A stretch of DNA of 64,000 nucleotides from positions 1,178,001 through 1,242,000 of the forward strand of contig NZ_CP102292.1 of assembly GCF_025152405.1 (NCBI RefSeq), in the 5' to 3' direction. Origin of the DNA: [Ruminococcus] lactaris ATCC 29176 (lineage in GTDB: Bacteria; Bacillota; Clostridia; Lachnospirales; Lachnospiraceae). The notes beneath the pieces were generated by a model. The model was given only the letters and a program-made list of their open reading frames with translations. It ran no database searches and was not told the origin of the DNA. Made by a program: the position numbers and the translations under genes. Positions 1-64,000 of this stretch are shown piece by piece (the first letter of the stretch is position 1; each line of letters begins with the position of its first letter).

Positions 1-253
1 TCTTATACGTAAAAAGGGCTGTAGGCACTCCCTGCAGGTCAAAATAACAGTTGACTCCCGGGGCAATCTCTATAAAAGCAGCTCCGATATTTGCAACAAT
101 ATTCTGAACCTTTCCAATGTAGATATCGCCAATCTGATAACGGGCTTTTTCATCATTTTCAGGAGTACAGTGGATCTCGGTAATGCTGTCATTTTCTAAA
201 AGAAAAGTCCAGATTTTCTTCTCTTTTTTTTCAATCAGTATTTTTCTTTTCAT
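1..253 (-). CDS. rng: Ribonuclease E/G family protein, N-terminal fragment
   Basis: The first 84 codons of a gene that runs off the left edge of the window. The product starts MKRKILIEKKEKKIW and continues into IGDIYIGKVQNIVANIGAAF and APGVNCYFDL, the S1-type RNA-binding domain that opens RNase G/E endoribonucleases of rRNA maturation and mRNA decay. Its ATG overlaps the stop of the DUF2344 gene by 4 nt (ATGA), so it is translationally coupled. The gene order radical SAM - DUF2344 - rng is a familiar Firmicutes arrangement, often followed by rplU. The catalytic DNase-I-like domain lies outside the window, so activity cannot be judged. Confidence 0.85.
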   Translation of the reverse strand, partial: MKRKILIEKKEKKIWTFLLENDSITEIHCTPENDEKARYQIGDIYIGKVQNIVANIGAAFIEIAPGVNCYFDLQGVPTALFTYK

Positions 254-960
254 TCTTCGTCACCTGCCATCTCTGTCCCCATTGCTTCGAGTGGAATCAG
301 AGAGCCATCTTCACTGCGGTCTGTATACATCTCCAGTCTGTGATGCTGAAATTTCAGAGAATCGAAAGCAAGACCGAGGAAGCTGCAGAAAGCCTCCAGG
401 ATCAGATCAGGTTTCAGGTTTTCCACACTGCCTGCTGCCACTTTTGTATAGATAGAATCTCCCCGGATCTCCCAGTCATAGATAAGAGGCTTGATATCCA
501 CTTCTTTTTCACTGCGTTTCGTCTGCTTGAGAATACGGATTTCCGGCTGTCCCATAAACCGGACAAAAGAATCCTTCCAGTCAGAGGGGAGTTCTCCTTT
601 ACGGAGCGTGGACAGATAATCTGCACCGGCAAGGATCGTCATTCCGGTCATTTTCTTCTCATCGGAAATCCGGCGGATACTGAGTACCTCGATGCCTTCC
701 ACGCAGGCTTCATTCATTCTCCTGACAGCATCCAGGCTGTTGACAGCCTCCCGGAGTTCTATGTCAAAATATTCTCCGTCGCTGGTCAGTCCGATGCCAA
801 GCGGATTGGCAAATGACATGATCATATGGGGACTGTATCCTGTTGTAAATGCGATCGGAATATCAGCCCGGTGCATGACCTTCTGAAAAAAACGCATGAC
901 ATCAAGATGTCCAATAAAGCGGAGTGCCCCGTATTTTCTGAATTTAATTCTTGCTTTCAT
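250..960 (-). CDS. DUF2344 / TIGR03936 radical-SAM-associated protein
   Basis: A 237-residue protein starting MKARIKFRKYGALRFIGHLD, which is the hallmark start of the DUF2344 family found next to, or fused with, TIGR03960 radical SAM proteins. The start at 960 is chosen because GGAGG lies 8 nt upstream; a longer open frame reaches 993 but has no ribosome site. It overlaps the end of the radical SAM gene by 17 nt and the start of rng by 4 nt, so the three are one operon. The biochemical role of the family is not established. Its constant pairing with a radical SAM enzyme and RNase G suggests RNA or ribosome modification, which is inference. Confidence 0.85.
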   Translation of the reverse strand: MKARIKFRKYGALRFIGHLDVMRFFQKVMHRADIPIAFTTGYSPHMIMSFANPLGIGLTSDGEYFDIELREAVNSLDAVRRMNEACVEGIEVLSIRRISDEKKMTGMTILAGADYLSTLRKGELPSDWKDSFVRFMGQPEIRILKQTKRSEKEVDIKPLIYDWEIRGDSIYTKVAAGSVENLKPDLILEAFCSFLGLAFDSLKFQHHRLEMYTDRSEDGSLIPLEAMGTEMAGDEE

Positions 961-2821
961 AACAGACACCTCCTCCAAATTTTGCTGCCCCACAACCGGA
1001 ACACTGCATCCGGCAGTTCGGGGTCACGGTTTCTTTCATGGCACGTTCCCATTCTCTTCTCAGAAATTTCCGGCTGACTCCGATATCAATGAAATCCCAT
1101 GGGAACAGTTCATCTTCACTGCGTTCCCGGAGATTGTAAAACTCCAGATCAATGCCGGTATTTTCAAAGGCCTGCATCCACAGTTCATTATGAAAACTTT
1201 CTGTCCAGGAATCAAACAGACATCCGAGACGGTAAGCCTCTTCGATCAGCTTTCCGATCCGGCGGTCACCACGTGCCATCACGCCCTCAAGGACGGTGAC
1301 CTGTGCATCATGCCAGTTGTATTTCAGGCTTTTCCGGTTGAGTTGTGCCTTAAACTCATCGTTGACGAGATGGGCCCGCCTCATATATTCTTCTGCTTTG
1401 CACATCGGAGCCCACTGGAACGGAGTGAACGGCTTTGGAACGAAGAAAGAAGAACTTGCAGTGATCTGACATTTTCCGTGCCGCTGATCCTTTGGAATTT
1501 CATAATATCTGCGGGCTACTTTTTCGGAAAGATGGGCGATCTCTTTCATATCATCTTCCGTCTCAGTCGGAAGTCCCAGCATAAAATAAAGTTTTACTTT
1601 GGTCCAGCCGCCTTCAAAGGCCTGTCCGGCACCGTTCAGGATGACTTCTTCTGTCAGACCTTTATTGATCACATCACGCATTCTCTGAGAACCGGCTTCC
1701 GGGGCAAAAGTAAGACTGCTTTTCCGGATGTCCTGTACGCGGCTCATAACGTCCAGCGAAAATGCATCGATTCGCAGGGATGGCAGCGAAATATTAATCC
1801 CCTGCTCCTTAAATTCATCAATCAGGAAAAGAACCAGTTCTTTCAGTTCGGAATAGTCGCTGGAACTTAAGGAACTTAAAGAAATTTCCTCATGTCCGGT
1901 ATTTTTCAGCATGGCATGTGCATATTCTTTCAGACGGTCGACATCCCTCTCACGGGTCGGACGGTAAAGCATTCCTGCCTGGCAGAAACGGCATCCACGG
2001 ATACAGCCACGCTGGATCTCAAGAACCACCCGGTCCTGCGTGGCCTTAATAAACGGTACGACCGGCTTCAGCGGATAAGGTGCATTCGTCACATCCATTA
2101 CAATCTGTTTCCTGACGACTGCAGGTGCGTGGTCATTTATCGGAGTAAAAGACTTTAAAGTGCCGTCCTCGTGATACTCAGCCTCATAAAAAGACGGTAC
2201 ATAAATTCCCTCGATCTGTGCGGCACGTTCCAGAAATTCGGTTCTGGATCTGCCACTGCCTTTCCATTCTTTGTAGGCATCCAGCAATTCGTCGTAAACC
2301 GTTTCTCCCTCTCCGATATAGAACAGATCAAAAAATTCAGCCAGTGGTTCGGGATTGTAGGTACATGGACCACCGCCAATGACAAAAGGATCTTCCAGTG
2401 TACGATCGGAAGAATGAGGCGGAATATGGCTTAATTCCAGGATCTGAAGGATATTCGTGTAGCACATCTCAAACTGGATCGTGATCCCCAGAAAATCGAA
2501 AGATCTGACCGGATCCTGAGATTCCAGCGTAAAAAGAGGGAGATCCTGCTCCCTCATGATCTTGTCGAGATCCATCCATGGTGAATAGACACGCTCACAC
2601 CATACATCCTCTCTGCGGTTGAACATATCATATAGGATCTGAATACCGAGGTGCGACATTCCGATCTCATAGACATCGGGAAAGCACATGGCAAAGCGTA
2701 CCGCAATCTCACCGGCTTCCAGTTCTTTCTCTTTCATTACCGCATTTACCTCACCGCCGATATAACGGGCGGGCTTTTCAATATTCAGTAAAATATCATC
2801 ATCTAATGCTAATTTTCTCAT
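944..2821 (-). CDS. TIGR03960 family B12-binding/radical SAM protein
   Basis: A 625-residue protein. Residues 1-180 resemble a cobalamin-binding-like Rossmann domain (FPDVYEIGMSHLGIQILYD). The radical SAM core has the 4Fe-4S triad CxxxCxxC at Cys273, Cys277 and Cys280 (RGCIRGCRFC). The C-terminus carries extra cysteines (CRMQCSGCG and a final GGGVC) that could hold an auxiliary cluster. Its length is typical of full TIGR03960 members. It is the first gene of the operon with DUF2344 and rng, with a TTGCTT-17-TATGAT promoter upstream and AAGGAG before the ATG. The substrate is unknown; RNA modification is a guess from the context. Confidence 0.88.
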   Translation of the reverse strand: MRKLALDDDILLNIEKPARYIGGEVNAVMKEKELEAGEIAVRFAMCFPDVYEIGMSHLGIQILYDMFNRREDVWCERVYSPWMDLDKIMREQDLPLFTLESQDPVRSFDFLGITIQFEMCYTNILQILELSHIPPHSSDRTLEDPFVIGGGPCTYNPEPLAEFFDLFYIGEGETVYDELLDAYKEWKGSGRSRTEFLERAAQIEGIYVPSFYEAEYHEDGTLKSFTPINDHAPAVVRKQIVMDVTNAPYPLKPVVPFIKATQDRVVLEIQRGCIRGCRFCQAGMLYRPTRERDVDRLKEYAHAMLKNTGHEEISLSSLSSSDYSELKELVLFLIDEFKEQGINISLPSLRIDAFSLDVMSRVQDIRKSSLTFAPEAGSQRMRDVINKGLTEEVILNGAGQAFEGGWTKVKLYFMLGLPTETEDDMKEIAHLSEKVARRYYEIPKDQRHGKCQITASSSFFVPKPFTPFQWAPMCKAEEYMRRAHLVNDEFKAQLNRKSLKYNWHDAQVTVLEGVMARGDRRIGKLIEEAYRLGCLFDSWTESFHNELWMQAFENTGIDLEFYNLRERSEDELFPWDFIDIGVSRKFLRREWERAMKETVTPNCRMQCSGCGAAKFGGGVCYESKN

Positions 2822-2858
2822 GGTTACTCCTTGGTTTGCTTTTGAAAATACTTACATA

Positions 2859-2887
2859 ATCATAGCTTTAACAGAGAGAAAAAGCAA
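2859..2887 (-). promoter_or_regulatory. Sigma-A type promoter for the radical SAM operon
   Basis: On the minus strand, TTGCTT (2882-2887) and TATGAT (2859-2864) are separated by 17 nt, about 40 nt before the radical SAM start codon. Confidence 0.55.
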
Positions 2888-2908
2888 CCTCTTTTAGGAA
2901 TTTTGACA

Positions 2909-4060
2909 TTATGAAATCTCCTCAATTTTTTCCCAATGATGATCGTCCGGGGTATAAAAATACAGTTCATCTTCTTTCCAGACCAGGAATCCTTTTTCTG
3001 TCTTTCCCATAACCTCAAGGGTGGTGTAGTCAGAGTATTCATCAAAAAGGTACTGCTGCTCTTTCAGGTCATACCAGTTGACATACTGTATTTTAGAGGA
3101 ATCTTCGGAACGTGTCTCCTTAATAAGAAGAATAAGATCCCGATCAATTACCCAGACTTTGTCGACAGAGGCATCCCAGTCAAGAACATCTTCCTGCTTT
3201 TGGGTTTTGAGATTATATTTTACGAGCCGGTGTTCGTTGTCCGGCTGGATATATAAAGTATTGTCTGCAATGATCTGTGAATCTTTTACTCTGGATTCAT
3301 ACAAAGGCTCCATGGTCTGCTCTTTCAGGTCATATTGAAGATAGGTACAGCGTCCATCAATGTCAGAATCGTTAAAGGGTTGTTGAAGAAGATATAAATG
3401 ATCCTCATCAGCACCGGCAGGAACGGTATACAGACCGCTGTTTTCCGTTCCATTCAGTATCAGTGTTTCTTTCCCGGTTTTCAGATCATACAGGATAATC
3501 GATGGCTCGGCTGTATAGCTGCCACTTCCATCTTCAAAATCATTTAATGTCTGGACGGATAAAATGATCCTGTCTTTATAAAATGCAGCAGCGTTGGGAT
3601 AGACTCTTCTGTATTGAAAAGTGTGCAGTTCCTTTTTCTCTGTACCATCTTCCTTCATGGAGTATAATTTCAGGACATCGTTCTGTTCGCCGGAATCAAA
3701 GGCCTGAACGATATAATAAATGAAACCGTCACAATAGGCTACGGATCCCATCAGATCAGGGGAGACTTCTACCGCGGGACACTCCGCAGAGTCATGCCTG
3801 CAATTTACCTTTTGACATAATACGGTTTTTTTAGAGCTTTTTTTATCAATGAAATAAAGTCTGCACAGTTCGGATTCCCATTCTATATAATAGATTCCCT
3901 GATCCGATTCGCAATAACTGAGCATGGAAATATAGCGATCGTGGGAATTAAATGGGTTATCAGGGTCTTTTCGGTCTGAAGACTGACTGTTACATCCCGG
4001 CAGAAGCAGACAGATAAAAAATACCAGTATCAGATGCATTAAACATTTCTTTTTATTCAT
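2909..4060 (-). CDS. Secreted lipoprotein, probable beta-propeller
   Basis: A 383-residue protein with a type II signal peptide: KKK charge, hydrophobic stretch, lipobox LLPGC with Cys23. The mature part repeats patterns such as 'xLYSMKEDG', 'ILYDLKTGKE', 'LQYDLKEQ' and 'VKYNLKTQK', spaced roughly 45-60 residues apart. This resembles the DUF5050-type seven-bladed propellers seen on Clostridia surface proteins. A CRHDSAECP segment near residue 90 could form a disulphide. It is the last gene of the ABC cassette: its ATG overlaps the permease stop by 8 nt. No enzymatic motif is visible; sensing or binding at the cell surface is inferred. Confidence 0.75.
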   Translation of the reverse strand: MNKKKCLMHLILVFFICLLLPGCNSQSSDRKDPDNPFNSHDRYISMLSYCESDQGIYYIEWESELCRLYFIDKKSSKKTVLCQKVNCRHDSAECPAVEVSPDLMGSVAYCDGFIYYIVQAFDSGEQNDVLKLYSMKEDGTEKKELHTFQYRRVYPNAAAFYKDRIILSVQTLNDFEDGSGSYTAEPSIILYDLKTGKETLILNGTENSGLYTVPAGADEDHLYLLQQPFNDSDIDGRCTYLQYDLKEQTMEPLYESRVKDSQIIADNTLYIQPDNEHRLVKYNLKTQKQEDVLDWDASVDKVWVIDRDLILLIKETRSEDSSKIQYVNWYDLKEQQYLFDEYSDYTTLEVMGKTEKGFLVWKEDELYFYTPDDHHWEKIEEIS

Positions 4061-6188
4061 TCCTCATCTTCCTTTCTGTGATGAAAGCGGCACAGACCGC
4101 AAGGATCAATAATGTGCCTGAAATAAAGTAAACGGATGCTGTAAATATAAAAAATAAGTTGTGGACTATCTGAAGCCATGCGACTGGAAAATAGGGGGAA
4201 AGCAGTGTTGGAATTACTGTACATCCCAGAATAATAGCCGGCATCAGGTAGCGTCTTTTTGACAGTTCTGCAAGTCTGGATAAGAGGAGCAATGCCAGGA
4301 CTACGAAGATGCACTGCAAAAGGGTTCCAAGGAAAAAAATGGAACGGATGGAGCAGGTAATCCCGGTTTCTCTGAAAATTTCCAGGCAGTTGGCGGGAGC
4401 GTCCCAGTCAAGCCGATAATGGCTGCTGCTCCATATCAGCCGCAGAACTGCACCCAGCAGACAAAAAGGAATAAAATAAAGCAGTAATGTCAAAAACTTA
4501 AAATAAAAAAGTTTTCTCCTGCCGAAAAGGCTGGATTTTTGTAATAATTCCATATGGGTTGCCTTTTCTCTGTAAAAAACCGAAATCACAAGAAAGGCAA
4601 AAGACATACAAAGCAGGATGACCCAGGAACGCGACAAGGGTGTATTGGTAAATAAAAGTGTATATTGTGCATCCTTCAGGAGAAGGGGGGATCTTCCGTC
4701 TTCCCGCAGTTCCCGGACTCGGTCGGCATATCGTTGAAAGCCGCCTTCGCATTCCAGTTCCTGCTGTAATTTATAAGCAGTAACAGAGTTTTCAGTGGTT
4801 TCGAGTTCTGTATATAAAGCTGCGATCCGCTGTTCTTCATTCTGAAGTTTTTCATCAGTCTGATCATCAATCCGGTCGCCAAACTGATCAATATAATTCT
4901 GATAATAATATTCATCCGTCCCGAAATAGTCGTTGTATTGTGACAGAATGAATATCTGGATCATGATACAGGCAAGAAAAAGAACCAATCCTTTCTGACA
5001 GATAAAAGTTTTCTTTAATTCGTAGAAAAACAAACCATGTACCCTGTTGCTGCGATGGAAAGAAAAAACTTTCGCTCTTTTTGCAGATTGGTACTGTTTT
5101 TTCCCGAATAGCAGGCAGAGCAGAGAAAGAACGAATAACAGGGGTATGCCCCAGTATACTTCTATAAGCAGACCATGAAAGCGGATCAGGTCATAACTGC
5201 GAATGAAAGATTTCCCCTGCAAAAGCGTCCATATATTCCACAGTCGAAGGATCGAATTACTGTCATTCCCCTGAAACCTGTCTGACAACAGAAAACTGAA
5301 TCCTACAAATCCGGCAAGCAAAAAAGAAACTGCCATTTCAGAATTAAGGCGGCGTGCCAAAAAGACAGCAAGGCTGGTAAGTATAAAGAATGCAAAGCTC
5401 TTCAAAAGCAGGAAGACGCAAAAATAAGTCAAAATATTCCAGTCATATGGAACAGCATGGTATCCGGGAATACTTTGTATGGCAGCAGTCATTGAAGGAA
5501 AGCCATACAGAAAACCGGACAGAACAAAATAAAATAAAAAAGTCAATAACAGATAGACAATAATGCTGAAATAGACAGTTAAAAATTTTGCCGGGTACAG
5601 TCGCCGCTGCCCGTTTTTTGTGGTAAGAGAAAAGGCGTACTGTCCGCTTCTCTGCTCCTGTATAAATACGATGCTGGTCAGATAAATGAGCAGGATTACT
5701 GTAAATAAATCCGCAGGGTAAAATTCCATCAGCTTTCGGATACCCTGATATGGCTGAAGCGTTAACGGAAAATGCAGGGTGAGTTTTTTATATCGTTCTG
5801 CAATTCGCTGCATATATTGATTCTGACCGGAAGCAGTTCCCTGAAAGACAGAAATTTTCTGGCTTTGGGTATACCGGTTCTGAATAGATTGTCGGTAATC
5901 TTCATAACCGGTTACGGAATCCATCTCAGAATGGATGAGTTCAAGAGCATGACCTTTTATATAATCTGTCTCATCGGTTAAGGTAAAAGCATTTAACAGG
6001 TCAGCAGCCTCATCTGCAGGAAGGGAATCCAGAGTTTTATGGTAGTCGAGGTAGGCGGTACGGATTTCAGAATCCATGGCTGCATCAGCCCAGAATATGG
6101 CAGCAGATAACATCAGAAAAAGAAGAACCACTTTCAGTACTGCCCCGTTTTTCCAGACTTTTTTCCATTCAAAGAGAAAAATGTTCAT
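4053..6188 (-). CDS. Large ABC-2 type permease with internal duplication
   Basis: A 711-residue membrane protein. Start 6188 is chosen because GAGGAGG lies 8 nt upstream; the open frame extends to 6284 without a ribosome site. The protein is two ABC-2-like halves. Each half opens with an amphipathic segment (FLFEWKKVWKNG near residue 4 and FFYELKKTFICQKG near residue 400), then one membrane helix, a long charged extracytoplasmic loop and about five more helices, for about 12 membrane spans in total. It overlaps the ATPase gene by 20 nt. Permeases of this size paired with one ATPase occur in lantibiotic/bacteriocin immunity and peptide-export systems. The substrate cannot be told from the sequence. 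Confidence 0.8.
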   Translation of the reverse strand: MNIFLFEWKKVWKNGAVLKVVLLFLMLSAAIFWADAAMDSEIRTAYLDYHKTLDSLPADEAADLLNAFTLTDETDYIKGHALELIHSEMDSVTGYEDYRQSIQNRYTQSQKISVFQGTASGQNQYMQRIAERYKKLTLHFPLTLQPYQGIRKLMEFYPADLFTVILLIYLTSIVFIQEQRSGQYAFSLTTKNGQRRLYPAKFLTVYFSIIVYLLLTFLFYFVLSGFLYGFPSMTAAIQSIPGYHAVPYDWNILTYFCVFLLLKSFAFFILTSLAVFLARRLNSEMAVSFLLAGFVGFSFLLSDRFQGNDSNSILRLWNIWTLLQGKSFIRSYDLIRFHGLLIEVYWGIPLLFVLSLLCLLFGKKQYQSAKRAKVFSFHRSNRVHGLFFYELKKTFICQKGLVLFLACIMIQIFILSQYNDYFGTDEYYYQNYIDQFGDRIDDQTDEKLQNEEQRIAALYTELETTENSVTAYKLQQELECEGGFQRYADRVRELREDGRSPLLLKDAQYTLLFTNTPLSRSWVILLCMSFAFLVISVFYREKATHMELLQKSSLFGRRKLFYFKFLTLLLYFIPFCLLGAVLRLIWSSSHYRLDWDAPANCLEIFRETGITCSIRSIFFLGTLLQCIFVVLALLLLSRLAELSKRRYLMPAIILGCTVIPTLLSPYFPVAWLQIVHNLFFIFTASVYFISGTLLILAVCAAFITERKMRNE

Positions 6189-7065
6189 GGGACACCTCCT
6201 CTTCGTCATTAAAATAGTACAGGTAGACATCTTCCAGTGTCGGATAAACGAAAGAAGCCTGTGGAGGAAGTATGGCAGGATCATTTAATATGAGTCTGAC
6301 AAAAATATCTTCTTTACGTCGGTAAATACTACTGATTCTGCCGTACGGTTCGAGTTCTTTCAATGGACGGGAAAAATTTATCTCACAGACCTTTGATGTA
6401 AGCTGGCTGGTCAACGCACCGGGAGGATCGACTTTGATTAGTTTTCCTTTCTTTAATAACAAGATCTGCGATGCAATCAGTTCAATGTCGCTTACGATAT
6501 GCGTTGCGAGCAGGATGATCTTATCTTTTGAATATTCAGCGATCAAATTCCTCAGTTCAAGTCGCTTTTGCGGATCAAGTCCGGCGGTAGGTTCATCTAA
6601 AATCAGAATTTCCGGATCATTTAAAAGAGCCTGAGCAAACATCAGTCGTTGCTGCATACCACCGGAGAGAGTCTGGATTTTATCCTTTTTCATAGCTATA
6701 AGCCGGGTTCGGAGAAGAAGCTCTTCTGCTCTGAGAGCTACCTCTTTTTTATGCATGCCTTTTAATGAACCGACATAATAGAGATATTCCTGTACTGTAA
6801 AGTCCGGGTAAAGACAGGAATGCTGGGGCATATATCCAAGACAGTCCAAAAAATTGTTCCGATGCATACGGATGTCCTCTCCGTCAAATAAGACAATACC
6901 ATCAGTTGGTTGGATCAGCATACAGATTAATTTCATAAGGGTACTTTTTCCGGCACCATTTGGACCAAGAAGTCCATAAATGCCTGGAGTCAGCTGAAGG
7001 TTAAGTCTGTCCAGGGCAATAGTTTCACCATAAGTTTTACAGAGATTTTTCATTTCTAAAAGCAT
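6169..7065 (-). CDS. ABC transporter ATP-binding protein
   Basis: A 298-residue ATPase of the ABC-2/CcmA-NatA type. Walker A GPNGAGKS is at about residues 34-41, the signature LSGGMQQR near 135, Walker B ILILDEP near 155 with catalytic Glu, and the switch His in LLATHIVSD. The C-terminal 80 residues are a regulatory tail typical of exporters, not importers. It follows the lipoprotein gene by 3 nt with AAGGAGGA before the ATG and overlaps the permease, so it is plainly its partner. Confidence 0.92.
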   Translation of the reverse strand: MLLEMKNLCKTYGETIALDRLNLQLTPGIYGLLGPNGAGKSTLMKLICMLIQPTDGIVLFDGEDIRMHRNNFLDCLGYMPQHSCLYPDFTVQEYLYYVGSLKGMHKKEVALRAEELLLRTRLIAMKKDKIQTLSGGMQQRLMFAQALLNDPEILILDEPTAGLDPQKRLELRNLIAEYSKDKIILLATHIVSDIELIASQILLLKKGKLIKVDPPGALTSQLTSKVCEINFSRPLKELEPYGRISSIYRRKEDIFVRLILNDPAILPPQASFVYPTLEDVYLYYFNDEEEVSHEHFSL

Positions 7066-7068
7066 GGT

Positions 7069-8568
7069 TTAGTCCTCCTTTTGAGCATCAAACTGAGACT
7101 GAATTCCGGAGAGGACGGATTCAATTCCTGCATCATATAATTTCTGGTTCTGCTCTTTCAAAAATGTGTTCAGATCAGAAATCTCCTCACTTTCAGCGGT
7201 GAAAACCGCTTCATGGCTAATGGCTGCAATTTCTGATATTTGTTTCCATGTTGTATCATCAACATCAGGAACAAAATTGCTGCAAGGAAGAAGGAGAGAC
7301 TCATCCTCTAAAAGTTTCTCTGAAACCAGAACTTTATCAGTTACTTCATATTCGTTCGGATAAGCTATCAGATTATTCCCTACCGGACTGAAACTGCCCA
7401 CACTTGAAATTACCTGATTAAATTTATAGATGGCGTGTCCATTCTCTAGCGTATAATCTTTATCCGGAACTCCATAGATCATAAGATTGGACAGCGTCTC
7501 ATCGTACATGGATGCAGCAAGAACTTCAATGGCAAGCTGTTGGTTGGAGCTGGTATTGAGAACACCATTCCCAATTGAAGGACACAGATATCTCTTTCCG
7601 AGAGAAAAACGAATCCTGTCGGAATAAGCAGTTGATACAGTCAGTTCTTCTAAAGTTGGAATGGTTTCAATCGTAAATACTGGCACTGCTGTCTGAAGTT
7701 CTGTGTGGATATCCAGATCTTCACGGTAGATCCTTTGTGCTAATGAAAGATTGTTCAGCATTTCTTCTGTAGTCAGCAGATTTACAATTTTACCATTTTC
7801 CCGGTCGACAGCGAGACTGGAATCCGAAAAGCCACGCAAAAGCGGCAGATACTTATAATAGTTACAGTTGCCTAAAGAAAGATCATCGGCAGAAGTTAAA
7901 TAGTATTTTTTGTCCAGCAATCGGTTATCCTCAAAATAAGGGAACAGAAAATCAATCACCTCTTCAGGAGTCATAGAGGTGATTTCCTGTTCGTTAAGAG
8001 TCAGGTTATAGTCTTTAAGAAATGAGACGGAAAAACTGTAAATAGTATCAGAAAGCGGCATAGATCCACGGGGAATCTGATAAGTTTTTCCGTTGATCCT
8101 GTTGACATTCCATATAGGATCAGGCAGTGAATCTAAAACGGAAGAATTTTTTTCAGATGCAAGAGAATCGTCCAAAGCAACAAACTCCCTGTATTCCATA
8201 GGAGAAAATGGTACTATGTCAGCCTGAGGATCCTGCTCTTTCAGAGTCCGGATAAGATGAGCAGAAAAGTCAAGACTCTTTTTATAAGTATCAGTGATAC
8301 TGTCAGATTCATCAGAAGACATATCCATATCCGGCAGATACCGAAAAGTAACCTTTGCAGGAATGTCCAATTCTTCCAGCCGTTTGTTGAACAGGTCGAA
8401 CCGTTCAGAACTCAGATCTTCATAAGGAACTGCATCTTCAATATGAAAGAAATGGGGATTGGAAATATACCAGACGATCTCTTCTTTTTTTTGAAAGGAA
8501 CATCCACTTAACAGCAGACAATGCAGAGAACATAAAAGCAGGATGGAAAAATATTTTAATTTTTTCAT
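7069..8568 (-). CDS. Lipoprotein resembling extracellular solute-binding proteins
   Basis: A 499-residue lipoprotein. Start 8568 has GAGGAG 7-10 nt upstream; the frame continues to 8610 without support. The signal peptide ends in lipobox LLSGC (Cys23 from this start). The mature region has features of periplasmic-binding-like proteins (IVWYISNPHFF near the start, then DPQADIVPFSPMEYREF), but I cannot assign a ligand family. It precedes the ATPase by 3 nt. With exporter-type ABC components it may be an accessory or immunity lipoprotein instead of an import receptor; that is inference. Confidence 0.7.
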   Translation of the reverse strand: MKKLKYFSILLLCSLHCLLLSGCSFQKKEEIVWYISNPHFFHIEDAVPYEDLSSERFDLFNKRLEELDIPAKVTFRYLPDMDMSSDESDSITDTYKKSLDFSAHLIRTLKEQDPQADIVPFSPMEYREFVALDDSLASEKNSSVLDSLPDPIWNVNRINGKTYQIPRGSMPLSDTIYSFSVSFLKDYNLTLNEQEITSMTPEEVIDFLFPYFEDNRLLDKKYYLTSADDLSLGNCNYYKYLPLLRGFSDSSLAVDRENGKIVNLLTTEEMLNNLSLAQRIYREDLDIHTELQTAVPVFTIETIPTLEELTVSTAYSDRIRFSLGKRYLCPSIGNGVLNTSSNQQLAIEVLAASMYDETLSNLMIYGVPDKDYTLENGHAIYKFNQVISSVGSFSPVGNNLIAYPNEYEVTDKVLVSEKLLEDESLLLPCSNFVPDVDDTTWKQISEIAAISHEAVFTAESEEISDLNTFLKEQNQKLYDAGIESVLSGIQSQFDAQKED

Positions 8569-8591
8569 AAACGTCTCTCCTCTATTAATAA

Positions 8592-8623
8592 ATAAAAATC
8601 CCCAGCCCACGAGATGGCTGGGG
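8592..8623 (-). terminator. Intrinsic terminator between the small secreted protein and the ABC operon
   Basis: A perfect 8-bp GC-rich stem, CCCCAGCC (8600-8607) and GGCTGGGG (8616-8623), is followed on the minus strand by ATTTTTAT. It ends only about 24 nt before the lipoprotein start codon. No promoter fits between them, so the downstream ABC genes probably depend on readthrough. Confidence 0.85.
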
Positions 8624-8654
8624 TCATTTAAATAGTAATTATAAAATAAATTAA

Positions 8655-9029
8655 TTAATAATACTTTGTTACACTTCCGCCTTTTGCACCATCTAAATAG
8701 TATACCATAGTTCCCATATAACTACTGTAATGAGATGGTGCGTATTTAGTGATACTAAGCTGACCTTTAGCTAAAGAACCGGTTACTTGCTGAGTATTTT
8801 TATTACCAAGTATATCTATAGATGTATAACTACCATTAATTTTTTTCGCAGTGACTGGATTTGATGGAGTGTTATTTTCAGTCACCTTAAATGTTCCTGA
8901 AGTTTTAGCAAGAGTAATTGTTCCAGTACAATCTTTAGCTGCACGTGCAGTTGCGGCACTAACGTTGAATGTAGATGCTGTTACGCTGATTAATAACCCA
9001 CAAATCACAAGTACTTTTCTAATCTTCAT
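8655..9029 (-). CDS. Small secreted protein, function unknown
   Basis: A 124-residue protein with a Sec signal peptide (MKIRKVLVICGLLISVTAS, cleavage likely after NVSA or AAATARA) and a mature part of about 95-100 residues. The mature part is rich in Thr, Ser, Lys, Gly and Tyr and ends SVTKYY; there is a single Cys. It has AAAGGAGG 7 nt before the ATG, its own consensus promoter (9071-9099), and its own terminator before the ABC exporter genes. This arrangement recalls secreted beta-structured bacteriocins and their large-permease ABC partners, but I see no convincing family motif such as the Trp/His pattern of lactococcin 972. Treat it as an unassigned secreted protein. Confidence 0.8.
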   Translation of the reverse strand: MKIRKVLVICGLLISVTASTFNVSAATARAAKDCTGTITLAKTSGTFKVTENNTPSNPVTAKKINGSYTSIDILGNKNTQQVTGSLAKGQLSITKYAPSHYSSYMGTMVYYLDGAKGGSVTKYY

Positions 9030-9070
9030 ATAAAATCCTCCTTTGTGAAGAGAATCCGTTCTTTGATAAA

Positions 9071-9099
9071 AGTATATAATACAAAGCGAAAAAATGCAA
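9071..9099 (-). promoter_or_regulatory. Strong sigma-A promoter for the small secreted protein
   Basis: Minus-strand TTGCAT (9094-9099) and TATACT (9071-9076) are separated by exactly 17 nt, giving a leader of about 35 nt. It is the only convincing promoter for the secreted protein plus ABC cassette. Confidence 0.8.
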
Positions 9100-9381
9100 T
9101 TAAAATATACAAAAATACATATTATATTTTAAAAATATGATTTATAATAAAAATGTGCTGATAAATACATAAAAAAGAAAAGAAAAATATACAAAATTTA
9201 TAATAAGCAGAAAATTGGATACAAAAACATTCTCATAAAGATTTAAATAATGGATACAAATACTCTGTGAATATAAATAGCAAGAAATATATAATTGAAT
9301 CAAATATACATTTCTTGCTATGAATTGTTTCCCTTATATTCAACTCAAAACATCAACATGAACACTAATGTATCCATAATT
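9100..9381. other. AT-rich intergenic region with repeated ATACAAA words
   Basis: About 280 bp of markedly AT-rich DNA without a supported gene. The word ATACAAA recurs about four times on the plus strand, twice inside TGGATACAAA (9216-9225 and 9251-9260, 35 bp apart). It lies directly upstream of the strong promoter of the small secreted protein and could hold an upstream-activating or regulator-binding region. No open frame here has a ribosome site. Confidence 0.5.
9279..9319 (-). terminator. AT-rich inverted repeat, possible weak terminator
   Basis: Ten-bp arms AGCAAGAAAT (9279-9288) and ATTTCTTGCT (9310-9319) lie just downstream of the 109-residue membrane-protein gene and are followed on the minus strand by ATTTATATTC. 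The stem is AT-rich, so termination would be weak; it could also be an operator. Confidence 0.4.
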
Positions 9382-9711
9382 TCAGTAAAGCTTGATCCGA
9401 CTGATGAAATCCATTCCATTTCCGGGAATTTCTTTCTGAATCTCGTTGACGATCTGTGTGCTGCTGATATCTGCCGGTTTCAGATGGTTCTGTTCTATGT
9501 AGACAAAGCTTAAAAAGAGAAAGACTGCCAGCATCAGCCTGGCAAAGAAAGAACCTGAATGGTGTTCGCCTTCCCCGGAATCAGGGGTATCATAAAGTTC
9601 GTGATAGATATGGCCGTAGCGTGGATGAACGGCGGGTATGGCAGCAGAATCCTGATAGAGTCTGCGGGTCTGCTTTAAGAGTTCGCGGCGGCGAAGTTCG
9701 GAATCATTCAT
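9382..9711 (-). CDS. Small single-span membrane protein, function unknown
   Basis: A 109-residue protein starting MNDSELRRRELLKQTRRLYQ. Start 9711 is chosen for its AGGAGGA site; the frame runs to 9891 but crosses the his terminator. The N-terminal 65 residues are charged and cytoplasmic-looking (contains AIPAVHPRYGHIYHELY), followed by one hydrophobic helix (ARLMLAVFLFLSFVYI) and a 35-residue outer tail. I do not recognise the family beyond a general likeness to short uncharacterised Lachnospiraceae proteins. It lies downstream of the his operon but beyond its terminator, with its own structured leader. Confidence 0.65.
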   Translation of the reverse strand: MNDSELRRRELLKQTRRLYQDSAAIPAVHPRYGHIYHELYDTPDSGEGEHHSGSFFARLMLAVFLFLSFVYIEQNHLKPADISSTQIVNEIQKEIPGNGMDFISRIKLY

Positions 9712-9733
9712 AGTCTGTCCTCCTGCTGATAGA

Positions 9734-9778
9734 ATCCCGTGGCTCGTTGTGCAGGCAAACGAAAAAGATCCACGGGAT
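9734..9778 (-). promoter_or_regulatory. Structured 5' leader hairpin
   Basis: Arms ATCCCGTGG (plus 9734-9742) and CCACGGGAT (9770-9778) form a 9-bp stem enclosing a second 5-bp stem TCGTT/AACGA (9744-9748 and 9758-9762). The Shine-Dalgarno of the 109-residue gene follows about 10-15 nt after the outer stem. There is no U-tract, so it is not a terminator. A cis-acting leader is possible; it matches no riboswitch class I know. Confidence 0.4.
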
Positions 9779-9800
9779 CTTCTGGATGTATGCACGGCAA

Positions 9801-9841
9801 TAAAAAGACACAGGATACTGAAGTTACAATATCCTATGTCT
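9801..9841 (-). terminator. Terminator of the histidine operon
   Basis: A 12-bp stem with one G.U pair (9806-9817 with 9830-9841) is followed on the minus strand by TTTTTATT. It is 110 nt past the hisIE stop codon. Confidence 0.85.
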
Positions 9842-9888
9842 GTCTTTCTTTTTTCAGAACTTTTCAAATCTGAAATGTATTTCCGATT

Positions 9889-9940
9889 CAATTTATCTTA
9901 TCAGATTTCAGTCTCAATTTATCTTACTGGATTTCAGACT
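9889..9940. repeat. Two tandem 26-bp repeats downstream of hisIE
   Basis: Unit 1 (9889-9914) and unit 2 (9915-9940) match at about 22 of 26 positions; both contain CAATTTATCTTA and GATTTCAG. Non-coding, between the hisIE stop and its terminator. Confidence 0.7.
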
Positions 9941-9950
9941 TAATTGATTC

Positions 9951-11234
9951 CTACCGGTCTGCCAGTTCCTTGGTGATGTCATCCCAGGTAATTCCTTTTT
10001 CTGCCATAAGCACCATTGCATGATACAGAAAATCGGAAAGCTCATATTTTACTTCTTCCGGGTTGGGATTCTTGGCGGCAATGACAACTTCTGTTGCCTC
10101 CTCTCCCACTTTCTTGAGAATCTTGTCTAATCCTTTATCGAACAGGTAATTAGTATAAGAACCTTCCTTTGGATGCTCCTTGCGGTCCAAGATCGTATTG
10201 TATACGGATTCAAAGATCTGAAGCGGATTTTTCGCATCATAGTCAGCTCCGACGATGGTTGTATAAAAGCAGGATCTGTTGCCGGTATGGCAGGCAGCTC
10301 CGATCTGTTCTACTTTTGCGAGAAGGGTATCCTTATCGCAGTCGATGGCAAGAGATTTTACATACTGGAAGTGTCCCGAAGTTTCTCCCTTGATCCACTG
10401 ACTTTGTCTGCTGCGGCTGAAATAAGTCATGCGGCCGGTCTTGACAGTATGCTCAAAGGCCTCCTCATCCATATAGGCTACCATGAGGACTTCATTTGTC
10501 TTGTAGTCCTGTGTTACAACCGGGAGCAGTCCATCTGAGTTCAGTTTAAATTCACCGAAATCCATCAGACTTTCAAAGGTTGTCATGCGGATTCCATTTT
10601 TCACGCAGATATCTTTGAATACATTAAAATCCATATCCAGCCGACTGATAAAGCGTCCTGAAACGCCTTTGACACCGTCGCTTTTAAGAATATTGAGGAT
10701 CTCACTCTCTTCCATGGTATCGGTTACGACTACACACTGGATCTCAGTGACATTTACAACAGAATTAAGATCCAGACGGTGCATAAAGATCATTTCTGTA
10801 CTGTACTCCTCGATCAGATGCTGCTGCTTGAACAGTGCGTCAAAATCATTCAGTGAAACTGCAATCCGTTCCTTGCCGAATCGCTGGGAAACTTCTTTGA
10901 TCAGTTCAATCGAAAGCGGTTTTGAGAAATTCAGCATGGCACGTTTAGCACCTGCATAGAGGATCTTTTTTACATCTTCAGCACGACGGATATTACCGCC
11001 TGCGATCATCGGAATACTGATCACACGGTTGATCTGCTTGATCAGTTCGATGGATTCATCATGTTCTTCATCCGAGTCAGACAGATCAAATACGATCAGT
11101 TCGTCTGCTCCTTTTTCATTGTAGTGTTTTGCAAGGGCAATGACATCGTCTGACAGAACAGAATAATCGTCAAACCATGTAACTGCCTTTCCTTTATCTA
11201 TAAAAATACATGGGGTTAATCTCTTATAACTCAT
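9951..11234 (-). CDS. hisIE: HisIE bifunctional enzyme with N-terminal HisF-like domain
   Basis: 427 residues in three parts. Residues 1-223 are clearly HisF/HisA-like ([47 protein letters not shown]). However, the two HisF catalytic aspartates are replaced: the CLDV position reads CIFI (Phe11) and the VAID position reads VSLN (Asn129). Residues about 224-335 are PR-AMP cyclohydrolase (HisI), with Zn ligands Cys299, Cys315 and Cys322 in CDKDTLL and [10 protein letters not shown]. Residues about 345-427 are PR-ATP pyrophosphohydrolase (His[28 protein letters not shown]). It performs steps 2 and 3 of histidine synthesis. The N-terminal domain is presumably structural or regulatory. Last gene of the operon; ribosome site AAAGGAG. 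Confidence 0.93.
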
Positions 11235-11286
11235 GTCCGGGTTACTCCTTTATTTCCTTTTAAGGGATGGCTTTCAAAAAATCAGC

Positions 11287-11880
11287 CTACAAACTGCCTT
11301 TCGTGGACCATACTTCACTGATCCGTGGTTCTTCGGATACTGCCAGATCCAAAGCCTTTCCAAATGCCTTGAAAAGAGCTTCTGCCATGTGATGGTTATT
11401 TCCGGCATCCAGGATCTTCAGGTGAAGATTCATAGCGGCACTGTACGATACGGCATAGAAAAATTCACGAACCATTTCGGTATCCATTGTTCCGAGGAAA
11501 GGTACGGTAAATTCAGCCTGGAAGTTCAGGTAGGGTCTGCCAGAAAGATCGACAGCTCCGAGTGCAAGTGTCTCATCCATTGGGAGTATAAAATAGCCGT
11601 AACGTTTAATACCGGCTTTATCGCCTAAAGCTTCTGCAATGGCATGACCCAGCACGATCCCGGTATCTTCGATCGTATGGTGGGAATCTACTTCTGTATC
11701 GCCTTTGACGCTGACGGTCAGGTCAAAAAGTCCGTGACGGGCAAAGCCGTCCAGCATATGATCGAAAAAAGGGATTCCGGTGTCAATCTGATTTTTCCCA
11801 TGACCATCCAGGTTGATGGTCAGTTCGATATCGGTTTCTTTTGTCTTTCTTTTACAGCTTGCAATGCGGTTCTTTTTCAT
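11287..11880 (-). CDS. hisB: Imidazoleglycerol-phosphate dehydratase
   Basis: 197 residues, the normal length for monofunctional HisB, which converts imidazole-glycerol phosphate to imidazole-acetol phosphate. Metal-binding motifs are present: GIPFFDHMLDGFARHG, DSHHTIEDTGIVLG, and later DAGNNHHMAEALFKAFG. ATG at 11880 is preferred (AGGAG upstream) over an in-frame TTG at 11904 that would overlap hisD. It starts 16 nt after hisD ends. A gap of 52 nt separates it from hisIE. Confidence 0.95.
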   Translation of the reverse strand: MKKNRIASCKRKTKETDIELTINLDGHGKNQIDTGIPFFDHMLDGFARHGLFDLTVSVKGDTEVDSHHTIEDTGIVLGHAIAEALGDKAGIKRYGYFILPMDETLALGAVDLSGRPYLNFQAEFTVPFLGTMDTEMVREFFYAVSYSAAMNLHLKILDAGNNHHMAEALFKAFGKALDLAVSEEPRISEVWSTKGSL

Positions 11881-11896
11881 ATCCTGCCAACTCCTC

Positions 11897-13186
11897 TTAT
11901 TCAAATCTTACTTTAATGGAATTTGCATGTGCAGTTAAATGTTCTGCTTCGGCAAATTTTTCGATATCTGTATGGATCTTTTCCAGTGCATCCTTTGAAT
12001 AGGAAATGATGCTGGATTTCTTGATAAAATCATCTACAGATAACGGGGAGAAGAACTTGGCAGTTCCGTTGGTAGGCAGAACATGGTTCGGACCTGCAAA
12101 ATAGTCTCCCAGCGGCTCGCTGGAGTATTCTCCGATAAAGATTGCTCCTGCGTTGCGGATCTTTGTCATCACTTCAAACGGGTTGGCTGTCACGATCTCA
12201 AGATGCTCGGATGCAATCGAATTTGCCGCATCAATGGCATCTTCCAAAGTGTCTGCAACAAGGATATGTCCGTAATTATCCAGAGATTTCTGAATGATCT
12301 CTCCTCTGGAAAGCTCTTTGATAAATGCATCTGCCTGTGCGGAAACCTTCTCTGCAAGCTCCATGCTTGTTGTTACCAGAATAGCGGAAGCCAGTTCATC
12401 ATGCTCTGCCTGGGAGAGAAGATCTGCTGCCACAAACCGTGGGTTGGCTGTCTCATCTGCCAGGACAAGGATCTCACTTGGCCCGGCGATGGAATCAATG
12501 CTTACATGACCATAAACAGATTTTTTCGCCAGTGCAACGTAGATATTTCCCGGTCCTACGATCTTATCAACTTTCGGAATACTTTCTGTTCCGTATGCCA
12601 AAGCTCCGATGGCCTGTGCTCCACCGACTTTATAGACTTTATCTGCTCCGGCTTCCTTTGCCGCAACTAATGTGGTAGGAGTTACTTTCCCATCTTTTCC
12701 CGGAGGAGTTACCATAATGATTTCATCAACTCCGGCTACTTTTGCAGGCATGATATTCATCAGTACGGAAGACGGATAAGCCGCTTTTCCGCCCGGAACA
12801 TAGACACCGACTCTCTGGAGTGCAGTGACCTTCTGACCGAGGATGGTTCCATCCGGCTTGCTGTCGAACCAACTGTATTGCATCTGCTTTTCATGATAAG
12901 TACGGATATTGACGAGAGCTTTCCGGATAATACCGAGCAGCTCTTCTCCTACTTCTGTATAGGCTTCTTCAATCTCAGCATCTGTGACAAGGATCTGGGA
13001 AGCATCCAGTTTTACTCCGTCAAATTTTTCTGTATAACCAAAGAGAGCTTCGTCTCCTTTTTCCTTTACATCGTTGAGGATCTGCTGGACACTGGCTTCG
13101 TATTTTCCGTAGCTGTTGGGACTTCTTTTCAGAAGGTCTTCCAGCAGATTTTTCTTTGTACTTTCTGTTAATTTTTCAATACGCAT
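11897..13186 (-). CDS. hisD: Histidinol dehydrogenase
   Basis: 429 residues, full length. It oxidises L-histidinol to histidine in two NAD+-dependent steps. Diagnostic segments: GGKAAYPSSVLMN, IVGPGNIYVALAKK, AGPSEILVLADE, DLLSQAEHDELAS (Zn/catalytic Gln and His) and GPNHVLPT. It starts 3 nt after hisG with AGGGAGG overlapping the hisG stop. Confidence 0.97.
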   Translation of the reverse strand: MRIEKLTESTKKNLLEDLLKRSPNSYGKYEASVQQILNDVKEKGDEALFGYTEKFDGVKLDASQILVTDAEIEEAYTEVGEELLGIIRKALVNIRTYHEKQMQYSWFDSKPDGTILGQKVTALQRVGVYVPGGKAAYPSSVLMNIMPAKVAGVDEIIMVTPPGKDGKVTPTTLVAAKEAGADKVYKVGGAQAIGALAYGTESIPKVDKIVGPGNIYVALAKKSVYGHVSIDSIAGPSEILVLADETANPRFVAADLLSQAEHDELASAILVTTSMELAEKVSAQADAFIKELSRGEIIQKSLDNYGHILVADTLEDAIDAANSIASEHLEIVTANPFEVMTKIRNAGAIFIGEYSSEPLGDYFAGPNHVLPTNGTAKFFSPLSVDDFIKKSSIISYSKDALEKIHTDIEKFAEAEHLTAHANSIKVRFE

Positions 13187-13188
13187 TT

Positions 13189-13833
13189 TTATTCCTCCCT
13201 GAGCAGGTTTCTGAGATTTGTGATGAGTTCCTTAATGCGGTCATTCTCCATACGCATACTGACCGGATTGACGATCATACGGGCGGACAGAGGGCATACC
13301 TCTTCTAATACGACCAGTCCGTTTTCTTTCAGTGTAGAACCGGTTTCAACGATATCTACAATGACTTCGGAAAGCCCTACGATCGGAGCAAGCTCGATAG
13401 ATCCATTTAACTTTACGATCTCAACCGTCTGATGCTTCTTATTATAAAAATAGTCTTTCGCAATATTCGGGTATTTTGTGGCAACACGGATCAGTTCATG
13501 ATGCTGCAGTTTCTCTGCTGTCTCTTCACGACCGCAGACACACATCCGGCATTTCCCGAATCCAAGGTCAAGTACTTCATGGACTTTTCGCCCTTCTTCA
13601 ATGATGGTATCCTTTCCGACTACACCGATATCTGCGGCACCGTATTCTACATAGGTCGGTACATCCGGACCTTTTGCAAGGAAGAACCGGAGTCCCAGTT
13701 CCTCATTGGTGAAGATCAGTTTGCGTGAGTTTTTATCTTTCATCTCGTCGCAGGTAATTCCGAGCTTTTCCAGCATATCAAGAGTCTTACTGGCAAGACG
13801 CCCTTTGGTCAGTGCAAATGTTAAATATCTCAT
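13189..13833 (-). CDS. hisG: ATP phosphoribosyltransferase, short form
   Basis: 214 residues, the short HisG that lacks the C-terminal ACT-like regulatory domain and needs HisZ for activity and histidine feedback. Motifs: LTFALTKGRL at the start, YGAADIGVVGKD, and the PRPP-binding stretch IVDIVETGSTLKENGL. It catalyses the first committed step of histidine synthesis. It lies 13 nt after hisZ, matching the obligate HisG-HisZ partnership. Confidence 0.96.
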   Translation of the reverse strand: MRYLTFALTKGRLASKTLDMLEKLGITCDEMKDKNSRKLIFTNEELGLRFFLAKGPDVPTYVEYGAADIGVVGKDTIIEEGRKVHEVLDLGFGKCRMCVCGREETAEKLQHHELIRVATKYPNIAKDYFYNKKHQTVEIVKLNGSIELAPIVGLSEVIVDIVETGSTLKENGLVVLEEVCPLSARMIVNPVSMRMENDRIKELITNLRNLLREE

Positions 13834-13846
13834 AGGTTCTGCTCCT

Positions 13847-15097
13847 TTACTTCTGCTTTTTCGTGTCCATGATCTTCTTTTCGCCTGTGCGGAAATTGAT
13901 CATCTCAATCTTCAGGTCATCCCGGAGATACAGCATGGTCATGACGGAAGATCGCTTTCCGTATTCCTCGTATACCTGACGGTCATCCTCAGTATTACGC
14001 TTGAGCATTTCAATATTTTTCCCTTTACTGCGGAACGTTCTTGCAAGGGAGATGGCCCACTTTTCAGTATCCTGTGTATAGACGAGGAGATTGCGGCTGC
14101 CGGTCTCTACCTGGATGTTCTGCCGGTTCAGGGCATTCATCAGTTCATCTAAAATGATGGCAAAACCGATAGATGGAGTATTCTTACCGAATTTTTCAAG
14201 CAGATGATCGTAACGGCCTCCGCGTACGACAGCATCTCCTGTTCCGTAAGTATAAGCACGGAAAATGATACCGGTATAGTATCCGTAGTTTCCGCTCATG
14301 CTCAGATCAAATGTGATATGATCTTCCACTCCGTAAAGGCGGAGAAGCTCATCAATCTGCTTTAAGCGATGAATCGCCTGACCGGCTTTTTCTCCCGGGG
14401 CAACAGAAAGTGCCTGATCCAGGATCTCTGCTCCGCCGGTCAGTTCAGGCAGAAGATGAAATGCTTCTTTGACAGAGTCAGCAACATCCATATGATCCAG
14501 TACTTCCTCTACTCCAAAGAAGTTACGGTTGGCGATGAGGGTACGTAGCTCTTCTGCTTCATCCTCCTCAAGACCTGCTGCCTGGAACAGACTCTGGATA
14601 AAGTCTATATGTCCGATACTGACCTGAAATTCTTTCAGTCCGGTTTTCTTCAGTCCGTCCACCACCATAGCGAGCATTTCTGCGTCTGCCTCGATGGAAT
14701 CGACACCGATCAGCTCAGCACCAAGCTGGGTGTTCTCTTTCAGCCGTCCCTGATAACTGGAATGGTTGATAAAAGTATTGCCGGCATAGCACAGGCGGAT
14801 TGGAAAATCTTCTGTCTCAAAAAGCGTTGCAACGGCTCTGGCAATGGAAGGCGTGATATCCGGGCGTAATGCAAGGATATTTCCCTCCCGATCAAAAAAT
14901 TTATACATTTCTCTTGCAGAAGTAGAACCGATTTCTTTACGGAATACGTCAAAATATTCAAATGTCGGAGTCTGAATATCCTGATAACCATAGGAATGAA
15001 GTACGGTGCCAAGCTTCTTCTGCAATGTCAGTTTAATTTCACATTCTTTATTATATATATCCCGGACGCCTTCCGGTGTATGCAGTTTCTGTTCCAT
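13847..15097 (-). CDS. hisZ: ATP phosphoribosyltransferase regulatory subunit
   Basis: 416 residues related to histidyl-tRNA synthetase: TPEGVRDI at the start, motif 2-like region around residue 100, and GGRYDHLLEKFG as motif 3-like. As first gene upstream of a short HisG it is best read as HisZ, not HisS. It forms the hetero-octamer with HisG and provides the histidine feedback site. The ATG is preceded by AAAGGTGA. The leader from the promoter is only about 50 nt, too short for a T-box. Confidence 0.93.
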   Translation of the reverse strand: MEQKLHTPEGVRDIYNKECEIKLTLQKKLGTVLHSYGYQDIQTPTFEYFDVFRKEIGSTSAREMYKFFDREGNILALRPDITPSIARAVATLFETEDFPIRLCYAGNTFINHSSYQGRLKENTQLGAELIGVDSIEADAEMLAMVVDGLKKTGLKEFQVSIGHIDFIQSLFQAAGLEEDEAEELRTLIANRNFFGVEEVLDHMDVADSVKEAFHLLPELTGGAEILDQALSVAPGEKAGQAIHRLKQIDELLRLYGVEDHITFDLSMSGNYGYYTGIIFRAYTYGTGDAVVRGGRYDHLLEKFGKNTPSIGFAIILDELMNALNRQNIQVETGSRNLLVYTQDTEKWAISLARTFRSKGKNIEMLKRNTEDDRQVYEEYGKRSSVMTMLYLRDDLKIEMINFRTGEKKIMDTKKQK

Positions 15098-15153
15098 GTA
15101 GATTCACCTTTCTTAAACACTTTAGTCTGCTAATACGTTAAAACCTGTTTGTA

Positions 15154-15182
15154 ATTATACGGATTTTCTCTGCTTCTGTCAA
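15154..15182 (-). promoter_or_regulatory. Consensus sigma-A promoter of the his operon
   Basis: Minus-strand TTGACA (15177-15182) and TATAAT (15154-15159) with 17-nt spacing, a perfect match to the housekeeping consensus. The -35 box overlaps the stop codon of recU. Confidence 0.9.
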
Positions 15183-15712
15183 TCCCTCGTGTCCAAATCC
15201 TTCTGGATGGAATCAAGATAAGGAATAAAAAAGCCATTCTGAAGTTTCATAAACCAGTCCGGTTCCAGTTCATCCAGCCGGAAGCTTTTTCTTCCACCTG
15301 CCTCTGCCCTGTCCCAGAATCGGCGGATCTGCCGGTATTGCATATAGTAGAGCTCCTCACGGGCTGTATAATAGATCAGGAGAAATGCGATTCCTCCCTG
15401 CTGCTCAAATTTTTCCATAAAACGGATCTGATGTTCATGGACATTCTGAAGTGGAAATGTATCAGCATTACATTCTTTTGCATCAAAGCAGACCGGAATG
15501 CCCTGCACGGCACCGATATAATCTACGGTACTGATCTTATCAAAATAGGCAAGGGTAATATGCCGATGCTCTTTATCAATCCTTACCGGAGTGATGGGGG
15601 TTGGAATCTTCTGGATCAGTGCAAGCCCCATTTCACTGTAGCGGGTATTGGTATGATTGATAAATTCTTCCAGAGTCGAACCACGAAGTCCTCTCGAATT
15701 CCAGGTTGCCAT
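15179..15712 (-). CDS. recU: Holliday junction resolvase RecU
   Basis: 177 residues. Starts MATWNSRGLRGSTLEEFIN, the RecU N-terminal motif, followed by catalytic residues in DKISTVDYIGAVQG and CFDAKECNADTFPL (Asp and Glu-x-Lys of the PD-(D/E)xK fold) and HEHQIRFMEKFEQQGG. It resolves Holliday junctions together with RuvAB, which are encoded at 39-40.7 kb. It starts 1 nt after the RluA gene. In many Firmicutes recU pairs with a PBP gene; here it follows a pseudouridine synthase. Confidence 0.93.
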   Translation of the reverse strand: MATWNSRGLRGSTLEEFINHTNTRYSEMGLALIQKIPTPITPVRIDKEHRHITLAYFDKISTVDYIGAVQGIPVCFDAKECNADTFPLQNVHEHQIRFMEKFEQQGGIAFLLIYYTAREELYYMQYRQIRRFWDRAEAGGRKSFRLDELEPDWFMKLQNGFFIPYLDSIQKDLDTRD

Positions 15713-15713
15713 T

Positions 15714-16709
15714 TTATATCACACCCTTTTCCTGACAGATTTTCTGAAAAAGAGGAGGCAATGGTGCCTGAAGTTCTTTTCCCGAAAGGAGGGAAAGGTC
15801 TCCGCCACACTTCGGAAAATTAAGCCGGTATGCGTGGAGAAGCTGAGAAGAAAGACCATATTCTTTTTTCAGCGTCTCATTGAAAGCCCGGTTTCCATAT
15901 TTATAATCTCCTGCAATGGGATGACCGATGGATGCAAGATGGGCACGGATCTGATGCGTCTTTCCGGTGATCAGATGAACTTCTAGAAGTGTGACATCTT
16001 TAGTTTGCTTTATTATATGATATTCTGTCTCAATCGGGGAAGCTGCTGCGGACGGAGTCCGGCTGACAGTGACCCGGTTCGTCCGGGGATCTTTTTTCAG
16101 ATAGCCGCTGATATGACTGTCGGAAGAAACTTTTCCACGGACAAGACAGAGATAATATTTTTTCAGGCTGCGGTCACGGAACATTTCACTTAACTGCTGG
16201 AGTGCCTGCAGGGTCTTGCCGGCAGCGATCAGTCCGCTGGTATTGCGGTCAAGACGGTTGCAGACAGAAGGATGAAATGTTCGCAGCTCCTCTTTGGAAA
16301 TCTGACCGCTGTTCAGCAGATAAGCGATCAGGTGTTCTACCATGGAGATGTCGTCCGGTTTTGCCTTCTGGGACAACATCCCTGCGGGTTTGTTCAGGAA
16401 AATGGTGGATTCATCCTCATAAATAATGGAAGGCTCTTTTCCGGCATGAGCCAGGATCCAGTCGGGATCTCCGGGGGACTGCTGTATGGTGCCTGAAAAT
16501 TTCTGAATGGTCTCATCGGAAAGGAACAGACGGACGGTATCATTTAATTCGAGAATTTCATTTCCTGCTGCCTTTTTCCCGTTCAGGGTGATATTTTTCT
16601 TGCGGAGCATTTTATAAAAAAAGCTTTTAGGAGCCTGGCTCATATATTTCGCAAGAAATTTGTCGAACCGCTGTCCGGCTTCATTTTTTTTAATTATAAT
16701 TTCTTTCAT
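15714..16709 (-). CDS. RluA-family pseudouridine synthase
   Basis: 331 residues. An N-terminal S4 domain (FDKFLAKYMSQAPKSFFYKML) precedes the catalytic domain, with the active Asp in NRLDRNTSGL and the motif GKTHQIRAHLASIGHPIAGD. It isomerises uridines in 23S rRNA or tRNA; the exact site cannot be read from sequence (RluC/RluD group). Start 16709 is chosen because GGAG lies 9 nt upstream; the frame extends to 16736. Confidence 0.9.
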   Translation of the reverse strand: MKEIIIKKNEAGQRFDKFLAKYMSQAPKSFFYKMLRKKNITLNGKKAAGNEILELNDTVRLFLSDETIQKFSGTIQQSPGDPDWILAHAGKEPSIIYEDESTIFLNKPAGMLSQKAKPDDISMVEHLIAYLLNSGQISKEELRTFHPSVCNRLDRNTSGLIAAGKTLQALQQLSEMFRDRSLKKYYLCLVRGKVSSDSHISGYLKKDPRTNRVTVSRTPSAAASPIETEYHIIKQTKDVTLLEVHLITGKTHQIRAHLASIGHPIAGDYKYGNRAFNETLKKEYGLSSQLLHAYRLNFPKCGGDLSLLSGKELQAPLPPLFQKICQEKGVI

Positions 16710-16737
16710 TGTCTTTTCTCCGAAATTCAGAACCATT

Positions 16738-17316
16738 TTACATGGAAATGTTCAGCAGAAGGTGTCGGATTTCCTGTTCGGTCTGCTTTGTATCTTCCTG
16801 TTCTACTGCTGCAATATTATCAAGCCCTTCTACTCTTGCAAGAAAAGGTGCATACTGGTTTAAAATCTTGACTGTCAGTCCGGTGTAACCGTTCTGGGAA
16901 AGAATCGAGCGGATGTGCTTTGCAAGTTCCTCTGGATTCACTTTCTCATAATGAGTATAACCATAAAGATTATGCCCGGAAATAACAAAGCAGTCTGCCG
17001 GCATGATCTTTTCCCGGCTGGTGATGACTGTATCGTAGCAGACCGTCAGATGGCGGGAAATTTTTGCAATCTCCTTTGCCCTGTCAGGATCAATGGACGG
17101 GTACGGAAAGCGGGTGATGACACCAACCAGTGCTTTGGATGCCGGAAGGCAGCCGAGAACTGCCACAACAGTCATTATGTTGAGACGGGTATGCGTCTGG
17201 GTGTATCCAAGCAGAAAGATGGCTGCGACAATGGCAAAATAAATGACTGTACGGAGAATCTCTGCTTTCTTTTTATAATTTAAATAACCGGGTTTCCCCT
17301 TTTCAACTTTCTTCAT
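16738..17316 (-). CDS. Conserved membrane protein of unknown function
   Basis: 192 residues. After a basic N-terminus come two predicted membrane helices (ILRTVIYFAIVAAIFLLGY and LNIMTVVAVLGCLPASKALV), then a soluble domain of about 120 residues containing VCYDTVITSREKIMPAD and GYTHYEKVNPEELAKHIRSIL. I recognise no family function. It lies upstream of rluA with a short gap and downstream of the SDR gene, in the same direction. Confidence 0.72.
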   Translation of the reverse strand: MKKVEKGKPGYLNYKKKAEILRTVIYFAIVAAIFLLGYTQTHTRLNIMTVVAVLGCLPASKALVGVITRFPYPSIDPDRAKEIAKISRHLTVCYDTVITSREKIMPADCFVISGHNLYGYTHYEKVNPEELAKHIRSILSQNGYTGLTVKILNQYAPFLARVEGLDNIAAVEQEDTKQTEQEIRHLLLNISM

Positions 17317-17352
17317 ATGATTGATTTCCTTTTCATTTAAAAGATCGATTAT

Positions 17353-18111
17353 CTACAGGTTCTGTATACGCAGGAGCAATTTATGTGGCAGCAGCTTCGT
17401 GCCGGCATAGGTCAGTTTCATCGGAAGTCCGTAAATAGACAGCTCCTTCCTTTTCCGGCTGTCTTTCAGTGCCTGATGTACCACCGGTCCCGGCTGTGCC
17501 ATAGTCAGTTCTTTTAAGAAGTTCTGAGGCTTTCCACTGACATCAAAAAAGGGAGTGTCAACCGGACCGGGACAGACCGCTGTGACGATGATACCGCGGG
17601 TCTTAAGCTCTTCTCTGAGCGAACGGGAAAAGCTCAGCACATAGGATTTCGTTGCCGCATAAACCGCAAAATACGGTTGTGGACAAAAGGCTGCTGCCGA
17701 TGCCAGATTGACGATCCGGCTTCCAGGATGCATGTAAGGAAGGCAGAGAAGGGTCATTCTTGTTAAAGCTTGGCAATTTAAGCCAACCATGTCTGTCTGG
17801 ATCCGTCTCCGCTGCATACTGATCTCTTCTACAGAACCGGATCTTCCGAATCCGGCTGCGTTGACAAGCATACGGATATCAGGAGTGTCTTCACAGAGTG
17901 CCTCGCAAAAAGCTTTATAGACAGGCTTTTTCAGAAGATCTCCGTCAAAGATACGCAAAGGCAGACGGGACTGCTCTGCCACTCTCTCTAAATTTCCTTT
18001 TCTCCTTGCGATCACCCAGATTTCGTCCAGGTTTTTATATAAAGCTCCGATCTGAAGGACGAATTCACGTCCCATACCGGAAGATGCTCCGGTGACAATC
18101 GCTACTCTCAT
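17353..18111 (-). CDS. Short-chain dehydrogenase/reductase
   Basis: 252 residues with classical SDR motifs: cofactor loop TGASSGMG near the N-terminus, NAAG at the middle of the fold, catalytic Ser in NLASAAAF and YAATK (Tyr-x-x-x-Lys), then CPGPVDTPFF. It resembles DltE/YqjQ-like SDRs that use NADP(H). Start 18111 (MRVAIVTGAS) is chosen because it fits the fold and has GAGG upstream; the open frame runs to 18201 into the YgiQ gene. Substrate unknown. Confidence 0.9.
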   Translation of the reverse strand: MRVAIVTGASSGMGREFVLQIGALYKNLDEIWVIARRKGNLERVAEQSRLPLRIFDGDLLKKPVYKAFCEALCEDTPDIRMLVNAAGFGRSGSVEEISMQRRRIQTDMVGLNCQALTRMTLLCLPYMHPGSRIVNLASAAAFCPQPYFAVYAATKSYVLSFSRSLREELKTRGIIVTAVCPGPVDTPFFDVSGKPQNFLKELTMAQPGPVVHQALKDSRKRKELSIYGLPMKLTYAGTKLLPHKLLLRIQNL

Positions 18112-18118
18112 TCTGACC

Positions 18119-19999
18119 TCATTTCTTTCGGTGTACATTCCGAATGGATTTTTTCTTCTGACTGCTGTTCTTTTCTCTTTCATTTTTCTTCTGATCGGCA
18201 AATTTCCGTGGCCGGATCAGACACTTTGGACCGAAACCGATGAGATCGGTTCTTCCTGCCTTGTGGAGTGCTTCTGATACAAGATCGTACAGTTCCGGGT
18301 TGCGATACTGGATCAATGCACGCTGCATGGCCTTCTCATGTGGACTCTTCGGTACATAGACCGGCTTCATGGTACGGGGGTCAACACCGGTATAATACAT
18401 ACAGGTGGAAAGTGTGGACGGAGTCGGATAAAAATCCTGCACCTGCTCCGGCATATAACCGAGATCCCTGCAATATTCTGCCAGTTCTACTGCTTCTTTC
18501 AGCGTTGAACCGGGATGGGATGACATCAGGTACGGAACAAGATACTGTTTTTTTCCGATCTTTTTGTTCATTTTATAAAATTCTTCGGTAAACTGCTCAT
18601 ATACTTTATGTTCTGGTTTTCCCATCAGGGAGAGAACCGGTGCTGCAACATGTTCCGGTGCAACCTTCAATTGCCCGCTGACATGATATTCACAAAGTTC
18701 CCGTAAAAAAGTTCTGTCCTCTTCTTTTAAAAGATAATCGAATCGGATTCCCGAGCGGATAAAGACTTTTTTAACTTTCGGAATCGCACGTAGTTCTTTT
18801 AAAAGCCGGACATAATCACTGTGGTCTGCATTCAGATTTTTACAGGGTGCCGGGAACAGACACTGGCGGTTCTTGCAGACACCGTACTTTAACTGCTTTT
18901 TACAGGAAGGATGCCGGAAATTGGCAGTCGGTCCTCCTACGTCATGAATGTATCCTTTAAAATCTTTTTCTTTTGTGATCTGTCTGGCTTCATCTAAAAG
19001 TGACTGGTGGCTGCGGGTCTGGATGATCCGTCCCTGATGAAAGGTCAATGCACAGAAACTGCATCCGCCAAAACAGCCCCGGTTGCTGATGAGGCTGAAC
19101 CGGATCTCGGAGATAGCAGGAACTCCGCCAAGTGCCTCGTAGGAAGGATGATACGTTCTCATATAAGGCAGAGAATAGATATCATCCATTTCTATCTCGG
19201 TCAGTGGAAGTGCAGGTGGATTCTGTACCACATAGAGGTAGTCAGAATAAGGCTCTACCAGTCGTTTTCCGTTGAAAGCATCCGTATTAAGATACTGGGT
19301 ATAAAAGCTTCTGGCATAAGTCAGCCGGTCTGCTTTCAATTCTTCAAAAGAGGGAAGGATCTCTGCATCGTAGACGCTGTCGAGATTCTTTGCTTTGACG
19401 ACAGTTCCGTTGATATAGGTAATCTCTTCCACCGGAATGCCGGCATCCAGTGCCTCTGCAATCTCGATGATGGAGTGTTCTCCCATTCCGTAAGAAAGAA
19501 TATCCGCACCGGAATCTAAAAGGAGGGAACGCTTTAGTTTGTCAGACCAGTAATCATAATGTGCCATCCTTCGCAGACTGGCTTCGATGCCACCCAGAAT
19601 GACCGGAGTTTTCTTATAAGTCTGCCGGATCAGATTCCCGTAGACAACGCAGGCATAATCCGGCCGCTTTCCCATAACACCTCCGGGTGTGTAAGCATCG
19701 GTCTTCCGTCGCTTTTTGGATACGGAATAATGGTTGACCATGGAATCCATATTTCCTGCGGATACAAGAAATCCAAGACGTGGTTCGCCAAAAACCGTGA
19801 CGCTGTCAGGTGTCTTCCAGTCCGGCTGTGCAATGATTCCCACTCTGTAGCCACGGGATTCCAGCAGCCTTGTGATGATGGCATGACCAAAGGAAGGATG
19901 GTCTACATAAGCATCTCCGGAAATATAGACAAAATCGACCTGATCCCATCCACGTTCTTTCATTTCTTTTCTGCTGACAGGTAAAAATCCACCATTCAT
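18119..19999 (-). CDS. YgiQ-family radical SAM protein
   Basis: 626 residues, a UPF0313/YgiQ family member. N-terminal FLPVSRKEM and WDQVDFVYISGDAYVDHPSFG are diagnostic. The radical SAM Cys triad is Cys309, Cys313 and Cys316 (RGCFGGCSFC). A C-terminal DUF3362-like part carries RPRKFADQKK and a Lys/Arg-rich tail. The family function is unknown. The ATG overlaps the stop of the pseudouridine synthase gene by 4 nt. Confidence 0.93.
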   Translation of the reverse strand: MNGGFLPVSRKEMKERGWDQVDFVYISGDAYVDHPSFGHAIITRLLESRGYRVGIIAQPDWKTPDSVTVFGEPRLGFLVSAGNMDSMVNHYSVSKKRRKTDAYTPGGVMGKRPDYACVVYGNLIRQTYKKTPVILGGIEASLRRMAHYDYWSDKLKRSLLLDSGADILSYGMGEHSIIEIAEALDAGIPVEEITYINGTVVKAKNLDSVYDAEILPSFEELKADRLTYARSFYTQYLNTDAFNGKRLVEPYSDYLYVVQNPPALPLTEIEMDDIYSLPYMRTYHPSYEALGGVPAISEIRFSLISNRGCFGGCSFCALTFHQGRIIQTRSHQSLLDEARQITKEKDFKGYIHDVGGPTANFRHPSCKKQLKYGVCKNRQCLFPAPCKNLNADHSDYVRLLKELRAIPKVKKVFIRSGIRFDYLLKEEDRTFLRELCEYHVSGQLKVAPEHVAAPVLSLMGKPEHKVYEQFTEEFYKMNKKIGKKQYLVPYLMSSHPGSTLKEAVELAEYCRDLGYMPEQVQDFYPTPSTLSTCMYYTGVDPRTMKPVYVPKSPHEKAMQRALIQYRNPELYDLVSEALHKAGRTDLIGFGPKCLIRPRKFADQKKNEREKNSSQKKKSIRNVHRKK

Positions 20000-20736
20000 T
20001 CTTTATCTCCTGTTTCTTTTTTTGATATTGTCTGTAAGCTTCTGATCTCCCCGGCAGTCAGTGTACGGTAAGCTCCCGGTGGCAGTAAGTCATCCAAAAT
20101 AAGTGTTCCCATGGAAAGCCTTTTCAGATACAGGACTTTCTTGCCAACTGACTCGAACATCCGTTTGACCTGATGAAACTTTCCCTCGCAGATCGTCAGC
20201 CGGATCTCTGAGACGGTATCACTGCTTAAAATTTCAAGCCGTGCGGGAAGCGTAAGTGCCTGCTCTCCGATGTCTACACCTTTCTGAAAAAGGAACACAT
20301 CTTCTGCAGTAACCTTTCCCTCAATCCGGGCAAAGTAGACTTTGTCGACGTGGCTCTTAGGGGAAAGAAGCCGGTGAGCCAATGCCCCATCGTTCGTGAT
20401 GAGCAGAAGCCCCTCGGTATCTTTGTCCAGTCTTCCGACAGGAAAAAGATCTTTCCGCTGCTTTGTATCGATGAGGTCTAAAACGGTTCGGTCATGCCGG
20501 TCTTCTGTCGCGGAAACGACACCTGCAGGTTTGTTCAGCATATAGTATTCATACTCCGCATAGGTAACAGTCTGCCCAAGATAGGAGACCTGATCCTTTT
20601 CTGTATCGATCCTGGTTCCGGCATCTTTGCTGACGGTTCCGTTGACAAGCACCTGCCCTTTGGAAATGTCCTTTTTTATCTGGGATCTTGTCCCGAGTCC
20701 CATATCCGCAAGATATTTATCCAGTCTTAATTTCAT
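19996..20736 (-). CDS. RsuA/RluB-family pseudouridine synthase
   Basis: 246 residues: S4 domain at residues 1-60 (MKLRLDKYLADMGLGTRSQI), then the catalytic domain with LNKPAGVVSA and the active Asp in PVGRLDKDTEGLLL. It modifies rRNA (16S U516-like or 23S U2605-like; not distinguishable here). Start 20736 overlaps the rsmF stop by 4 nt (ATGA); a longer frame begins at 20751 without a better site. Confidence 0.92.
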   Translation of the reverse strand: MKLRLDKYLADMGLGTRSQIKKDISKGQVLVNGTVSKDAGTRIDTEKDQVSYLGQTVTYAEYEYYMLNKPAGVVSATEDRHDRTVLDLIDTKQRKDLFPVGRLDKDTEGLLLITNDGALAHRLLSPKSHVDKVYFARIEGKVTAEDVFLFQKGVDIGEQALTLPARLEILSSDTVSEIRLTICEGKFHQVKRMFESVGKKVLYLKRLSMGTLILDDLLPPGAYRTLTAGEIRSLQTISKKETGDKE

Positions 20737-22115
20737 CCGTTCCACCGCCATCCGGGAAGATATTTATTTTTCAGCATCTGATCGACCAGTTTACCGAAAC
20801 CAAGCGGGTATCCGTCTACACAGACAAGATACCAGCCTTTCTCTTTCGGAGATACCAGATCTTCCACATCGAGCGTATCACCTTTGAGATATTTGATCAC
20901 CCGCTCATCACCGACAGGAAGATTGAGAATCTGATCGTACTCTTCCATTTTCAGATTCATGGCAAAAGCCTGACTCGGTTCAAAACGGTTCTTTTTCAGT
21001 TCTCCAAGCAGCAGTCCGGTACGTAGAAAACGGATTCCCCGGATGGAAGGAAGACCGGCTGGCATATAGTATACTTTATCGCCACGCAGTTCCATTCTGG
21101 AAGGAAGAAACTCCCGGTGTACATGACTTAAAAATGAAGTGAGTTCTTCGGGCAGCCTTTTTTGCTTTCCGGTATCGATCCCGGAAGGAAGAGCCGGATG
21201 TGCTTCTCCCTTCTGAAGAAGGGCAAGAAAATGCCCCTCCCCCTTCATCCGGTGAGGAAAAATACGAACGGTCTTTTTCAGCTCGTCATTTCTGTTCTCG
21301 GTCACCTGTGGCATTCCATTGACAAATCCTTCATACCCTTCCATCTCACAGATCTGAAATTCGGGATATTCCTGCAGCAGATATTCGATCGTCTGCTCGT
21401 TCTCTTCCGGTGAAAAAGTGCAGGTTGAATAAAGCAGCATGCCTCCCGGGCGGAGCATCTGTGCAGCCTGGGTGATGATGCTTTTCTGGATTTTGGAAAA
21501 GAAAGACGGTCCATGCTCTTCCCATGCTTTTACCATTTTCTTATCCTTACGGAACATTCCTTCACCGGAGCAGGGAGCATCAATCAGGATCTTGTCAAAA
21601 TAACCTTCAAAATAAGAAACTAATTTACCGGGTTCTTCGCTTAATACGAGAACATTGCCAATACCGAAAAGCTCCAGATTCTTTAAAAGCCCTTTGGCAC
21701 GGGAACTGCTTAAGTCGTTGGCTGCAAGAACACCTGTCCCCTGTAATTTTGCTCCCAGTTCCGTTGCTTTTCCACCCGGTGCGGCACAGACATCCAGTAC
21801 CCGGTCTCCCGGCTCCACCGGCAGACGGCTGGCAGGGGTCATGGCACTTGGTTCCTGCAGATAGTAAAGTCCTGCAAAATAATATGGGTGCTTAGAAGGC
21901 TGGATATGATCTCCGTCATAGTAAAATCCATTCTCGATCCACGGAACCGGCTCCAGCGGCCAGGGTGCAATCTTTAAAAAATCTTCAACAGAGATCTTGG
22001 CTGTATTGACACGCAGACCATAATGCCTTGGCTCATCATAGCAGGCGGTATATTCTTCATATTCAGACCCGAGCAGAGTCTTCATCTTTTCTTCAAATTC
22101 TTTTGGTAAGTTCAT
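20733..22115 (-). CDS. RsmF-like rRNA (cytosine-C5-) methyltransferase
   Basis: 460 residues of the NOL1/NOP2/Sun family. SAM motif VLDVCAAPGGKATELG, catalytic motif DAPCSGEGMFRK and the second Cys motif TCTFSPEENE are all present, followed by a C-terminal RsmF-type RNA-binding region. It makes m5C in rRNA. Start 22115 (MNLPKEFEEKM) has AAGGAG 7 nt upstream; a longer frame reaches 22145. Confidence 0.92.
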   Translation of the reverse strand: MNLPKEFEEKMKTLLGSEYEEYTACYDEPRHYGLRVNTAKISVEDFLKIAPWPLEPVPWIENGFYYDGDHIQPSKHPYYFAGLYYLQEPSAMTPASRLPVEPGDRVLDVCAAPGGKATELGAKLQGTGVLAANDLSSSRAKGLLKNLELFGIGNVLVLSEEPGKLVSYFEGYFDKILIDAPCSGEGMFRKDKKMVKAWEEHGPSFFSKIQKSIITQAAQMLRPGGMLLYSTCTFSPEENEQTIEYLLQEYPEFQICEMEGYEGFVNGMPQVTENRNDELKKTVRIFPHRMKGEGHFLALLQKGEAHPALPSGIDTGKQKRLPEELTSFLSHVHREFLPSRMELRGDKVYYMPAGLPSIRGIRFLRTGLLLGELKKNRFEPSQAFAMNLKMEEYDQILNLPVGDERVIKYLKGDTLDVEDLVSPKEKGWYLVCVDGYPLGFGKLVDQMLKNKYLPGWRWNG

Positions 22116-22184
22116 TGTAACTCCTTTACAAAGTAAATTTTCCATAACATTCAGTATACCACGAAACCGATATTCAGAAAAGAG

Positions 22185-23081
22185 TTATTCATAGACTGCA
22201 TTCACTTTCCATTGTTCTGTCAGACGAAGTGCCGGATAGGAATTGACACTGACTTCTCTTCCGTTGACGGTCAGGTAAATCCCGAGATGTAAATGAACCG
22301 GAAATCTGCCGGTTGTCCCCTCGGTTTTACTGTATCCGGTATCACCCATATACCCTAGCAGATCTCCGGCATGAATCTGCTGTCCTTCTGTAAGAGGAGC
22401 ATAGGAATCAAGATGTGCATAATAAAAATAAGCACCTCCAGGGGCAAGGATTCCAATCCGGTAACCGCCAAGTTCCAGCCATCCAAGGTTCTGAATCGTT
22501 CCATCGGTCATACTTATGATGGGATAGATACCTCTTTGGTTAACGGAGGCCATAATGTCGGTACCTTCATGATGGCGTTCCCCTCCATAGGTTCTTTCGT
22601 ATTGCCAGGAATTTTCAAAGGTGACGGTGTAGTCAGGACAATCGGAGGATGTAGCAACCGGAAAATACCGGAGATCATTCCATATGGCACGGCAGAGTTT
22701 CAGGTATTCGTTCCAGTCAGGAAGGTTTTCCCAGTGTGGTTCGTATTTCTTTACAGAAAAATCGGTCGGTTCATCCGAATGATTCAAAGCGGTAAGACAG
22801 GTACGAAGAGCGTGAGGATCTGCCTGAAACCGAGTCTCAAGCCAGTAGAGACCAAGAAACCTGCCGGGATCATCAGAGGATGCGAGGATCGGAAAAAGTT
22901 CTTCAGATACCGGCTGACTTCGAAATTCATTGCTTTCAACGGTAGTCGGGTTTAAAAGATTCTTTCTGGCGAGAAATGAAAGTCTGGGAATCAACAGTCC
23001 ACAGAAAAATACAACAGAACAGAGGAGGATCCATGGCCTTTTCAGAAAATGTGACCGAAAAGAAGAAAGAACAGCAGTCAT
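22185..23081 (-). CDS. Membrane-anchored M23 family metallopeptidase
   Basis: 298 residues. One N-terminal transmembrane anchor (WILLCSVVFFCGLLIPRLSF), a linker domain of about 110 residues, then a LytM/M23 peptidase domain with zinc ligands in HHEGTDI (His-x-x-x-Asp) and HLHLGIY (His-x-His). The second motif lies near the C-terminus, so the enzyme appears intact. It probably cleaves peptidoglycan cross-links outside the membrane. The neighbouring divergent ylbJ gene would allow a role in sporulation, which is inference. Confidence 0.9.
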   Translation of the reverse strand: MTAVLSSFRSHFLKRPWILLCSVVFFCGLLIPRLSFLARKNLLNPTTVESNEFRSQPVSEELFPILASSDDPGRFLGLYWLETRFQADPHALRTCLTALNHSDEPTDFSVKKYEPHWENLPDWNEYLKLCRAIWNDLRYFPVATSSDCPDYTVTFENSWQYERTYGGERHHEGTDIMASVNQRGIYPIISMTDGTIQNLGWLELGGYRIGILAPGGAYFYYAHLDSYAPLTEGQQIHAGDLLGYMGDTGYSKTEGTTGRFPVHLHLGIYLTVNGREVSVNSYPALRLTEQWKVNAVYE

Positions 23082-23143
23082 TGGTTCAATTCCTTTGCAG
23101 TGAAGAAGTTAATAATGCATATGCCAAAGAAGCCGGATAACTG

Positions 23144-23170
23144 CATACTTTTTCAGGAAAATCATAAAAT
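23144..23170 (+). promoter_or_regulatory. Possible sporulation sigma-E promoter for ylbJ
   Basis: CATACTT (23144-23150) and CATAAAAT (23163-23170) resemble the sigma-E -35 and CATACAAT -10 boxes with 12-nt spacing, slightly short. The suggestion rests partly on ylbJ being a mother-cell gene in Bacillus subtilis. Confidence 0.25.
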
Positions 23171-23207
23171 AGTGAAAGAAGAACAGGAATGACAGAATGG
23201 GTGGAGT

Positions 23208-24158
23208 ATGAAGCAGAAACTTTCCAAAAAGAGCCTGGCAGGAATTGGTATGATCGGAGTTTTTCTGCTGATGCTCTGCTGCCCGAAAGAAGTATTCAAC
23301 GGGGCAAGTGAAGGACTCCTTTTATGGTTTCAGATCTTATTCCCGACACTGTTCCCGTTCCTGCTGATCACAGATCTTCTGATGGCAACCGGCGGGATCA
23401 GGATGATCTCGAAAGTACTGTCTGTTCCTTTCGGAATTTTATTCCGAGTTTCCGGGGAAGGCTCGTTTGCAGTGGTTGCAGGATTTCTCTGCGGGTATCC
23501 CATGGGAGCAAAAATAACGGCAGATCTAATCAGAAATCAGTCCATAAGTGTCGAAGAAGGAACCTATCTTCTTTCTTTCTGCAATAATACAAGTCCGATT
23601 TTCATCATGAATTTTCTTGTATGGAAAACGCTGGACAGAAAAGAGCTTCTGCTTCCGAGCCTGGTGATTCTTTTAGGAACACCGGTTGTTATGAGCTTCC
23701 CTTTCAGGAAAATTTACAAAAGTGGCAGAAAAAGAGGTGGGGGCAGAAATACATTGGGAATGCAGAGAAACTATATTATGAAAAAGAAAAGTGTAGAAAG
23801 TTGTATGATGGACAGCTTTGAGACAATCGTGAAAGTCGGGGGATATTTGATTATTTTTTCTGTATTACTGGAACTGGCAGAGCAGACCGGGCAGAAAAAT
23901 ATCGCTGCAACTCTCCTGCTTTCAACACTGGAAGTTACGAATGGGATTCTTATGATTGCGAAAAGATTCCCGGAAATAAGCACAGCCTATCCGTTGCTGA
24001 TCGGGCTGACTTCTATGGGAGGCATCTGTTCTATGGCACAGACGCAGTCGATGATCCGTGGAACAGGACTGAAACTTTCAGATTATATCATACAAAAACT
24101 GGCTACCGCAATGGCAGCCAGTGGATTCGCAATACTGTATGCGAAATTCAATTTTTAA
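23208..24158 (+). CDS. ylbJ: YlbJ-like sporulation integral membrane protein
   Basis: 316 residues with about eight hydrophobic helices and nucleoside-recognition (Gate) domains: PTLFPFLLITDLL, FLCGYPMGAKITADL and SFCNNTSPIFI are typical of YlbJ. In Bacillus subtilis YlbJ is needed for heat-resistant spores and lies beside ylbH (rsmD) and ylbI (coaD). Here the same neighbours occur, but ylbJ is on the opposite strand and convergent to them, with a coiled-coil gene in between. GGTGGAG precedes the ATG. The transported substrate is unknown. Confidence 0.85.
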   Translation: MKQKLSKKSLAGIGMIGVFLLMLCCPKEVFNGASEGLLLWFQILFPTLFPFLLITDLLMATGGIRMISKVLSVPFGILFRVSGEGSFAVVAGFLCGYPMGAKITADLIRNQSISVEEGTYLLSFCNNTSPIFIMNFLVWKTLDRKELLLPSLVILLGTPVVMSFPFRKIYKSGRKRGGGRNTLGMQRNYIMKKKSVESCMMDSFETIVKVGGYLIIFSVLLELAEQTGQKNIAATLLLSTLEVTNGILMIAKRFPEISTAYPLLIGLTSMGGICSMAQTQSMIRGTGLKLSDYIIQKLATAMAASGFAILYAKFNF

Positions 24159-24193
24159 ATTCATTTCATCAGATGTCAATAGATCCCTGTTTC

Positions 24194-24787
24194 CTATTGG
24201 TCTGAGCCATTCTGAGAATCATAATTATAATCAGAAGAGTCAGCCTCAGGAACATCCAGTTCTGCACGATTGGAGCGGACTGTATCATAACACTCCTGCA
24301 GGGAATTGATCAGACCGTCATACTTGGTTGTATAGCTGTCCAGTGTATGACCGATGATGCTTTCCGCATTTGCAAGAAGGTCATCTGTATACTGGATCGC
24401 ACCAATCCGGATTTCATTGGCATCCATGGTTGCATTGTCGATGATCTCCTGTGCCTGGGCAGTTGCCTGAGTAACAATCTCATTTGCCTGTGCATAAGCC
24501 TGCTGCATGATCTCATGCTCACTGACCAGTTCGGTGGTCTGTACCTGTGCTTCTTCAATCATAGCATCTGCTTTTGCTTTTGCATCTGCCAAAATCGCAT
24601 CCCGGTTCGCGATGATCTTCTGATAACGCTTGATCTCATCAGGAGTCTTCATGCGAAGCTCACGGAGCAACTCATCCATATGCTCTTTATTTACAATGAT
24701 CTTGGTCTGGGACAGGGGCTGAAATTTACAGTCTCTGTCAATATATTCTTCAATCTCTTCAATGATCTGTTCAATGCGGCTACTCAT
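24194..24787 (-). CDS. Coiled-coil protein (DivIVA/ATPase-subunit-H-like)
   Basis: 197 residues. N-terminal EQIIEEIEEYIDRDCKFQPLSQTKIIV, then a long Ala/Gln/Glu-rich helix (about residues 60-160) with heptad character and no membrane segment, and an acidic tail. Such proteins are often labelled vacuolar ATPase subunit H or DivIVA-like and occur after coaD in Clostridia. A role in cell division or membrane-pole scaffolding is possible but unproven. The ATG overlaps the coaD stop by 1 nt. Confidence 0.75.
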   Translation of the reverse strand: MSSRIEQIIEEIEEYIDRDCKFQPLSQTKIIVNKEHMDELLRELRMKTPDEIKRYQKIIANRDAILADAKAKADAMIEEAQVQTTELVSEHEIMQQAYAQANEIVTQATAQAQEIIDNATMDANEIRIGAIQYTDDLLANAESIIGHTLDSYTTKYDGLINSLQECYDTVRSNRAELDVPEADSSDYNYDSQNGSDQ

Positions 24788-25281
24788 CAGTTACACTCTC
24801 CTTTTTCTTTCATCTTCTTTTCAAGCTCAACTGCAACGGCCTGTGGTACGAACTGAGTAACATCTCCGCCAAAGGCTGCAATCTCCCGTACAGTAGTTGA
24901 ACTGAGGTAAGAATATTCAATACTGGTCGTCAGAAACATGGTTTCAACATTCGGACTGAGTTTATGATTCGTCTGAGACATCTGAAGTTCATACTCAAAA
25001 TCCGTAATTGCACGAAGTCCCCTTATTACCATGTCTGCGTCCATTCGTTCGGCAAAATCCACCAGAAGTCCGTCAAACGGAATGATCCTGACATTTGGCA
25101 GATCCTTTGTCACTTCCTTTAACATTTTAACACGTTCTTCAACAGAAAACAACGGCATTTTCGCTTTATTATTCAATACTCCGACAATGAGTTCGTCCAC
25201 GATTTTACAGGATCTGCAGATGATATCATAATGTCCGTATGTAACCGGGTCAAAGCTTCCCGGATAAATCGCTCTTAACAT
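24787..25281 (-). CDS. coaD: Phosphopantetheine adenylyltransferase
   Basis: 164 residues, normal length. The nucleotidyltransferase signature [12 protein letters not shown] is at residues 8-19 (TxGH form), with [15 protein letters not shown] and the ISSTxVR-like YLSSTTVRE. It makes dephospho-CoA from phosphopantetheine and ATP, the penultimate step of CoA synthesis. It overlaps rsmD by 7 nt, as in the Bacillus ylbH-ylbI pair. Confidence 0.97.
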
Positions 25282-25844
25282 ATTTCTTCCTTTCCGGCTT
25301 TTTCCAAAAAGACGTGCTTGTTCGTCTTATATCTTTTTTCTTTGATGAGAGAAAAGCCAAGTTCCCCGATATACGAGAAATCAGTATTCAGTGAGGCTTC
25401 TACGATGATCACGGTATCTTCATAGACGAGTGAGGAACCGGCGAGATATTTCAGTACCTGCTTTTCCAGTTCCTGATCATAAGGCGGATCCATAAAAATA
25501 TAATCAAAAACCTTATCTCCTTCTAACTGGTACAGTGCATTCAGCACATCTTTGGTCAGTGTGATCCCCTTTTTCTCCAGCCTGGTAAACTTCAAATTTT
25601 CTTTGATACACTCCATTGCTTTGGGATTTTTTTCTACAAAGACGGCTTCTTTTGCTCCGCGGCTGAGAGCCTCGATCCCAATCCCTCCGCTTCCCGCAAA
25701 CAGATCCAGAAATTCGCAGTCATACAGATAAGGAGCGATCATATTGAACAGGGTCTCCTTGATCCTGTCGGTGGTTGGTCTTGTATCTATTCCTTCCAGA
25801 GTCTTCAGTTTCAGACTTCTGGCACTGCCGGCAATTACTCTCAT
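25275..25844 (-). CDS. rsmD: 16S rRNA (guanine(966)-N(2))-methyltransferase
   Basis: 189 residues. [13 protein letters not shown] at the start, [18 protein letters not shown] as SAM-binding motif I, and the N6/N2-methylase motif FMDPPYDQ. The stretch [15 protein letters not shown] is typical of RsmD. It methylates G966 of 16S rRNA. First gene of an operon with coaD and the coiled-coil protein; GGAGG lies 9 nt upstream of the ATG. Confidence 0.95.
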
Positions 25845-25884
25845 TCATCGACACCTCCAATCATTAACTATGCTGAATTTTAGC

Positions 25885-25916
25885 AGAAAAAAGCACCCGG
25901 GTCAATGCCGAGTGCT
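25885..25916 (-). terminator. Terminator of the spore-protein gene
   Basis: A 9-bp stem with one G.U pair (25892-25900 with 25908-25916) is followed on the minus strand by TTTTTTC. It separates the spore-protein gene from rsmD. Confidence 0.88.
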
Positions 25917-26010
25917 TTTCTCTTTGGCTTCTGCTGTATTTTTTGACGTACATTTGGTCTGTCGCGGCTACGACTGCACTGACCGCAGAAGCCGGGAAGA
26001 TGGTTTCAGG

Positions 26011-26217
26011 TTATTTTCCTGCCATCTGCTTTTCCTGCTGCTCGATCATTTTCTTTACCATATATCCACCGACAGATCCGTTCTGTTTGGATGTCAGGTC
26101 GCCGTTGTATCCGTCTGTCAACGGTACTCCCAGCTCTGTTGCTACCTCGTACTTGAACTTGTCGAGTGCGCCTTTTGCTTCAGGCACTGCTGCTTTGTTA
26201 GATGAACGACTTGCCAT
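26011..26217 (-). CDS. Alpha/beta-type small acid-soluble spore protein
   Basis: 68 residues with the SASP pattern: NKAAVPEAKGALDKFKYEVA, TELGVPLTDGYNGDLTSKQN, GSVGGYMVKKMIEQ. Such proteins coat and protect spore DNA and are degraded by Gpr on germination (the cleavage region is KFKYEVATELGV). This is direct evidence for a spore former. AAGGAGG precedes the ATG, and the gene is monocistronic with its own terminator. A sporulation sigma-G promoter would be expected, but I could not place one convincingly. Confidence 0.95.
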   Translation of the reverse strand: MASRSSNKAAVPEAKGALDKFKYEVATELGVPLTDGYNGDLTSKQNGSVGGYMVKKMIEQQEKQMAGK

Positions 26218-26411
26218 GATCCATTTCCTCCTTTTGCATCCTGCAGTCTGTCTGAAGACTGCTTTTCCTGAGTTGTTGTAACGAAGATGACCGGCCAGTT
26301 TCTGTATGTACCATGCTTTTGCCGGTCATCATACATCACTGGTTCCGTTCGCCTTTGTTACGATGTTAGTATGTGGAGGAACGGTGAATTTAAACTGGTA
26401 AGTTCTGGTGG
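26218..26411 (-). other. Intergenic region with two hairpins between recG and the spore-protein gene
   Basis: Two inverted repeats are seen. One has 10-bp arms GATGACCGGC (26286-26295) and GCCGGTCATC (26321-26330) with a 25-nt loop and no U-tract. The other, GCAGTCT/AGACTGC (26243-26249 and 26256-26262), lies just upstream of the spore-protein ribosome site. They may end recG transcripts or act in the spore-protein leader. Confidence 0.4.
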
Positions 26412-28472
26412 TTACAGCGTTGTCTCAAGCATGAGATCTTTCAGCTTCTTCTGCAAATGATCTTTCAGTTTCCGGTGCTGCTCCTGGGAAAGATCCGGGT
26501 CTTCGAGAAGAAGTCTTTCAGCAGCGGCATTTGCTTCCTGCAACAGTGCTGCGTCCTGAAAAACGTCAGCAATCTTAAAATCAAGCACCCCGCTTTGCCG
26601 TATACCGAACAGATCTCCCGGTCCGCGGAGACGGAGATCTTCATTTGCAATATAAAAACCATCATTGGAATGATTCAGGATCTCCAGCCGTTCTTTTGTC
26701 TCTTTTGACCTGGAGGCGGTCATGAAAATGCAGTAGGACTGATATTTCCCACGGCCAACCCGCCCGCGGAGCTGATGGAGCTGGGCAAGACCGAAGCGTT
26801 CTGCATTTTCAATCATAATGACGGTTGCATTTGGCACATCGATACCGACTTCTACAACGGTTGTGGATACAAGAACCTGGATCTCATTCCGTCCAAAAGC
26901 AGTCATGATCTCATCTTTTTCTTTTTCTTTCATTTTTCCATGCAGATAGCCGACACGGATGGAAGGCCCAAGGATCTCCTGAAGCATCTGACTGTAATCG
27001 GTAACATTTTCAGCATCCAGATTTTCGCTTTCTTCTACCATAGGGCAGATTACATAGCACTGCCGCCCCAGTTCTGTCTGCTGCCTGATAAAAGCGTAAG
27101 CTTTTGGACGGTAGCCTGTATCAACCACGCAGTTTTTGATCGGAAGACGGTTCATAGGGAGTTCATTGATCACGGAAATATCGAGATCTCCGTAAAGAAT
27201 GATTCCCAGGGTTCGTGGAATAGGTGTTGCACTCATGACGAGAATATGTGGTGTAAGTCCTTTGCCTGCGAGTTGTTCCCGTTGTCTGACACCAAAGCGG
27301 TGCTGCTCATCTGTGATGACTAAGGCAAGGTTTCTGTAGTTCACTTTTTCCTGGATCAGTGCATGGGTTCCAATGATAATAGAAGAAGAACCGGATTCGA
27401 TCCGGACATAGGCTTCACGCTTCTGCTTTGCAGTCATAGATCCGGTCAGAAGTTCTGCTTTAAGAGGAAGGCCATAGTGTTCCAGCATCCCGGAAATTTT
27501 TTCGTAGTGCTGCCGGGCAAGCACTTCTGTCGGAGCCATTAATGCACCCTGATAGCCGTTGAGTCCGGAAAGCAGAAGCCCTAAAAATGCCACGATTGTC
27601 TTACCTGAACCGACATCTCCCTGTACCAGGCGGGACATGACATAGTCTCCGGTCATCTCTTTCTGGATTTCATTCCATACCCGCATCTGGGCAGCAGTCA
27701 GTTCATAGGGAAGAGACTGGAGAAATGTATCGATGGCAGGCTGCTGCTTCATAGTAAAGTGATTTTTCATCCGTTCTCCGGATTCTTTTACATATCGCAG
27801 TGAAAGGACAAAGGTGAGAAATTCTTCAAAGACAAAGCGTCTTCTTGCTTCAATAAAAGTCTCTTTGGAATGTGGAAAATGCATTTCATACAGTGCTGCC
27901 TCATAAGGTGGGAAATTGTAAGCAGTTTCCAGTTCTTCAGGAAGAAAATCTTCGGGTATGGAATTACTTTCCAGTGCCTGACGGACAGCTTTGATGATGG
28001 CATTATTGGTCAGTCCTGCGGTAAGTCCGTATACCGGCTGCATGGAATGGAGTTTTTCATTGTATCTGGCAGCAGGATCATAGATCTGTGGATGTTCCAT
28101 GACCAGTCCGTCACGTTTACGAACCACTCTGCCACGTAAAATGACCGGGCCGCTCCTGCCTAATGTATTCCTTAAAAAAGGCATACGGAACCAGATCACT
28201 TTTAAAGTTCCGGTCAGATCTTTTAAATAAAGAGTTGTCACCTGCATATTTTTTGTCCCGGACACCTGTATCCGTCCGAAAACAGCACCGGAAACGGTGC
28301 AGATATGTCCTTCCTGAACTTCGCTGACAGGAACAGGTGGACCAAAGATCTCATAGGTACGCGGATAATAATGCAATAAATCATCAACAGTGGCCACACC
28401 AAGTTTAAGGAATAATTTTTCGGTTTTTTCTCCAATCCCCTTTAACGTGCTGATCCCGGCATTTTTATTCAT
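26412..28472 (-). CDS. recG: ATP-dependent DNA helicase RecG
   Basis: 686 residues, full length. An N-terminal wedge/OB domain (VATVDDLLHYYPRTYE), Walker A GDVGSGKTIVAF, the helicase DEQH box in VITDEQHRFGVRQRE, SATPIPRT (motif III), and C-terminal motifs TTVVEVGIDVPNATVM-like and QLRGRVGRG. It remodels stalled replication forks and Holliday junctions. AGGAGA precedes the ATG. It lies after the terminator of the yloV operon. Confidence 0.97.
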   Translation of the reverse strand: MNKNAGISTLKGIGEKTEKLFLKLGVATVDDLLHYYPRTYEIFGPPVPVSEVQEGHICTVSGAVFGRIQVSGTKNMQVTTLYLKDLTGTLKVIWFRMPFLRNTLGRSGPVILRGRVVRKRDGLVMEHPQIYDPAARYNEKLHSMQPVYGLTAGLTNNAIIKAVRQALESNSIPEDFLPEELETAYNFPPYEAALYEMHFPHSKETFIEARRRFVFEEFLTFVLSLRYVKESGERMKNHFTMKQQPAIDTFLQSLPYELTAAQMRVWNEIQKEMTGDYVMSRLVQGDVGSGKTIVAFLGLLLSGLNGYQGALMAPTEVLARQHYEKISGMLEHYGLPLKAELLTGSMTAKQKREAYVRIESGSSSIIIGTHALIQEKVNYRNLALVITDEQHRFGVRQREQLAGKGLTPHILVMSATPIPRTLGIILYGDLDISVINELPMNRLPIKNCVVDTGYRPKAYAFIRQQTELGRQCYVICPMVEESENLDAENVTDYSQMLQEILGPSIRVGYLHGKMKEKEKDEIMTAFGRNEIQVLVSTTVVEVGIDVPNATVIMIENAERFGLAQLHQLRGRVGRGKYQSYCIFMTASRSKETKERLEILNHSNDGFYIANEDLRLRGPGDLFGIRQSGVLDFKIADVFQDAALLQEANAAAERLLLEDPDLSQEQHRKLKDHLQKKLKDLMLETTL

Positions 28473-28493
28473 GTCTTTTTCTCCTGATTCTGA

Positions 28494-28540
28494 TTACAAA
28501 AACCGGAGCACTTTCGCCTATGAGAAGTGTTCCGGTTTTT
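28494..28540 (-). terminator. Terminator of the asp23-yloV operon
   Basis: A 16-bp stem with one G.U pair (28498-28513 with 28525-28540) ends in five Us on the minus strand. The stem is nearly symmetrical and could also act on the plus strand. Confidence 0.88.
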
Positions 28541-28582
28541 TAATGATATAATACAGGCAAAAACTGCCTGATCTGACAAAAT

Positions 28583-30244
28583 TTATTCAACAGACAGAAC
28601 GTAATAATAGATCGGCTGTCCGCCAGAATGAACATCTACGTCTACATCAGGATAAAGCTCCTCGATTTCTGCTGAAAAACGTTCTGCATCTTCAGCCAGA
28701 ACATCCTGACCATAGTAAAGGCTGATCAGTTCTGTATCTTCATCAACAAGATCAGCAAGCATCTCTTTTGTGGTCTCTTCGACAGACTGTCCGACAGCAA
28801 GGATTCCGGCATCACCGATTCCCATGATATCTCCCTCATGGATCTCTTTATCATCGATTCGTGTATCGCGGACTGCATAGGTTACCTGTCCTGTCTTAAC
28901 AGCTTTAATGCCTTCATTCATAGCATCGATATTCGTATCAACATCAGCTTCCGGCATATAATTGATGATGGCAGTAATTCCCTGTGGTACTGTCTTGGTT
29001 GGAATTACGATAATATCCTTATCTTCTGTCAGGGACTGAGCCTGATTTGCAGCAAGGATGATATTTTTATTGTTCGGCAGAATAAAGATATGATCTGCAT
29101 TCACATGGTCAATCGCTGTCAGCATATCTTCGGTACTCGGATTCATTGTCTGACCACCTTCAATAATATAGTCAACTCCAAGCTCTTTGAAAATATCGTT
29201 CATACCGTCACCGATGGATACGGTGATAAATCCAACCGGTTTACGTGGCTCTTTCTTTTTATTTTCAGCCTGCTGTGCTGCAACTTTTTCAGCGTCCTTG
29301 ATCAGCTTTTCCTGATGCTCTTCCCGCATATTGTCGATCTTCATACGGGAAAGCTGTCCAAATGTAAGTGCTTTCTGGATGGCAAGTCCCGGATCGTTCG
29401 TATGAACATGGATCTTAACGACATCGTCATCTGCCACGCATACGATAGAATCGCCGATAGACTCAAGATATGCCTTGAATTCAGCCTCATCTTTTGAAGT
29501 GAACTCCTTCTCAAGCATAATGATAAACTCTGTGCAGTATCCAAATTTAATATCTGTCTCAGCCTGCTGTCCTGGTTTTACCATTGTAGTTCCGGAAGTG
29601 GCCTCGATTGCAGAATAATCAATCTCTTTTCCGAGGAAAGCATCGTATGCACCATGCAGTACCTCAAGAAGTCCCTGACCACCGGAATCAACCACACCGG
29701 CTTCTTTTAAGACAGGCAGCATCTCAGGAGTCTTGGAAAGAACCTCCTGGGCATAAGCGATTACCTCTGAAATGAAAGTATCCAGATCGTCTGTCGTCTC
29801 AGCGAGTTCTGCCGCTTTCTGGGAAGCTCCCTTTGCAACCGTAAGGATCGTTCCTTCTTTCGGCTTCATAACTGCCTTATATGCAGTGGCTGTCGCACGC
29901 TCACATGCTCTTGCGAGAATGGATGTATCAATCTCATCATGTTCACGGATCTCTTTTGTGAATCCGCGAAGAAGCTGGGAAAGGATGACACCCGAATTTC
30001 CGCGGGCACCTCTCAGTGATCCAGATGAAATTGCTTTTGCAATGGCAAGCATATTCGGATTCTCTAAAGCTTTTACTTCTTTTGCTGCTGACATGATCGT
30101 CAGCGTCATATTTGTACCTGTATCTCCGTCTGGAACAGGAAATACGTTCAGTTCGTTGATGATCTCCTTCTTTGCTTCAAGATTGGCTGCACCTGCAAGG
30201 AACATCTTCTGAAGCATCTCTGTATTTATCGTCTTAACTGCCAC
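28583..30244 (-). CDS. DAK2-domain protein YloV / fatty acid kinase FakA-like
   Basis: 553 residues. The N-terminal DAK2 kinase domain has NELNVFPVPDGDTGTNM (Mg-ATP aspartates) and ARGNSGVILSQLLRGF. The middle is YloV-specific, and the C-terminal DAK1-like domain ends YYYVLSVE. In other Firmicutes FakA phosphorylates fatty acids bound to FakB. GTG start at 30244 with GGAGG 8 nt upstream. It follows the Asp23 gene by 12 nt, the common yloU-yloV pair. Confidence 0.92.
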   Translation of the reverse strand: MAVKTINTEMLQKMFLAGAANLEAKKEIINELNVFPVPDGDTGTNMTLTIMSAAKEVKALENPNMLAIAKAISSGSLRGARGNSGVILSQLLRGFTKEIREHDEIDTSILARACERATATAYKAVMKPKEGTILTVAKGASQKAAELAETTDDLDTFISEVIAYAQEVLSKTPEMLPVLKEAGVVDSGGQGLLEVLHGAYDAFLGKEIDYSAIEATSGTTMVKPGQQAETDIKFGYCTEFIIMLEKEFTSKDEAEFKAYLESIGDSIVCVADDDVVKIHVHTNDPGLAIQKALTFGQLSRMKIDNMREEHQEKLIKDAEKVAAQQAENKKKEPRKPVGFITVSIGDGMNDIFKELGVDYIIEGGQTMNPSTEDMLTAIDHVNADHIFILPNNKNIILAANQAQSLTEDKDIIVIPTKTVPQGITAIINYMPEADVDTNIDAMNEGIKAVKTGQVTYAVRDTRIDDKEIHEGDIMGIGDAGILAVGQSVEETTKEMLADLVDEDTELISLYYGQDVLAEDAERFSAEIEELYPDVDVDVHSGGQPIYYYVLSVE

Positions 30245-30256
30245 GATATATCCTCC

Positions 30257-30619
30257 TTAATCTATCACTCTAACACCTTCTACAAAGATGTTGATCTTAC
30301 CAACTTTCATGCCGGTAAACTCTTCTACCTTATATTTAACATTGCTCATAAGGTTGTCCGAAACGGAAAGAATGTTCACACCGTATGAAACGATCACATG
30401 AAAATTCAGGGTGAGAATATTCTCATCAGAAATTCCGACTTTAATTCCTCTCGTGAGACTTTCTCTTTTTAAAAGATGCACCAGCCCATCTTTTACATTG
30501 ACAGCAGCCATACCTACGATACCAAAGCATTCGATCGCTACAGATCCGGCATACTTCGCAATGACATCAGGACTAACAGTAATGATACCAAGATCTGTGC
30601 TCATACTACCCTTCATCAT
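30257..30619 (-). CDS. Asp23/Gls24 family protein (YloU-like)
   Basis: 120 residues: GIITVSPDVIAKYAGSVAIE, CFGIVGMAAV and a C-terminal VNIFVEGVRV pattern, all typical of the Asp23/Gls24 (DUF322) family. Members are cytoplasmic or membrane-associated envelope-stress proteins; in the yloU-yloV arrangement the function is unknown. GGAGG lies 6 nt before the ATG at 30619. Confidence 0.9.
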   Translation of the reverse strand: MMKGSMSTDLGIITVSPDVIAKYAGSVAIECFGIVGMAAVNVKDGLVHLLKRESLTRGIKVGISDENILTLNFHVIVSYGVNILSVSDNLMSNVKYKVEEFTGMKVGKINIFVEGVRVID

Positions 30620-30664
30620 TTATTACCTCCAGTTCTATTGGTTTTTACCATAAATAACAAACTT

Positions 30665-30693
30665 ATTATACTATCTGTTCTGACGTTTTACAA
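30665..30693 (-). promoter_or_regulatory. Sigma-A promoter for asp23-yloV
   Basis: Minus-strand TTGTAA (30688-30693) and TATAAT (30665-30670) with 17-nt spacing. It is divergent from the rpmB promoter, the two -35 boxes being only 27 bp apart. Confidence 0.75.
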
Positions 30694-30720
30694 TACAGTT
30701 TTGATTTTTTAAAAAAATAC

Positions 30721-30749
30721 TTGCATTTGTGGTTGGGTTCTGTTAGAAT
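30721..30749 (+). promoter_or_regulatory. Sigma-A promoter for rpmB
   Basis: TTGCAT (30721-30726) and TAGAAT (30744-30749) with 17-nt spacing, about 50 nt before the rpmB start. Confidence 0.8.
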
Positions 30750-30800
30750 ATCATTGTTATGAGTCTAAATGACCAGTTCAGATTGTTAGGAGGTGCAGTC

Positions 30801-30986
30801 ATGGCTAAATGTGCTATTTGTGAAAAGGGTGCTCATTTTGGAAACAATGTAAGTCACTCTCATAGAAAATCACCAAAAATGTGGAAATCAAATGTTAAGT
30901 CTGTAAGAGTTAAGACAGAAGGCGGATCCCAGAAAATGTATGTATGTACATCCTGCCTGAAGTCAGGACGCGTTGAGCGTGCTTAA
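30801..30986 (+). CDS. rpmB: 50S ribosomal protein L28
   Basis: 61 residues, normal length. MAKCAICEKGAHFGNNVSHS and MYVCTSCLKSGRV contain two CxxC pairs, so this is the zinc-binding (C+) form. The start at 30801 has TTAGGAGG 8 nt upstream; an in-frame ATG at 30759 is not supported. Flanked by a consensus promoter and a strong terminator, it is a single-gene transcript. Confidence 0.97.
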   Translation: MAKCAICEKGAHFGNNVSHSHRKSPKMWKSNVKSVRVKTEGGSQKMYVCTSCLKSGRVERA

Positions 30987-31032
30987 TTGCAGGACATTTC
31001 ATTAGAATTGATGATTAAGAATGACACGGAAT

Positions 31033-31075
31033 AAAGAGTTGTATCTTGAGTGATTGAGATACAGCTCTTTTTCAT
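31033..31075 (+). terminator. Terminator of rpmB
   Basis: A 14-bp stem (31033-31046 with 31057-31070, one G.U pair) ends in a U-tract. Its right flank touches the stop codon of a small minus-strand frame, which it may also terminate. Confidence 0.9.
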
Positions 31076-31248
31076 TTGCAAAAAAGACAATAAGCAAGGA
31101 TCAGGCACATGATCACCAGTACTGTTCCCCAGAAAATATCAGAAAGGAACATCATGATCACCATGCCGACCGAGAGCCAGAATAATGCGAAACCAACCAG
31201 TCTTTTCAAAATAGAATTACTGCTTTCAAAAGTCGGTTGATTTAATAT
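31072..31248 (-). pseudogene. Small two-helix membrane protein frame lacking a normal start codon
   Basis: The minus-strand frame encodes about 58 residues: LNQPTFESSNSILKRLVGF, then hydrophobic helices ALFWLSVGMVIMMFL and TVLVIMCLILAYCLFCK, ending in TGA at 31074-31072. The pattern (polar N-terminus, two spans, CLFCK end) looks like a real small protein similar to short Lachnospiraceae membrane proteins I have seen unnamed. But there is no ATG, GTG or TTG at the expected start. The codon there is ATA at 31248, 9 nt after a GGAG that lies in the GerW terminator stem. A TTG at codon 17 lacks a ribosome site. It may be a start-codon mutant, use a rare start, or be non-functional. Confidence 0.45.
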
Positions 31249-31251
31249 ATG

Positions 31252-31278
31252 AAAAAACTCCTGCCAAAATGACAGGAG
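31252..31278 (-). terminator. Terminator of the gerW operon
   Basis: A 9-bp stem (31258-31266 with 31270-31278, one G.U pair) with a 3-nt loop, followed by six Us on the minus strand. Confidence 0.9.
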
Positions 31279-31306
31279 CTTTCAGTTTCCAGACATATGA
31301 GATGAT

Positions 31307-31708
31307 TCATCTATGGGATGATTCATCTGCCGAATCAAGAATATCAGCGACATCGTCTTCAGAGAGCTTTTCATCTTTGGAAGTAAACCGATCAATCACA
31401 TCCGGAACCATATCAAGAAGTTTCGTGACAGTGTCCTGATTCTTAATATTTACAAGCTTTGTCTTACCGTCCTGAATGACAATAACAGCACTTGGAGTCA
31501 TTTTTCCACCAATTCCACCCATTCCTTTTTCTTTTTTGTCTGCATTGAACGAACCGGCACCAATTCCAAAAGAAACATCCATCAAAGGGAGAATGATCGT
31601 TCCATTGATGTGGATTGCCTCTCCTACGACAGTCTTTGAAGTGATCACACTGTCCATTCCATGAAAAAGAGATTCTACGGTTTCTTTAAAACTATTTGAG
31701 CCTGCCAT
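31307..31708 (-). CDS. GerW family sporulation protein (YtfJ-like)
   Basis: 133 residues. FKETVESLFHGMDSVITSKTVVG and GGIGGKMTPSAVIVIQDGKT, with the Gly-rich GIGAGS segment, are hallmarks of GerW/YtfJ, a sporulation protein linked to spore germination. The start at 31708 has AAGGAGG 8 nt upstream. The longer frame to 31771 overlaps the DUF2953 gene. It is the last gene of the U32-ftsW-pbp operon, with DUF2953 directly upstream, a pairing common in Clostridia. Confidence 0.9.
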   Translation of the reverse strand: MAGSNSFKETVESLFHGMDSVITSKTVVGEAIHINGTIILPLMDVSFGIGAGSFNADKKEKGMGGIGGKMTPSAVIVIQDGKTKLVNIKNQDTVTKLLDMVPDVIDRFTSKDEKLSEDDVADILDSADESSHR

Positions 31709-31727
31709 AATTGCGTCCTCCTTAAAT

Positions 31728-32681
31728 TTATAATTTGATCTTTTTAAAATGCTGATAAGTGATCCGGACATTCTTATCTGCCAGGAGCTTCAGTATCAGA
31801 ACTGCGAGATGAATGATCCTGAGCTTTCCACGGGCAGATAACTTTCCCTGTAATACTTGGTTCTCAAAGTCAGGAGTAATGTCTGTATGTTCTCCAATCA
31901 GGGGATATACCATACTCAGTCCTGCAAGAACATATCCGGTGACGGAAGGATCTTCAAATCCAAAGTGTATTTTCAGTAAAAATTTCTTTGGACGGATTCT
32001 GAAAAGAAATTTCTTCCCCTCGCAAATAACTTTTGAAAAACACTTTTTATGTGGTTCACAGGTCAGGAATGCTGTCAGCTTTTCTTTTTTCTTTCTTAAT
32101 GCTCTTATCTTATCACAGAACCGGGCAAATGTACATTTTATCTTTTCTGCTATTGTCCTGACTTTTTCCCACCACCGCTCTATCCGGCTTTTTGACTCTG
32201 AATCAGCTTGAGTCTGTTGTTGATAAGGAGAACTGCTGATGCGTTTCTTCTCCGTTTGGTGAGGAGCGTCGGGAACGATCGTATCACGATTCTTCTTTTC
32301 CTGGTGAAATGTGTCGGGAATGACATCGTCAGCACTATCCTCTTTGTGATGCAAAGAGGAAGGAACGGTATTCTCACTGCTTTCTTCTTCCTGGTGAGAA
32401 GAAGAGGGGACTGGAATATCATTCCCGAAGTGTTTCCACGCAAGACGGATATGCCAGTGAAATCTGCTCTCTTTATATGAAACTGTTCCTGAGATCAGAT
32501 GAAAGAGCCAGTGAAAAACTGCTTTTGCCTGTGCGGAATCGACAGATCCATCAGATGTTCCCTCTGCCCGGTAAGAAAAAGGATTGAACAGCACAAGCAA
32601 TATCACAAGCAAAAGAAGAGCTAAAATGCCTAACAGGATCATGCCAAGTATTTTTAAGATCAAAAGGAAAATATGTATCAT
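31728..32681 (-). CDS. DUF2953 domain-containing membrane protein
   Basis: 317 residues. An N-terminal membrane helix (ILGMILLGILALLLLVILLV) is followed by FNPFSYRAEG and a C-terminal FGFEDPSVTGYVLAGLSMVYP typical of DUF2953. The middle (about residues 90-190) is low-complexity and charged, with repeated SSSHQEEE, SSLHHKED, DTFHQEKK and DAPHQTEK units, an imperfect 16-residue repeat. It overlaps the upstream gene by 4 nt (ATGA). DUF2953 proteins sit next to gerW in sporulating Clostridia; function unknown. Confidence 0.85.
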   Translation of the reverse strand: MIHIFLLILKILGMILLGILALLLLVILLVLFNPFSYRAEGTSDGSVDSAQAKAVFHWLFHLISGTVSYKESRFHWHIRLAWKHFGNDIPVPSSSHQEEESSENTVPSSLHHKEDSADDVIPDTFHQEKKNRDTIVPDAPHQTEKKRISSSPYQQQTQADSESKSRIERWWEKVRTIAEKIKCTFARFCDKIRALRKKKEKLTAFLTCEPHKKCFSKVICEGKKFLFRIRPKKFLLKIHFGFEDPSVTGYVLAGLSMVYPLIGEHTDITPDFENQVLQGKLSARGKLRIIHLAVLILKLLADKNVRITYQHFKKIKL

Positions 32682-33031
32682 TGACACCTCCGGTTTTCTT
32701 TTATGGATTCATTGTGCTTCTGCAGGATATAATGCCGGATATCAACACTCTGGGTAGCGGCGAAAACTTCCTCCGTAATCTGCCGAATCAGCTCCAAAGC
32801 ACTGTCATATCCGTCAGCCAGTCCGACCACAAATAAAGGGGTGTTCTCGTAAATGTGCTGCTTTAAGAGCAGGGAAGAAAAAAAATCCAGTTGATTCTGA
32901 GGACTCTGAGAAAAAGCAATAACGTAAATGGAGGGCTGGAGGTTATTGGCTGACAGCTTCTTTTTAATTTTTGCTTCTTTCTTTTTCAGATTTTCGTTCA
33001 TATATAAATGACAGTAAAAAGTAATCTGCAT
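32678..33031 (-). CDS. Hypothetical protein between pbp and DUF2953
   Basis: 117 residues with no membrane segment. The central part, PSIYVIAFSQSPQNQLDFFSS and TPLFVVGLADGYDSALELIRQI, looks like an alpha/beta fold. I recognise no family. A second in-frame ATG lies 10 codons in. It is embedded in the operon: 22 nt after pbp and overlapping DUF2953 by 4 nt, so it is probably real and linked to the sporulation/cell-wall genes. Confidence 0.65.
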   Translation of the reverse strand: MQITFYCHLYMNENLKKKEAKIKKKLSANNLQPSIYVIAFSQSPQNQLDFFSSLLLKQHIYENTPLFVVGLADGYDSALELIRQITEEVFAATQSVDIRHYILQKHNESIKENRRCQ

Positions 33032-33053
33032 ACCTGCCGCCCTCCTGCTAATT

Positions 33054-34562
33054 CTAATTATAATAAGAATCTAAAATCTCTCCTGCAATCGATACTGCCT
33101 TACCACTGGAACTTCCGTCAGAACCTTCGGTAATCACACTGATGACGAGTTCGGGGTTATCTACATTGGTAAATCCCATAAACCAGGAATGGGTTTTCTC
33201 TCCATCGGACATACTGTATTCAGCAGTTCCGGTCTTTCCGGCAACGGTATAACTTCTGCCACGGAGTACAGAACCAGTTCCCTCTTCTACTACAGCAGAC
33301 ATATATTCTTTCAACTGTGCGGCTTCATCGGAAGTCATTACTTTTTTGTAGCTTTTCGGAACATTTTTGCGGATCTGAGTTCCTGTATAGTTGGTTACAT
33401 ATTCCACAAGATAAGGCTGCATAACGGTTCCCCCATTGGCGACTGCCTCTGCGATCAGAGCCATGTGGTAAGGACTGACGGTCGTCTTTCCCTGTCCCAT
33501 TGCAGTCATCATGATTTCTCCTGAACCGGAAGAGGAATCAAGTGCAAAAGAACTTTTGGAGGTATTCAGGTCTCCCGGCAGTGATTTGTTGAAAAGCATA
33601 TCTTCCGCAGTCTTTTTATATTGTGAGATATCTAACTGTAATCCTATATTTGCAAAAGATGCATTACAGGAGTTTGCAAAGGAACTTCTCAGATCTTCCT
33701 GTCCATGTGCGTGACCTCCAAAGCAATGAATGGTAATATCTCCCTCTGTGATCTCTCCGTTACAGTCATAAGTATAATCGCGGTATGAGGCATTCTGACG
33801 GATATAAGACAGTGCCGTAACTACTTTAAAAGTAGATCCGGGAGCATAAGATCCCTGCGTTGCACGATTCAGAAGCGGACTGTTCGTATCGTCCGAATTT
33901 AAATCAGACCAGGCAGCAACGATATTATTTGGATCGTAAGCAGGCTTTGATACCATTGCGAGGATCTTTCCGGTAGCTGCCTCCATGACAACAACGGCTC
34001 CTTTATTTTCGCCTAATGCCTGATAAGCAGCCTGCTGAAGATCAGCATCCAGTGTCGTAACGACTGTATCGCCCATATTCTTCGTCTCACTGAATTCATT
34101 TTTCAGTTTTTCGATAAAGAAAGCATTGGAGGTGAGCAGTTCAAAATTTTCGACAGATTCAAGACCTGTCTTTCCAAGCTTGTCATTACTGTATCCGATG
34201 ACATGGGCAAATAACTCCCCGTATGGATAATTCCTGGATTCATTTCCATCCTCATCAACAACGGTTTCAGCCAGAGTATTTCCATTTTTGTCGACCAGCT
34301 TTCCACGGATTACACTCTGTGCATAAGCATCCTGACGCTGGTTATAGGGACTGTTCACAACCAGTTTTGCCCTGACGATGGAGAAATATACGAGATATCC
34401 CATAAGAGCAATAAAAAGGATAACAAAAAAGTAAGTGACTCTAGCGAACTCTTTGTTGGTTGTGCGACCTTGCTTTTTTTGGCGTTCTCTGCCTTGGGAC
34501 TTCCTCGAATCTCGGTTTATCTGATGTTGTTGATTTTTTCTTGGTCTTTCTTCCCGAACCAT
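33054..34562 (-). CDS. Class B penicillin-binding protein (PbpA/FtsI-like transpeptidase)
   Basis: 502 residues. A very basic, disordered N-terminus of about 38 residues, one membrane anchor (YFFVILFIALMGYLVYF), a dimerisation region, then the transpeptidase domain with SxxK (GSTFKVV), SxN (SCNAS) and KTG (AGKTGTAE), all intact. It cross-links peptidoglycan with the FtsW/RodA partner encoded upstream. The only credible start (34562) lies inside ftsW, giving an unusually long 122-nt out-of-frame overlap. Confidence 0.92.
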   Translation of the reverse strand: MVREERPRKNQQHQINRDSRKSQGRERQKKQGRTTNKEFARVTYFFVILFIALMGYLVYFSIVRAKLVVNSPYNQRQDAYAQSVIRGKLVDKNGNTLAETVVDEDGNESRNYPYGELFAHVIGYSNDKLGKTGLESVENFELLTSNAFFIEKLKNEFSETKNMGDTVVTTLDADLQQAAYQALGENKGAVVVMEAATGKILAMVSKPAYDPNNIVAAWSDLNSDDTNSPLLNRATQGSYAPGSTFKVVTALSYIRQNASYRDYTYDCNGEITEGDITIHCFGGHAHGQEDLRSSFANSCNASFANIGLQLDISQYKKTAEDMLFNKSLPGDLNTSKSSFALDSSSGSGEIMMTAMGQGKTTVSPYHMALIAEAVANGGTVMQPYLVEYVTNYTGTQIRKNVPKSYKKVMTSDEAAQLKEYMSAVVEEGTGSVLRGRSYTVAGKTGTAEYSMSDGEKTHSWFMGFTNVDNPELVISVITEGSDGSSSGKAVSIAGEILDSYYN

Positions 34563-35958
34563 CTTTTAATTCCCTTTCTCTTCTTTTTGCGTTCTTCTCA
34601 TGCTGTAGTTTTTTTCGGCGTTTTTCTTCCCGTTCGGCCTCTTCATCTTCCCTGACGATATATAGCCCCTGAATGATACCGAACATGATCATGGTACTCA
34701 GAAGAGAACTTCCGCCATAGCTTACAAATGGCAGGGTAACGCCTGTCAGTGGAATGAATTTTGTGACACCGCCGATCTGCAGAAATACCTGGAAGATATA
34801 GCAGGTACCGAGTCCAAGTGCAACCAGTTTATAAAACTGATTCCGCAGTTCCATCGCAATATTTAAAAACATCACATAACAACTCACGCAGATCAGAATC
34901 AGACAGAGAGAAAAGATCATCCCTATTTCCTCCGTGATCGCAGAAAAGATCAGATCCGTCTCCGCTACCGGAATCGTATCCGGCTGCCCTTTGAAAAGTC
35001 CTGTACCAAACCATCCTCCCGAACCGATTGCAAAAAGCGACTGTGCGATCTGGTATCCGCCATTGCTGTAAGTGGCAAAAGGATCCTGCCATGCGGCAAC
35101 ACGTACCTTGATATGGGAGAAAATGTGATACCCTATGACGGCGGCACCACAACCGGCTCCCACACCTGCGACTGCATAGAGCGGCTGCCTTGTGGCAACA
35201 TAAAGCATGATCAGATAGACTACAAAGTAGATCAGTGCTGCTCCAAGATCGGTGGAGATGACCAGGATCAGTACGTGGGCTGCGGCAACGGCAGTCGTCA
35301 CTACAACATTCTTAAATTCAATCGATTTTTTCAGGCTGGATGCAACATAAAATACGAACAGGATCTTGACAAATTCTGAAGGCTGGATGCTTACAGGACC
35401 AAGATTAAAACTTAATTTTGCTCCGCCTGAGGTAGCTGCGAAGAGTGCAACGACCAGAAGGGCAGCTCCTCCGACACCGGCATAAATGTAAGTCCAGTTT
35501 TCAAGAAATTCCATCTTGCGGATCAATACCGGTACGATCAGTCCGAAAGAAACTCCTACAATAACAAAAGCAAGCTGCTTTACAGCAATGCCGTACGGAG
35601 ATTTACTGTCTACGGATAAACGGGTGATCATGATCATTCCGGCAGTGATCAGCATACACATATTGTTGACGACCAGCCTCGATACACTGGGGTAGATCAG
35701 ATTATATAAGAGGATCACTCCCAGTATGACAACAGCCAGTGCTGCATAAATAAAAAGAATACGCAGATCCTTTTTCGCAGTATACATGGCAAAAAAAGAA
35801 ACCATCTGCAGTAAAAATAAGAGAACATCCTGACGGATCAGTACTCTTTTCTCTTCATCCTCATAATTTCTCGTAAAAATTGAGAAACATGAAAAGGTAT
35901 ATGCGGCCATTAGTAGGATAATGATGTATTTAGAAATTTGTATTATAATATTAGTCAT
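34441..35958 (-). CDS. FtsW/RodA/SpoVE family peptidoglycan polymerase
   Basis: 505 residues with about ten membrane helices and SEDS motifs (NLGPVSIQPSEFVKI, STDLGAALIYF, TDLIFSAITEEIGM, GVTLPFVSYGGSSLLSTM). It polymerises lipid II glycan strands with its class B PBP. The C-terminal tail after GLYIVRED is about 75 residues, strongly basic (Lys/Arg-rich) and overlaps pbp by 122 nt. Pairing with a PBP and gerW suggests a sporulation or septal role; SpoVE versus FtsW cannot be decided from sequence. Confidence 0.93.
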   Translation of the reverse strand: MTNIIIQISKYIIILLMAAYTFSCFSIFTRNYEDEEKRVLIRQDVLLFLLQMVSFFAMYTAKKDLRILFIYAALAVVILGVILLYNLIYPSVSRLVVNNMCMLITAGMIMITRLSVDSKSPYGIAVKQLAFVIVGVSFGLIVPVLIRKMEFLENWTYIYAGVGGAALLVVALFAATSGGAKLSFNLGPVSIQPSEFVKILFVFYVASSLKKSIEFKNVVVTTAVAAAHVLILVISTDLGAALIYFVVYLIMLYVATRQPLYAVAGVGAGCGAAVIGYHIFSHIKVRVAAWQDPFATYSNGGYQIAQSLFAIGSGGWFGTGLFKGQPDTIPVAETDLIFSAITEEIGMIFSLCLILICVSCYVMFLNIAMELRNQFYKLVALGLGTCYIFQVFLQIGGVTKFIPLTGVTLPFVSYGGSSLLSTMIMFGIIQGLYIVREDEEAEREEKRRKKLQHEKNAKRRERELKDGSGRKTKKKSTTSDKPRFEEVPRQRTPKKARSHNQQRVR

Positions 35959-35970
35959 TTTACACCTGCT

Positions 35971-38430
35971 TTATATAATTCCCCGATGAAAGTGTCCGGT
36001 CATGTAGTCAAAAGGAATTTCAACGGAGGTTCTTTCCGTATAATTATTTTCTGTGCAGAAGAGACGTAAGATCCGGCATACTTGCTCTCCTGTCTCGGAC
36101 GTAAACTGTAATCTGCTCCGCAGGGGTGCTAATTCCTGTATCTCTGCATAAAATTCCAACAGACAAAGTGGCGAAGGATCGTATATTACATTATAACAAA
36201 GATCACAGAAGTTCTTCACCTGCAGAGAAAGTCCTTTGCGGTCTGACAACGTCATAAGACCGGCAGTGTGCGTGCATCCACGAACAGTATTTTGGATACA
36301 TTGTGCGGAGATCATGACAGGAAGATAACCATAGACCGGCAATTCCATATTCGTGAGTCCAAGATTGCCAAGTTCCCGTGCATTTAACTCAAGGGGAGCG
36401 GTCATTTCAGAAACTCCATGCTGCACCCAGAAAGCTCTGGAAGACTGGTTGAATATATAGAGATTATGATCCAAAATTATTTTTTTGTCAAATCCATGCT
36501 CTTTCAGGAACTGATAGGATTCATAATTCCTGATCAGAATCCCGTTGACAGGGAGAAGAGACAACTTTGGATACAGTTTTTTGAATAGTGCAACCGCTTT
36601 TTCCCTGAAAATATAGGGAAATGCAGGACAAATCTCGATCTGCCGGTTTTGCAGAGCCTTAAGGTCTCTATCAAATGAAGAAGTTGTACATAACCGGAAA
36701 TCAGGATAAAGCCGTTGAATCTTTCCATGATCCTGACCGGAAAGAATGAAACCGGTTATTGCATTCCATTGTTCTTCTGTCTCAACGAGAATGGAAAGTC
36801 CGGGAATCTGGCTGTGAGAGACAGAACCGGAACTCTTCAATGGAGAAGCAGCCCCATGAGAATCTGCCAAAACCATGTCAGCAGAATCAGGCAGATTCTG
36901 TCCTGATTCATGTAGGGTACTTTGAGATAACAGATCCCTGCAGAAAGAATCTGCTATCGCTTCTTCTAATCCATCCAATGCATAACGCCGCAGACGGTTC
37001 AATTCTTTCATCGGAAGAAACGAACCAGGATCAATCTGAAGCTCCAATGTCTCAAATTCAAAAGGCGTTTCCCCGGTCTTCATAAGCTGTGTTCTGAGCC
37101 GTTCTTCCTCCAAGGGACGGTTTGCGGCAGCCTGAACAGGAACTTCTGTATAGGCCGTGAAAGAACGGTTCCCCTTACAGACAGTAAAGAATCCTTTCTG
37201 CCCGATGGTAAGAGACAAAAATCCATAAATTTTTTCCCGGAGTTTTCCGTTTATATAATCGTGGTCAAGCCGTTCGATTAACTGTTGGTTGCGGATACGG
37301 TGAAAGACAGTTCCTTTTGGAAAATTCATTTTCTTCGGAACAAGAAAATGAACAGTCTCTCCCTTTTTTACATCCTTACCAAATGTATAATTATTTTTTC
37401 CTCCTGCAATTTCCAGAACATCCTGTGCATGGAGCTGAGTCATGGCAACACCGGAGATTTCCCGTCCGCTCTGAGCTGTTACTCTGACAGCAGCAACACC
37501 GGCATGGTTGGGACGATCCAGTGCAAGCATATCCCGTCCGTTCTGACGGAGATAGTAGCCGGTATGGGAATTTCCGCGGTTATACAGATCCATCAGCATT
37601 TCCCGGTCCTGGTCGCTTACAGAAAAATGGTCTCTTCCATTTCTGAGATAAAGGTCAACATATTTCCGGTACATGGAAGTCACACCGGCTACATATTCCG
37701 GCTTTTTCATTCTTCCTTCGATTTTAAACGAATCAATTCCTGCTTCAATCAGATCCGGAATCAGCTCAAGGGTACAGATGTCTTTCAGACTCAGATAGTA
37801 TTTCTGCTTTCCATCTGCTGTATAAGGAAGTCTGCAAGGCTGGGCACACTGCCCTCTGTTGCCACTCCTTCCACCAATCATGCTGCTGAGAAGGCACTGG
37901 CCTGAGTAGCAATAGCAAAGTGCACCATGCACAAAACATTCGATTTCAAGATTCGTATCCTGATGAATCTTACGGATCTCATTCAGGGAAAGTTCTCTGG
38001 AAGGAACAATTCTTGCAGCACCTTCCTGCTCAAGAAACTTTGCTCCAAGAGAATTAGTCAGGGTCATCTGGGTGCTTGCGTGAAGATCCATTTCCGGGAA
38101 ATGCTGTCTGATAAAGGAGAAGACTCCGATATCCTGGACGATTACTGCATCCAGTCCACACGCATACAGAGGTGCAAGATAATCGTAAAGGTCTGCAAGC
38201 TCTTCATCTTTTAAAAGTGTATTCACAGTAAGATAAAATCGCCTGTCATGGAGATGAGCCTCCCTGATCGCACGGAGCAGCTCATCCTGTGAAAAGTTGT
38301 CAGCATATGCACGGGCTCCGAATCTTGCTCCGGCTGCATAAACAGCATCAGCTCCGGCCTGGATCGCGGCATGAAAACATTCATATGATCCTGCAGGGGC
38401 AAGAATTTCTATTTTCTGTTCTTTTTTCAT
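35971..38430 (-). CDS. U32 family peptidase / RlhA-like protein
   Basis: 819 residues. The N-terminal U32 domain has ILAPAGSYECFHAAIQAGADAV, HASTQMTLTNSLGAKF and the cysteine motif CFVHGALCYCYSGQCLLSS with GNRGQCAQPCR. The central and C-terminal parts follow the long U32/DUF3656 architecture with more cysteines (KNFCDLCYNVIYDP). In E. coli the homologue RlhA hydroxylates 23S rRNA C2501; other members are protease-like, so the label is by family only. It is first in the operon with ftsW, pbp and gerW, 12 nt before ftsW. Confidence 0.9.
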   Translation of the reverse strand: MKKEQKIEILAPAGSYECFHAAIQAGADAVYAAGARFGARAYADNFSQDELLRAIREAHLHDRRFYLTVNTLLKDEELADLYDYLAPLYACGLDAVIVQDIGVFSFIRQHFPEMDLHASTQMTLTNSLGAKFLEQEGAARIVPSRELSLNEIRKIHQDTNLEIECFVHGALCYCYSGQCLLSSMIGGRSGNRGQCAQPCRLPYTADGKQKYYLSLKDICTLELIPDLIEAGIDSFKIEGRMKKPEYVAGVTSMYRKYVDLYLRNGRDHFSVSDQDREMLMDLYNRGNSHTGYYLRQNGRDMLALDRPNHAGVAAVRVTAQSGREISGVAMTQLHAQDVLEIAGGKNNYTFGKDVKKGETVHFLVPKKMNFPKGTVFHRIRNQQLIERLDHDYINGKLREKIYGFLSLTIGQKGFFTVCKGNRSFTAYTEVPVQAAANRPLEEERLRTQLMKTGETPFEFETLELQIDPGSFLPMKELNRLRRYALDGLEEAIADSFCRDLLSQSTLHESGQNLPDSADMVLADSHGAASPLKSSGSVSHSQIPGLSILVETEEQWNAITGFILSGQDHGKIQRLYPDFRLCTTSSFDRDLKALQNRQIEICPAFPYIFREKAVALFKKLYPKLSLLPVNGILIRNYESYQFLKEHGFDKKIILDHNLYIFNQSSRAFWVQHGVSEMTAPLELNARELGNLGLTNMELPVYGYLPVMISAQCIQNTVRGCTHTAGLMTLSDRKGLSLQVKNFCDLCYNVIYDPSPLCLLEFYAEIQELAPLRSRLQFTSETGEQVCRILRLFCTENNYTERTSVEIPFDYMTGHFHRGII

Positions 38431-38475
38431 ATCTGATTCCTGTTCTTAAGTTAAACTGGTTAAAAAGGCTGTGAA

Positions 38476-38505
38476 AGAAAAAGGCTGTCAGAATGACAGC
38501 TTTTT
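38476..38505 (-). terminator. Terminator of zapA
   Basis: A 7-bp stem GCTGTCA/TGACAGC (38484-38490 and 38494-38500) with a 3-nt loop, then CTTTTTC on the minus strand. Confidence 0.75.
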
Positions 38506-38509
38506 CTGG

Positions 38510-38920
38510 TTACCTTCTACGGTTTTTCATTTCGGTTTCAAGCTTCACAATCTGCATCTGAAGATCGTTGTTCTCTTCCTTCATCTTTGCAAGTTCTTTT
38601 TCAGCATTTTCAAGTTTGATCTGTGCTGAAATCAGCTCATGCTTTAGATCGTACATCTCTTTGTCCTTAAGTTCGATATCGCTTTCCAGGGAATCTCCCT
38701 GCTTTTTGGCTTTAAAGTAGTCATCTGCAATATTAAGGGCGAGAAGTACATTACGGGTATCGGCACTCTGCTTTCTGTAGCCCTCACTGTTCGTGCATTC
38801 CGTAATTTTATGATTCAGATAGGAAGATACTTTCTGTAAATATTCCTCTCCCTCAAAACCGCTGAGAGTATAGACCTTCCCTCCGATTAATACTTCTGTA
38901 AAATGTTTTGCTGAACTCAT
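38510..38920 (-). CDS. zapA: Cell division protein ZapA
   Basis: 136 residues. The N-terminal ZapA domain contains VLIGGKVYTLSGFEGEEYLQ and VLLALNIADDYFK, and residues 75-130 form a coiled coil (KHELISAQIKLENAEKELAK). ZapA stabilises FtsZ rings at mid-cell. GAGGAGG precedes the ATG. It has its own promoter and terminator between ruvB and the U32 gene. Confidence 0.9.
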   Translation of the reverse strand: MSSAKHFTEVLIGGKVYTLSGFEGEEYLQKVSSYLNHKITECTNSEGYRKQSADTRNVLLALNIADDYFKAKKQGDSLESDIELKDKEMYDLKHELISAQIKLENAEKELAKMKEENNDLQMQIVKLETEMKNRRR

Positions 38921-38948
38921 AGCATCCTCCTCGCATTTCTTAATTGCT

Positions 38949-38977
38949 ATTATAAACTATTTACCAGCAAAAACCAA
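38949..38977 (-). promoter_or_regulatory. Sigma-A promoter for zapA
   Basis: Minus-strand TTGGTT (38972-38977) and TATAAT (38949-38954) with 17-nt spacing, about 30 nt before the zapA start. Confidence 0.7.
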
Positions 38978-39031
38978 CTGTTTTTTCATCGGATTCAGGT
39001 TATCCGGGATCAGAATGATTCCGATTCTGGT

Positions 39032-40030
39032 TTATTGAGGCTGGGGGATCCCAAGATGACTGTATGCGAGGGCTGTTACAACTCTTCCACGGGGAGTACG
39101 CTGAATGAATCCATTCTTGAGCAGATAGGGTTCATAGACATCTTCCAGTGTACCGGCATCTTCAGAAATAGATGCTGCAAGTGTATCAAGTCCGACAGGC
39201 CCTCCCTGAAATTTCTCGATCATGGTAAGCAGAATGCTGCGGTCAATGTGATCTAGTCCATACTTATCCACATCAAGAAGATCTAATGCATAATTAGCAA
39301 CTTTTTCGGTAATGACCCCGTCATATTTTACCTGTGCAAAGTCTCTCACCCGCTTCAGCAGACGATTGGCGAGACGCGGAGTTCCACGCGAACGTCGTGC
39401 AAGTTCCATTGCACCGGACTCTTCAATCTCTACGCCGAGTACTCGGGCAGAACGCAGGATGATCGTCATCAGTTCCCGGTCTGTATAAAATTCCAGTCGG
39501 TTGACAACGCCGAAGCGGTCTCTTAACGGTGCAGTCAGCATACCGGCACGGGTGGTAGCTCCGACCAGTGTGAATTTAGGCAGATTCAATCGTACAGAAC
39601 GGGCTCCGGGTCCTTTTCCGATCATGATATCAATGGCATAATCTTCCATGGCGGGATACAGAACCTCTTCTACCTGCCGGTTCAACCGGTGAATTTCATC
39701 TACAAAAAGTACATCATTTTCCTGAAGCCCGTTCAGAATAGCAGCCATCTCTCCTGGCTTTTCAATCGCAGGGCCGGAGGTAACTTTCAGATTCACCCCC
39801 ATTTCATTGGCGATAATTCCGGCAAGAGTTGTCTTTCCGAGTCCGGGAGGACCATAAAAAAGCACATGATCCAGAGCCTCTCCCCGGGCTTTGGCAGCTT
39901 CAATATAGATTCCCAAAGTCTTTTTGGCCTTTTCCTGACCGATATATTCAGTCAGATGTTGAGGGCGGAGCTGTCCTTCTATTTTGATATCTTCTTCCAG
40001 ATTTTCTGTTGTAATGATTCGCTTTCCCAT
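39032..40030 (-). CDS. ruvB: Holliday junction branch migration DNA helicase RuvB
   Basis: 332 residues, normal length. [19 protein letters not shown], Walker [13 protein letters not shown], Walker B DEIHRL, sensor [10 protein letters not shown] and the C-terminal winged helix FIQRTPRGR. It drives branch migration with RuvA; RecU (15.2 kb) is the expected resolvase. It follows ruvA by 16 nt. Confidence 0.98.
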
Positions 40031-40046
40031 AGTTTAACCTCTGTCA

Positions 40047-40664
40047 TTAAAGTAAAAATTTTAATGCTTCTTTCAGGATATCCTCCACAGAAGAACATTC
40101 CGGAGAAGACTTTTTAACTGCACGAAGACTTTCAGCACTGCCATAACCAAGAGCTGTAAGTGCCTGGACTGCTTCTGCCTGCATGGTATTGGAGGCAGTG
40201 TCCGTACCGGATGCCAGATCCTCAGAGTCGCCTCCATGAGCGGCATGCTCCAGCATATCTTCAATATTCAGCTTGTCTTTTAATTCCAGGATCAGCTTTT
40301 CAGCAGTCTTTTTTCCGATTCCCGGTGTGGCGGAGATTGCCTTGGCATCTCCGGAAAGTACTGCAAACCGCAATTCATCAGGAGAAAGGCAGGACAAAAT
40401 ATTTAATCCTGCTTTTGGACCAATGCCATTCACACCGATCAGAAGACGGAATACATTCAGATCCTCTTTGGTCAGAAATCCAAACAGTTGCATAGCATCC
40501 TCTCTTATATTCAGATAAGTATGGATTTTGACTTGCTGACCCATGGGTGGGAGTAAGGATAAAGCCTGCTGTGGCATATAAATGCCATATCCGACTCCGT
40601 TGACATCAACGATGGCTTTTTGCTCCTCAATATCACATAATTCTCCTCGTATGTAAGATATCAT
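40047..40664 (-). CDS. ruvA: Holliday junction branch migration protein RuvA
   Basis: 205 residues: OB-fold N-terminus MISYIRGELCDIEEQKAIVD, helix-hairpin-helix motifs LLIGVNGIGPKAGLNIL and ISATPGIGKKTAEKLI, and C-terminal domain III ALTALGYGSAESLRAV. RuvA binds four-way junctions and loads RuvB. Adjacent to ruvB. Confidence 0.97.
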   Translation of the reverse strand: MISYIRGELCDIEEQKAIVDVNGVGYGIYMPQQALSLLPPMGQQVKIHTYLNIREDAMQLFGFLTKEDLNVFRLLIGVNGIGPKAGLNILSCLSPDELRFAVLSGDAKAISATPGIGKKTAEKLILELKDKLNIEDMLEHAAHGGDSEDLASGTDTASNTMQAEAVQALTALGYGSAESLRAVKKSSPECSSVEDILKEALKFLL

Positions 40665-40711
40665 AATTCTTCCTCTTTCTTATTTATTTCAACAATGAAC
40701 CGGTTGGGAAA

Positions 40712-41203
40712 TTACAACCGGATACTCTGAGTGCGTTTAAGCACTTCTGCGGACAAAATTCCAATAACAGCTCCGGTAATCACTCCTGCAATTAAAAGTA
40801 CAGGAAGATAGTAACCAACCTGATACGTCTGCACTACGAACATGGCAACCAGCAACTGTCCGACATTATGTGAAGCTCCACCGCCAATACTGATACCGGC
40901 GACAGTGAACTGTCCGGTCTTTTTTAGAAAAACCATAACTGCAAGACTTAACAGTCCTCCACCAAGGCTATAAAATATACTGAACATATTTCCGAAAATC
41001 AGACCCGACAATAAAATGCGTATTACGGAAAGTAAAAGAGCATCCCGTGGACAACCTTTGTACAGCAGGATCACGACCAGAAGATTGGCGAGTCCCAGCT
41101 TCATTCCTGGAATTCCAAAATTGATGGGGATGAGCAGTTCTACATAGCTTAAGATCAGGGCCAGAGATGTAAATACACCAAAAACTGCAACTTTATTTTT
41201 CAT
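40712..41203 (-). CDS. Gx transporter family membrane protein
   Basis: 163 residues, about five hydrophobic helices (family PF07456, formerly called heptaprenyl diphosphate synthase component I). PGMKLGLANLLVVILLYKG and GGGASHNVGQLLVA are typical motifs. It resembles ECF-type S components. In Clostridia it is regularly found with a NusG-II protein and near ApbE/Rnf genes, as here. Substrate unknown; a flavin or quinone-related solute is speculation. Confidence 0.85.
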   Translation of the reverse strand: MKNKVAVFGVFTSLALILSYVELLIPINFGIPGMKLGLANLLVVILLYKGCPRDALLLSVIRILLSGLIFGNMFSIFYSLGGGLLSLAVMVFLKKTGQFTVAGISIGGGASHNVGQLLVAMFVVQTYQVGYYLPVLLIAGVITGAVIGILSAEVLKRTQSIRL

Positions 41204-41277
41204 CTGAGAAACTGTCTCCTTCTAATAATAACAATATGCAGGGATCAAAGGTCAGCTTTCCTGAAAAGAAATGCTTT

Positions 41278-41637
41278 TTACCGGGAAATGCTGTCAATCT
41301 CATTGCGGGTATCACCTGCTTCTATTGCAATCACCACTTTGTTCGGGAGACAGATGATACTCTCCCCGTCCCTTGATATCGCAAGATGGTTTACGCAGAT
41401 CTGATCCGGGCAGTCAGCCTCTATCATGCGGACAGTTCTGTCCTGGATACGGATCTGATTCGATTCATTAATATTTACAGTCTGGTCTGTATTAAGATCA
41501 TAAGTTCCATATGGATTCCCATCGATACTTACAACGACCTGTGCATGATCCGTCTTTCCGGTCAGAATCTGAAAAGCAAGGATCATAAGGGCAAGTCCTG
41601 TGATCCCGGCGGCTAAAAGCCAGTCATTTTTTTTCAT
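41278..41637 (-). CDS. NusG domain II-containing membrane-anchored protein
   Basis: 119 residues: an N-terminal membrane anchor (WLLAAGITGLALMILAF) and an extracellular NusG-II domain (VVVSIDGNPYGTYDL, EADCPDQICVNHLAI with a CPDQIC motif, CLPNKVVIAIE). Start 41637 has GGGAG 7 nt upstream; the frame reaches 41694. It precedes the Gx gene and is divergent from apbE. Function unknown. Confidence 0.85.
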   Translation of the reverse strand: MKKNDWLLAAGITGLALMILAFQILTGKTDHAQVVVSIDGNPYGTYDLNTDQTVNINESNQIRIQDRTVRMIEADCPDQICVNHLAISRDGESIICLPNKVVIAIEAGDTRNEIDSISR

Positions 41638-41839
41638 GCCAGTCTCCCATCTGTGCTGTCTGCGTATTGTTGTGATGCATTTAACAGAATGCAATATTGT
41701 GAATCTGAAAAATTCATCTGCTTATCTATTTCAATAATATAGCACAATCACTTCTTAAATGCAACCACACGTTCGATTGCACCGCTATTGTGAGCATCAA
41801 TGTAAAGCAGGACTGCTGTAAAGGAGAAATTTCAAATAG

Positions 41840-41868
41840 TTGTACTATTATCTAAAAAAAGGTATACT
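41840..41868 (+). promoter_or_regulatory. Sigma-A promoter for apbE
   Basis: TTGTAC (41840-41845) and TATACT (41863-41868) with 17-nt spacing, 34 nt before the apbE ATG. Confidence 0.8.
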
Positions 41869-41902
41869 AGATATCAAAAATGACAGTTCAGGGAGCAAAT
41901 AA

Positions 41903-42883
41903 ATGAAAAAAGGAACTCATTCTCTTTTCCCGTGCATGCTGGGAATGGTAATTTTATGTGTGATATTCACCGGATGTACATTGGCAAGGATAAAAGAACC
42001 TCTTACGATGACAGGAACTTATTTTGATACAGTGATCCAGTTGCAGGTATGGGATGCGGATGAAGAAATCCTGGAACATTGTAAGAATCTGTGCAGGAAA
42101 TATGAAAATCTCTTCAGTGCAGAGGTTGAATCCAGTGATATTGGAAGGATTAACCAGGCAGAGGGAAAACCTGTCAGTGTATCCAGTGAAACCGCAGAGC
42201 TGATTCAGTTGGGGATTCATTACGGAGAACTTTCAGATGGGAAATTTGATATTACGGTTCTGTCAGCATCCGAGCTTTGGGATTTCCATGATGGAAAGAA
42301 GGTGATACCTGATCAGAAAGTACTGGAAGAGGCAGTCAGTCATATTGATTATAAGAACATCCAGGTAGATGGAACGACTGTAACAATGAAAGACCCAAAA
42401 TGCAGGATTGATCTTGGCGGAATCGCAAAAGGGTATATCGCTGACCGGTTAAAAGAATATCTGGAAAAAGAAGGAATCGAACATGCAACGATCAACCTTG
42501 GAGGAAATGTGCTGACAATCGGAACAAAACCTGATGGATCGGATTATAAGATCGGGATTCAGAAACCGTTTGCAGCGGACGGAGAAGTTCTGGAAGTCCT
42601 TTCAGTGCATGATCGGTCTGTGGTATCCTCAGGGGATTATGAACGATACTTTGAGAAAGACGGTGTAATCTATCATCATATCCTTGATCCTCAAAGCGGG
42701 TGGCCGGTGCAGAATGACCTGGATCAAGTTACGATCCTTTCAGATTCTTCCGCAGATGGGGATGCTCTAAGCACGACCTGCTATGTCCTTGGACTTGAAA
42801 AAGGAATGAAACTGATTCAGGAAATGGATGATGTAGAGGCAATTTTTGTGACGAAAGACGGAGAGATTCACAGAAGTTATTAA
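41903..42883 (+). CDS. apbE: FAD:protein FMN transferase (lipoprotein)
   Basis: 326 residues. A signal peptide with lipobox FTGC (Cys25) makes it an extracytoplasmic lipoprotein. ApbE motifs: TMTGTYFDTVIQ, RIDLGGIAKGYIAD, NLGGNVLTIG and YHHILDPQSGWP, with the late metal-binding Asp/Thr in DGDALSTT. It attaches FMN to a Thr of RnfG and RnfD, encoded convergently just downstream. The stop codon overlaps the left end of the foldback repeat. Confidence 0.94.
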   Translation: MKKGTHSLFPCMLGMVILCVIFTGCTLARIKEPLTMTGTYFDTVIQLQVWDADEEILEHCKNLCRKYENLFSAEVESSDIGRINQAEGKPVSVSSETAELIQLGIHYGELSDGKFDITVLSASELWDFHDGKKVIPDQKVLEEAVSHIDYKNIQVDGTTVTMKDPKCRIDLGGIAKGYIADRLKEYLEKEGIEHATINLGGNVLTIGTKPDGSDYKIGIQKPFAADGEVLEVLSVHDRSVVSSGDYERYFEKDGVIYHHILDPQSGWPVQNDLDQVTILSDSSADGDALSTTCYVLGLEKGMKLIQEMDDVEAIFVTKDGEIHRSY

Positions 42884-43641
42884 ATTTGTGTTTGTTGGAA
42901 TGATACGCTTGTAAAGCAAAAGACTTCTTTATGGCGAAGCGGACGCGGAAATCAGAGATATTCCTTCGCGGTGCAGGCCCGCTTTACCTCAGCCCGTTGA
43001 CCGTTTGTAACTCGAAAGTGGAAATCTTCGTGCAATGGCACTCGATTTACTTTCTCTAACAAACGCTACAAAGTGTCTTCGGAACGCTCCCTGCTAATGC
43101 ACCTGCTCAGGAACACCCTGCTTTCCGCTGGTAGTCACAGTAAGAAGTTTTTTTTGACTCCACAGCGTAGTCACTCAACAATGCAAATTTAAAAAGAATA
43201 GAAAAAAGCCGGATGGTTATTGACTAAGATACTCGATCGTAAATATCAGATAATAGATATTGTATTTACTATTTGACAAATCATTCATCTTAGTCGATAA
43301 CCTTCCGGCTTTCTACTTCTTATTGAAATTTCGTATTGTTGAGAGAAAATGTCCCGGTGCAAGGAACGCTTTCTGATTTGAAAAGCCTAATATCCGCCCT
43401 TGCTGTTGCGTGAGCAGTGCATTGACAAGGAGCGTTCCGAAGACACTTTGCCCAACTTGTTAAGGAACGTAAACAGGAGTGCCTCTGCACGAGTGTTTCC
43501 ACATTCCTGTTACAAGTTGTCAACGGGCTGAGGTAAAGCGGGTCCTGCACTGCGATGCAACAACAAGTGTGGATATGGACGCTCTTCTGTCAGAAACACT
43601 TCCTGCTGTCGCGATATTTTCACCCCGACAACTACAAATTT
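42882..43641. repeat. Foldback repeat, copy A
   Basis: About 760 bp filling the whole gap between the convergent apbE and rnfB stops. The outer ends are AAATTTGTGTTTGTTGG and, on the other strand, AAATTTGTAGTTGTCGG. The left arm (42882-43190) and right arm (43326-43641) are imperfect inverted copies of each other, sharing a 21-bp identical block (near 43069-43089 and 43431-43451) and many shorter ones. Each arm is itself bounded by AAATTTG/CAAATTT. The centre holds a 24-bp hairpin. A second copy is at 61045-62000. The element encodes no transposase. A 76-codon frame in the right arm (43320-43550, minus) is judged spurious. Confidence 0.85.
43202..43310 (-). terminator. Central hairpin of foldback copy A, terminator for the rnf operon
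   Basis: Arms 43207-43230 and 43287-43310 (about 22 of 24 positions complementary) enclose an AT-rich loop of 56 nt. On the minus strand the stem ends in CCGGCTTTTTTC, a good U-tract, so it would stop rnf transcripts about 330 nt past rnfB. Confidence 0.7.
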
Positions 43642-44434
43642 AACTTACAATACTCTTCCGAGGACATTTCTCTGCACAGATTCCGCAATTAGTACATTTT
43701 TCCGCATCAATATGTGCAAGGAAATTTGTTACAGTAACGGCACCTGACGGGCAGTTCTTTTCGCACAGTTTACATCCGATGCAGCCAACCTGGCAGGCTT
43801 CCATCAGAGCCTTTCCTTTTTCATTGGAGTTACATTTTACAAAAGTCTTCTGACTGTAAGGAATCAGCTCAATCAGATGCTTCGGACATGCGGCAATACA
43901 CTTTCCACAGGCCCGGCAGACTTCTTTATCAACGGTTGCGATTCCGTCCACGACATGGATCGCATCAAACGGACAGGCTTTTACGCAAGAGCCGAAACCA
44001 AGGCATCCTGCATTGCAACTCTTCGGTCCGCCATCCTGCATCTGACTTGCCATGAGGCAGTCCTGCACACCTGTATACTGATATTCGGTCTTTGCCTTTT
44101 CACAGGTTCCTGCACATTTTACAAAAGCTACCTTTTTCTCCTGACTGCCAACGGAAACGCCCATGATCTCACCAATTTTTTCGGCAACCGGGGCACCACC
44201 AACAGGACAGCCATTTACTTCAGCTTCTCCTTTTACGATTGCTGCTGCAAGTCCGGAACATCCGGCATAGCCACAGCCACCACAGTTGTTGCCCGGAAGG
44301 ACACCGAGAATAGCTTCTTCTCTTTCATCCACTTCTACTGCGAATTTCTTCCCTGCGATTCCAAGAAAAACTCCGATGAACAGACCGGTTCCACCGACAA
44401 CGACTGCCGCTAAAATAATTGCTGTAATAGTCAT
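43640..44434 (-). CDS. rnfB: Rnf complex subunit RnfB
   Basis: 264 residues. One N-terminal membrane helix, the 4Fe-4S domain NNCGGCGYAGCSGLA with a following Cys, then ferredoxin-like motifs CLGFGSCVKACP, CRACGKCIAACP, CIGCKLCEKNCP and CTNCGICAEKCP. It receives electrons from reduced ferredoxin. It is last in the rnfCDGEAB order. The stop codon lies in the right end of the foldback repeat. Confidence 0.96.
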   Translation of the reverse strand: MTITAIILAAVVVGGTGLFIGVFLGIAGKKFAVEVDEREEAILGVLPGNNCGGCGYAGCSGLAAAIVKGEAEVNGCPVGGAPVAEKIGEIMGVSVGSQEKKVAFVKCAGTCEKAKTEYQYTGVQDCLMASQMQDGGPKSCNAGCLGFGSCVKACPFDAIHVVDGIATVDKEVCRACGKCIAACPKHLIELIPYSQKTFVKCNSNEKGKALMEACQVGCIGCKLCEKNCPSGAVTVTNFLAHIDAEKCTNCGICAEKCPRKSIVS

Positions 44435-44446
44435 TTTGTCTTCCTC

Positions 44447-45070
44447 CTATATTAATCCTGAAAATCCAAAGAAAGCAATCGCCATCAGACCTGCCGTAAC
44501 AAGCACGATCGGAGTGCCTTTGAAGGATTCTGTAATATCATTGTATTCGATCTTTTCACGGATTCCGGCCATCAATACGATAGAAACGAGGAATCCCACA
44601 GCCGTTGCAAATCCATTGATAACACCGGTAAGAAGTCCCATACCTGTACTCATGTTATCGTAATAACCATTCTGTACATTTGTCAGGGCAACACCAAGTA
44701 CTGCACAGTTTGTTGTGATCAATGGGAGATAAACGCCCAGTGCATTGTACAGGGATGGCATCGCCTTCTTCAGGAACATCTCGACGAACTGAACCAGTGC
44801 GGCAATGACAAGAATGAATACGATTGTATTCAGATAGGATAACTCTCCTCCCAGAATATTCGGGTTGCCAAGGATAAATTTATAAATCAGACCGGTAACG
44901 AATGAAGCAATCGTGATAACGAATACAACGGCACTTCCCATACCGGCGGCTGTCTTTACATTTTTGGATACGCCAAGGAACGGACAGATACCGAGAAACT
45001 GGCTCAGTACAACGTTATTGACAAATGCTGAACCTACGGCGATCAATAATAAGTCTTGTAATGCTTTCAT
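44447..45070 (-). CDS. rnfA: Rnf complex subunit RnfA
   Basis: 207 residues with six membrane helices. Motifs NNVVLSQFLGICPFLGVSK (with conserved Cys) and LPLITTNCAVLGVAL (second Cys that helps bind an intramembrane Fe-S cluster). It forms the ion-translocating core with RnfE. The N-terminus is a few residues longer than usual; GGAGG lies upstream. Confidence 0.96.
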   Translation of the reverse strand: MKALQDLLLIAVGSAFVNNVVLSQFLGICPFLGVSKNVKTAAGMGSAVVFVITIASFVTGLIYKFILGNPNILGGELSYLNTIVFILVIAALVQFVEMFLKKAMPSLYNALGVYLPLITTNCAVLGVALTNVQNGYYDNMSTGMGLLTGVINGFATAVGFLVSIVLMAGIREKIEYNDITESFKGTPIVLVTAGLMAIAFFGFSGLI

Positions 45071-45087
45071 TTAGTATGTCCCCTCCT

Positions 45088-45810
45088 TTACTCGTCTTTT
45101 CCTGCAACAGTTTCTGTCGCCGTCGCAATCGCATGTCCACCGCATGCCGCTGCATTTCCACAAGAAGCACAACTGGCACCGCATCCTGCTGCTTCCGGTA
45201 CTTTTTTACCTTTTCTGGCAAGATTATTTTTTACTTTGTTCTGAAGTGCAACAAGGCAGGCAAGTACGAAAAATGCTCCAGGTGCAAGAATAAAGATCGT
45301 AAAAGGTTCATAAGAATCAGGAAGGATCTGCATATTGAAAATCTTTCCTGAACCGATCAATTCTCTGACAATACCGATAGAAGTCAGACCGACTGTAAAC
45401 CCAAGTCCCATTCCAATTCCATCGAAAATAGATGGAATGACTGGATTTTTAGAAGCATAACTCTCTGCTCTTCCGAGAATGATACAGTTTACAACGATCA
45501 GAGGAATATACAGACCAAGCGAATCATAAAGGCTCGGAACAAATCCTTCCATCAGGAAATCAACGATTGTTACAAATGAAGCAACAATTACGATGAATGC
45601 CGGCATTCTGACTGAATCGGGAATAATCTTTCTGAGCATGGAGATCATCATGTTGGACATGATAAGAACAGCCGTTGTAGAAAGTCCCATGCCAATTCCG
45701 TTGATGGCAGAAGTCGTAACTGCAAGAGTCGGACACATTCCGAGCATAAGAACGAAGGTCGGATTTTCTTTTACCAGACCATTCATTAAACGTTCTGTAC
45801 ATTTATTCAT
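45088..45810 (-). CDS. rnfE: Rnf complex subunit RnfE with Cys-rich C-terminal tail
   Basis: 240 residues, homologous to RnfA: six helices with VLMLGMCPTLAVTTSA and LYIPLIVVNCIILGRAE (the paired cysteines). After the last helix (KNNLARKGKK) comes an extra tail of about 35 residues with five cysteines and a histidine in GCGASCASCGN and ACGGHA. Canonical RnfE ends before this; the tail could bind a metal. The gene overlaps rnfG by 8 nt. Confidence 0.94.
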   Translation of the reverse strand: MNKCTERLMNGLVKENPTFVLMLGMCPTLAVTTSAINGIGMGLSTTAVLIMSNMMISMLRKIIPDSVRMPAFIVIVASFVTIVDFLMEGFVPSLYDSLGLYIPLIVVNCIILGRAESYASKNPVIPSIFDGIGMGLGFTVGLTSIGIVRELIGSGKIFNMQILPDSYEPFTIFILAPGAFFVLACLVALQNKVKNNLARKGKKVPEAAGCGASCASCGNAAACGGHAIATATETVAGKDE

Positions 45811-46417
45811 TGCTACCGCCTCCTAACTCATTTTGAAAATACACAAGAGCAGAATCTACGGCATTCGTAACTGCATTTGTAGTAATAGTTGCACCGCTGA
45901 TCGCATCGATCTTGTCGTCGCCCTCTTCTCCTGTCTTAGTATAAGAAAATGTCTCTACTTTTTTATCTTTGAACTGATCTTTGAAAGCCGGCTCAGTTGC
46001 CTTCATGCCAAGACCTGCAGTTTCACTGATACTGAGCATCTCAATTCCCTTTACGGTTCCATCGGCCTGGATACCGACCGAGATTTCAATATCTCCGCCA
46101 TACCCCTCATGGGAAACTACATTGATGACATATCCAATGGTCTCACCGCTTTTATCTTTTCCAAGGGCAACTTCCTCGATAGCATCGCTGGAATACCCGT
46201 TGGATTTTAAAAGTTCAGAAGCAGCATCTGTATCAAGATCATCTACAGTTTCAAAAGAATCTGCATCGGACAGAACCGATTGGAATGCTTCCTGCTTTGA
46301 ATTTGCTTTTGCATTGGCGATCGGTTCTTTCGTAACTCCGTATACAACACCAAGGAGCAGTCCGGCGATGACGGTGATCGCAGTGAGAATGAATGCATTT
46401 TTAACTATTTTATTCAT
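45803..46417 (-). CDS. rnfG: Rnf complex subunit RnfG
   Basis: 204 residues: an N-terminal membrane helix (AFILTAITVIAGLLLGVVYG) and an extracytoplasmic FMN-binding domain. SGATITTNAV carries the Thr flavinylated by ApbE. The ATG at 46417 shares a base with the rnfD stop (TAATG), and GGAG lies upstream. A longer open frame to 46555 is not used. Confidence 0.95.
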   Translation of the reverse strand: MNKIVKNAFILTAITVIAGLLLGVVYGVTKEPIANAKANSKQEAFQSVLSDADSFETVDDLDTDAASELLKSNGYSSDAIEEVALGKDKSGETIGYVINVVSHEGYGGDIEISVGIQADGTVKGIEMLSISETAGLGMKATEPAFKDQFKDKKVETFSYTKTGEEGDDKIDAISGATITTNAVTNAVDSALVYFQNELGGGSNE

Positions 46418-47349
46418 TACTTCTCTCCTCCTTTTCCAAATGGCTTTGGCAGGGTTGCCTTCTCGATCAGAGGAACGAGCAGGTTGCTGATGATGATCGC
46501 ATAAGATACACCTTCGGCAGAACCTCCGAAAAGACGGAACAGACCCGTCAGACATCCAAGGCAGATACCATAGACGATCTTTCCCTTACTGGTGATCGGA
46601 GAAGTGACATAATCTGTTGCCATAAACCATGCACCGAGCATGAGTCCGCCGCCGCATAAGTGTGCAGTAATGTACTGTGGGTCAAATCCATGACCGCCAA
46701 ATAAAGAAATAAAAATGACAAATGTTAATATGTAAGTTCCGGGAATCCGCAGATCGATCACTCCCATAAGGATCAGGAACATTGCTCCGATCATCAGTGC
46801 GATGACAGAAGTTTCCCCGATCGTTCCACTGGTATTACCGATCAGCATTGCAAATGAATCTACAGATTCACCGGCTTTCAGATTCGCCAGAGGAGTTGGT
46901 CCTGTAACTCCGTCGTATACAAAATTTGTCATCTTTCCTGCAAAGCAGATCAGAAGAAAGCAACGTGCACCAAGAGCCGGGTTCATGAAATTCTGTCCCA
47001 GTCCTCCGAAGAGCTGCTTTACAACAATGATCGCAAAGAAAGCACCGACAACCCCCATCCACCACGGAAGTGTCGGAGGAAGATTCAGTGCGAGAAGCAA
47101 TCCTGTGACTACTGCACTGAAATCTTTGATCGTGACCGGTTTATGCATGAGTTTCTCCCAGAGATATTCAGCCAAAACCGCTGCTGCTGTTGTTAGTACA
47201 ATCAAAATCCACGCATTTTCATGCCGGAAATTCCAAATTCCAAAGAACGTTGCCGGAAGCAGGGAAATAACAACCATAAGCATAATATTACTGCTGGTTA
47301 CTTTATCCCGGATATGCGGAGAAGATGATACATTATAATTTTCGTTCAA
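46417..47349 (-). CDS. rnfD: Rnf complex subunit RnfD
   Basis: 310 residues with eight to ten membrane helices. SSPHIRDKVTSSNIM is typical of the RnfD/NqrB start, and VTGPTPLA is the flavinylation site (Thr). GGLGQNFMNPALGARCFL is conserved. The start codon is TTG (47349-47347) after GAGAGGTGA, so translation may be somewhat limited. It follows rnfC by 15 nt. Confidence 0.95.
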   Translation of the reverse strand: MNENYNVSSSPHIRDKVTSSNIMLMVVISLLPATFFGIWNFRHENAWILIVLTTAAAVLAEYLWEKLMHKPVTIKDFSAVVTGLLLALNLPPTLPWWMGVVGAFFAIIVVKQLFGGLGQNFMNPALGARCFLLICFAGKMTNFVYDGVTGPTPLANLKAGESVDSFAMLIGNTSGTIGETSVIALMIGAMFLILMGVIDLRIPGTYILTFVIFISLFGGHGFDPQYITAHLCGGGLMLGAWFMATDYVTSPITSKGKIVYGICLGCLTGLFRLFGGSAEGVSYAIIISNLLVPLIEKATLPKPFGKGGEK

Positions 47350-47364
47350 TTTTATTCACCTCTC

Positions 47365-48684
47365 TTACTTTTTCTTCCTGTTGGCAAGTGTGATCTTACG
47401 CATAGAACCGATGGACTGTTTCAACTGACGCTTTGCCGGACAGACATAGCTGCAGGATCCACATTCCACACATTCCAGACCATTCCATGCCACAAAAGAA
47501 GCTTCATCTTGCCTTTTGGCGAAATCTGCCAGTCGGGATGGAATGATACGGCTTGGACATACATCGACGCATCTTGCACAGTTAATGCAGGCGGTCTCAG
47601 GACTCTTCTTTACAATATCTTCTTTGAAGGCAAGAAGTGAAGAAGAAGTTTTGGTGACCGGTGCATCCAGAGTGACCATGGCAAATCCCATCATCGGGCC
47701 TCCGGAGATCAGTTTCTCAGGTTCCTCAGTGAACCCGCCTGCCGCTTCAATCAGTTCCTTATGGCTGATGCCAAGCGGTACAAGGAAATTTCCCGGTTCA
47801 GCGACTGCATCACCGCTGACTGTCACCACACGTTCCATCAGAGGTTTCCCATTGATCACTGCATTATGAATCCCGATCAGAGTCTCTACATTGTCCACAA
47901 TGCATCCTGCATCAGCAGGCAGCATGGATGCATTGATCGCACGTCCGGTGACGGCATAGATCAACTGTCGTTCAGCTCCCTGCGGATATTTGGTCATCAA
48001 AGCTTTCACATCCATTTTAGGTTCTTCAGAAACTGCATCCTGTAACTTCTGGATACAGTCCTTTTTATTATCTTCCACCGCAAAAATACCGCGTGCATTT
48101 GGGAACAGAGATAAAATAACACGCATTCCACTTACAAGATCTTCCGTATATTCAAGCATTCTGCGGTAATCAGCAGTGATATAAGGTTCACATTCAGCAC
48201 AGTTTGCAATGATATATTCAATCTTGTCAGCATCTTTCGGGGAGAGCTTGACTCTGGTAGGAAAACCGGCACCTCCCATTCCTACAATACCGGCATCTCC
48301 TATTTTGGAAATGATCTCCTCGCGGGTCATTTCATTGAGAGGCTTAACCGGAGCATACTCTGCTTCCTGATATTCGCCATCATTCTGAATTACGATACAA
48401 TCAACTTTTGTTCCGGTTGGATTAAAATGCTTTTCTAAAGCTTTTACTTTACCGGATACAGAAGAATATACCGGAGCAGAAACAAATCCTCCCGCTTCGG
48501 CGATCATTTGACCTTTTAAAACCTGGTCTCCTTTTTTTACCACCGGAACTGCCGGAGCACCGATATGCTGGGAGAGAGGATAGATGAGATCACCTGTCGG
48601 TAAAAGAGCTTTGATCGGCTGATCCTTTGAAAAACGTTTCCCGTCATCAGGATGTATTCCGCCTTTAAATGTCAAAAGTCCCAT
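47365..48684 (-). CDS. rnfC: Rnf complex subunit RnfC
   Basis: 439 residues. TFKGGIHPDDGKRFSKDQP at the start, a NuoF-like NADH/FMN domain with GMGGAGFPTRVKLSP, a SLBB-like region, and two 4Fe-4S motifs CINCARCVDVCPSRI and CVECGSCSYVCPAKR. It is the NAD(H)-oxidising or -reducing subunit. Start 48684 has AAGGAAGG 7 nt upstream. It is the first gene of the operon. Confidence 0.96.
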   Translation of the reverse strand: MGLLTFKGGIHPDDGKRFSKDQPIKALLPTGDLIYPLSQHIGAPAVPVVKKGDQVLKGQMIAEAGGFVSAPVYSSVSGKVKALEKHFNPTGTKVDCIVIQNDGEYQEAEYAPVKPLNEMTREEIISKIGDAGIVGMGGAGFPTRVKLSPKDADKIEYIIANCAECEPYITADYRRMLEYTEDLVSGMRVILSLFPNARGIFAVEDNKKDCIQKLQDAVSEEPKMDVKALMTKYPQGAERQLIYAVTGRAINASMLPADAGCIVDNVETLIGIHNAVINGKPLMERVVTVSGDAVAEPGNFLVPLGISHKELIEAAGGFTEEPEKLISGGPMMGFAMVTLDAPVTKTSSSLLAFKEDIVKKSPETACINCARCVDVCPSRIIPSRLADFAKRQDEASFVAWNGLECVECGSCSYVCPAKRQLKQSIGSMRKITLANRKKK

Positions 48685-48720
48685 TTTACGCTTCCTTCCT
48701 TTCTTAGAAGTGAACTGAAC

Positions 48721-48748
48721 ATTACAGTACACTTTTCTTTTTTCACAA
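48721..48748 (-). promoter_or_regulatory. Possible promoter of the rnf operon
   Basis: Minus-strand TTGTGA (48743-48748) and TGTAAT (48721-48726) with 16-nt spacing, 37 nt before rnfC. Moderate match. Confidence 0.4.
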
Positions 48749-48810
48749 AGTCCATTTTACTAAAATATGTACTAAAAATCCAGTCGTATCAGCAGAATAT
48801 TTGTCATGTA

Positions 48811-48846
48811 TTAAAAAAGAGACAGCCGAAACCGACTGTCTCTTTA
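48811..48846 (-). terminator. Terminator of the cmk-ispH-S1 operon
   Basis: An 11-bp stem with one G.U pair (48818-48828 with 48833-48843) is followed by TTTTTTA on the minus strand, about 20 nt after the S1-protein stop codon. Confidence 0.92.
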
Positions 48847-48866
48847 AAATATCTGCTTAATAAGAC

Positions 48867-49955
48867 TTATGCTTCTGTCTCTTCGTCAGCATAGCCCTGA
48901 GAATCTGACTCAAGAGCCTTCATGCTCAGGCTGATCTTCTTTTCAGCTTCGTTCAGGTCAACAACCTTTGCTGTGATCTCCTGTCCGATGGAAAGAACAT
49001 CAGATGGCTTATCAACATGATTTTTGGAGATCTGGGATACGTGAAGCAGTGCATCTACTCCAGGTGCAAGTTCAACAAATGCTCCGAAATCTGTCATACG
49101 TGCAACTTTTCCTGTTACAACGTTGCCTACAGCAAAATCTTCTGCTGCATTTACCCATGGATTTGTCTCCGGGAACTTCAGGCTGAGTGCAATTTTTGTA
49201 TCACGGATGTCTTTTACGAGAACTTTCAGCTCATCACCAACATGGAATACTTTCTTTGGATTATCAACACGTCCCCATGACATCTCTGAGATATGAAGAA
49301 GACCGTCAACACCACCAAGATCAACGAATGCTCCGAAATCTGTCACATTCTTAACAGTTCCTTCTACTGTATCGCCAACATGTAATTTAGCGAATAACTC
49401 TTTCTGCTTTTCAGCACGCTCAGCAACAAGAAGCTGTCTTCTGTCACCGATCACACGGTTTCTTCTCGGGTTGAACTCGCTGATTACAAACTCAATTTCC
49501 TGTCCCTCGTACTTGCTGAGATCCTTCTCATAAGAATCAGATACAAGGCTTGCAGGAATGAAGACTCTTACTTCATCAACTGTTGTACAGATTCCACCAC
49601 CGAGAATCTGAGTAACTGTGGCTTTTAATACTTCATGATTTTCAAATGCTTCACGAAGTCTTTCATTTCCTTTTTCAGCAGCCAGTCTCTTGTATGTAAG
49701 AAGAACCTGACCCTCTCCGTCATTTACTTTCAGTACTTTGACAGTCATTGTATCACCAACATTGACTACGGTTGTAAGATCCAGTGACTGGTCATTGGAA
49801 TACTCGTTCTTTGTAATGATACCATCAGCTTTGTATCCGATATTCAGGATGATCTCATCTGGCTTTACATCGATTACAGTTCCCTCTACGACCTCTCCAT
49901 TGTGAATAGTTTTAAATGACTCGTCTAACATCTGTTCAAAAGATAATTCTGACAT
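48867..49955 (-). CDS. S1 RNA-binding domain protein (30S ribosomal protein S1-like)
   Basis: 362 residues with four S1 domains of about 70 residues each (VVEGTVIDVKPDEIILNIGY, then VLKATVTQILGGGICTTVDE, TVEGTVKNVTDFGAFVDLGG and VVTGKVARMTDFGAFVELAP). The last two are the best matches to S1 and include VDGLLHISEMS and VDALLHVSQIS. Four domains fits Gram-positive S1 proteins. Start 49955 has GAGGAGG 10 nt upstream; it overlaps ispH by 20 nt. In other Clostridia the two are fused into one protein, so this overlap is the split form. Confidence 0.92.
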   Translation of the reverse strand: MSELSFEQMLDESFKTIHNGEVVEGTVIDVKPDEIILNIGYKADGIITKNEYSNDQSLDLTTVVNVGDTMTVKVLKVNDGEGQVLLTYKRLAAEKGNERLREAFENHEVLKATVTQILGGGICTTVDEVRVFIPASLVSDSYEKDLSKYEGQEIEFVISEFNPRRNRVIGDRRQLLVAERAEKQKELFAKLHVGDTVEGTVKNVTDFGAFVDLGGVDGLLHISEMSWGRVDNPKKVFHVGDELKVLVKDIRDTKIALSLKFPETNPWVNAAEDFAVGNVVTGKVARMTDFGAFVELAPGVDALLHVSQISKNHVDKPSDVLSIGQEITAKVVDLNEAEKKISLSMKALESDSQGYADEETEA

Positions 49956-50790
49956 TATTTTGAACCTCCTCAATTATATTGTTGGGCGTGGATGCCCCTG
50001 CTGTAATACCTACTGTTTCCACTGACCCTAATTGATTCAAATCCAAATCGCCAAGTGTCTGTATATAGTACGTATTGTTACATGCTTTTCTGCATATTTC
50101 AAATAACTTCTGGGTATTGGAACTATGTTTGTCACCAATAACGATCATAGCATCCACCGTCTCTGCTATGCTCCGGGCTTCAGTCTGACGCTCCTTTGTA
50201 GCATTACAGATTGTATTTAAAACACTTACATCATAACTCTTTTTTTCAATAATTTCAACTAATTCTTTAAATTTATTGTAATTAAATGTCGTTTGTGCCA
50301 CAATGCATATTTTCTGGTCTGCAGGGCAGGAAAAACTTTCTGCTTCTTCTACGTTTCGGATCACGCTGACCGGGGATTTTGCCCATCCCCGGATTCCCTG
50401 GACTTCCGGGTGATCGGGATTCCCGATGATAATGATACGATCCCCCTGTTCACTGTGCTTTTCTACGATCTTATGGATTTTCTTGACAAACGGGCAGGTT
50501 GCATCAACAATATGGATCCCTTTTTTTTCAAGTTCCTCGTAAACTCTTTTTTCTACACCGTGGGAACGGATAATAACGGTTCCTTCTTTCAGTGCAGCAA
50601 GATCCTCTTCACTTCTAATGACACGGACACCTCTTTTTTCCATATCTTTGACTACTTCTTCATTGTGGATGATCGGTCCGTAGGTATAAATTTTTTCATC
50701 GGTTCCGGTTTCAGTACATTTGTAAACTGTATCAACAGCTCTTTTTACTCCGAAACAAAATCCAGCAGATTCTGCTTTGATAATTTTCAT
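49936..50790 (-). CDS. ispH: 4-hydroxy-3-methylbut-2-enyl diphosphate reductase
   Basis: 284 residues. Cluster cysteines Cys12 (AGFCFGVKRAV), Cys in DATCPFV and Cys in NTICNATKERQ, with catalytic Glu in TTFNYNKFKEL-to-NATKER order and GDKHSSNTQKL. It performs the last step of the MEP isoprenoid pathway, using a 4Fe-4S cluster. The gene follows cmk by 20 nt. Confidence 0.95.
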   Translation of the reverse strand: MKIIKAESAGFCFGVKRAVDTVYKCTETGTDEKIYTYGPIIHNEEVVKDMEKRGVRVIRSEEDLAALKEGTVIIRSHGVEKRVYEELEKKGIHIVDATCPFVKKIHKIVEKHSEQGDRIIIIGNPDHPEVQGIRGWAKSPVSVIRNVEEAESFSCPADQKICIVAQTTFNYNKFKELVEIIEKKSYDVSVLNTICNATKERQTEARSIAETVDAMIVIGDKHSSNTQKLFEICRKACNNTYYIQTLGDLDLNQLGSVETVGITAGASTPNNIIEEVQNNVRIIF

Positions 50791-50810
50791 CAGATTCTCC
50801 CGATCCTTTC

Positions 50811-51467
50811 TTATCTACAATGATCACAGATCGTACGCACTACTTCGTCGATCGTCATGTTGGAACTGTCAACGAGGATGGCATCTTCTGCCTGTTTCAA
50901 AGGAGCGACCTCTCTTGTCATATCCCGATGATCCCTCTCCTTAATATCCGTCATGATCTTTTCAAGAGTGATATGCTCTCCCTTTGCCGACAGTTCTTCA
51001 TATCTGCGTTTTGCACGGGTTTCAACACTGGCAGTCAGGTAAATCTTTACATCAGCATCCGGCAGAATATTTGTTCCAATGTCCCTGCCATCCATAATTA
51101 CGTCTTTTTCTCTGGCAAGAGAACGCTGGAGTTCAAGAAGCTTTGCACGGACTTCCGGGATTACAGAAGTTTTAGAGGCCATATTTCCAACCTTCTCAGT
51201 GCGAAGCTGTTCGGTGATATTTTCTCCGTTCAGGTAGATCTGCTGTATACCATTTTCGTATCCAATCGTAACTTTAGCATCATCACAGGCATCAATCACA
51301 GCTTTTTTATCATCACCGGAAAGTCCTTTTTTCAGAAAATGTACTGCAAGCCCGCGGTACATGGCACCAGTATCAACATAAATGTATCCTTTTTCTTTTG
51401 CAACCAGCTTTGCAATGGTACTTTTTCCTGCACCGGCAGGTCCATCAATCGCTACATTGTATCCCAT
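50811..51467 (-). CDS. cmk: Cytidylate kinase
   Basis: 218 residues. P-loop DGPAGAGKSTIAK, DTGAMYRGLA, and the lid/substrate motif VIMDGRDIGTNILP and RDHRDMTR. It phosphorylates CMP/dCMP. GGAGG lies 10 nt before the ATG. The order cmk-ispH-S1 is classical in Firmicutes. Confidence 0.96.
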   Translation of the reverse strand: MGYNVAIDGPAGAGKSTIAKLVAKEKGYIYVDTGAMYRGLAVHFLKKGLSGDDKKAVIDACDDAKVTIGYENGIQQIYLNGENITEQLRTEKVGNMASKTSVIPEVRAKLLELQRSLAREKDVIMDGRDIGTNILPDADVKIYLTASVETRAKRRYEELSAKGEHITLEKIMTDIKERDHRDMTREVAPLKQAEDAILVDSSNMTIDEVVRTICDHCR

Positions 51468-51495
51468 AGTATAAGTATCCTCCGATTTTTAATAT

Positions 51496-52746
51496 TTATT
51501 CAAATAATTTATCTTGTCCGGCACTGATCCCGGCAAGATAACCGGTAGACCAGGCAATCTGTAAATTATAACCACCGGTTACTGCGTCAAGATCCAGAAC
51601 TTCTCCGGCAAAATAGAGATTTTTTATCAATTTTGATTCCATCGTACCCGGATCGATCTCTTTTACGGAAATTCCACCTTTTGTAATGATGGCTTCATTA
51701 TATCCACGCAGTCCGGTCAGTGTCATATGAAAGTCTTTGATCAGCCGGAGCAGATTCAGGCGTTCTTCCTTTGTGATTTCATGAACCTTCTTTTCTTCTT
51801 CGATTCCCGAAAGTTCAATGATCACGGGACGTAATTTTGCTGGAAGTAAACTGTCAATAGCATTTTTAAACTGCTTATTATGGTTGGCTTCAAATTCCCG
51901 AAGCAGACGTTTATCCAACTGCTCTTCTGTCAGTGCCGGCTTAAGATCAATATGCAGTACCAGTTCTTTTTTTTCAAGCGTCTTTCCGACGATACTGCTT
52001 GCACTTAAGATAACCGGACCGGTTACTCCGTAATGCGTGAACAGCATTTCGCCAAATTCATCATAAAGCTTTTTTTTCCCATCTGTAATATGGATTTCGA
52101 TATTTTTGAGGGAAAGTCCCTGCAGTTCTTTTGCATACCATTCTTTTACTTCCATTGGAACAAGAGAGGGGAAAAGTTCTGTTACTTTATGGCCGCAATT
52201 TCTGGCAAAACGATATCCGTCACCGGTAGAACCGGTAGAAGGATATGAAATTCCTCCGGTTGCAACGACGACTGCATCTGCAGTCATTTTTTTCCCGTTG
52301 GCAAGCCGTACTCCTTTTATTTCCCTTTCATTATTGATCAACAATTCTTTTACTTCGCAGTGAAGCTGCACTTTTACTTTTAAATGCTGCATCTCTCTTG
52401 CTAATGCTGCAATTACATCTGAAGAATGATCAGAAACCGGAAAGACCCGGTTGCCCCGTTCAATTTTAGTTGCTACACCTAGTTCTTCAAAAAAATGAAT
52501 AACCTGATCATTTGTAAAGCTGTAAAAACCACTGTAAAGGAATTTGGGATTGCTGATGACGGCGGAAAATAAGTCTTCAATCTCAGATGCATTCGTTATA
52601 TTGCAGCGTCCTTTTCCTGTGATGAAGATTTTTTTGCCAAGTTTTTCATTTTTTTCCAACAGAGTCACGTTCTGTCCGTTCCTGGCTGCAAAGATGGCTG
52701 CCATCATCCCGGCTGCACCACCTCCGACTACGATTACGTTACTCAT
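51496..52746 (-). CDS. NAD(P)/FAD-dependent oxidoreductase (HI0933/BaiN family)
   Basis: 416 residues. FAD-binding VIVVGGGAAGMMAAIFAARNG at the start, then FITGKGRCNITN and VVATGGISYPSTGSTGDGYRFA, and at the C-terminus FAGEVLDLDAVTGGYNLQIAWSTG. This family includes BaiN, a flavoprotein reported to act in bile-acid 7-dehydroxylation in Clostridium scindens, but it is widespread and no bai genes are seen nearby. It overlaps the RpiR gene by 8 nt. Confidence 0.9.
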   Translation of the reverse strand: MSNVIVVGGGAAGMMAAIFAARNGQNVTLLEKNEKLGKKIFITGKGRCNITNASEIEDLFSAVISNPKFLYSGFYSFTNDQVIHFFEELGVATKIERGNRVFPVSDHSSDVIAALAREMQHLKVKVQLHCEVKELLINNEREIKGVRLANGKKMTADAVVVATGGISYPSTGSTGDGYRFARNCGHKVTELFPSLVPMEVKEWYAKELQGLSLKNIEIHITDGKKKLYDEFGEMLFTHYGVTGPVILSASSIVGKTLEKKELVLHIDLKPALTEEQLDKRLLREFEANHNKQFKNAIDSLLPAKLRPVIIELSGIEEEKKVHEITKEERLNLLRLIKDFHMTLTGLRGYNEAIITKGGISVKEIDPGTMESKLIKNLYFAGEVLDLDAVTGGYNLQIAWSTGYLAGISAGQDKLFE

Positions 52747-53674
52747 GGCTTTTTTCTCCTTCCACGGTCACAGTATCACTGACATGATTTAATTCATCAC
52801 TGCTGTAGACCTGATATTCTCCCCAGATTTCTTCTAAAGTTTCAAGCGTCGAAACTACTTCTTTCTGTTTCTTCATACATAAGGCAACAATCAGTGCATT
52901 TACAACGCTGAGTGGTGCAACAAGAGAATCTACAATAGAAGCCATATCACTTCTTGCGATCAGATTACAGGAAGAATACAGATTCATAGGAGAATGGATA
53001 CTGTCTGTCAGGGTAATTACTTTTGCTTTCCGGTTGCTGGCAAATTCCAGTGCTTTCAGAGTACGCATAGAATAACGGGGAAAGCTGATCCCGATGATTA
53101 CATCTTTTTCACCGATGCGGATAAGCTGTTCAAAAATCTCACTGGAGCTGTTGGTATTTACAGTTACAACATCCTCACATACAAGATTCAGATAAAATCC
53201 CATAAAAGAAGCCAAAGGTGCACAACTGCGGATTCCAACCACATAGATGCGTCTCGCATTGAGGATGGTATCTATGGCAAGATTAAAAGCTGCATGATCA
53301 ATCGCACCGAGTGTAAGCTTGATCTTTTCTATATCAGACTGCAGTACCGTTTCAAGGATCTCACTCTGACTGATACGCCCGTAAGTGACTTCCATTCTCT
53401 GGATCGAATTGAGCTTATTGCGGACAAGCTCTTCCAGTGCTTTTTGAAATCCTGGGTATCCGCTGTATCCAAGCTGCGTGGCAAACCGGACGACAGTAGA
53501 TTCACTGACACCGACAATCTCACCAAGCTTTGCGGCGGTCAGGAAAACTGCCTTATCATAATTGCCCTTCACGTAATCAGCCAGACGTTTCTGCCCTTTG
53601 CTCATTTTCCCATACCGGGCATCAATTCTTGAGATTAATTCATTGATATTATTTTCTGTAGTTTCTATTTCCAT
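52739..53674 (-). CDS. MurR/RpiR family transcriptional regulator
   Basis: 311 residues. N-terminal HTH_6 domain (SKGQKRLADYVKGNY, VSESTVVRFATQLGYSGYPG) and C-terminal SIS domain (ARRIYVVGIRSCAPLASF, EKDVIIGISFPRYSMRTL, VITLTDS). Such regulators sense phosphosugars. No sugar operon is adjacent here, so the target is unknown. Confidence 0.92.
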   Translation of the reverse strand: MEIETTENNINELISRIDARYGKMSKGQKRLADYVKGNYDKAVFLTAAKLGEIVGVSESTVVRFATQLGYSGYPGFQKALEELVRNKLNSIQRMEVTYGRISQSEILETVLQSDIEKIKLTLGAIDHAAFNLAIDTILNARRIYVVGIRSCAPLASFMGFYLNLVCEDVVTVNTNSSSEIFEQLIRIGEKDVIIGISFPRYSMRTLKALEFASNRKAKVITLTDSIHSPMNLYSSCNLIARSDMASIVDSLVAPLSVVNALIVALCMKKQKEVVSTLETLEEIWGEYQVYSSDELNHVSDTVTVEGEKSHE

Positions 53675-53713
53675 TTGATTATTTTCCTATTTTATTTTCT
53701 TCTGCTTTTTGCG

Positions 53714-55501
53714 TTATACAGCTCTGGTATAATGCTTTAACCATTCTTTTTCTGCTTCAGGCAGATAAGGACTGATCTTTTTATAGACCAGCTGATGATA
53801 GTTATTTAACTGCTCCCGCTCTTCGAAAGTCATCTGCTCAGGAAGCAATGCATCCAGATCAATGGGTACCAGGGTGAGAACTTCAAACTTCATAAACTGT
53901 CCATATTCATTGTGGTCTGCTTCGGTAACAAGAAGTTCATTTTCAATTCGGATCCCATGAGAATTTTTAATATAAAGCCCCGGTTCATCTGTGATCACCA
54001 TATTTTTTTCAAAGGTCTGTGAAGGTGTCTTCCCTTCTTTCCAGCGGAAATTGATCGGTCCTTCATGGATGTTGAGCAGATATCCGACCCCATGGCCGGT
54101 TCCGTGGTTAAAGTTCAGTCCTTTCTTCCAAAATACTTCTCTTGCGATACAGTCTAGGTTAGTTCCGCTGCATCCATGAAGAAATATAGTGCTAGCAAGC
54201 CGCAGCATAGCACGTACAACAAGGGTAAAATGCTCTTTTTCTACCTGTCCTGCTTCACCAATGGCAACGGTTCTGGTAATATCGGTAGATCCCTGAAGGT
54301 AATGGCCGCCGGTATCTGTCATAAACAGCTTTCCTGGCTTAAGTTCTACATTACTTTCTTCATCGGCACTGTAATGAACGATCGCACCATGCTCCCCATA
54401 AGCACTGATCGGTGCAAAACTGGGACCGATAAATCCGTTCTGCATTGCACGAAATTCTTCCAGTTTCTGAGAGGCGGACAGTTCTGTGACAGGAAATTCT
54501 CCGCTATTCGTCTTGAGCCAGTACATGAATCTGGTATGGGCAATTCCGTCTTTTAAATGAGCTGCTTTCAGATTTTCTACCTGGACATCATTTTTTATGC
54601 ATTTCATAAGGATCTCCGGATTCGGTCTGTCCACAACAGTCACAAATTCAGGTATCTTACGGTACAGGCTGTAGTTCATGATCCGGGAATCAAGCAGAAC
54701 GGTCTGATTTTCGTTAAATTGGGACACAGTATCATAAATTTCTTCATAAGGATGCAGAATAATCTGCTGTTGAGCAAAAAGCTGCAAAAGTGTATCTGAA
54801 AATTTAGATGTATCAGCAAAAAGTTCAACTGAATCATTATAAACGATTGCATAAGAAAGAACAAGAGGACAATAGGCAATATCATTTCCCCGGATATTAA
54901 AAAGCCAGGCAATATCATCAAGACTTGAAAGGATATGCGTATCACATCCATATTCTTTCATTTTCAAGCGTACACGGGTCAGTTTGGATTCAATACCCTC
55001 TCCGGTATACTGATCTTCAAGCAAAAATGCCGGTTCAGAAGGAAGATCCGGTCGATCTGTCCAAATTTCAGATGCAAGATCCTGCAAAAAGTTTACAGAT
55101 GCATGATTCTGCTCTGCGAGCTGACGGTAGGACGTTCCTTCTTCATAGCTGATAGTTCTTCCGTCAAAACCGAGAATCTGTCCTTCCTGAAGCTCTTTCT
55201 CAAGAAATTCTTCAATCGAGGGAACTCCGGGTTCACCGGATCTGTAAAGATCAATCCCACTGCCTGCTAACTGCTGCTCTGCCTGGATAAAATAACGTCC
55301 GTCTGTCCAAAGTCCAGCCTTTTTACTGGTAAAAACGGCTGTTCCTGCAGAACCGGTGAATCCGGTCATATATTCACGGAATTTGAAATAATCTCCTACA
55401 TACTCACTATGATGAAAATCCGCCGTAGGAATAATATAAATATCAATCCCTTTTTGTATCATCGCACTGCGAAGGGCATTGATCCTCTTTTGAATATTCA
55501 T
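53714..55501 (-). CDS. M24 family aminopeptidase P
   Basis: 595 residues, the long Xaa-Pro aminopeptidase form with two creatinase-like N-terminal domains and a C-terminal pita-bread domain. Metal ligands appear in LFMTDTGGHYLQGSTDITRT (Asp-x-Asp-type), FNHGTGHGVGYLLNIHEGP (His) and DEPGLYIKNSHGIRIENE (Glu). It removes N-terminal residues before proline. GGGAGG precedes the ATG. Confidence 0.93.
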   Translation of the reverse strand: MNIQKRINALRSAMIQKGIDIYIIPTADFHHSEYVGDYFKFREYMTGFTGSAGTAVFTSKKAGLWTDGRYFIQAEQQLAGSGIDLYRSGEPGVPSIEEFLEKELQEGQILGFDGRTISYEEGTSYRQLAEQNHASVNFLQDLASEIWTDRPDLPSEPAFLLEDQYTGEGIESKLTRVRLKMKEYGCDTHILSSLDDIAWLFNIRGNDIAYCPLVLSYAIVYNDSVELFADTSKFSDTLLQLFAQQQIILHPYEEIYDTVSQFNENQTVLLDSRIMNYSLYRKIPEFVTVVDRPNPEILMKCIKNDVQVENLKAAHLKDGIAHTRFMYWLKTNSGEFPVTELSASQKLEEFRAMQNGFIGPSFAPISAYGEHGAIVHYSADEESNVELKPGKLFMTDTGGHYLQGSTDITRTVAIGEAGQVEKEHFTLVVRAMLRLASTIFLHGCSGTNLDCIAREVFWKKGLNFNHGTGHGVGYLLNIHEGPINFRWKEGKTPSQTFEKNMVITDEPGLYIKNSHGIRIENELLVTEADHNEYGQFMKFEVLTLVPIDLDALLPEQMTFEEREQLNNYHQLVYKKISPYLPEAEKEWLKHYTRAV

Positions 55502-55532
55502 GTTAATTACCTCCCGATATGCATATAACTAT

Positions 55533-55561
55533 ATGATACCACCAAAAAGAAATGCTTACAA
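55533..55561 (-). promoter_or_regulatory. Sigma-A promoter for the aminopeptidase gene
   Basis: Minus-strand TTGTAA (55556-55561) and TATCAT (55533-55538) with 17-nt spacing, about 30 nt before the start codon. Confidence 0.65.
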
Positions 55562-55586
55562 ATAAAAAAGAAAAGATACAGAGCAG

Positions 55587-55678
55587 TACAAAGAAGAGAT
55601 GCAAAACGGTATTCCCGTTTTGTATCTCTTCTTTGTATGTCTGAATATGCAAGAGAACCTGCCATCGGCAGGTTCTCT
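55587..55678 (-). terminator. Two consecutive hairpins ending the decarboxylase operon
   Basis: After the oadA stop, transcription on the minus strand meets a perfect 12-bp stem with a 3-nt loop (55652-55663 with 55667-55678). It then meets a 23-bp stem with one G.U pair and a 5-nt loop (55587-55609 with 55615-55637). Neither has a long U-tract on the minus strand; the second has a U-rich 3' arm. Together they probably end the operon and may protect its 3' end. Confidence 0.65.
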
Positions 55679-55706
55679 GTTCTCTGTGTTAATTCAGATT
55701 TTATAA

Positions 55707-57119
55707 TTAGACTGGATAAGCTCCATTCTCTGTGTCAGCTACTGTAGCATCAACTTTTGTCTGCTGAGCCTGTCTGTATTTGAAGAAATCAACAGCAACC
55801 TGTGGGAATAATGCATATGTCAGCACATCCTCATCCTGCTGAATCCACTGCTTGCACTCTTCACGGAGTGTATCAAGCTCATCCGGGATCAGATCTGCCG
55901 GACGACACGTGATAGGTTCTACATCACCGAGAGCTTTCTTCTGAAGTTCCGGATCAACCGGTTTTGTTGTCTTTCCGTATTTTCCTGCGAGAACATCTTT
56001 TGTTTCTTTTGTAACCATCTTATAACGTTCCCCCATCAATACGTTAAATACTGCCTGAGTTCCAACGATCTGTGAAGAAGGTGTAACCAGTGGCGGCTCA
56101 CCAAGATCTTTACGGACACGCGGTACTTCCTCAAGAACTTCATAGAACTTGTCTTCAGCACCCTGCTCTTTTAACTGGGATGTAAGGTTGGAAAGCATTC
56201 CTCCCGGTACCTGGTACAGAAGAGTTTTGATATTTACACCAAGGTTCTTAGGATTCAGAAGCCCGCTCTCAAGAGCATCGTCACGGATTGGACGGAAGTA
56301 ATCAGCAATCTCAGCAAGAAGATTCTGATCCAGTCCTGTATCGTAAGGTGTTCCCTTGAATGTCTCAACCATAACTTCTGTTGCCGGCTGGGATGTTCCA
56401 AGTGCGAATGGTGACATAGCTGTATCAATGATGTCAGCACCTGCTTCTACAGACTTCAGATAAGTCATGGAAGCTACACCGGAAGTATAATGTGTATGCA
56501 TTTCGATCGGGATACTTACAGCTTCTTTCAGTGCTGTAACAAGCTCTGTTGCCTGATATGGAACAAGAAGTCCTGCCATATCTTTTACACAGATAGAGCT
56601 TGCACCCATATCTTCGATTCTCTTTGCAAGGTCAACCCAGTATTCCAATGTATAAGCATCTCCAAGAGTATAAGACATTGCAACCTGTGCATGTGCTTTT
56701 TCCTTGTTGGCTGCTGTAACGGCTGTCTGAAGGTTTCTCATATCATTGAGACAGTCAAAAATACGGATAATATCGATTCCATTTGCTACAGATTTCTGTA
56801 CAAAATATTCTACAACATCATCTGCATAAGGACGGTATCCAAGGATATTCTGTCCACGGAACAGCATCTGAAGCTTTGTATTCTTGAATCCATCACGGAA
56901 CTTTCTAAGTCTTTCCCATGGATCTTCTTTAAGGAAACGGAGGGAAGCATCAAATGTTGCTCCACCCCAGCACTCTACAGCATGATATCCGACTTTATCC
57001 ATCTTGTCGACGATCGGCATCATCTGATCTGTTGTCATTCTGGTTGCAATCAGGGACTGATGTGCATCACGCAGAATGGTTTCTACTATTTTAACTGGTT
57101 TCTTTTCAATTTCTGCCAT
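55707..57119 (-). CDS. oadA: Oxaloacetate/pyruvate carboxyltransferase subunit (OadA-like)
   Basis: 470 residues. RDAHQSLIATRMTT and WGGATFDASLRFLKEDPWERL at the N-terminus, the carbamylated Lys in CVKDMAGLL, metal His in EMHTHYTSG, and a PYC_OADA C-terminal region. It lacks the fused biotin domain, which is encoded separately at 58313-58669. It transfers the carboxyl of oxaloacetate to biotin (or the reverse). GGAGGA precedes the ATG. Confidence 0.92.
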   Translation of the reverse strand: MAEIEKKPVKIVETILRDAHQSLIATRMTTDQMMPIVDKMDKVGYHAVECWGGATFDASLRFLKEDPWERLRKFRDGFKNTKLQMLFRGQNILGYRPYADDVVEYFVQKSVANGIDIIRIFDCLNDMRNLQTAVTAANKEKAHAQVAMSYTLGDAYTLEYWVDLAKRIEDMGASSICVKDMAGLLVPYQATELVTALKEAVSIPIEMHTHYTSGVASMTYLKSVEAGADIIDTAMSPFALGTSQPATEVMVETFKGTPYDTGLDQNLLAEIADYFRPIRDDALESGLLNPKNLGVNIKTLLYQVPGGMLSNLTSQLKEQGAEDKFYEVLEEVPRVRKDLGEPPLVTPSSQIVGTQAVFNVLMGERYKMVTKETKDVLAGKYGKTTKPVDPELQKKALGDVEPITCRPADLIPDELDTLREECKQWIQQDEDVLTYALFPQVAVDFFKYRQAQQTKVDATVADTENGAYPV

Positions 57120-57136
57120 TTATTTGTCCTCCAAAT

Positions 57137-58288
57137 TTACTTAACGCCGAAGATGGCCATAAATGTTCCGGCTGCTACTGCAGTACCGATAACTCCGGCA
57201 ACGTTTGGTCCCATTGCATGCATAAGCAGGAAGTTTGTAGGATCTGCCTCAGCACCAACTTTCTGGGATACACGTGCTGCCATAGGAACCGCAGATACAC
57301 CTGCAGAACCGATCAACGGATTTACTTTTCCCTTAGTAATCCAGCACATCAGTTTACCGAACAGTACACCTGCCGCAGTACCGAATGCAAATGCTATGAG
57401 ACCGAGGATAACGATCTTGATCGTATCAAGGTTCAGGAATGCTTCCGCACTTGTTGTAGCACCTACAGACGTACCAAGAAGGATAACTACGATATACATC
57501 AGAGCATTAGAAGCTGTCTCTGTCAACTGTCTTACTACGCCACACTCTTTGAACAGGTTACCAAGCATCAGCATACCAACCAGTGGAGCTGTTGTAGGAA
57601 GGATCACGCAGACAACGATCGTAACAATGATCGGGAACAGGATTCTCTCCAGTTTGGAAACCGGACGAAGCTGATCCATTTTGATCTTTCTTTCCTTCTC
57701 TGTTGTAAGAAGTTTCATGATCGGTGGCTGGATGATCGGCACAAGTGACATATAAGAATATGCCGCTACAGCGATTGGTCCCATGATAGCTGTCTGCTGC
57801 AGTTTACCTGCAAGGAAGATAGATGTCGGACCATCTGCACCTCCGATAATAGAGATAGCTGCTGCTGCCTTGTCGGAAAATCCAAGAGCCATCGCTCCAA
57901 GATAAGCGGCAAAGATACCAAACTGTGCTGCTGCTCCGAGAAGAAAACTCTTCGGATTCGCAATCAGCGGACCAAAGTCTGTCATAGCTCCGACTCCGAG
58001 GAAAATCAGAGAAGGAAGGATCGACCACTCGTCAAGCTGATAAAAGTAATACAGAAGTCCACCTGTACCGTTTGCTGCATCTTCAGCATGAAGCATAATA
58101 TCCGGATAGATATTTACAAGCAACATACCAAAGGCAATCGGAACAAGAAGCAATGGCTCAAAGCCATGGTGGATTGCCAGATAGAGAAACACGCAGGCAA
58201 CAGCGATCATGATCAGGTTACCAAAAGTCAGATTCATGAACGCGGTCTGATCTACGAGGTTTCCCAGCGTATTTGAAATATATTCCAT
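57137..58288 (-). CDS. oadB: Na+-translocating decarboxylase beta subunit
   Basis: 383 residues with about ten membrane helices. The functional region IIGGADGPTSIFLA contains the Asp used for Na+ binding in OadB, and GGTGGLLYYFYQL-like and GNLFKECGVVRQLTET are typical. It decarboxylates carboxybiotin and exports Na+. GGAGG lies 8 nt upstream of the ATG. Confidence 0.95.
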   Translation of the reverse strand: MEYISNTLGNLVDQTAFMNLTFGNLIMIAVACVFLYLAIHHGFEPLLLVPIAFGMLLVNIYPDIMLHAEDAANGTGGLLYYFYQLDEWSILPSLIFLGVGAMTDFGPLIANPKSFLLGAAAQFGIFAAYLGAMALGFSDKAAAAISIIGGADGPTSIFLAGKLQQTAIMGPIAVAAYSYMSLVPIIQPPIMKLLTTEKERKIKMDQLRPVSKLERILFPIIVTIVVCVILPTTAPLVGMLMLGNLFKECGVVRQLTETASNALMYIVVILLGTSVGATTSAEAFLNLDTIKIVILGLIAFAFGTAAGVLFGKLMCWITKGKVNPLIGSAGVSAVPMAARVSQKVGAEADPTNFLLMHAMGPNVAGVIGTAVAAGTFMAIFGVK

Positions 58289-58312
58289 TTGTAAAACCTC
58301 CTGGTTCAGTAA

Positions 58313-58669
58313 CTAGTTTAATGTAGCGAGTACGGCTCCTGATTCAACAGCATCACCTACTGCAACATCAATGCTGGCAATAGTTCCTGCTTCCGGGGCA
58401 ACAACCGGGATCTCCATCTTCATGGCCTCGATCACGATTACAGTATCTCCAGCCTGTACACTCTGACCAACGGATGTAGGAATCTGGAATACTTTTCCGG
58501 CTGCACCGGCTTTTACCTGGATACTTCCTGCACCTGCTGCCGGAGCTGCTTTTGGAGCAACAGCCTTAGGAGCTGCAACTGGTGCTGCTGTCTGAACTGC
58601 ACCTGCACCATTTTCTTCAACTGTTACATCATATACATTTCCGTTTACTGTAATTGTATAATTCTTCAT
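58313..58669 (-). CDS. Biotin carboxyl carrier protein
   Basis: 118 residues: a short beta N-terminus, an Ala/Pro-rich linker (about residues 28-50) and a biotinyl domain with VIEAMKMEIPVVAPEAG (biotinyl Lys in EAMKME). An ATG at 58675 is only 2 nt from GGAGG, so the second ATG at 58669 is preferred. It shuttles CO2 between the carboxyltransferases and the membrane pump. Confidence 0.93.
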   Translation of the reverse strand: MKNYTITVNGNVYDVTVEENGAGAVQTAAPVAAPKAVAPKAAPAAGAGSIQVKAGAAGKVFQIPTSVGQSVQAGDTVIVIEAMKMEIPVVAPEAGTIASIDVAVGDAVESGAVLATLN

Positions 58670-58685
58670 TTTCATATCCTCCTGA

Positions 58686-59465
58686 TTAATTCCATTTATT
58701 TGATTTTCTTCTCTTGATAGAACGAACTACAAAACCATCTGTAGAAGTTCCTTCTGAAGCTGCGATTGCTGCTGCAATAACTGCTGCAAGTTCGCCGTCA
58801 TCCGTACCTGCTGCCTGTGGTGCAGATACTGCAGGTGCCGGAGCTGCCTGTACAGGTGTTTCCTTCTTCTCTTCTGCAGCTTTTCCTTTACCGGAAAGCT
58901 TCTTCTGAAGCTTCGGAATGAATCCAAGCAGATAGATAATAAATGAAATGAAAATCAATACAACAAATACAGTTCCCATTCCAAGGATTGTATTTAATCC
59001 GGCTTTTTTAAGGATTTCTCCTGTTGTATAATGTGCGGATACTGTCATGCTCTCCATATCGCTCTTCTCATTGAATGTGAAAGCAATCTCAGCATCTCTG
59101 TCCTCAAATTTACCTTCGGATGAAAGTGTTGCACCATCATGGCTGACTTTCATTGTCCAGTCACCATGCTCAATATAAGCGCCACATTCTTCCTGAGAAG
59201 CCTTCCAGCTTTCGATCATAGTCAGGAAATCCGATCCATCGATCGGTAACTGTGCCTGTAAAAGAGTAATATCAAGATTCAGATCTCTCAGATTCTCGTA
59301 ATAATCCATATCTTCTTCAGACATAGAACTGAATGCACTGATGATTGTATCTGCATACTGCTCCATTGTCGTCTGATCATACTCTGTCGTCTCAGACTTA
59401 CCACATCCCGTAAAGCTAAGGACGAGAATGAGGATAAGTCCTAATAAACTGATTTTTTTCTTCAC
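58686..59465 (-). CDS. OadG-family subunit with N-terminal lipoprotein domain
   Basis: 259 residues. Residues 1-22 are a lipoprotein signal (LSFTGC); residues 23-150 form an extracytoplasmic domain (DUF3887-like by impression). Then comes the OadG membrane helix in GLNTILGMGTVFVVLIFISF, an Ala/Pro linker and the OadG-like tail DDGELAAVIAAAIAASEG...VVRSIKRR. OadG holds the alpha and beta subunits together. The extra outer domain is unlike the about 80-residue classical OadG. GTG start after GAGGTGAGG. Confidence 0.87.
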   Translation of the reverse strand: MKKKISLLGLILILVLSFTGCGKSETTEYDQTTMEQYADTIISAFSSMSEEDMDYYENLRDLNLDITLLQAQLPIDGSDFLTMIESWKASQEECGAYIEHGDWTMKVSHDGATLSSEGKFEDRDAEIAFTFNEKSDMESMTVSAHYTTGEILKKAGLNTILGMGTVFVVLIFISFIIYLLGFIPKLQKKLSGKGKAAEEKKETPVQAAPAPAVSAPQAAGTDDGELAAVIAAAIAASEGTSTDGFVVRSIKRRKSNKWN

Positions 59466-59479
59466 TTCGCCTCACCTCA

Positions 59480-60919
59480 CTAAACCGTACCGTGCTTTTT
59501 GTCCGGACGATTCTCTCTTTTTGTGAACAGCATTTCAAATGCACCGATCACATATTTTCTGGTGTCTGCAGGTTCGATGATGGCATCAACATATCCTCTG
59601 GCTGCTGCTGCGTTCGGACTGGACTGCAGTTCTTTATATTTTGCTGCTTTTGCACTCTGAGTATCTGCATCAGCATCTGGATACATAATCTGTGCTGCAA
59701 GTTTTGCATCCATCATACCGATCTCTGCTGTCGGCCATGCATATACAAGATCAGCACCAACTGATTTGCTGTTCATTGCTACATAAGCACTTCCAAATGC
59801 TTTTCCTACGATCACATTTACTTTCGGAACAGTCGCATTTGCAAATGCATAAGTCAGTCTGGCAACAGCCTTGGCCATGTTCTTCTCAGACTCTACAGTT
59901 GCAGCAAAGCCTGCTACATTTGTCAGCGTCAGAACCGGGATAGAGAATGCATCACAGAAATTAACGAAATCTGCTGCTTTGGCACATCCGTCAACAGTAA
60001 GTCCAGCATCAAATTCAGCCTCTGTCTCAGCATCAGCTCCGTATACTTTGGAACGGTTGGCAACGACACCTACAGTCTGTCCATTCAGACGGATAAAGCC
60101 TGTAACCATCTCTTTTGCATAATCTTTCTTTGTCTCTACAAGAACGCCATTATCAGCAATCTGTGCAAGTGCGATTGCTGTATCTTCTGATGCATTTGCG
60201 ATATCAGCACATACACGGTTCAGATCATCTGTACATTCTTCATAAGACATATCGTCTTCATAATTGGCAGGAATCATGCATACAAGTGAACGAATCTGTC
60301 CGAGAATCTCTGCCTCTGTACCGATACCATCTACAAGACCAGCCGTCTTGCTCTGATAAGCGGCACTGGCTGTATTACATCTGGAAATTTCATTTCCTTC
60401 CAGTGCATTCGGAGAATTAACAAATAATTTTCCATCGTTTTCTTCCATAAATGTGAAGTCTGCAAGACCCGGCACGATTGCAAGTCCGCCTCCGCACATA
60501 CCGAAAATAGCTGTTACCTGCGGAATCACTCCGGATGCGAGTGCCTGTTTCTGATAAAGACTTCCAAATGCCTCAAGTGCATCTGTTGCTTCCTGAAGTC
60601 TTAATCCGGCACAATCGATCAGACCGATAACAGGTGCTCCCATCTTCATTGCCATATCATAGATCCGTGCGATCTTTTTCGCATGCATCTCTCCGATAGC
60701 TCCGCCGAGAACATCAGCATCCTGACTATATACATAGACAAGATTACCATCGATCACTCCGTATCCGGTAATAACACCGTCTGAAGGAGCCGCCTTCTCC
60801 TGCATATTGAAATCGGTACTTCTTGCTGTAACAGCACCACCAATTTCAACAAAGCTTCCCTCATCAAGCAATGTGGCAATACGTCTGCTTGCTGAGTTTC
60901 CTGTTGCATTGTAGCTCAT
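59480..60919 (-). CDS. Acyl-CoA carboxyltransferase (MmdA/PccB-like)
   Basis: 479 residues: two crotonase-like carboxyltransferase halves (N-part DADVLGGAIGEMHAKKI, CGGGLAIVPGLADF; C-part NVAGF, GKAFGSAYVAMNSK, AWPTAEIGMM). MmdA/PccB/12S proteins are usually about 510 residues; here the N-terminal 30 or so residues are missing and it begins near ASRRIATLLDEGSF. It could act on methylmalonyl-CoA, propionyl-CoA or another acyl-CoA. GGAGG precedes the ATG; first gene of the operon. Confidence 0.9.
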   Translation of the reverse strand: MSYNATGNSASRRIATLLDEGSFVEIGGAVTARSTDFNMQEKAAPSDGVITGYGVIDGNLVYVYSQDADVLGGAIGEMHAKKIARIYDMAMKMGAPVIGLIDCAGLRLQEATDALEAFGSLYQKQALASGVIPQVTAIFGMCGGGLAIVPGLADFTFMEENDGKLFVNSPNALEGNEISRCNTASAAYQSKTAGLVDGIGTEAEILGQIRSLVCMIPANYEDDMSYEECTDDLNRVCADIANASEDTAIALAQIADNGVLVETKKDYAKEMVTGFIRLNGQTVGVVANRSKVYGADAETEAEFDAGLTVDGCAKAADFVNFCDAFSIPVLTLTNVAGFAATVESEKNMAKAVARLTYAFANATVPKVNVIVGKAFGSAYVAMNSKSVGADLVYAWPTAEIGMMDAKLAAQIMYPDADADTQSAKAAKYKELQSSPNAAAARGYVDAIIEPADTRKYVIGAFEMLFTKRENRPDKKHGTV

Positions 60920-60977
60920 ATTTTAGCCCTCCATAGTTATAAAATATTTAAAATAAACCAAAATTTCTGCCTATTCT

Positions 60978-61006
60978 AGTATATACTAGCGTTCCCCAAA
61001 TTTCAA
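60978..61006 (-). promoter_or_regulatory. Sigma-A promoter of the decarboxylase operon
   Basis: Minus-strand TTGAAA (61001-61006) and TATACT (60978-60983) with 17-nt spacing, about 60 nt before the first gene. The left end of foldback copy B lies 38 bp upstream. Confidence 0.8.
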
Positions 61007-61361
61007 TTCTAAATTTGCGGAAACTGACAATTTTTTCACATAGAAAATTTGTATTTGTTGGGGTGATACGCTTAGAAGACATACAAATTCTTGGTGGCGA
61101 AGCGGACGCGGAAAGCAGAGATATTCCCTCGCGGTGCAGGCCCGCTTTACCTCAGCCCGTTGACCGTTTGTAACTCGAAAGTGGAAATCTTCGTGCAATG
61201 GCACTCGATTTACTTTCTCTAACAAACGCTGCAAAGTGTCTTCGGAACGCTCCCTGCTAATGCACCTGCTCAGGAACACCCTGCTTTCCGCTGACCATCT
61301 CGATAAGAAGTTTTTTAGCTCCGCAGCGTATCCATCCAACAATACAAATTTAAAAAAGATA

Positions 61362-61670
61362 GAAAAAGCCGGATGGTTATTGAGTAAGATATTCGATCGT
61401 AAAGATGTCGGGGGCAAAAGCCCCCGACTTTGATGCCTACGGATTGCTCCGTGCTACGCACTCCCACAATCCTACCCAATATTCGCATATCGTGGGATTA
61501 TCATCCCACGATATGCGAATATCGGGGCGGGTCCTAAGGTCTTTCACCCACCTATGAACAAGCTCATGTGGGCTTAGACCTTTTGCCCCTGGCATCTCGT
61601 AAATATTAGATAGTAGATATTGTATTTACTATTTGACAAATCATTTATCTTAGTCGATAACCTTCCGGCT
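61362..61670 (-). terminator. Central hairpin of foldback copy B, split by the insertion
   Basis: Arms 61367-61390 and 61647-61670 match those of copy A. The U-tract on the minus strand follows at 61362-61366. The loop is enlarged to 256 nt by the nested element, which may weaken folding, although the nested element has strong hairpins of its own. Confidence 0.5.
61403..61597. mobile_element. MITE-like 195-bp element with terminal inverted repeats
   Basis: The ends are AGATGTCGGGGGCAAAAG (left) and AGATGCCAGGGGCAAAAG (right, other strand), 16 of 18 identical. It is flanked by the direct repeat CGTAA at 61398-61402 and 61598-61602. Copy A of the host repeat has a single CGTAA at the same place (GATCGTAAATAT), so the empty site is known. 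Inside are a perfect 20-bp inverted repeat (61479-61498 with 61503-61522) and an imperfect one between AAGGTCT and AGACCTT. No coding capacity, so it would move only with a transposase supplied in trans. Confidence 0.85.
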
Positions 61671-62001
61671 TTCTACTTCTTATTGAAATTTCGTATTGTT
61701 GAGAGAAAATGTCCCGGTGCAAGGAACGCTTTCTGATTTGAAAAGCCTAATATCCGCACTTGCTGTTGCGTGAGCAGTGCATTGACAGGGAGCGTTCCGA
61801 AGACACTTTGCCCAACTTGTTAAGGAACGTAAACAGGAGTGCCACTGCACGACTGTTTCCACGTTTCTGTTACAAGTTGTCAACGGGCTGAGGTAAAGCG
61901 GGTCCTGCACTGCGATGCAGCAACAAGTGCGGATATGGACGCTCTTCTGTCAAAAAACTCCTTGCTGCCTGTATATTTTCTCTTCAACAACTACAAATTT
62001 A

Positions 62002-63990
62002 TTAATGTCTGTTCCGATACTGAACCGGCGTGATATTGTACATCTTCTTAAAGATCCGGTTAAAATGTTCTACATTCTGATATCCGACAGATTCTGCGAT
62101 GCTTTCTACAGTAGCACTGCTGCTCTTGAGCATTGCACGTGCCTTTTTCATTCTGACCTGCTTAAGAATATCCCCGAAAGTCAGTCCGGATTTCTCTTTA
62201 ATATATTTAGAGAGATACGGTTTGGAAAGGAAAAACTTTTCTGAAAGGTCATCCAAAGTCACATCTTTATAATTTGCGTAGATGTAGTTGGTGATTTCTA
62301 AAAGTCTTTCATCTTTGCAGGACTGGGATTCGGCAATTTCCGGCAATTTATTTACGGCGACTACCAGAGCCTGGATGGATGCTTTAATAATGTCGGCATC
62401 AATTCCGACTCCCCAGTATTTCTTTTTATTACAGATAACACCAACGTAAGCAACTGCACGGGAAGAAGATCCTTTTGTAAGAGAATGTTCTTCATAAAAA
62501 GCAAGTTCGTAACTGATGCCAAAGTAATGCTTGATCGCATTGCTTACTGCATCCAGGCGTCCGTTTCCAACACCTGTGATCTTGTGGTTATTGTCATTCT
62601 GATGGATCGTTGCTTCTGCTACGATACCATCTTCCTGCTTAAAGTGGCATTCGTCCACACTGAAGATTGGTTTTGCACTGATATAATGATCCTCAAAAAT
62701 ACGATATACAACATCCGGTGTCAGTTCCTGATGAGCCTTGTCAGAAACATCTTTTACCATGTATCCGACTTCTTCTCTCATCTTCTCCGGCAGGCTGATA
62801 CCAAAGCTCTGCTTCAGAATATAGTTTACGCCACCTTTTCCTGACTGGCTGTTGATACGGATAACATCCGAATCATATCTTCTTCCAACATCCTGTGGGT
62901 CAATCGGAAGATATGGAACTGTCCATGTCTTGCAGTCATGTTCTTCTCTCCATGCCATGCCCTTTGCAATCGCATCCTGATGGGAACCTGAGAACGCAGT
63001 AAATACAAGGTCACCTGCATATGGCTGACGAGGAGAAACTTTCATTCTTGTAACACGCTCATATACTTCGCAGATCTCACTCATATTGGAAAAATCAAGA
63101 TTTGGATTTACTCCCTGTGAGAACATGTTCATGGCAAGAGTAATGATATCTACGTTTCCGGTTCTCTCACCGTTTCCAAACAATGTTCCCTCAATCTTAT
63201 CTGCTCCGGCAAGGATTCCAAGTTCTGCATCTGATACACCTGATCCTCTGTCATTATGTGGATGAAGGGAAAGGATTACGTTTTCGCGGTGTAATAAATG
63301 TTTGTTGAAATACTCTACCTGACTGGCAAATACATGCGGCATTGCATTTTCTACCGTTGTAGGAAGATTGATGATCGCTTTGTTGTCAGCAGTTGGCTGC
63401 CATATATCAAGGACAGCGTTGCAGACATCCAATGCATAGTCAACTTCTGTTCCCTGGAAACTTTCCGGACTGTACTGGAAAGTGAAGTTTCCTTCTGTTT
63501 CCTCGGCAAGCTTCTTTAATAATGTAGCTCCATCAATGGCAATCTGCTTAATTTGCTCTTTATCTTTGCGGAATACCTGTTCACGCTGTGCTACAGAAGT
63601 TGAATTGTATACATGGATGATCGCATGTGGAGCACCCTTTACAGCTTCAAAAGTTTTTTTGATGATATGTTCTCTTGCCTGAGTCAGAACCTGAATCGTA
63701 ACGTCATCAGGAATCATATTCTGCTCGATCAATGTTCTAAGAAACTGATACTCTGTCTCAGATGCTGCAGGAAATCCTACCTCGATCATTTTAAATCCAA
63801 CATCTACGAGGAGCTGGAAAAACTCCAGTTTTTCATCCAGGCTCATTGGTTCGATCAGTGCCTGGTTTCCATCCCGCAGATCCACACTGCACCAGATCGG
63901 TGCTTTATCAATAGAATCTTTTTTTACCCAGTCATAACATGGCTCTGGCGGCATAAAATAAGTCTTTTCGTATTTTTTCCAGTTTTCCAT
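62002..63990 (-). CDS. leuA: 2-isopropylmalate synthase fused to an AraC-type DNA-binding domain
   Basis: 662 residues. Residues 30-400 are the HMGL-like catalytic barrel of the type 2 (TIGR00970-like) synthase: [13 protein letters not shown] (37-49), HPHNDRG (243-249, metal His) and [10 protein letters not shown] (272-281). Residues about 440-550 are the LeuA allosteric (leucine-binding) domain. Residues 560-662 are an AraC/XylS domain with two HTH motifs ([20 protein letters not shown] and [20 protein letters not shown]) ending TPVQYRNRH. The enzyme makes 2-isopropylmalate from acetyl-CoA and 2-ketoisovalerate. The fusion suggests leucine-sensitive transcription control, which is inference. 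The start sits 10 nt from the window edge; its ribosome site is not clear. Confidence 0.93.
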
Positions 63991-64000
63991 AGTCGTACAC

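Follow-up and report, generated by a model that had tools for sequence, protein, structure and literature searches.

A 2-isopropylmalate synthase with a C-terminal AraC-type DNA-binding domain and a candidate operator in the promoter of its own gene

Within the window, by which we mean the whole stretch of 64,000 nucleotides that was analysed, the gene here called leuA-HTH forms a single frame with an ATG start, 662 codons and no internal stops (Table 1). The preliminary description had read it as a complete 2-isopropylmalate synthase (LeuA), leucine domain included, joined to a complete AraC-type domain, which was confirmed by Pfam, by NCBIfam and by an open reading frame free of stops. All LeuA domains (i.e., catalytic, post-catalytic and LeuA_dimer) scored above the curated Pfam cut-offs, and the NCBIfam model NF002991 (2-isopropylmalate synthase) matched residues 5-548 with 809 bits against a cut-off of 455. 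In the C-terminal part, the Pfam profile HTH_18 was matched over positions 1-80 of 80 (5.9e-21; 75 bits against a cut-off of 33.6), and HTH_AraC matched residues 621-660. The sequences DLRDGNQ (residues 37-43), HPHNDRG (243-249) and GNGERTGN (272-279), which we take to be the catalytic motifs of LeuA, did not vary across 24 aligned fused sequences. M1 was common to 23 of these 24 and AAGGAG lies 5' of the ATG, both of which fit a start at M1. As had also been proposed, the allosteric domain of the enzyme directly precedes the DNA-binding part, with only a linker of about 11 residues in between.

An AlphaFold2 model of the monomer, built with 24 sequences, reached moderate overall confidence (pLDDT 76.9, pTM 0.54); per region, the leucine domain and the HTH part mostly scored 80-93, and residues 319-384 mostly below 50. 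In this model, the first HTH helix begins at residue 561. The best Foldseek matches corresponded to Mycobacterium tuberculosis LeuA, and by sequence the HTH part matched YesN-type, SoxS, MarA and AraC chains.

Table 1. Coordinates of leuA-HTH, its parts, its promoter elements and the A-runs of split relatives.
Feature	Position	Strand	Remarks
leuA-HTH, 2-isopropylmalate synthase + AraC-type DNA-binding domain	62002..63990	minus	662 aa, stop codon included
HMGL-like catalytic domain, residues 31-307	63070..63900	minus	Pfam 2.5e-69
IPMS_D2 post-catalytic domain, residues 327-393	62812..63012	minus	Pfam 9.8e-34
LeuA_dimer allosteric (leucine) domain, residues 422-549	62344..62727	minus	Pfam 8e-26
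Linker, residues 550-560	62311..62343	minus	~11 residues, little conserved
AraC-type DNA-binding domain, two HTH, residues 561-662	62005..62310	minus	HTH_18 at 582-661
O2-like partial site	64006-64028 in window numbering (L116:10006-10028)		leuA promoter, outside the window
Extended -10	64045-64053 in window numbering (L116:10045-10053)		TGATACTAT; leuA promoter, outside the window
Operator O1 (candidate)	64075-64112 in window numbering (L116:10075-10112)	minus	ATATTAAAATATATCAATAAAACTGATTAAATTCACCA
A9/A8 runs	L073:1600-1740; L075:7270-7400; L083:7560-7690; L142:900-950		HTH in -1 frame

No second LeuA was found in the source genome (2.73 Mb, one contig), where the other nine matches covered the C-terminal part only. 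By the names assigned by eye from translations, leuC-leuD map to about 758 kb, and the position of leuB-ilvD-ilvB is about 1,076 kb, so that leuA-HTH stands apart from both. Also by eye, its upstream neighbour resembles a D-Ala-D-Ala carboxypeptidase, and an apparent biotin-dependent decarboxylase set (carboxyltransferase, small subunit, biotin carrier and membrane subunit) lies 3' of it at 57137-60919 on the minus strand; similar genes follow leuA-HTH in locus L057. A Clostridiales-1 RNA (Rfam RF01699, 136.6 bits) was detected 3' of leuA-HTH at 61431-61597 (minus strand), with a second copy at about 751 kb of the same genome (L159:1189-1356); in locus L140, this RNA is placed between a T-box and an unfused leuA. 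Named by eye, an NhaC-like transporter gene (L159:10043-11389) comes after leuCD; an asd-like gene is found upstream, and downstream there is a threonine-synthase-like gene.

With regard to its distribution, the full-length fusion, defined as a match reaching residue 659 or beyond, was present in at least 95 of the 396 genomes in the family sample. In the order sample it was found in at least 87 of 393 genomes, all of the same family among the matches listed, and in the phylum sample in 4 of 398, one of which (G923) belongs to another family. Records of Mediterraneibacter, Schaedlerella, Faecalicatena, Agathobacter and Butyrivibrio are among the named relatives that carry the fusion. Relatives in many assemblies continue through the same junction without a stop, which excludes the assembly fusion that had initially been considered at this position. 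Two frames divided by a stop at this junction, which had likewise been envisaged, are not the rule among relatives and occur as exceptions in L073, L075, L083, L142, L139 and L057; these few cases are what an assembly or annotation artefact would have in its favour, but against the number of family genomes with an in-frame fusion that explanation has a negligible probability. The long frames around LeuA in G541, G550 (L163, L164) and G342 were also inspected as other fusions and were rejected on the C-terminal side, where LeuA ends normally; in G541 and G550, LeuA lies inside an open frame of 1062-1079 aa.

A tree of the LeuA domain with 105 rows (quick search under LG+G4, no root or direction inferred, L075 left out) contained one branch (SH-aLRT 94) that sets apart 39 unfused rows, with 52 fused, 5 split and 9 unfused rows on its other side. 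Most simply, this distribution would be explained by a single gain of the HTH followed by several losses. Over 75 pairs of close fused genes, the median dN/dS was 0.025 for the LeuA part and 0.012 for the HTH, values to be read with the overlap between pairs and the high dS (medians 1.23 and 1.38) in mind. Judged by these ratios, purifying selection acts more strongly on the HTH than on the enzyme part, and the HTH is no degenerate appendage. Taken with the full-length HTH_18 match above its cut-off, this dispels the earlier concern that its residues might be too degenerate to bind DNA.

Alignment of the regions upstream of fused genes displayed one block conserved beyond its surroundings, and de novo EM on 153 non-redundant fused upstream regions (last 250 nt) yielded a 38-bp motif of 35 bits, hereafter O1, with the consensus AtATTAAAAtA.ATCAAtaaAAaTGATTAAATTTa.CA. 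In the source genome, O1 is situated outside the window, 75-112 nt past its end. With a matrix trained on half of the loci, relatives being present in both halves, 59 of the 76 held-out fused regions (last 250 nt) scored above 12 bits, compared to 0 of 48 unfused regions and 0 of 573 shuffles. When 700 nt were scanned at 8 bits, O1 was found in 159 of 165 fused and in all five split loci, compared to 0 of 48 unfused loci and 1 of 666 shuffles; a further O1 at -827 in L118, ahead of a T-box, brings the fused total to 160 of 165. Most loci scored with the final matrix had also contributed to it. Independent counts come from the half split and from 20 loci outside the matrix derivation; among these 20, O1 was present in 15 of 15 fused (19.6-46.5 bits) and in none of 5 unfused cases. 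Three of four contig-truncated genes likewise carried O1, one being the source locus again (L243) and the miss being L079, and inside leuA the best of 224 stretches scored -12.1 bits. A good O1 was absent from five of the 165 fused loci (L070, L072, L123, L249 and L288), of which L123 and L249 look, by eye, like degenerate sites. The core of O1 showed a stronger inverted repeat (r 0.67) than direct repeat at 22 bp (r 0.46; weaker direct repeat at 22-23 bp). A plain direct repeat was therefore discarded as its description. Direct repeats are an arrangement often used by AraC proteins, so that this result counts against the HTH as the reader of O1; the inverted repeat would suit a two-fold LeuA dimer.

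That a specific site near the promoter goes with the HTH was observed by comparing sequences: on the LeuA tree, O1 accompanied 52 of the 55 rows with an HTH (fused or split) and none of the 48 rows without one. In six independent pairs (starred branches) that differ in the HTH, the operator changed with the HTH in 5.9 pairs on average and against it in 0, with no difference in 0.1. The median p of the sign test was 0.031 (range 0.031-0.063); the same paired test was not significant for the T-box (median p 0.5). Genomic context was also considered. The upstream neighbours in 77 fused loci with long flanks fell into 22 families, with 55 loci sharing a single one, and O1 was retained in 18 of the 22 loci with other neighbours, and additionally in L122, so that it largely travels with the gene. 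An alternative would be that O1 is an old promoter element of another regulator and that the HTH acts elsewhere or just stabilises the enzyme. The HTH and O1 do have much common descent on the LeuA tree, but O1 is missing from each of the nine unfused rows that fall within the fused side, the split-frame genes retain it (5/5) and it also precedes the fused leuA of G923 in another family, which leaves this alternative very unlikely. O1 could also be read by another protein that co-evolves with leuA-HTH. From the pattern as a whole we conclude that leuA-HTH very probably autoregulates its expression through O1.

The geometry of the promoter bears on the direction of this putative control. An extended -10 element (TGnTAnnnT; chance occurrence 0.21 per position) was found in 101 of 115 non-redundant loci; it begins 59 nt from the start of O1 in 84 of these and 58 nt from it in the other 17, and the end of O1 coincides with the position of the would-be -35 box. 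At a spacer of 17, matches to TTGACA averaged 2.83 of 6; taking the best of three spacers, the mean was 3.25 of 6 compared to 2.56 for random letters, which indicates a -35 slightly above random, weak yet not wholly absent. Promoters of class II activators combine a weak -35 with an abutting activator site. On account of the weak -35 and of O1 abutting its place, we prefer activation over repression, and an activator role is reasonably probable.

Over the 20-120 nt that follow O1, a partial second site was observed in 75 of 160 loci, many of them near relatives, versus 4 of 800 shuffles, with a spacing of 73-74 bp in 61 of the 75; it overlaps the leader and the ribosome-binding region. A clean second operator was not obtained by de novo EM, where the motif mixed with the start region, and support for the second site comes from the O1-core scan alone. 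Looping or roadblock models may apply to it. This site is also one of the points that speak for an autogenous repressor, in which leucine-loaded LeuA-HTH on O1 and, in loci that have it, on the O2-like site near the ribosome-binding site would block the promoter. Biosynthetic genes are usually repressed by their end product, and O1 extends to the -35 region, as a repressor site might. However, the weak -35 and the constant distance between O1 and the extended -10 suit activation, and in L070 and L072, two related genomes whose fused leuA lacks O1, a TTGACT is seen instead, by eye, 17 nt before a TAGCAT. Repression consequently appears rather unlikely to us, and activation is retained below.

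RNA-based control was analysed in the same loci. By consensus pattern, a T-box was present in 39 of 48 unfused loci versus 17 of 165 fused ones, and all 17 of the latter also carry O1, upstream of the T-box. The pattern undercounts, given that L140 and L144 were negative by pattern and positive by Rfam; among 20 chosen loci, Rfam detected a T-box leader in 17, i.e., in 10 of 11 unfused (not L141) and in 7 of 9 fused loci (not L001 and L087). At Rfam gathering scores, neither the 20-kb leuA region of the source genome nor its leuC and leuB-ilvD-ilvB regions yielded a T-box. Mutual exclusion of T-box and O1 was considered and dropped, because 1000-nt upstream regions displayed both in the 17 fused loci, with L122 as the 18th under a looser pattern; the apparent exclusion had come from short upstream regions (107 fused, 84 with O1, 4 with a T-box, 0 with both). 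Based on the pattern and Rfam counts in unfused and fused loci, the HTH/operator pair replaces the T-box in most fused loci examined and coexists with one in some.

The search was extended to targets beyond leuA. In the source genome, the pattern AWATCAANNNNNNTGATTAAWTT gave five matches with up to two mismatches, the sole exact one at leuA and the other four with two mismatches, compared to three for the reversed control. Across 30 fused genomes and allowing one mismatch, 39 matches were obtained, 22 of them at leuA (10 exact and 12 with one mismatch); this pattern is stricter than the matrix, since it reached leuA in 22 of the 30 genomes and missed it in 8. Every one of the 10 exact matches lay at leuA. 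The 17 matches away from leuA all had one mismatch and contrasted with 4 for the reversed control, which leaves room for further targets. With the half-trained matrix at 12 bits, O1 was detected in 0 of 32 leuB and 0 of 35 leuC regions, and with the full matrix the best scores were -10.5 and -7.2 bits, respectively, over the 30 and 33 distinct regions that remain of these sets, which contain repeats of the source locus and a few regions from unfused loci. In silico, leuA thus stands out as the one strong target of the O1-type site, with minor sites being possible. A wider branched-chain amino acid (BCAA) regulon as the main target was set aside, as all leuB and leuC regions lack O1. That the HTH serves such a regulon could draw on the leucine binding of the LeuA domains of known enzymes (3fig) and on the one-mismatch sites away from leuA, but with leuB and leuC devoid of the motif and exact matches confined to leuA it is improbable. 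Accordingly, of the initial suggestion that a leucine or BCAA regulator is built on LeuA, the part concerning its own promoter gained ground from the conserved operator that goes with the HTH, and no sign of a BCAA regulon emerged. A different conserved element, approximately AATTTAGnnAATTAAAG followed by TTGAAA, precedes the -35 of leuB-ilvD-ilvB in many fused genomes among the matches listed (L160:8090-8170 and the leuB upstream regions L183-L212).

In four genomes from two lineages, the enzyme and the tail lie in different frames at A8 or A9 runs, located at the place that corresponds to the linker. In L073, L075 and L083, the LeuA frame ends in TCA AAA AAA AAC TGA (A9), and in L142 in TTA AAA AAA ACG AAT TAG (A8); the heptamers A AAA AAC (A9) and T TTA AAA (A8) are of the -1 slippery type. 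At the junction, none of the 166 fused and none of the 48 unfused genes has a run of at least eight A; anywhere in the gene, such a run occurs in 3 of the 166 fused ones. The HTH frames of the split genes are open over approximately 100 codons, O1 is retained in L075, L083 and L142 (i.e., in the A-run genomes with enough upstream sequence), and between the run and the first ATG of the HTH frame L073, L075 and L083 show two differences, each of them silent when read in the HTH frame. The two lineages are apart on the LeuA tree, in which L075 was not included. These features of the sequence make programmed frameshifting or slippage likely in the A8/A9 genes. The rival explanation would be that the homopolymer acquired an indel error in draft assemblies; in L075, a second break inside LeuA calls for caution about that assembly. 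A separately started HTH protein is a further possibility. No further A-run case could be drawn from the genus of G063, for which there was no second genome. L139 and L057 are split without an A-run, and the split in L057 looks like a MAG error.

Sequence comparison shows that the fusion exists and is conserved, that there is an operator which co-occurs with the HTH and is concentrated at leuA, and that the promoter geometry is fixed. On this basis, we consider it likely that leuA-HTH encodes a bifunctional enzyme-regulator that acts on its own promoter as a leucine-switched activator. The LeuA part would synthesise 2-isopropylmalate and carry the leucine-binding dimer domain, and the C-terminal AraC-type domain is predicted to bind O1 in the promoter of its own gene. 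When leucine is scarce, the bound protein would recruit RNA polymerase (class II activation), for which O1 at the place of the -35, the fixed extended -10 and the weak -35 make recruitment the most likely mode. Leucine bound to the domain beside the HTH would then alter the geometry of the HTH pair and turn the promoter off, so that one allosteric site might both inhibit the enzyme and halt its synthesis; that leucine is the signal is fairly probable. In some lineages, a programmed -1 frameshift or transcript slippage at A8/A9 before the LeuA stop may allow one gene to yield both plain LeuA and LeuA-HTH, an output of two products that would set the ratio of enzyme to regulator; we propose only tentatively this combination of a whole feedback-inhibited enzyme, as effector of an AraC-type activator with practically one target, with frameshifting or slippage.

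If this holds true, a textbook feedback enzyme would also be the sensor and the transcription factor of its own gene, such control would exist in about a quarter (at least 95 of 396) of the sampled genomes of a gut-bacterial family, and an enzyme-regulator would work beside or in place of RNA (T-box) control. The defined operator, the promoter geometry and the natural losses make the question of how an allosteric domain drives a DNA-binding domain directly testable, and leuA-HTH might serve as a leucine sensor in synthetic biology.

Within the available portions of open-licence papers, we found none on a LeuA-AraC fusion. Enzymes doubling as repressors are nevertheless documented in the text available from PMC6978683, namely the proline dehydrogenase PutA, which represses the put operon, and the biotin ligase BirA, the repressor of the biosynthetic bio operon, so that the designation of leuA-HTH as a new kind of regulator in the preliminary description was too strong. 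Like PutA, as presented in that text (PMC6978683), leuA-HTH would be a metabolic enzyme that also controls the genes of its pathway. In contrast, PutA is catabolic and combines a different enzyme with a different DNA-binding fold, while the site associated with leuA-HTH lies at one biosynthetic gene, its own. The DNA-binding fold of PutA is a ribbon-helix-helix. With BirA it would share the union of enzyme and regulator in biosynthesis, BirA being a repressor (PMC6978683, in the part available); the HTH of group II biotin ligases is N-terminal, according to the accessible part of PMC4016012, whereas in leuA-HTH the DNA-binding domain is of the AraC type, lies at the C-terminus and follows an allosteric domain for the end product. 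With AraC/XylS-type proteins (YesN, 3lsg; MarA, 1bl0; AraC, 2k9s) it has in common the two-HTH DNA-binding domain, as seen in sequence matches, and it differs from them in having a complete catalytic enzyme, feedback site included, as the effector part. M. tuberculosis LeuA (1sr9, 3fig) resembles it in the enzyme and the leucine domain (46% identity over about 550 columns), although that 644-residue chain aligns to residue 548 of the query only and has no DNA-binding domain. In the T-box control of leuA, a leader RNA before the gene occupies the role that a protein would play in leuA-HTH. Enzymes acting as repressors are thus known, and what is new here is the 38-bp promoter motif that goes with the tail of leuA-HTH.
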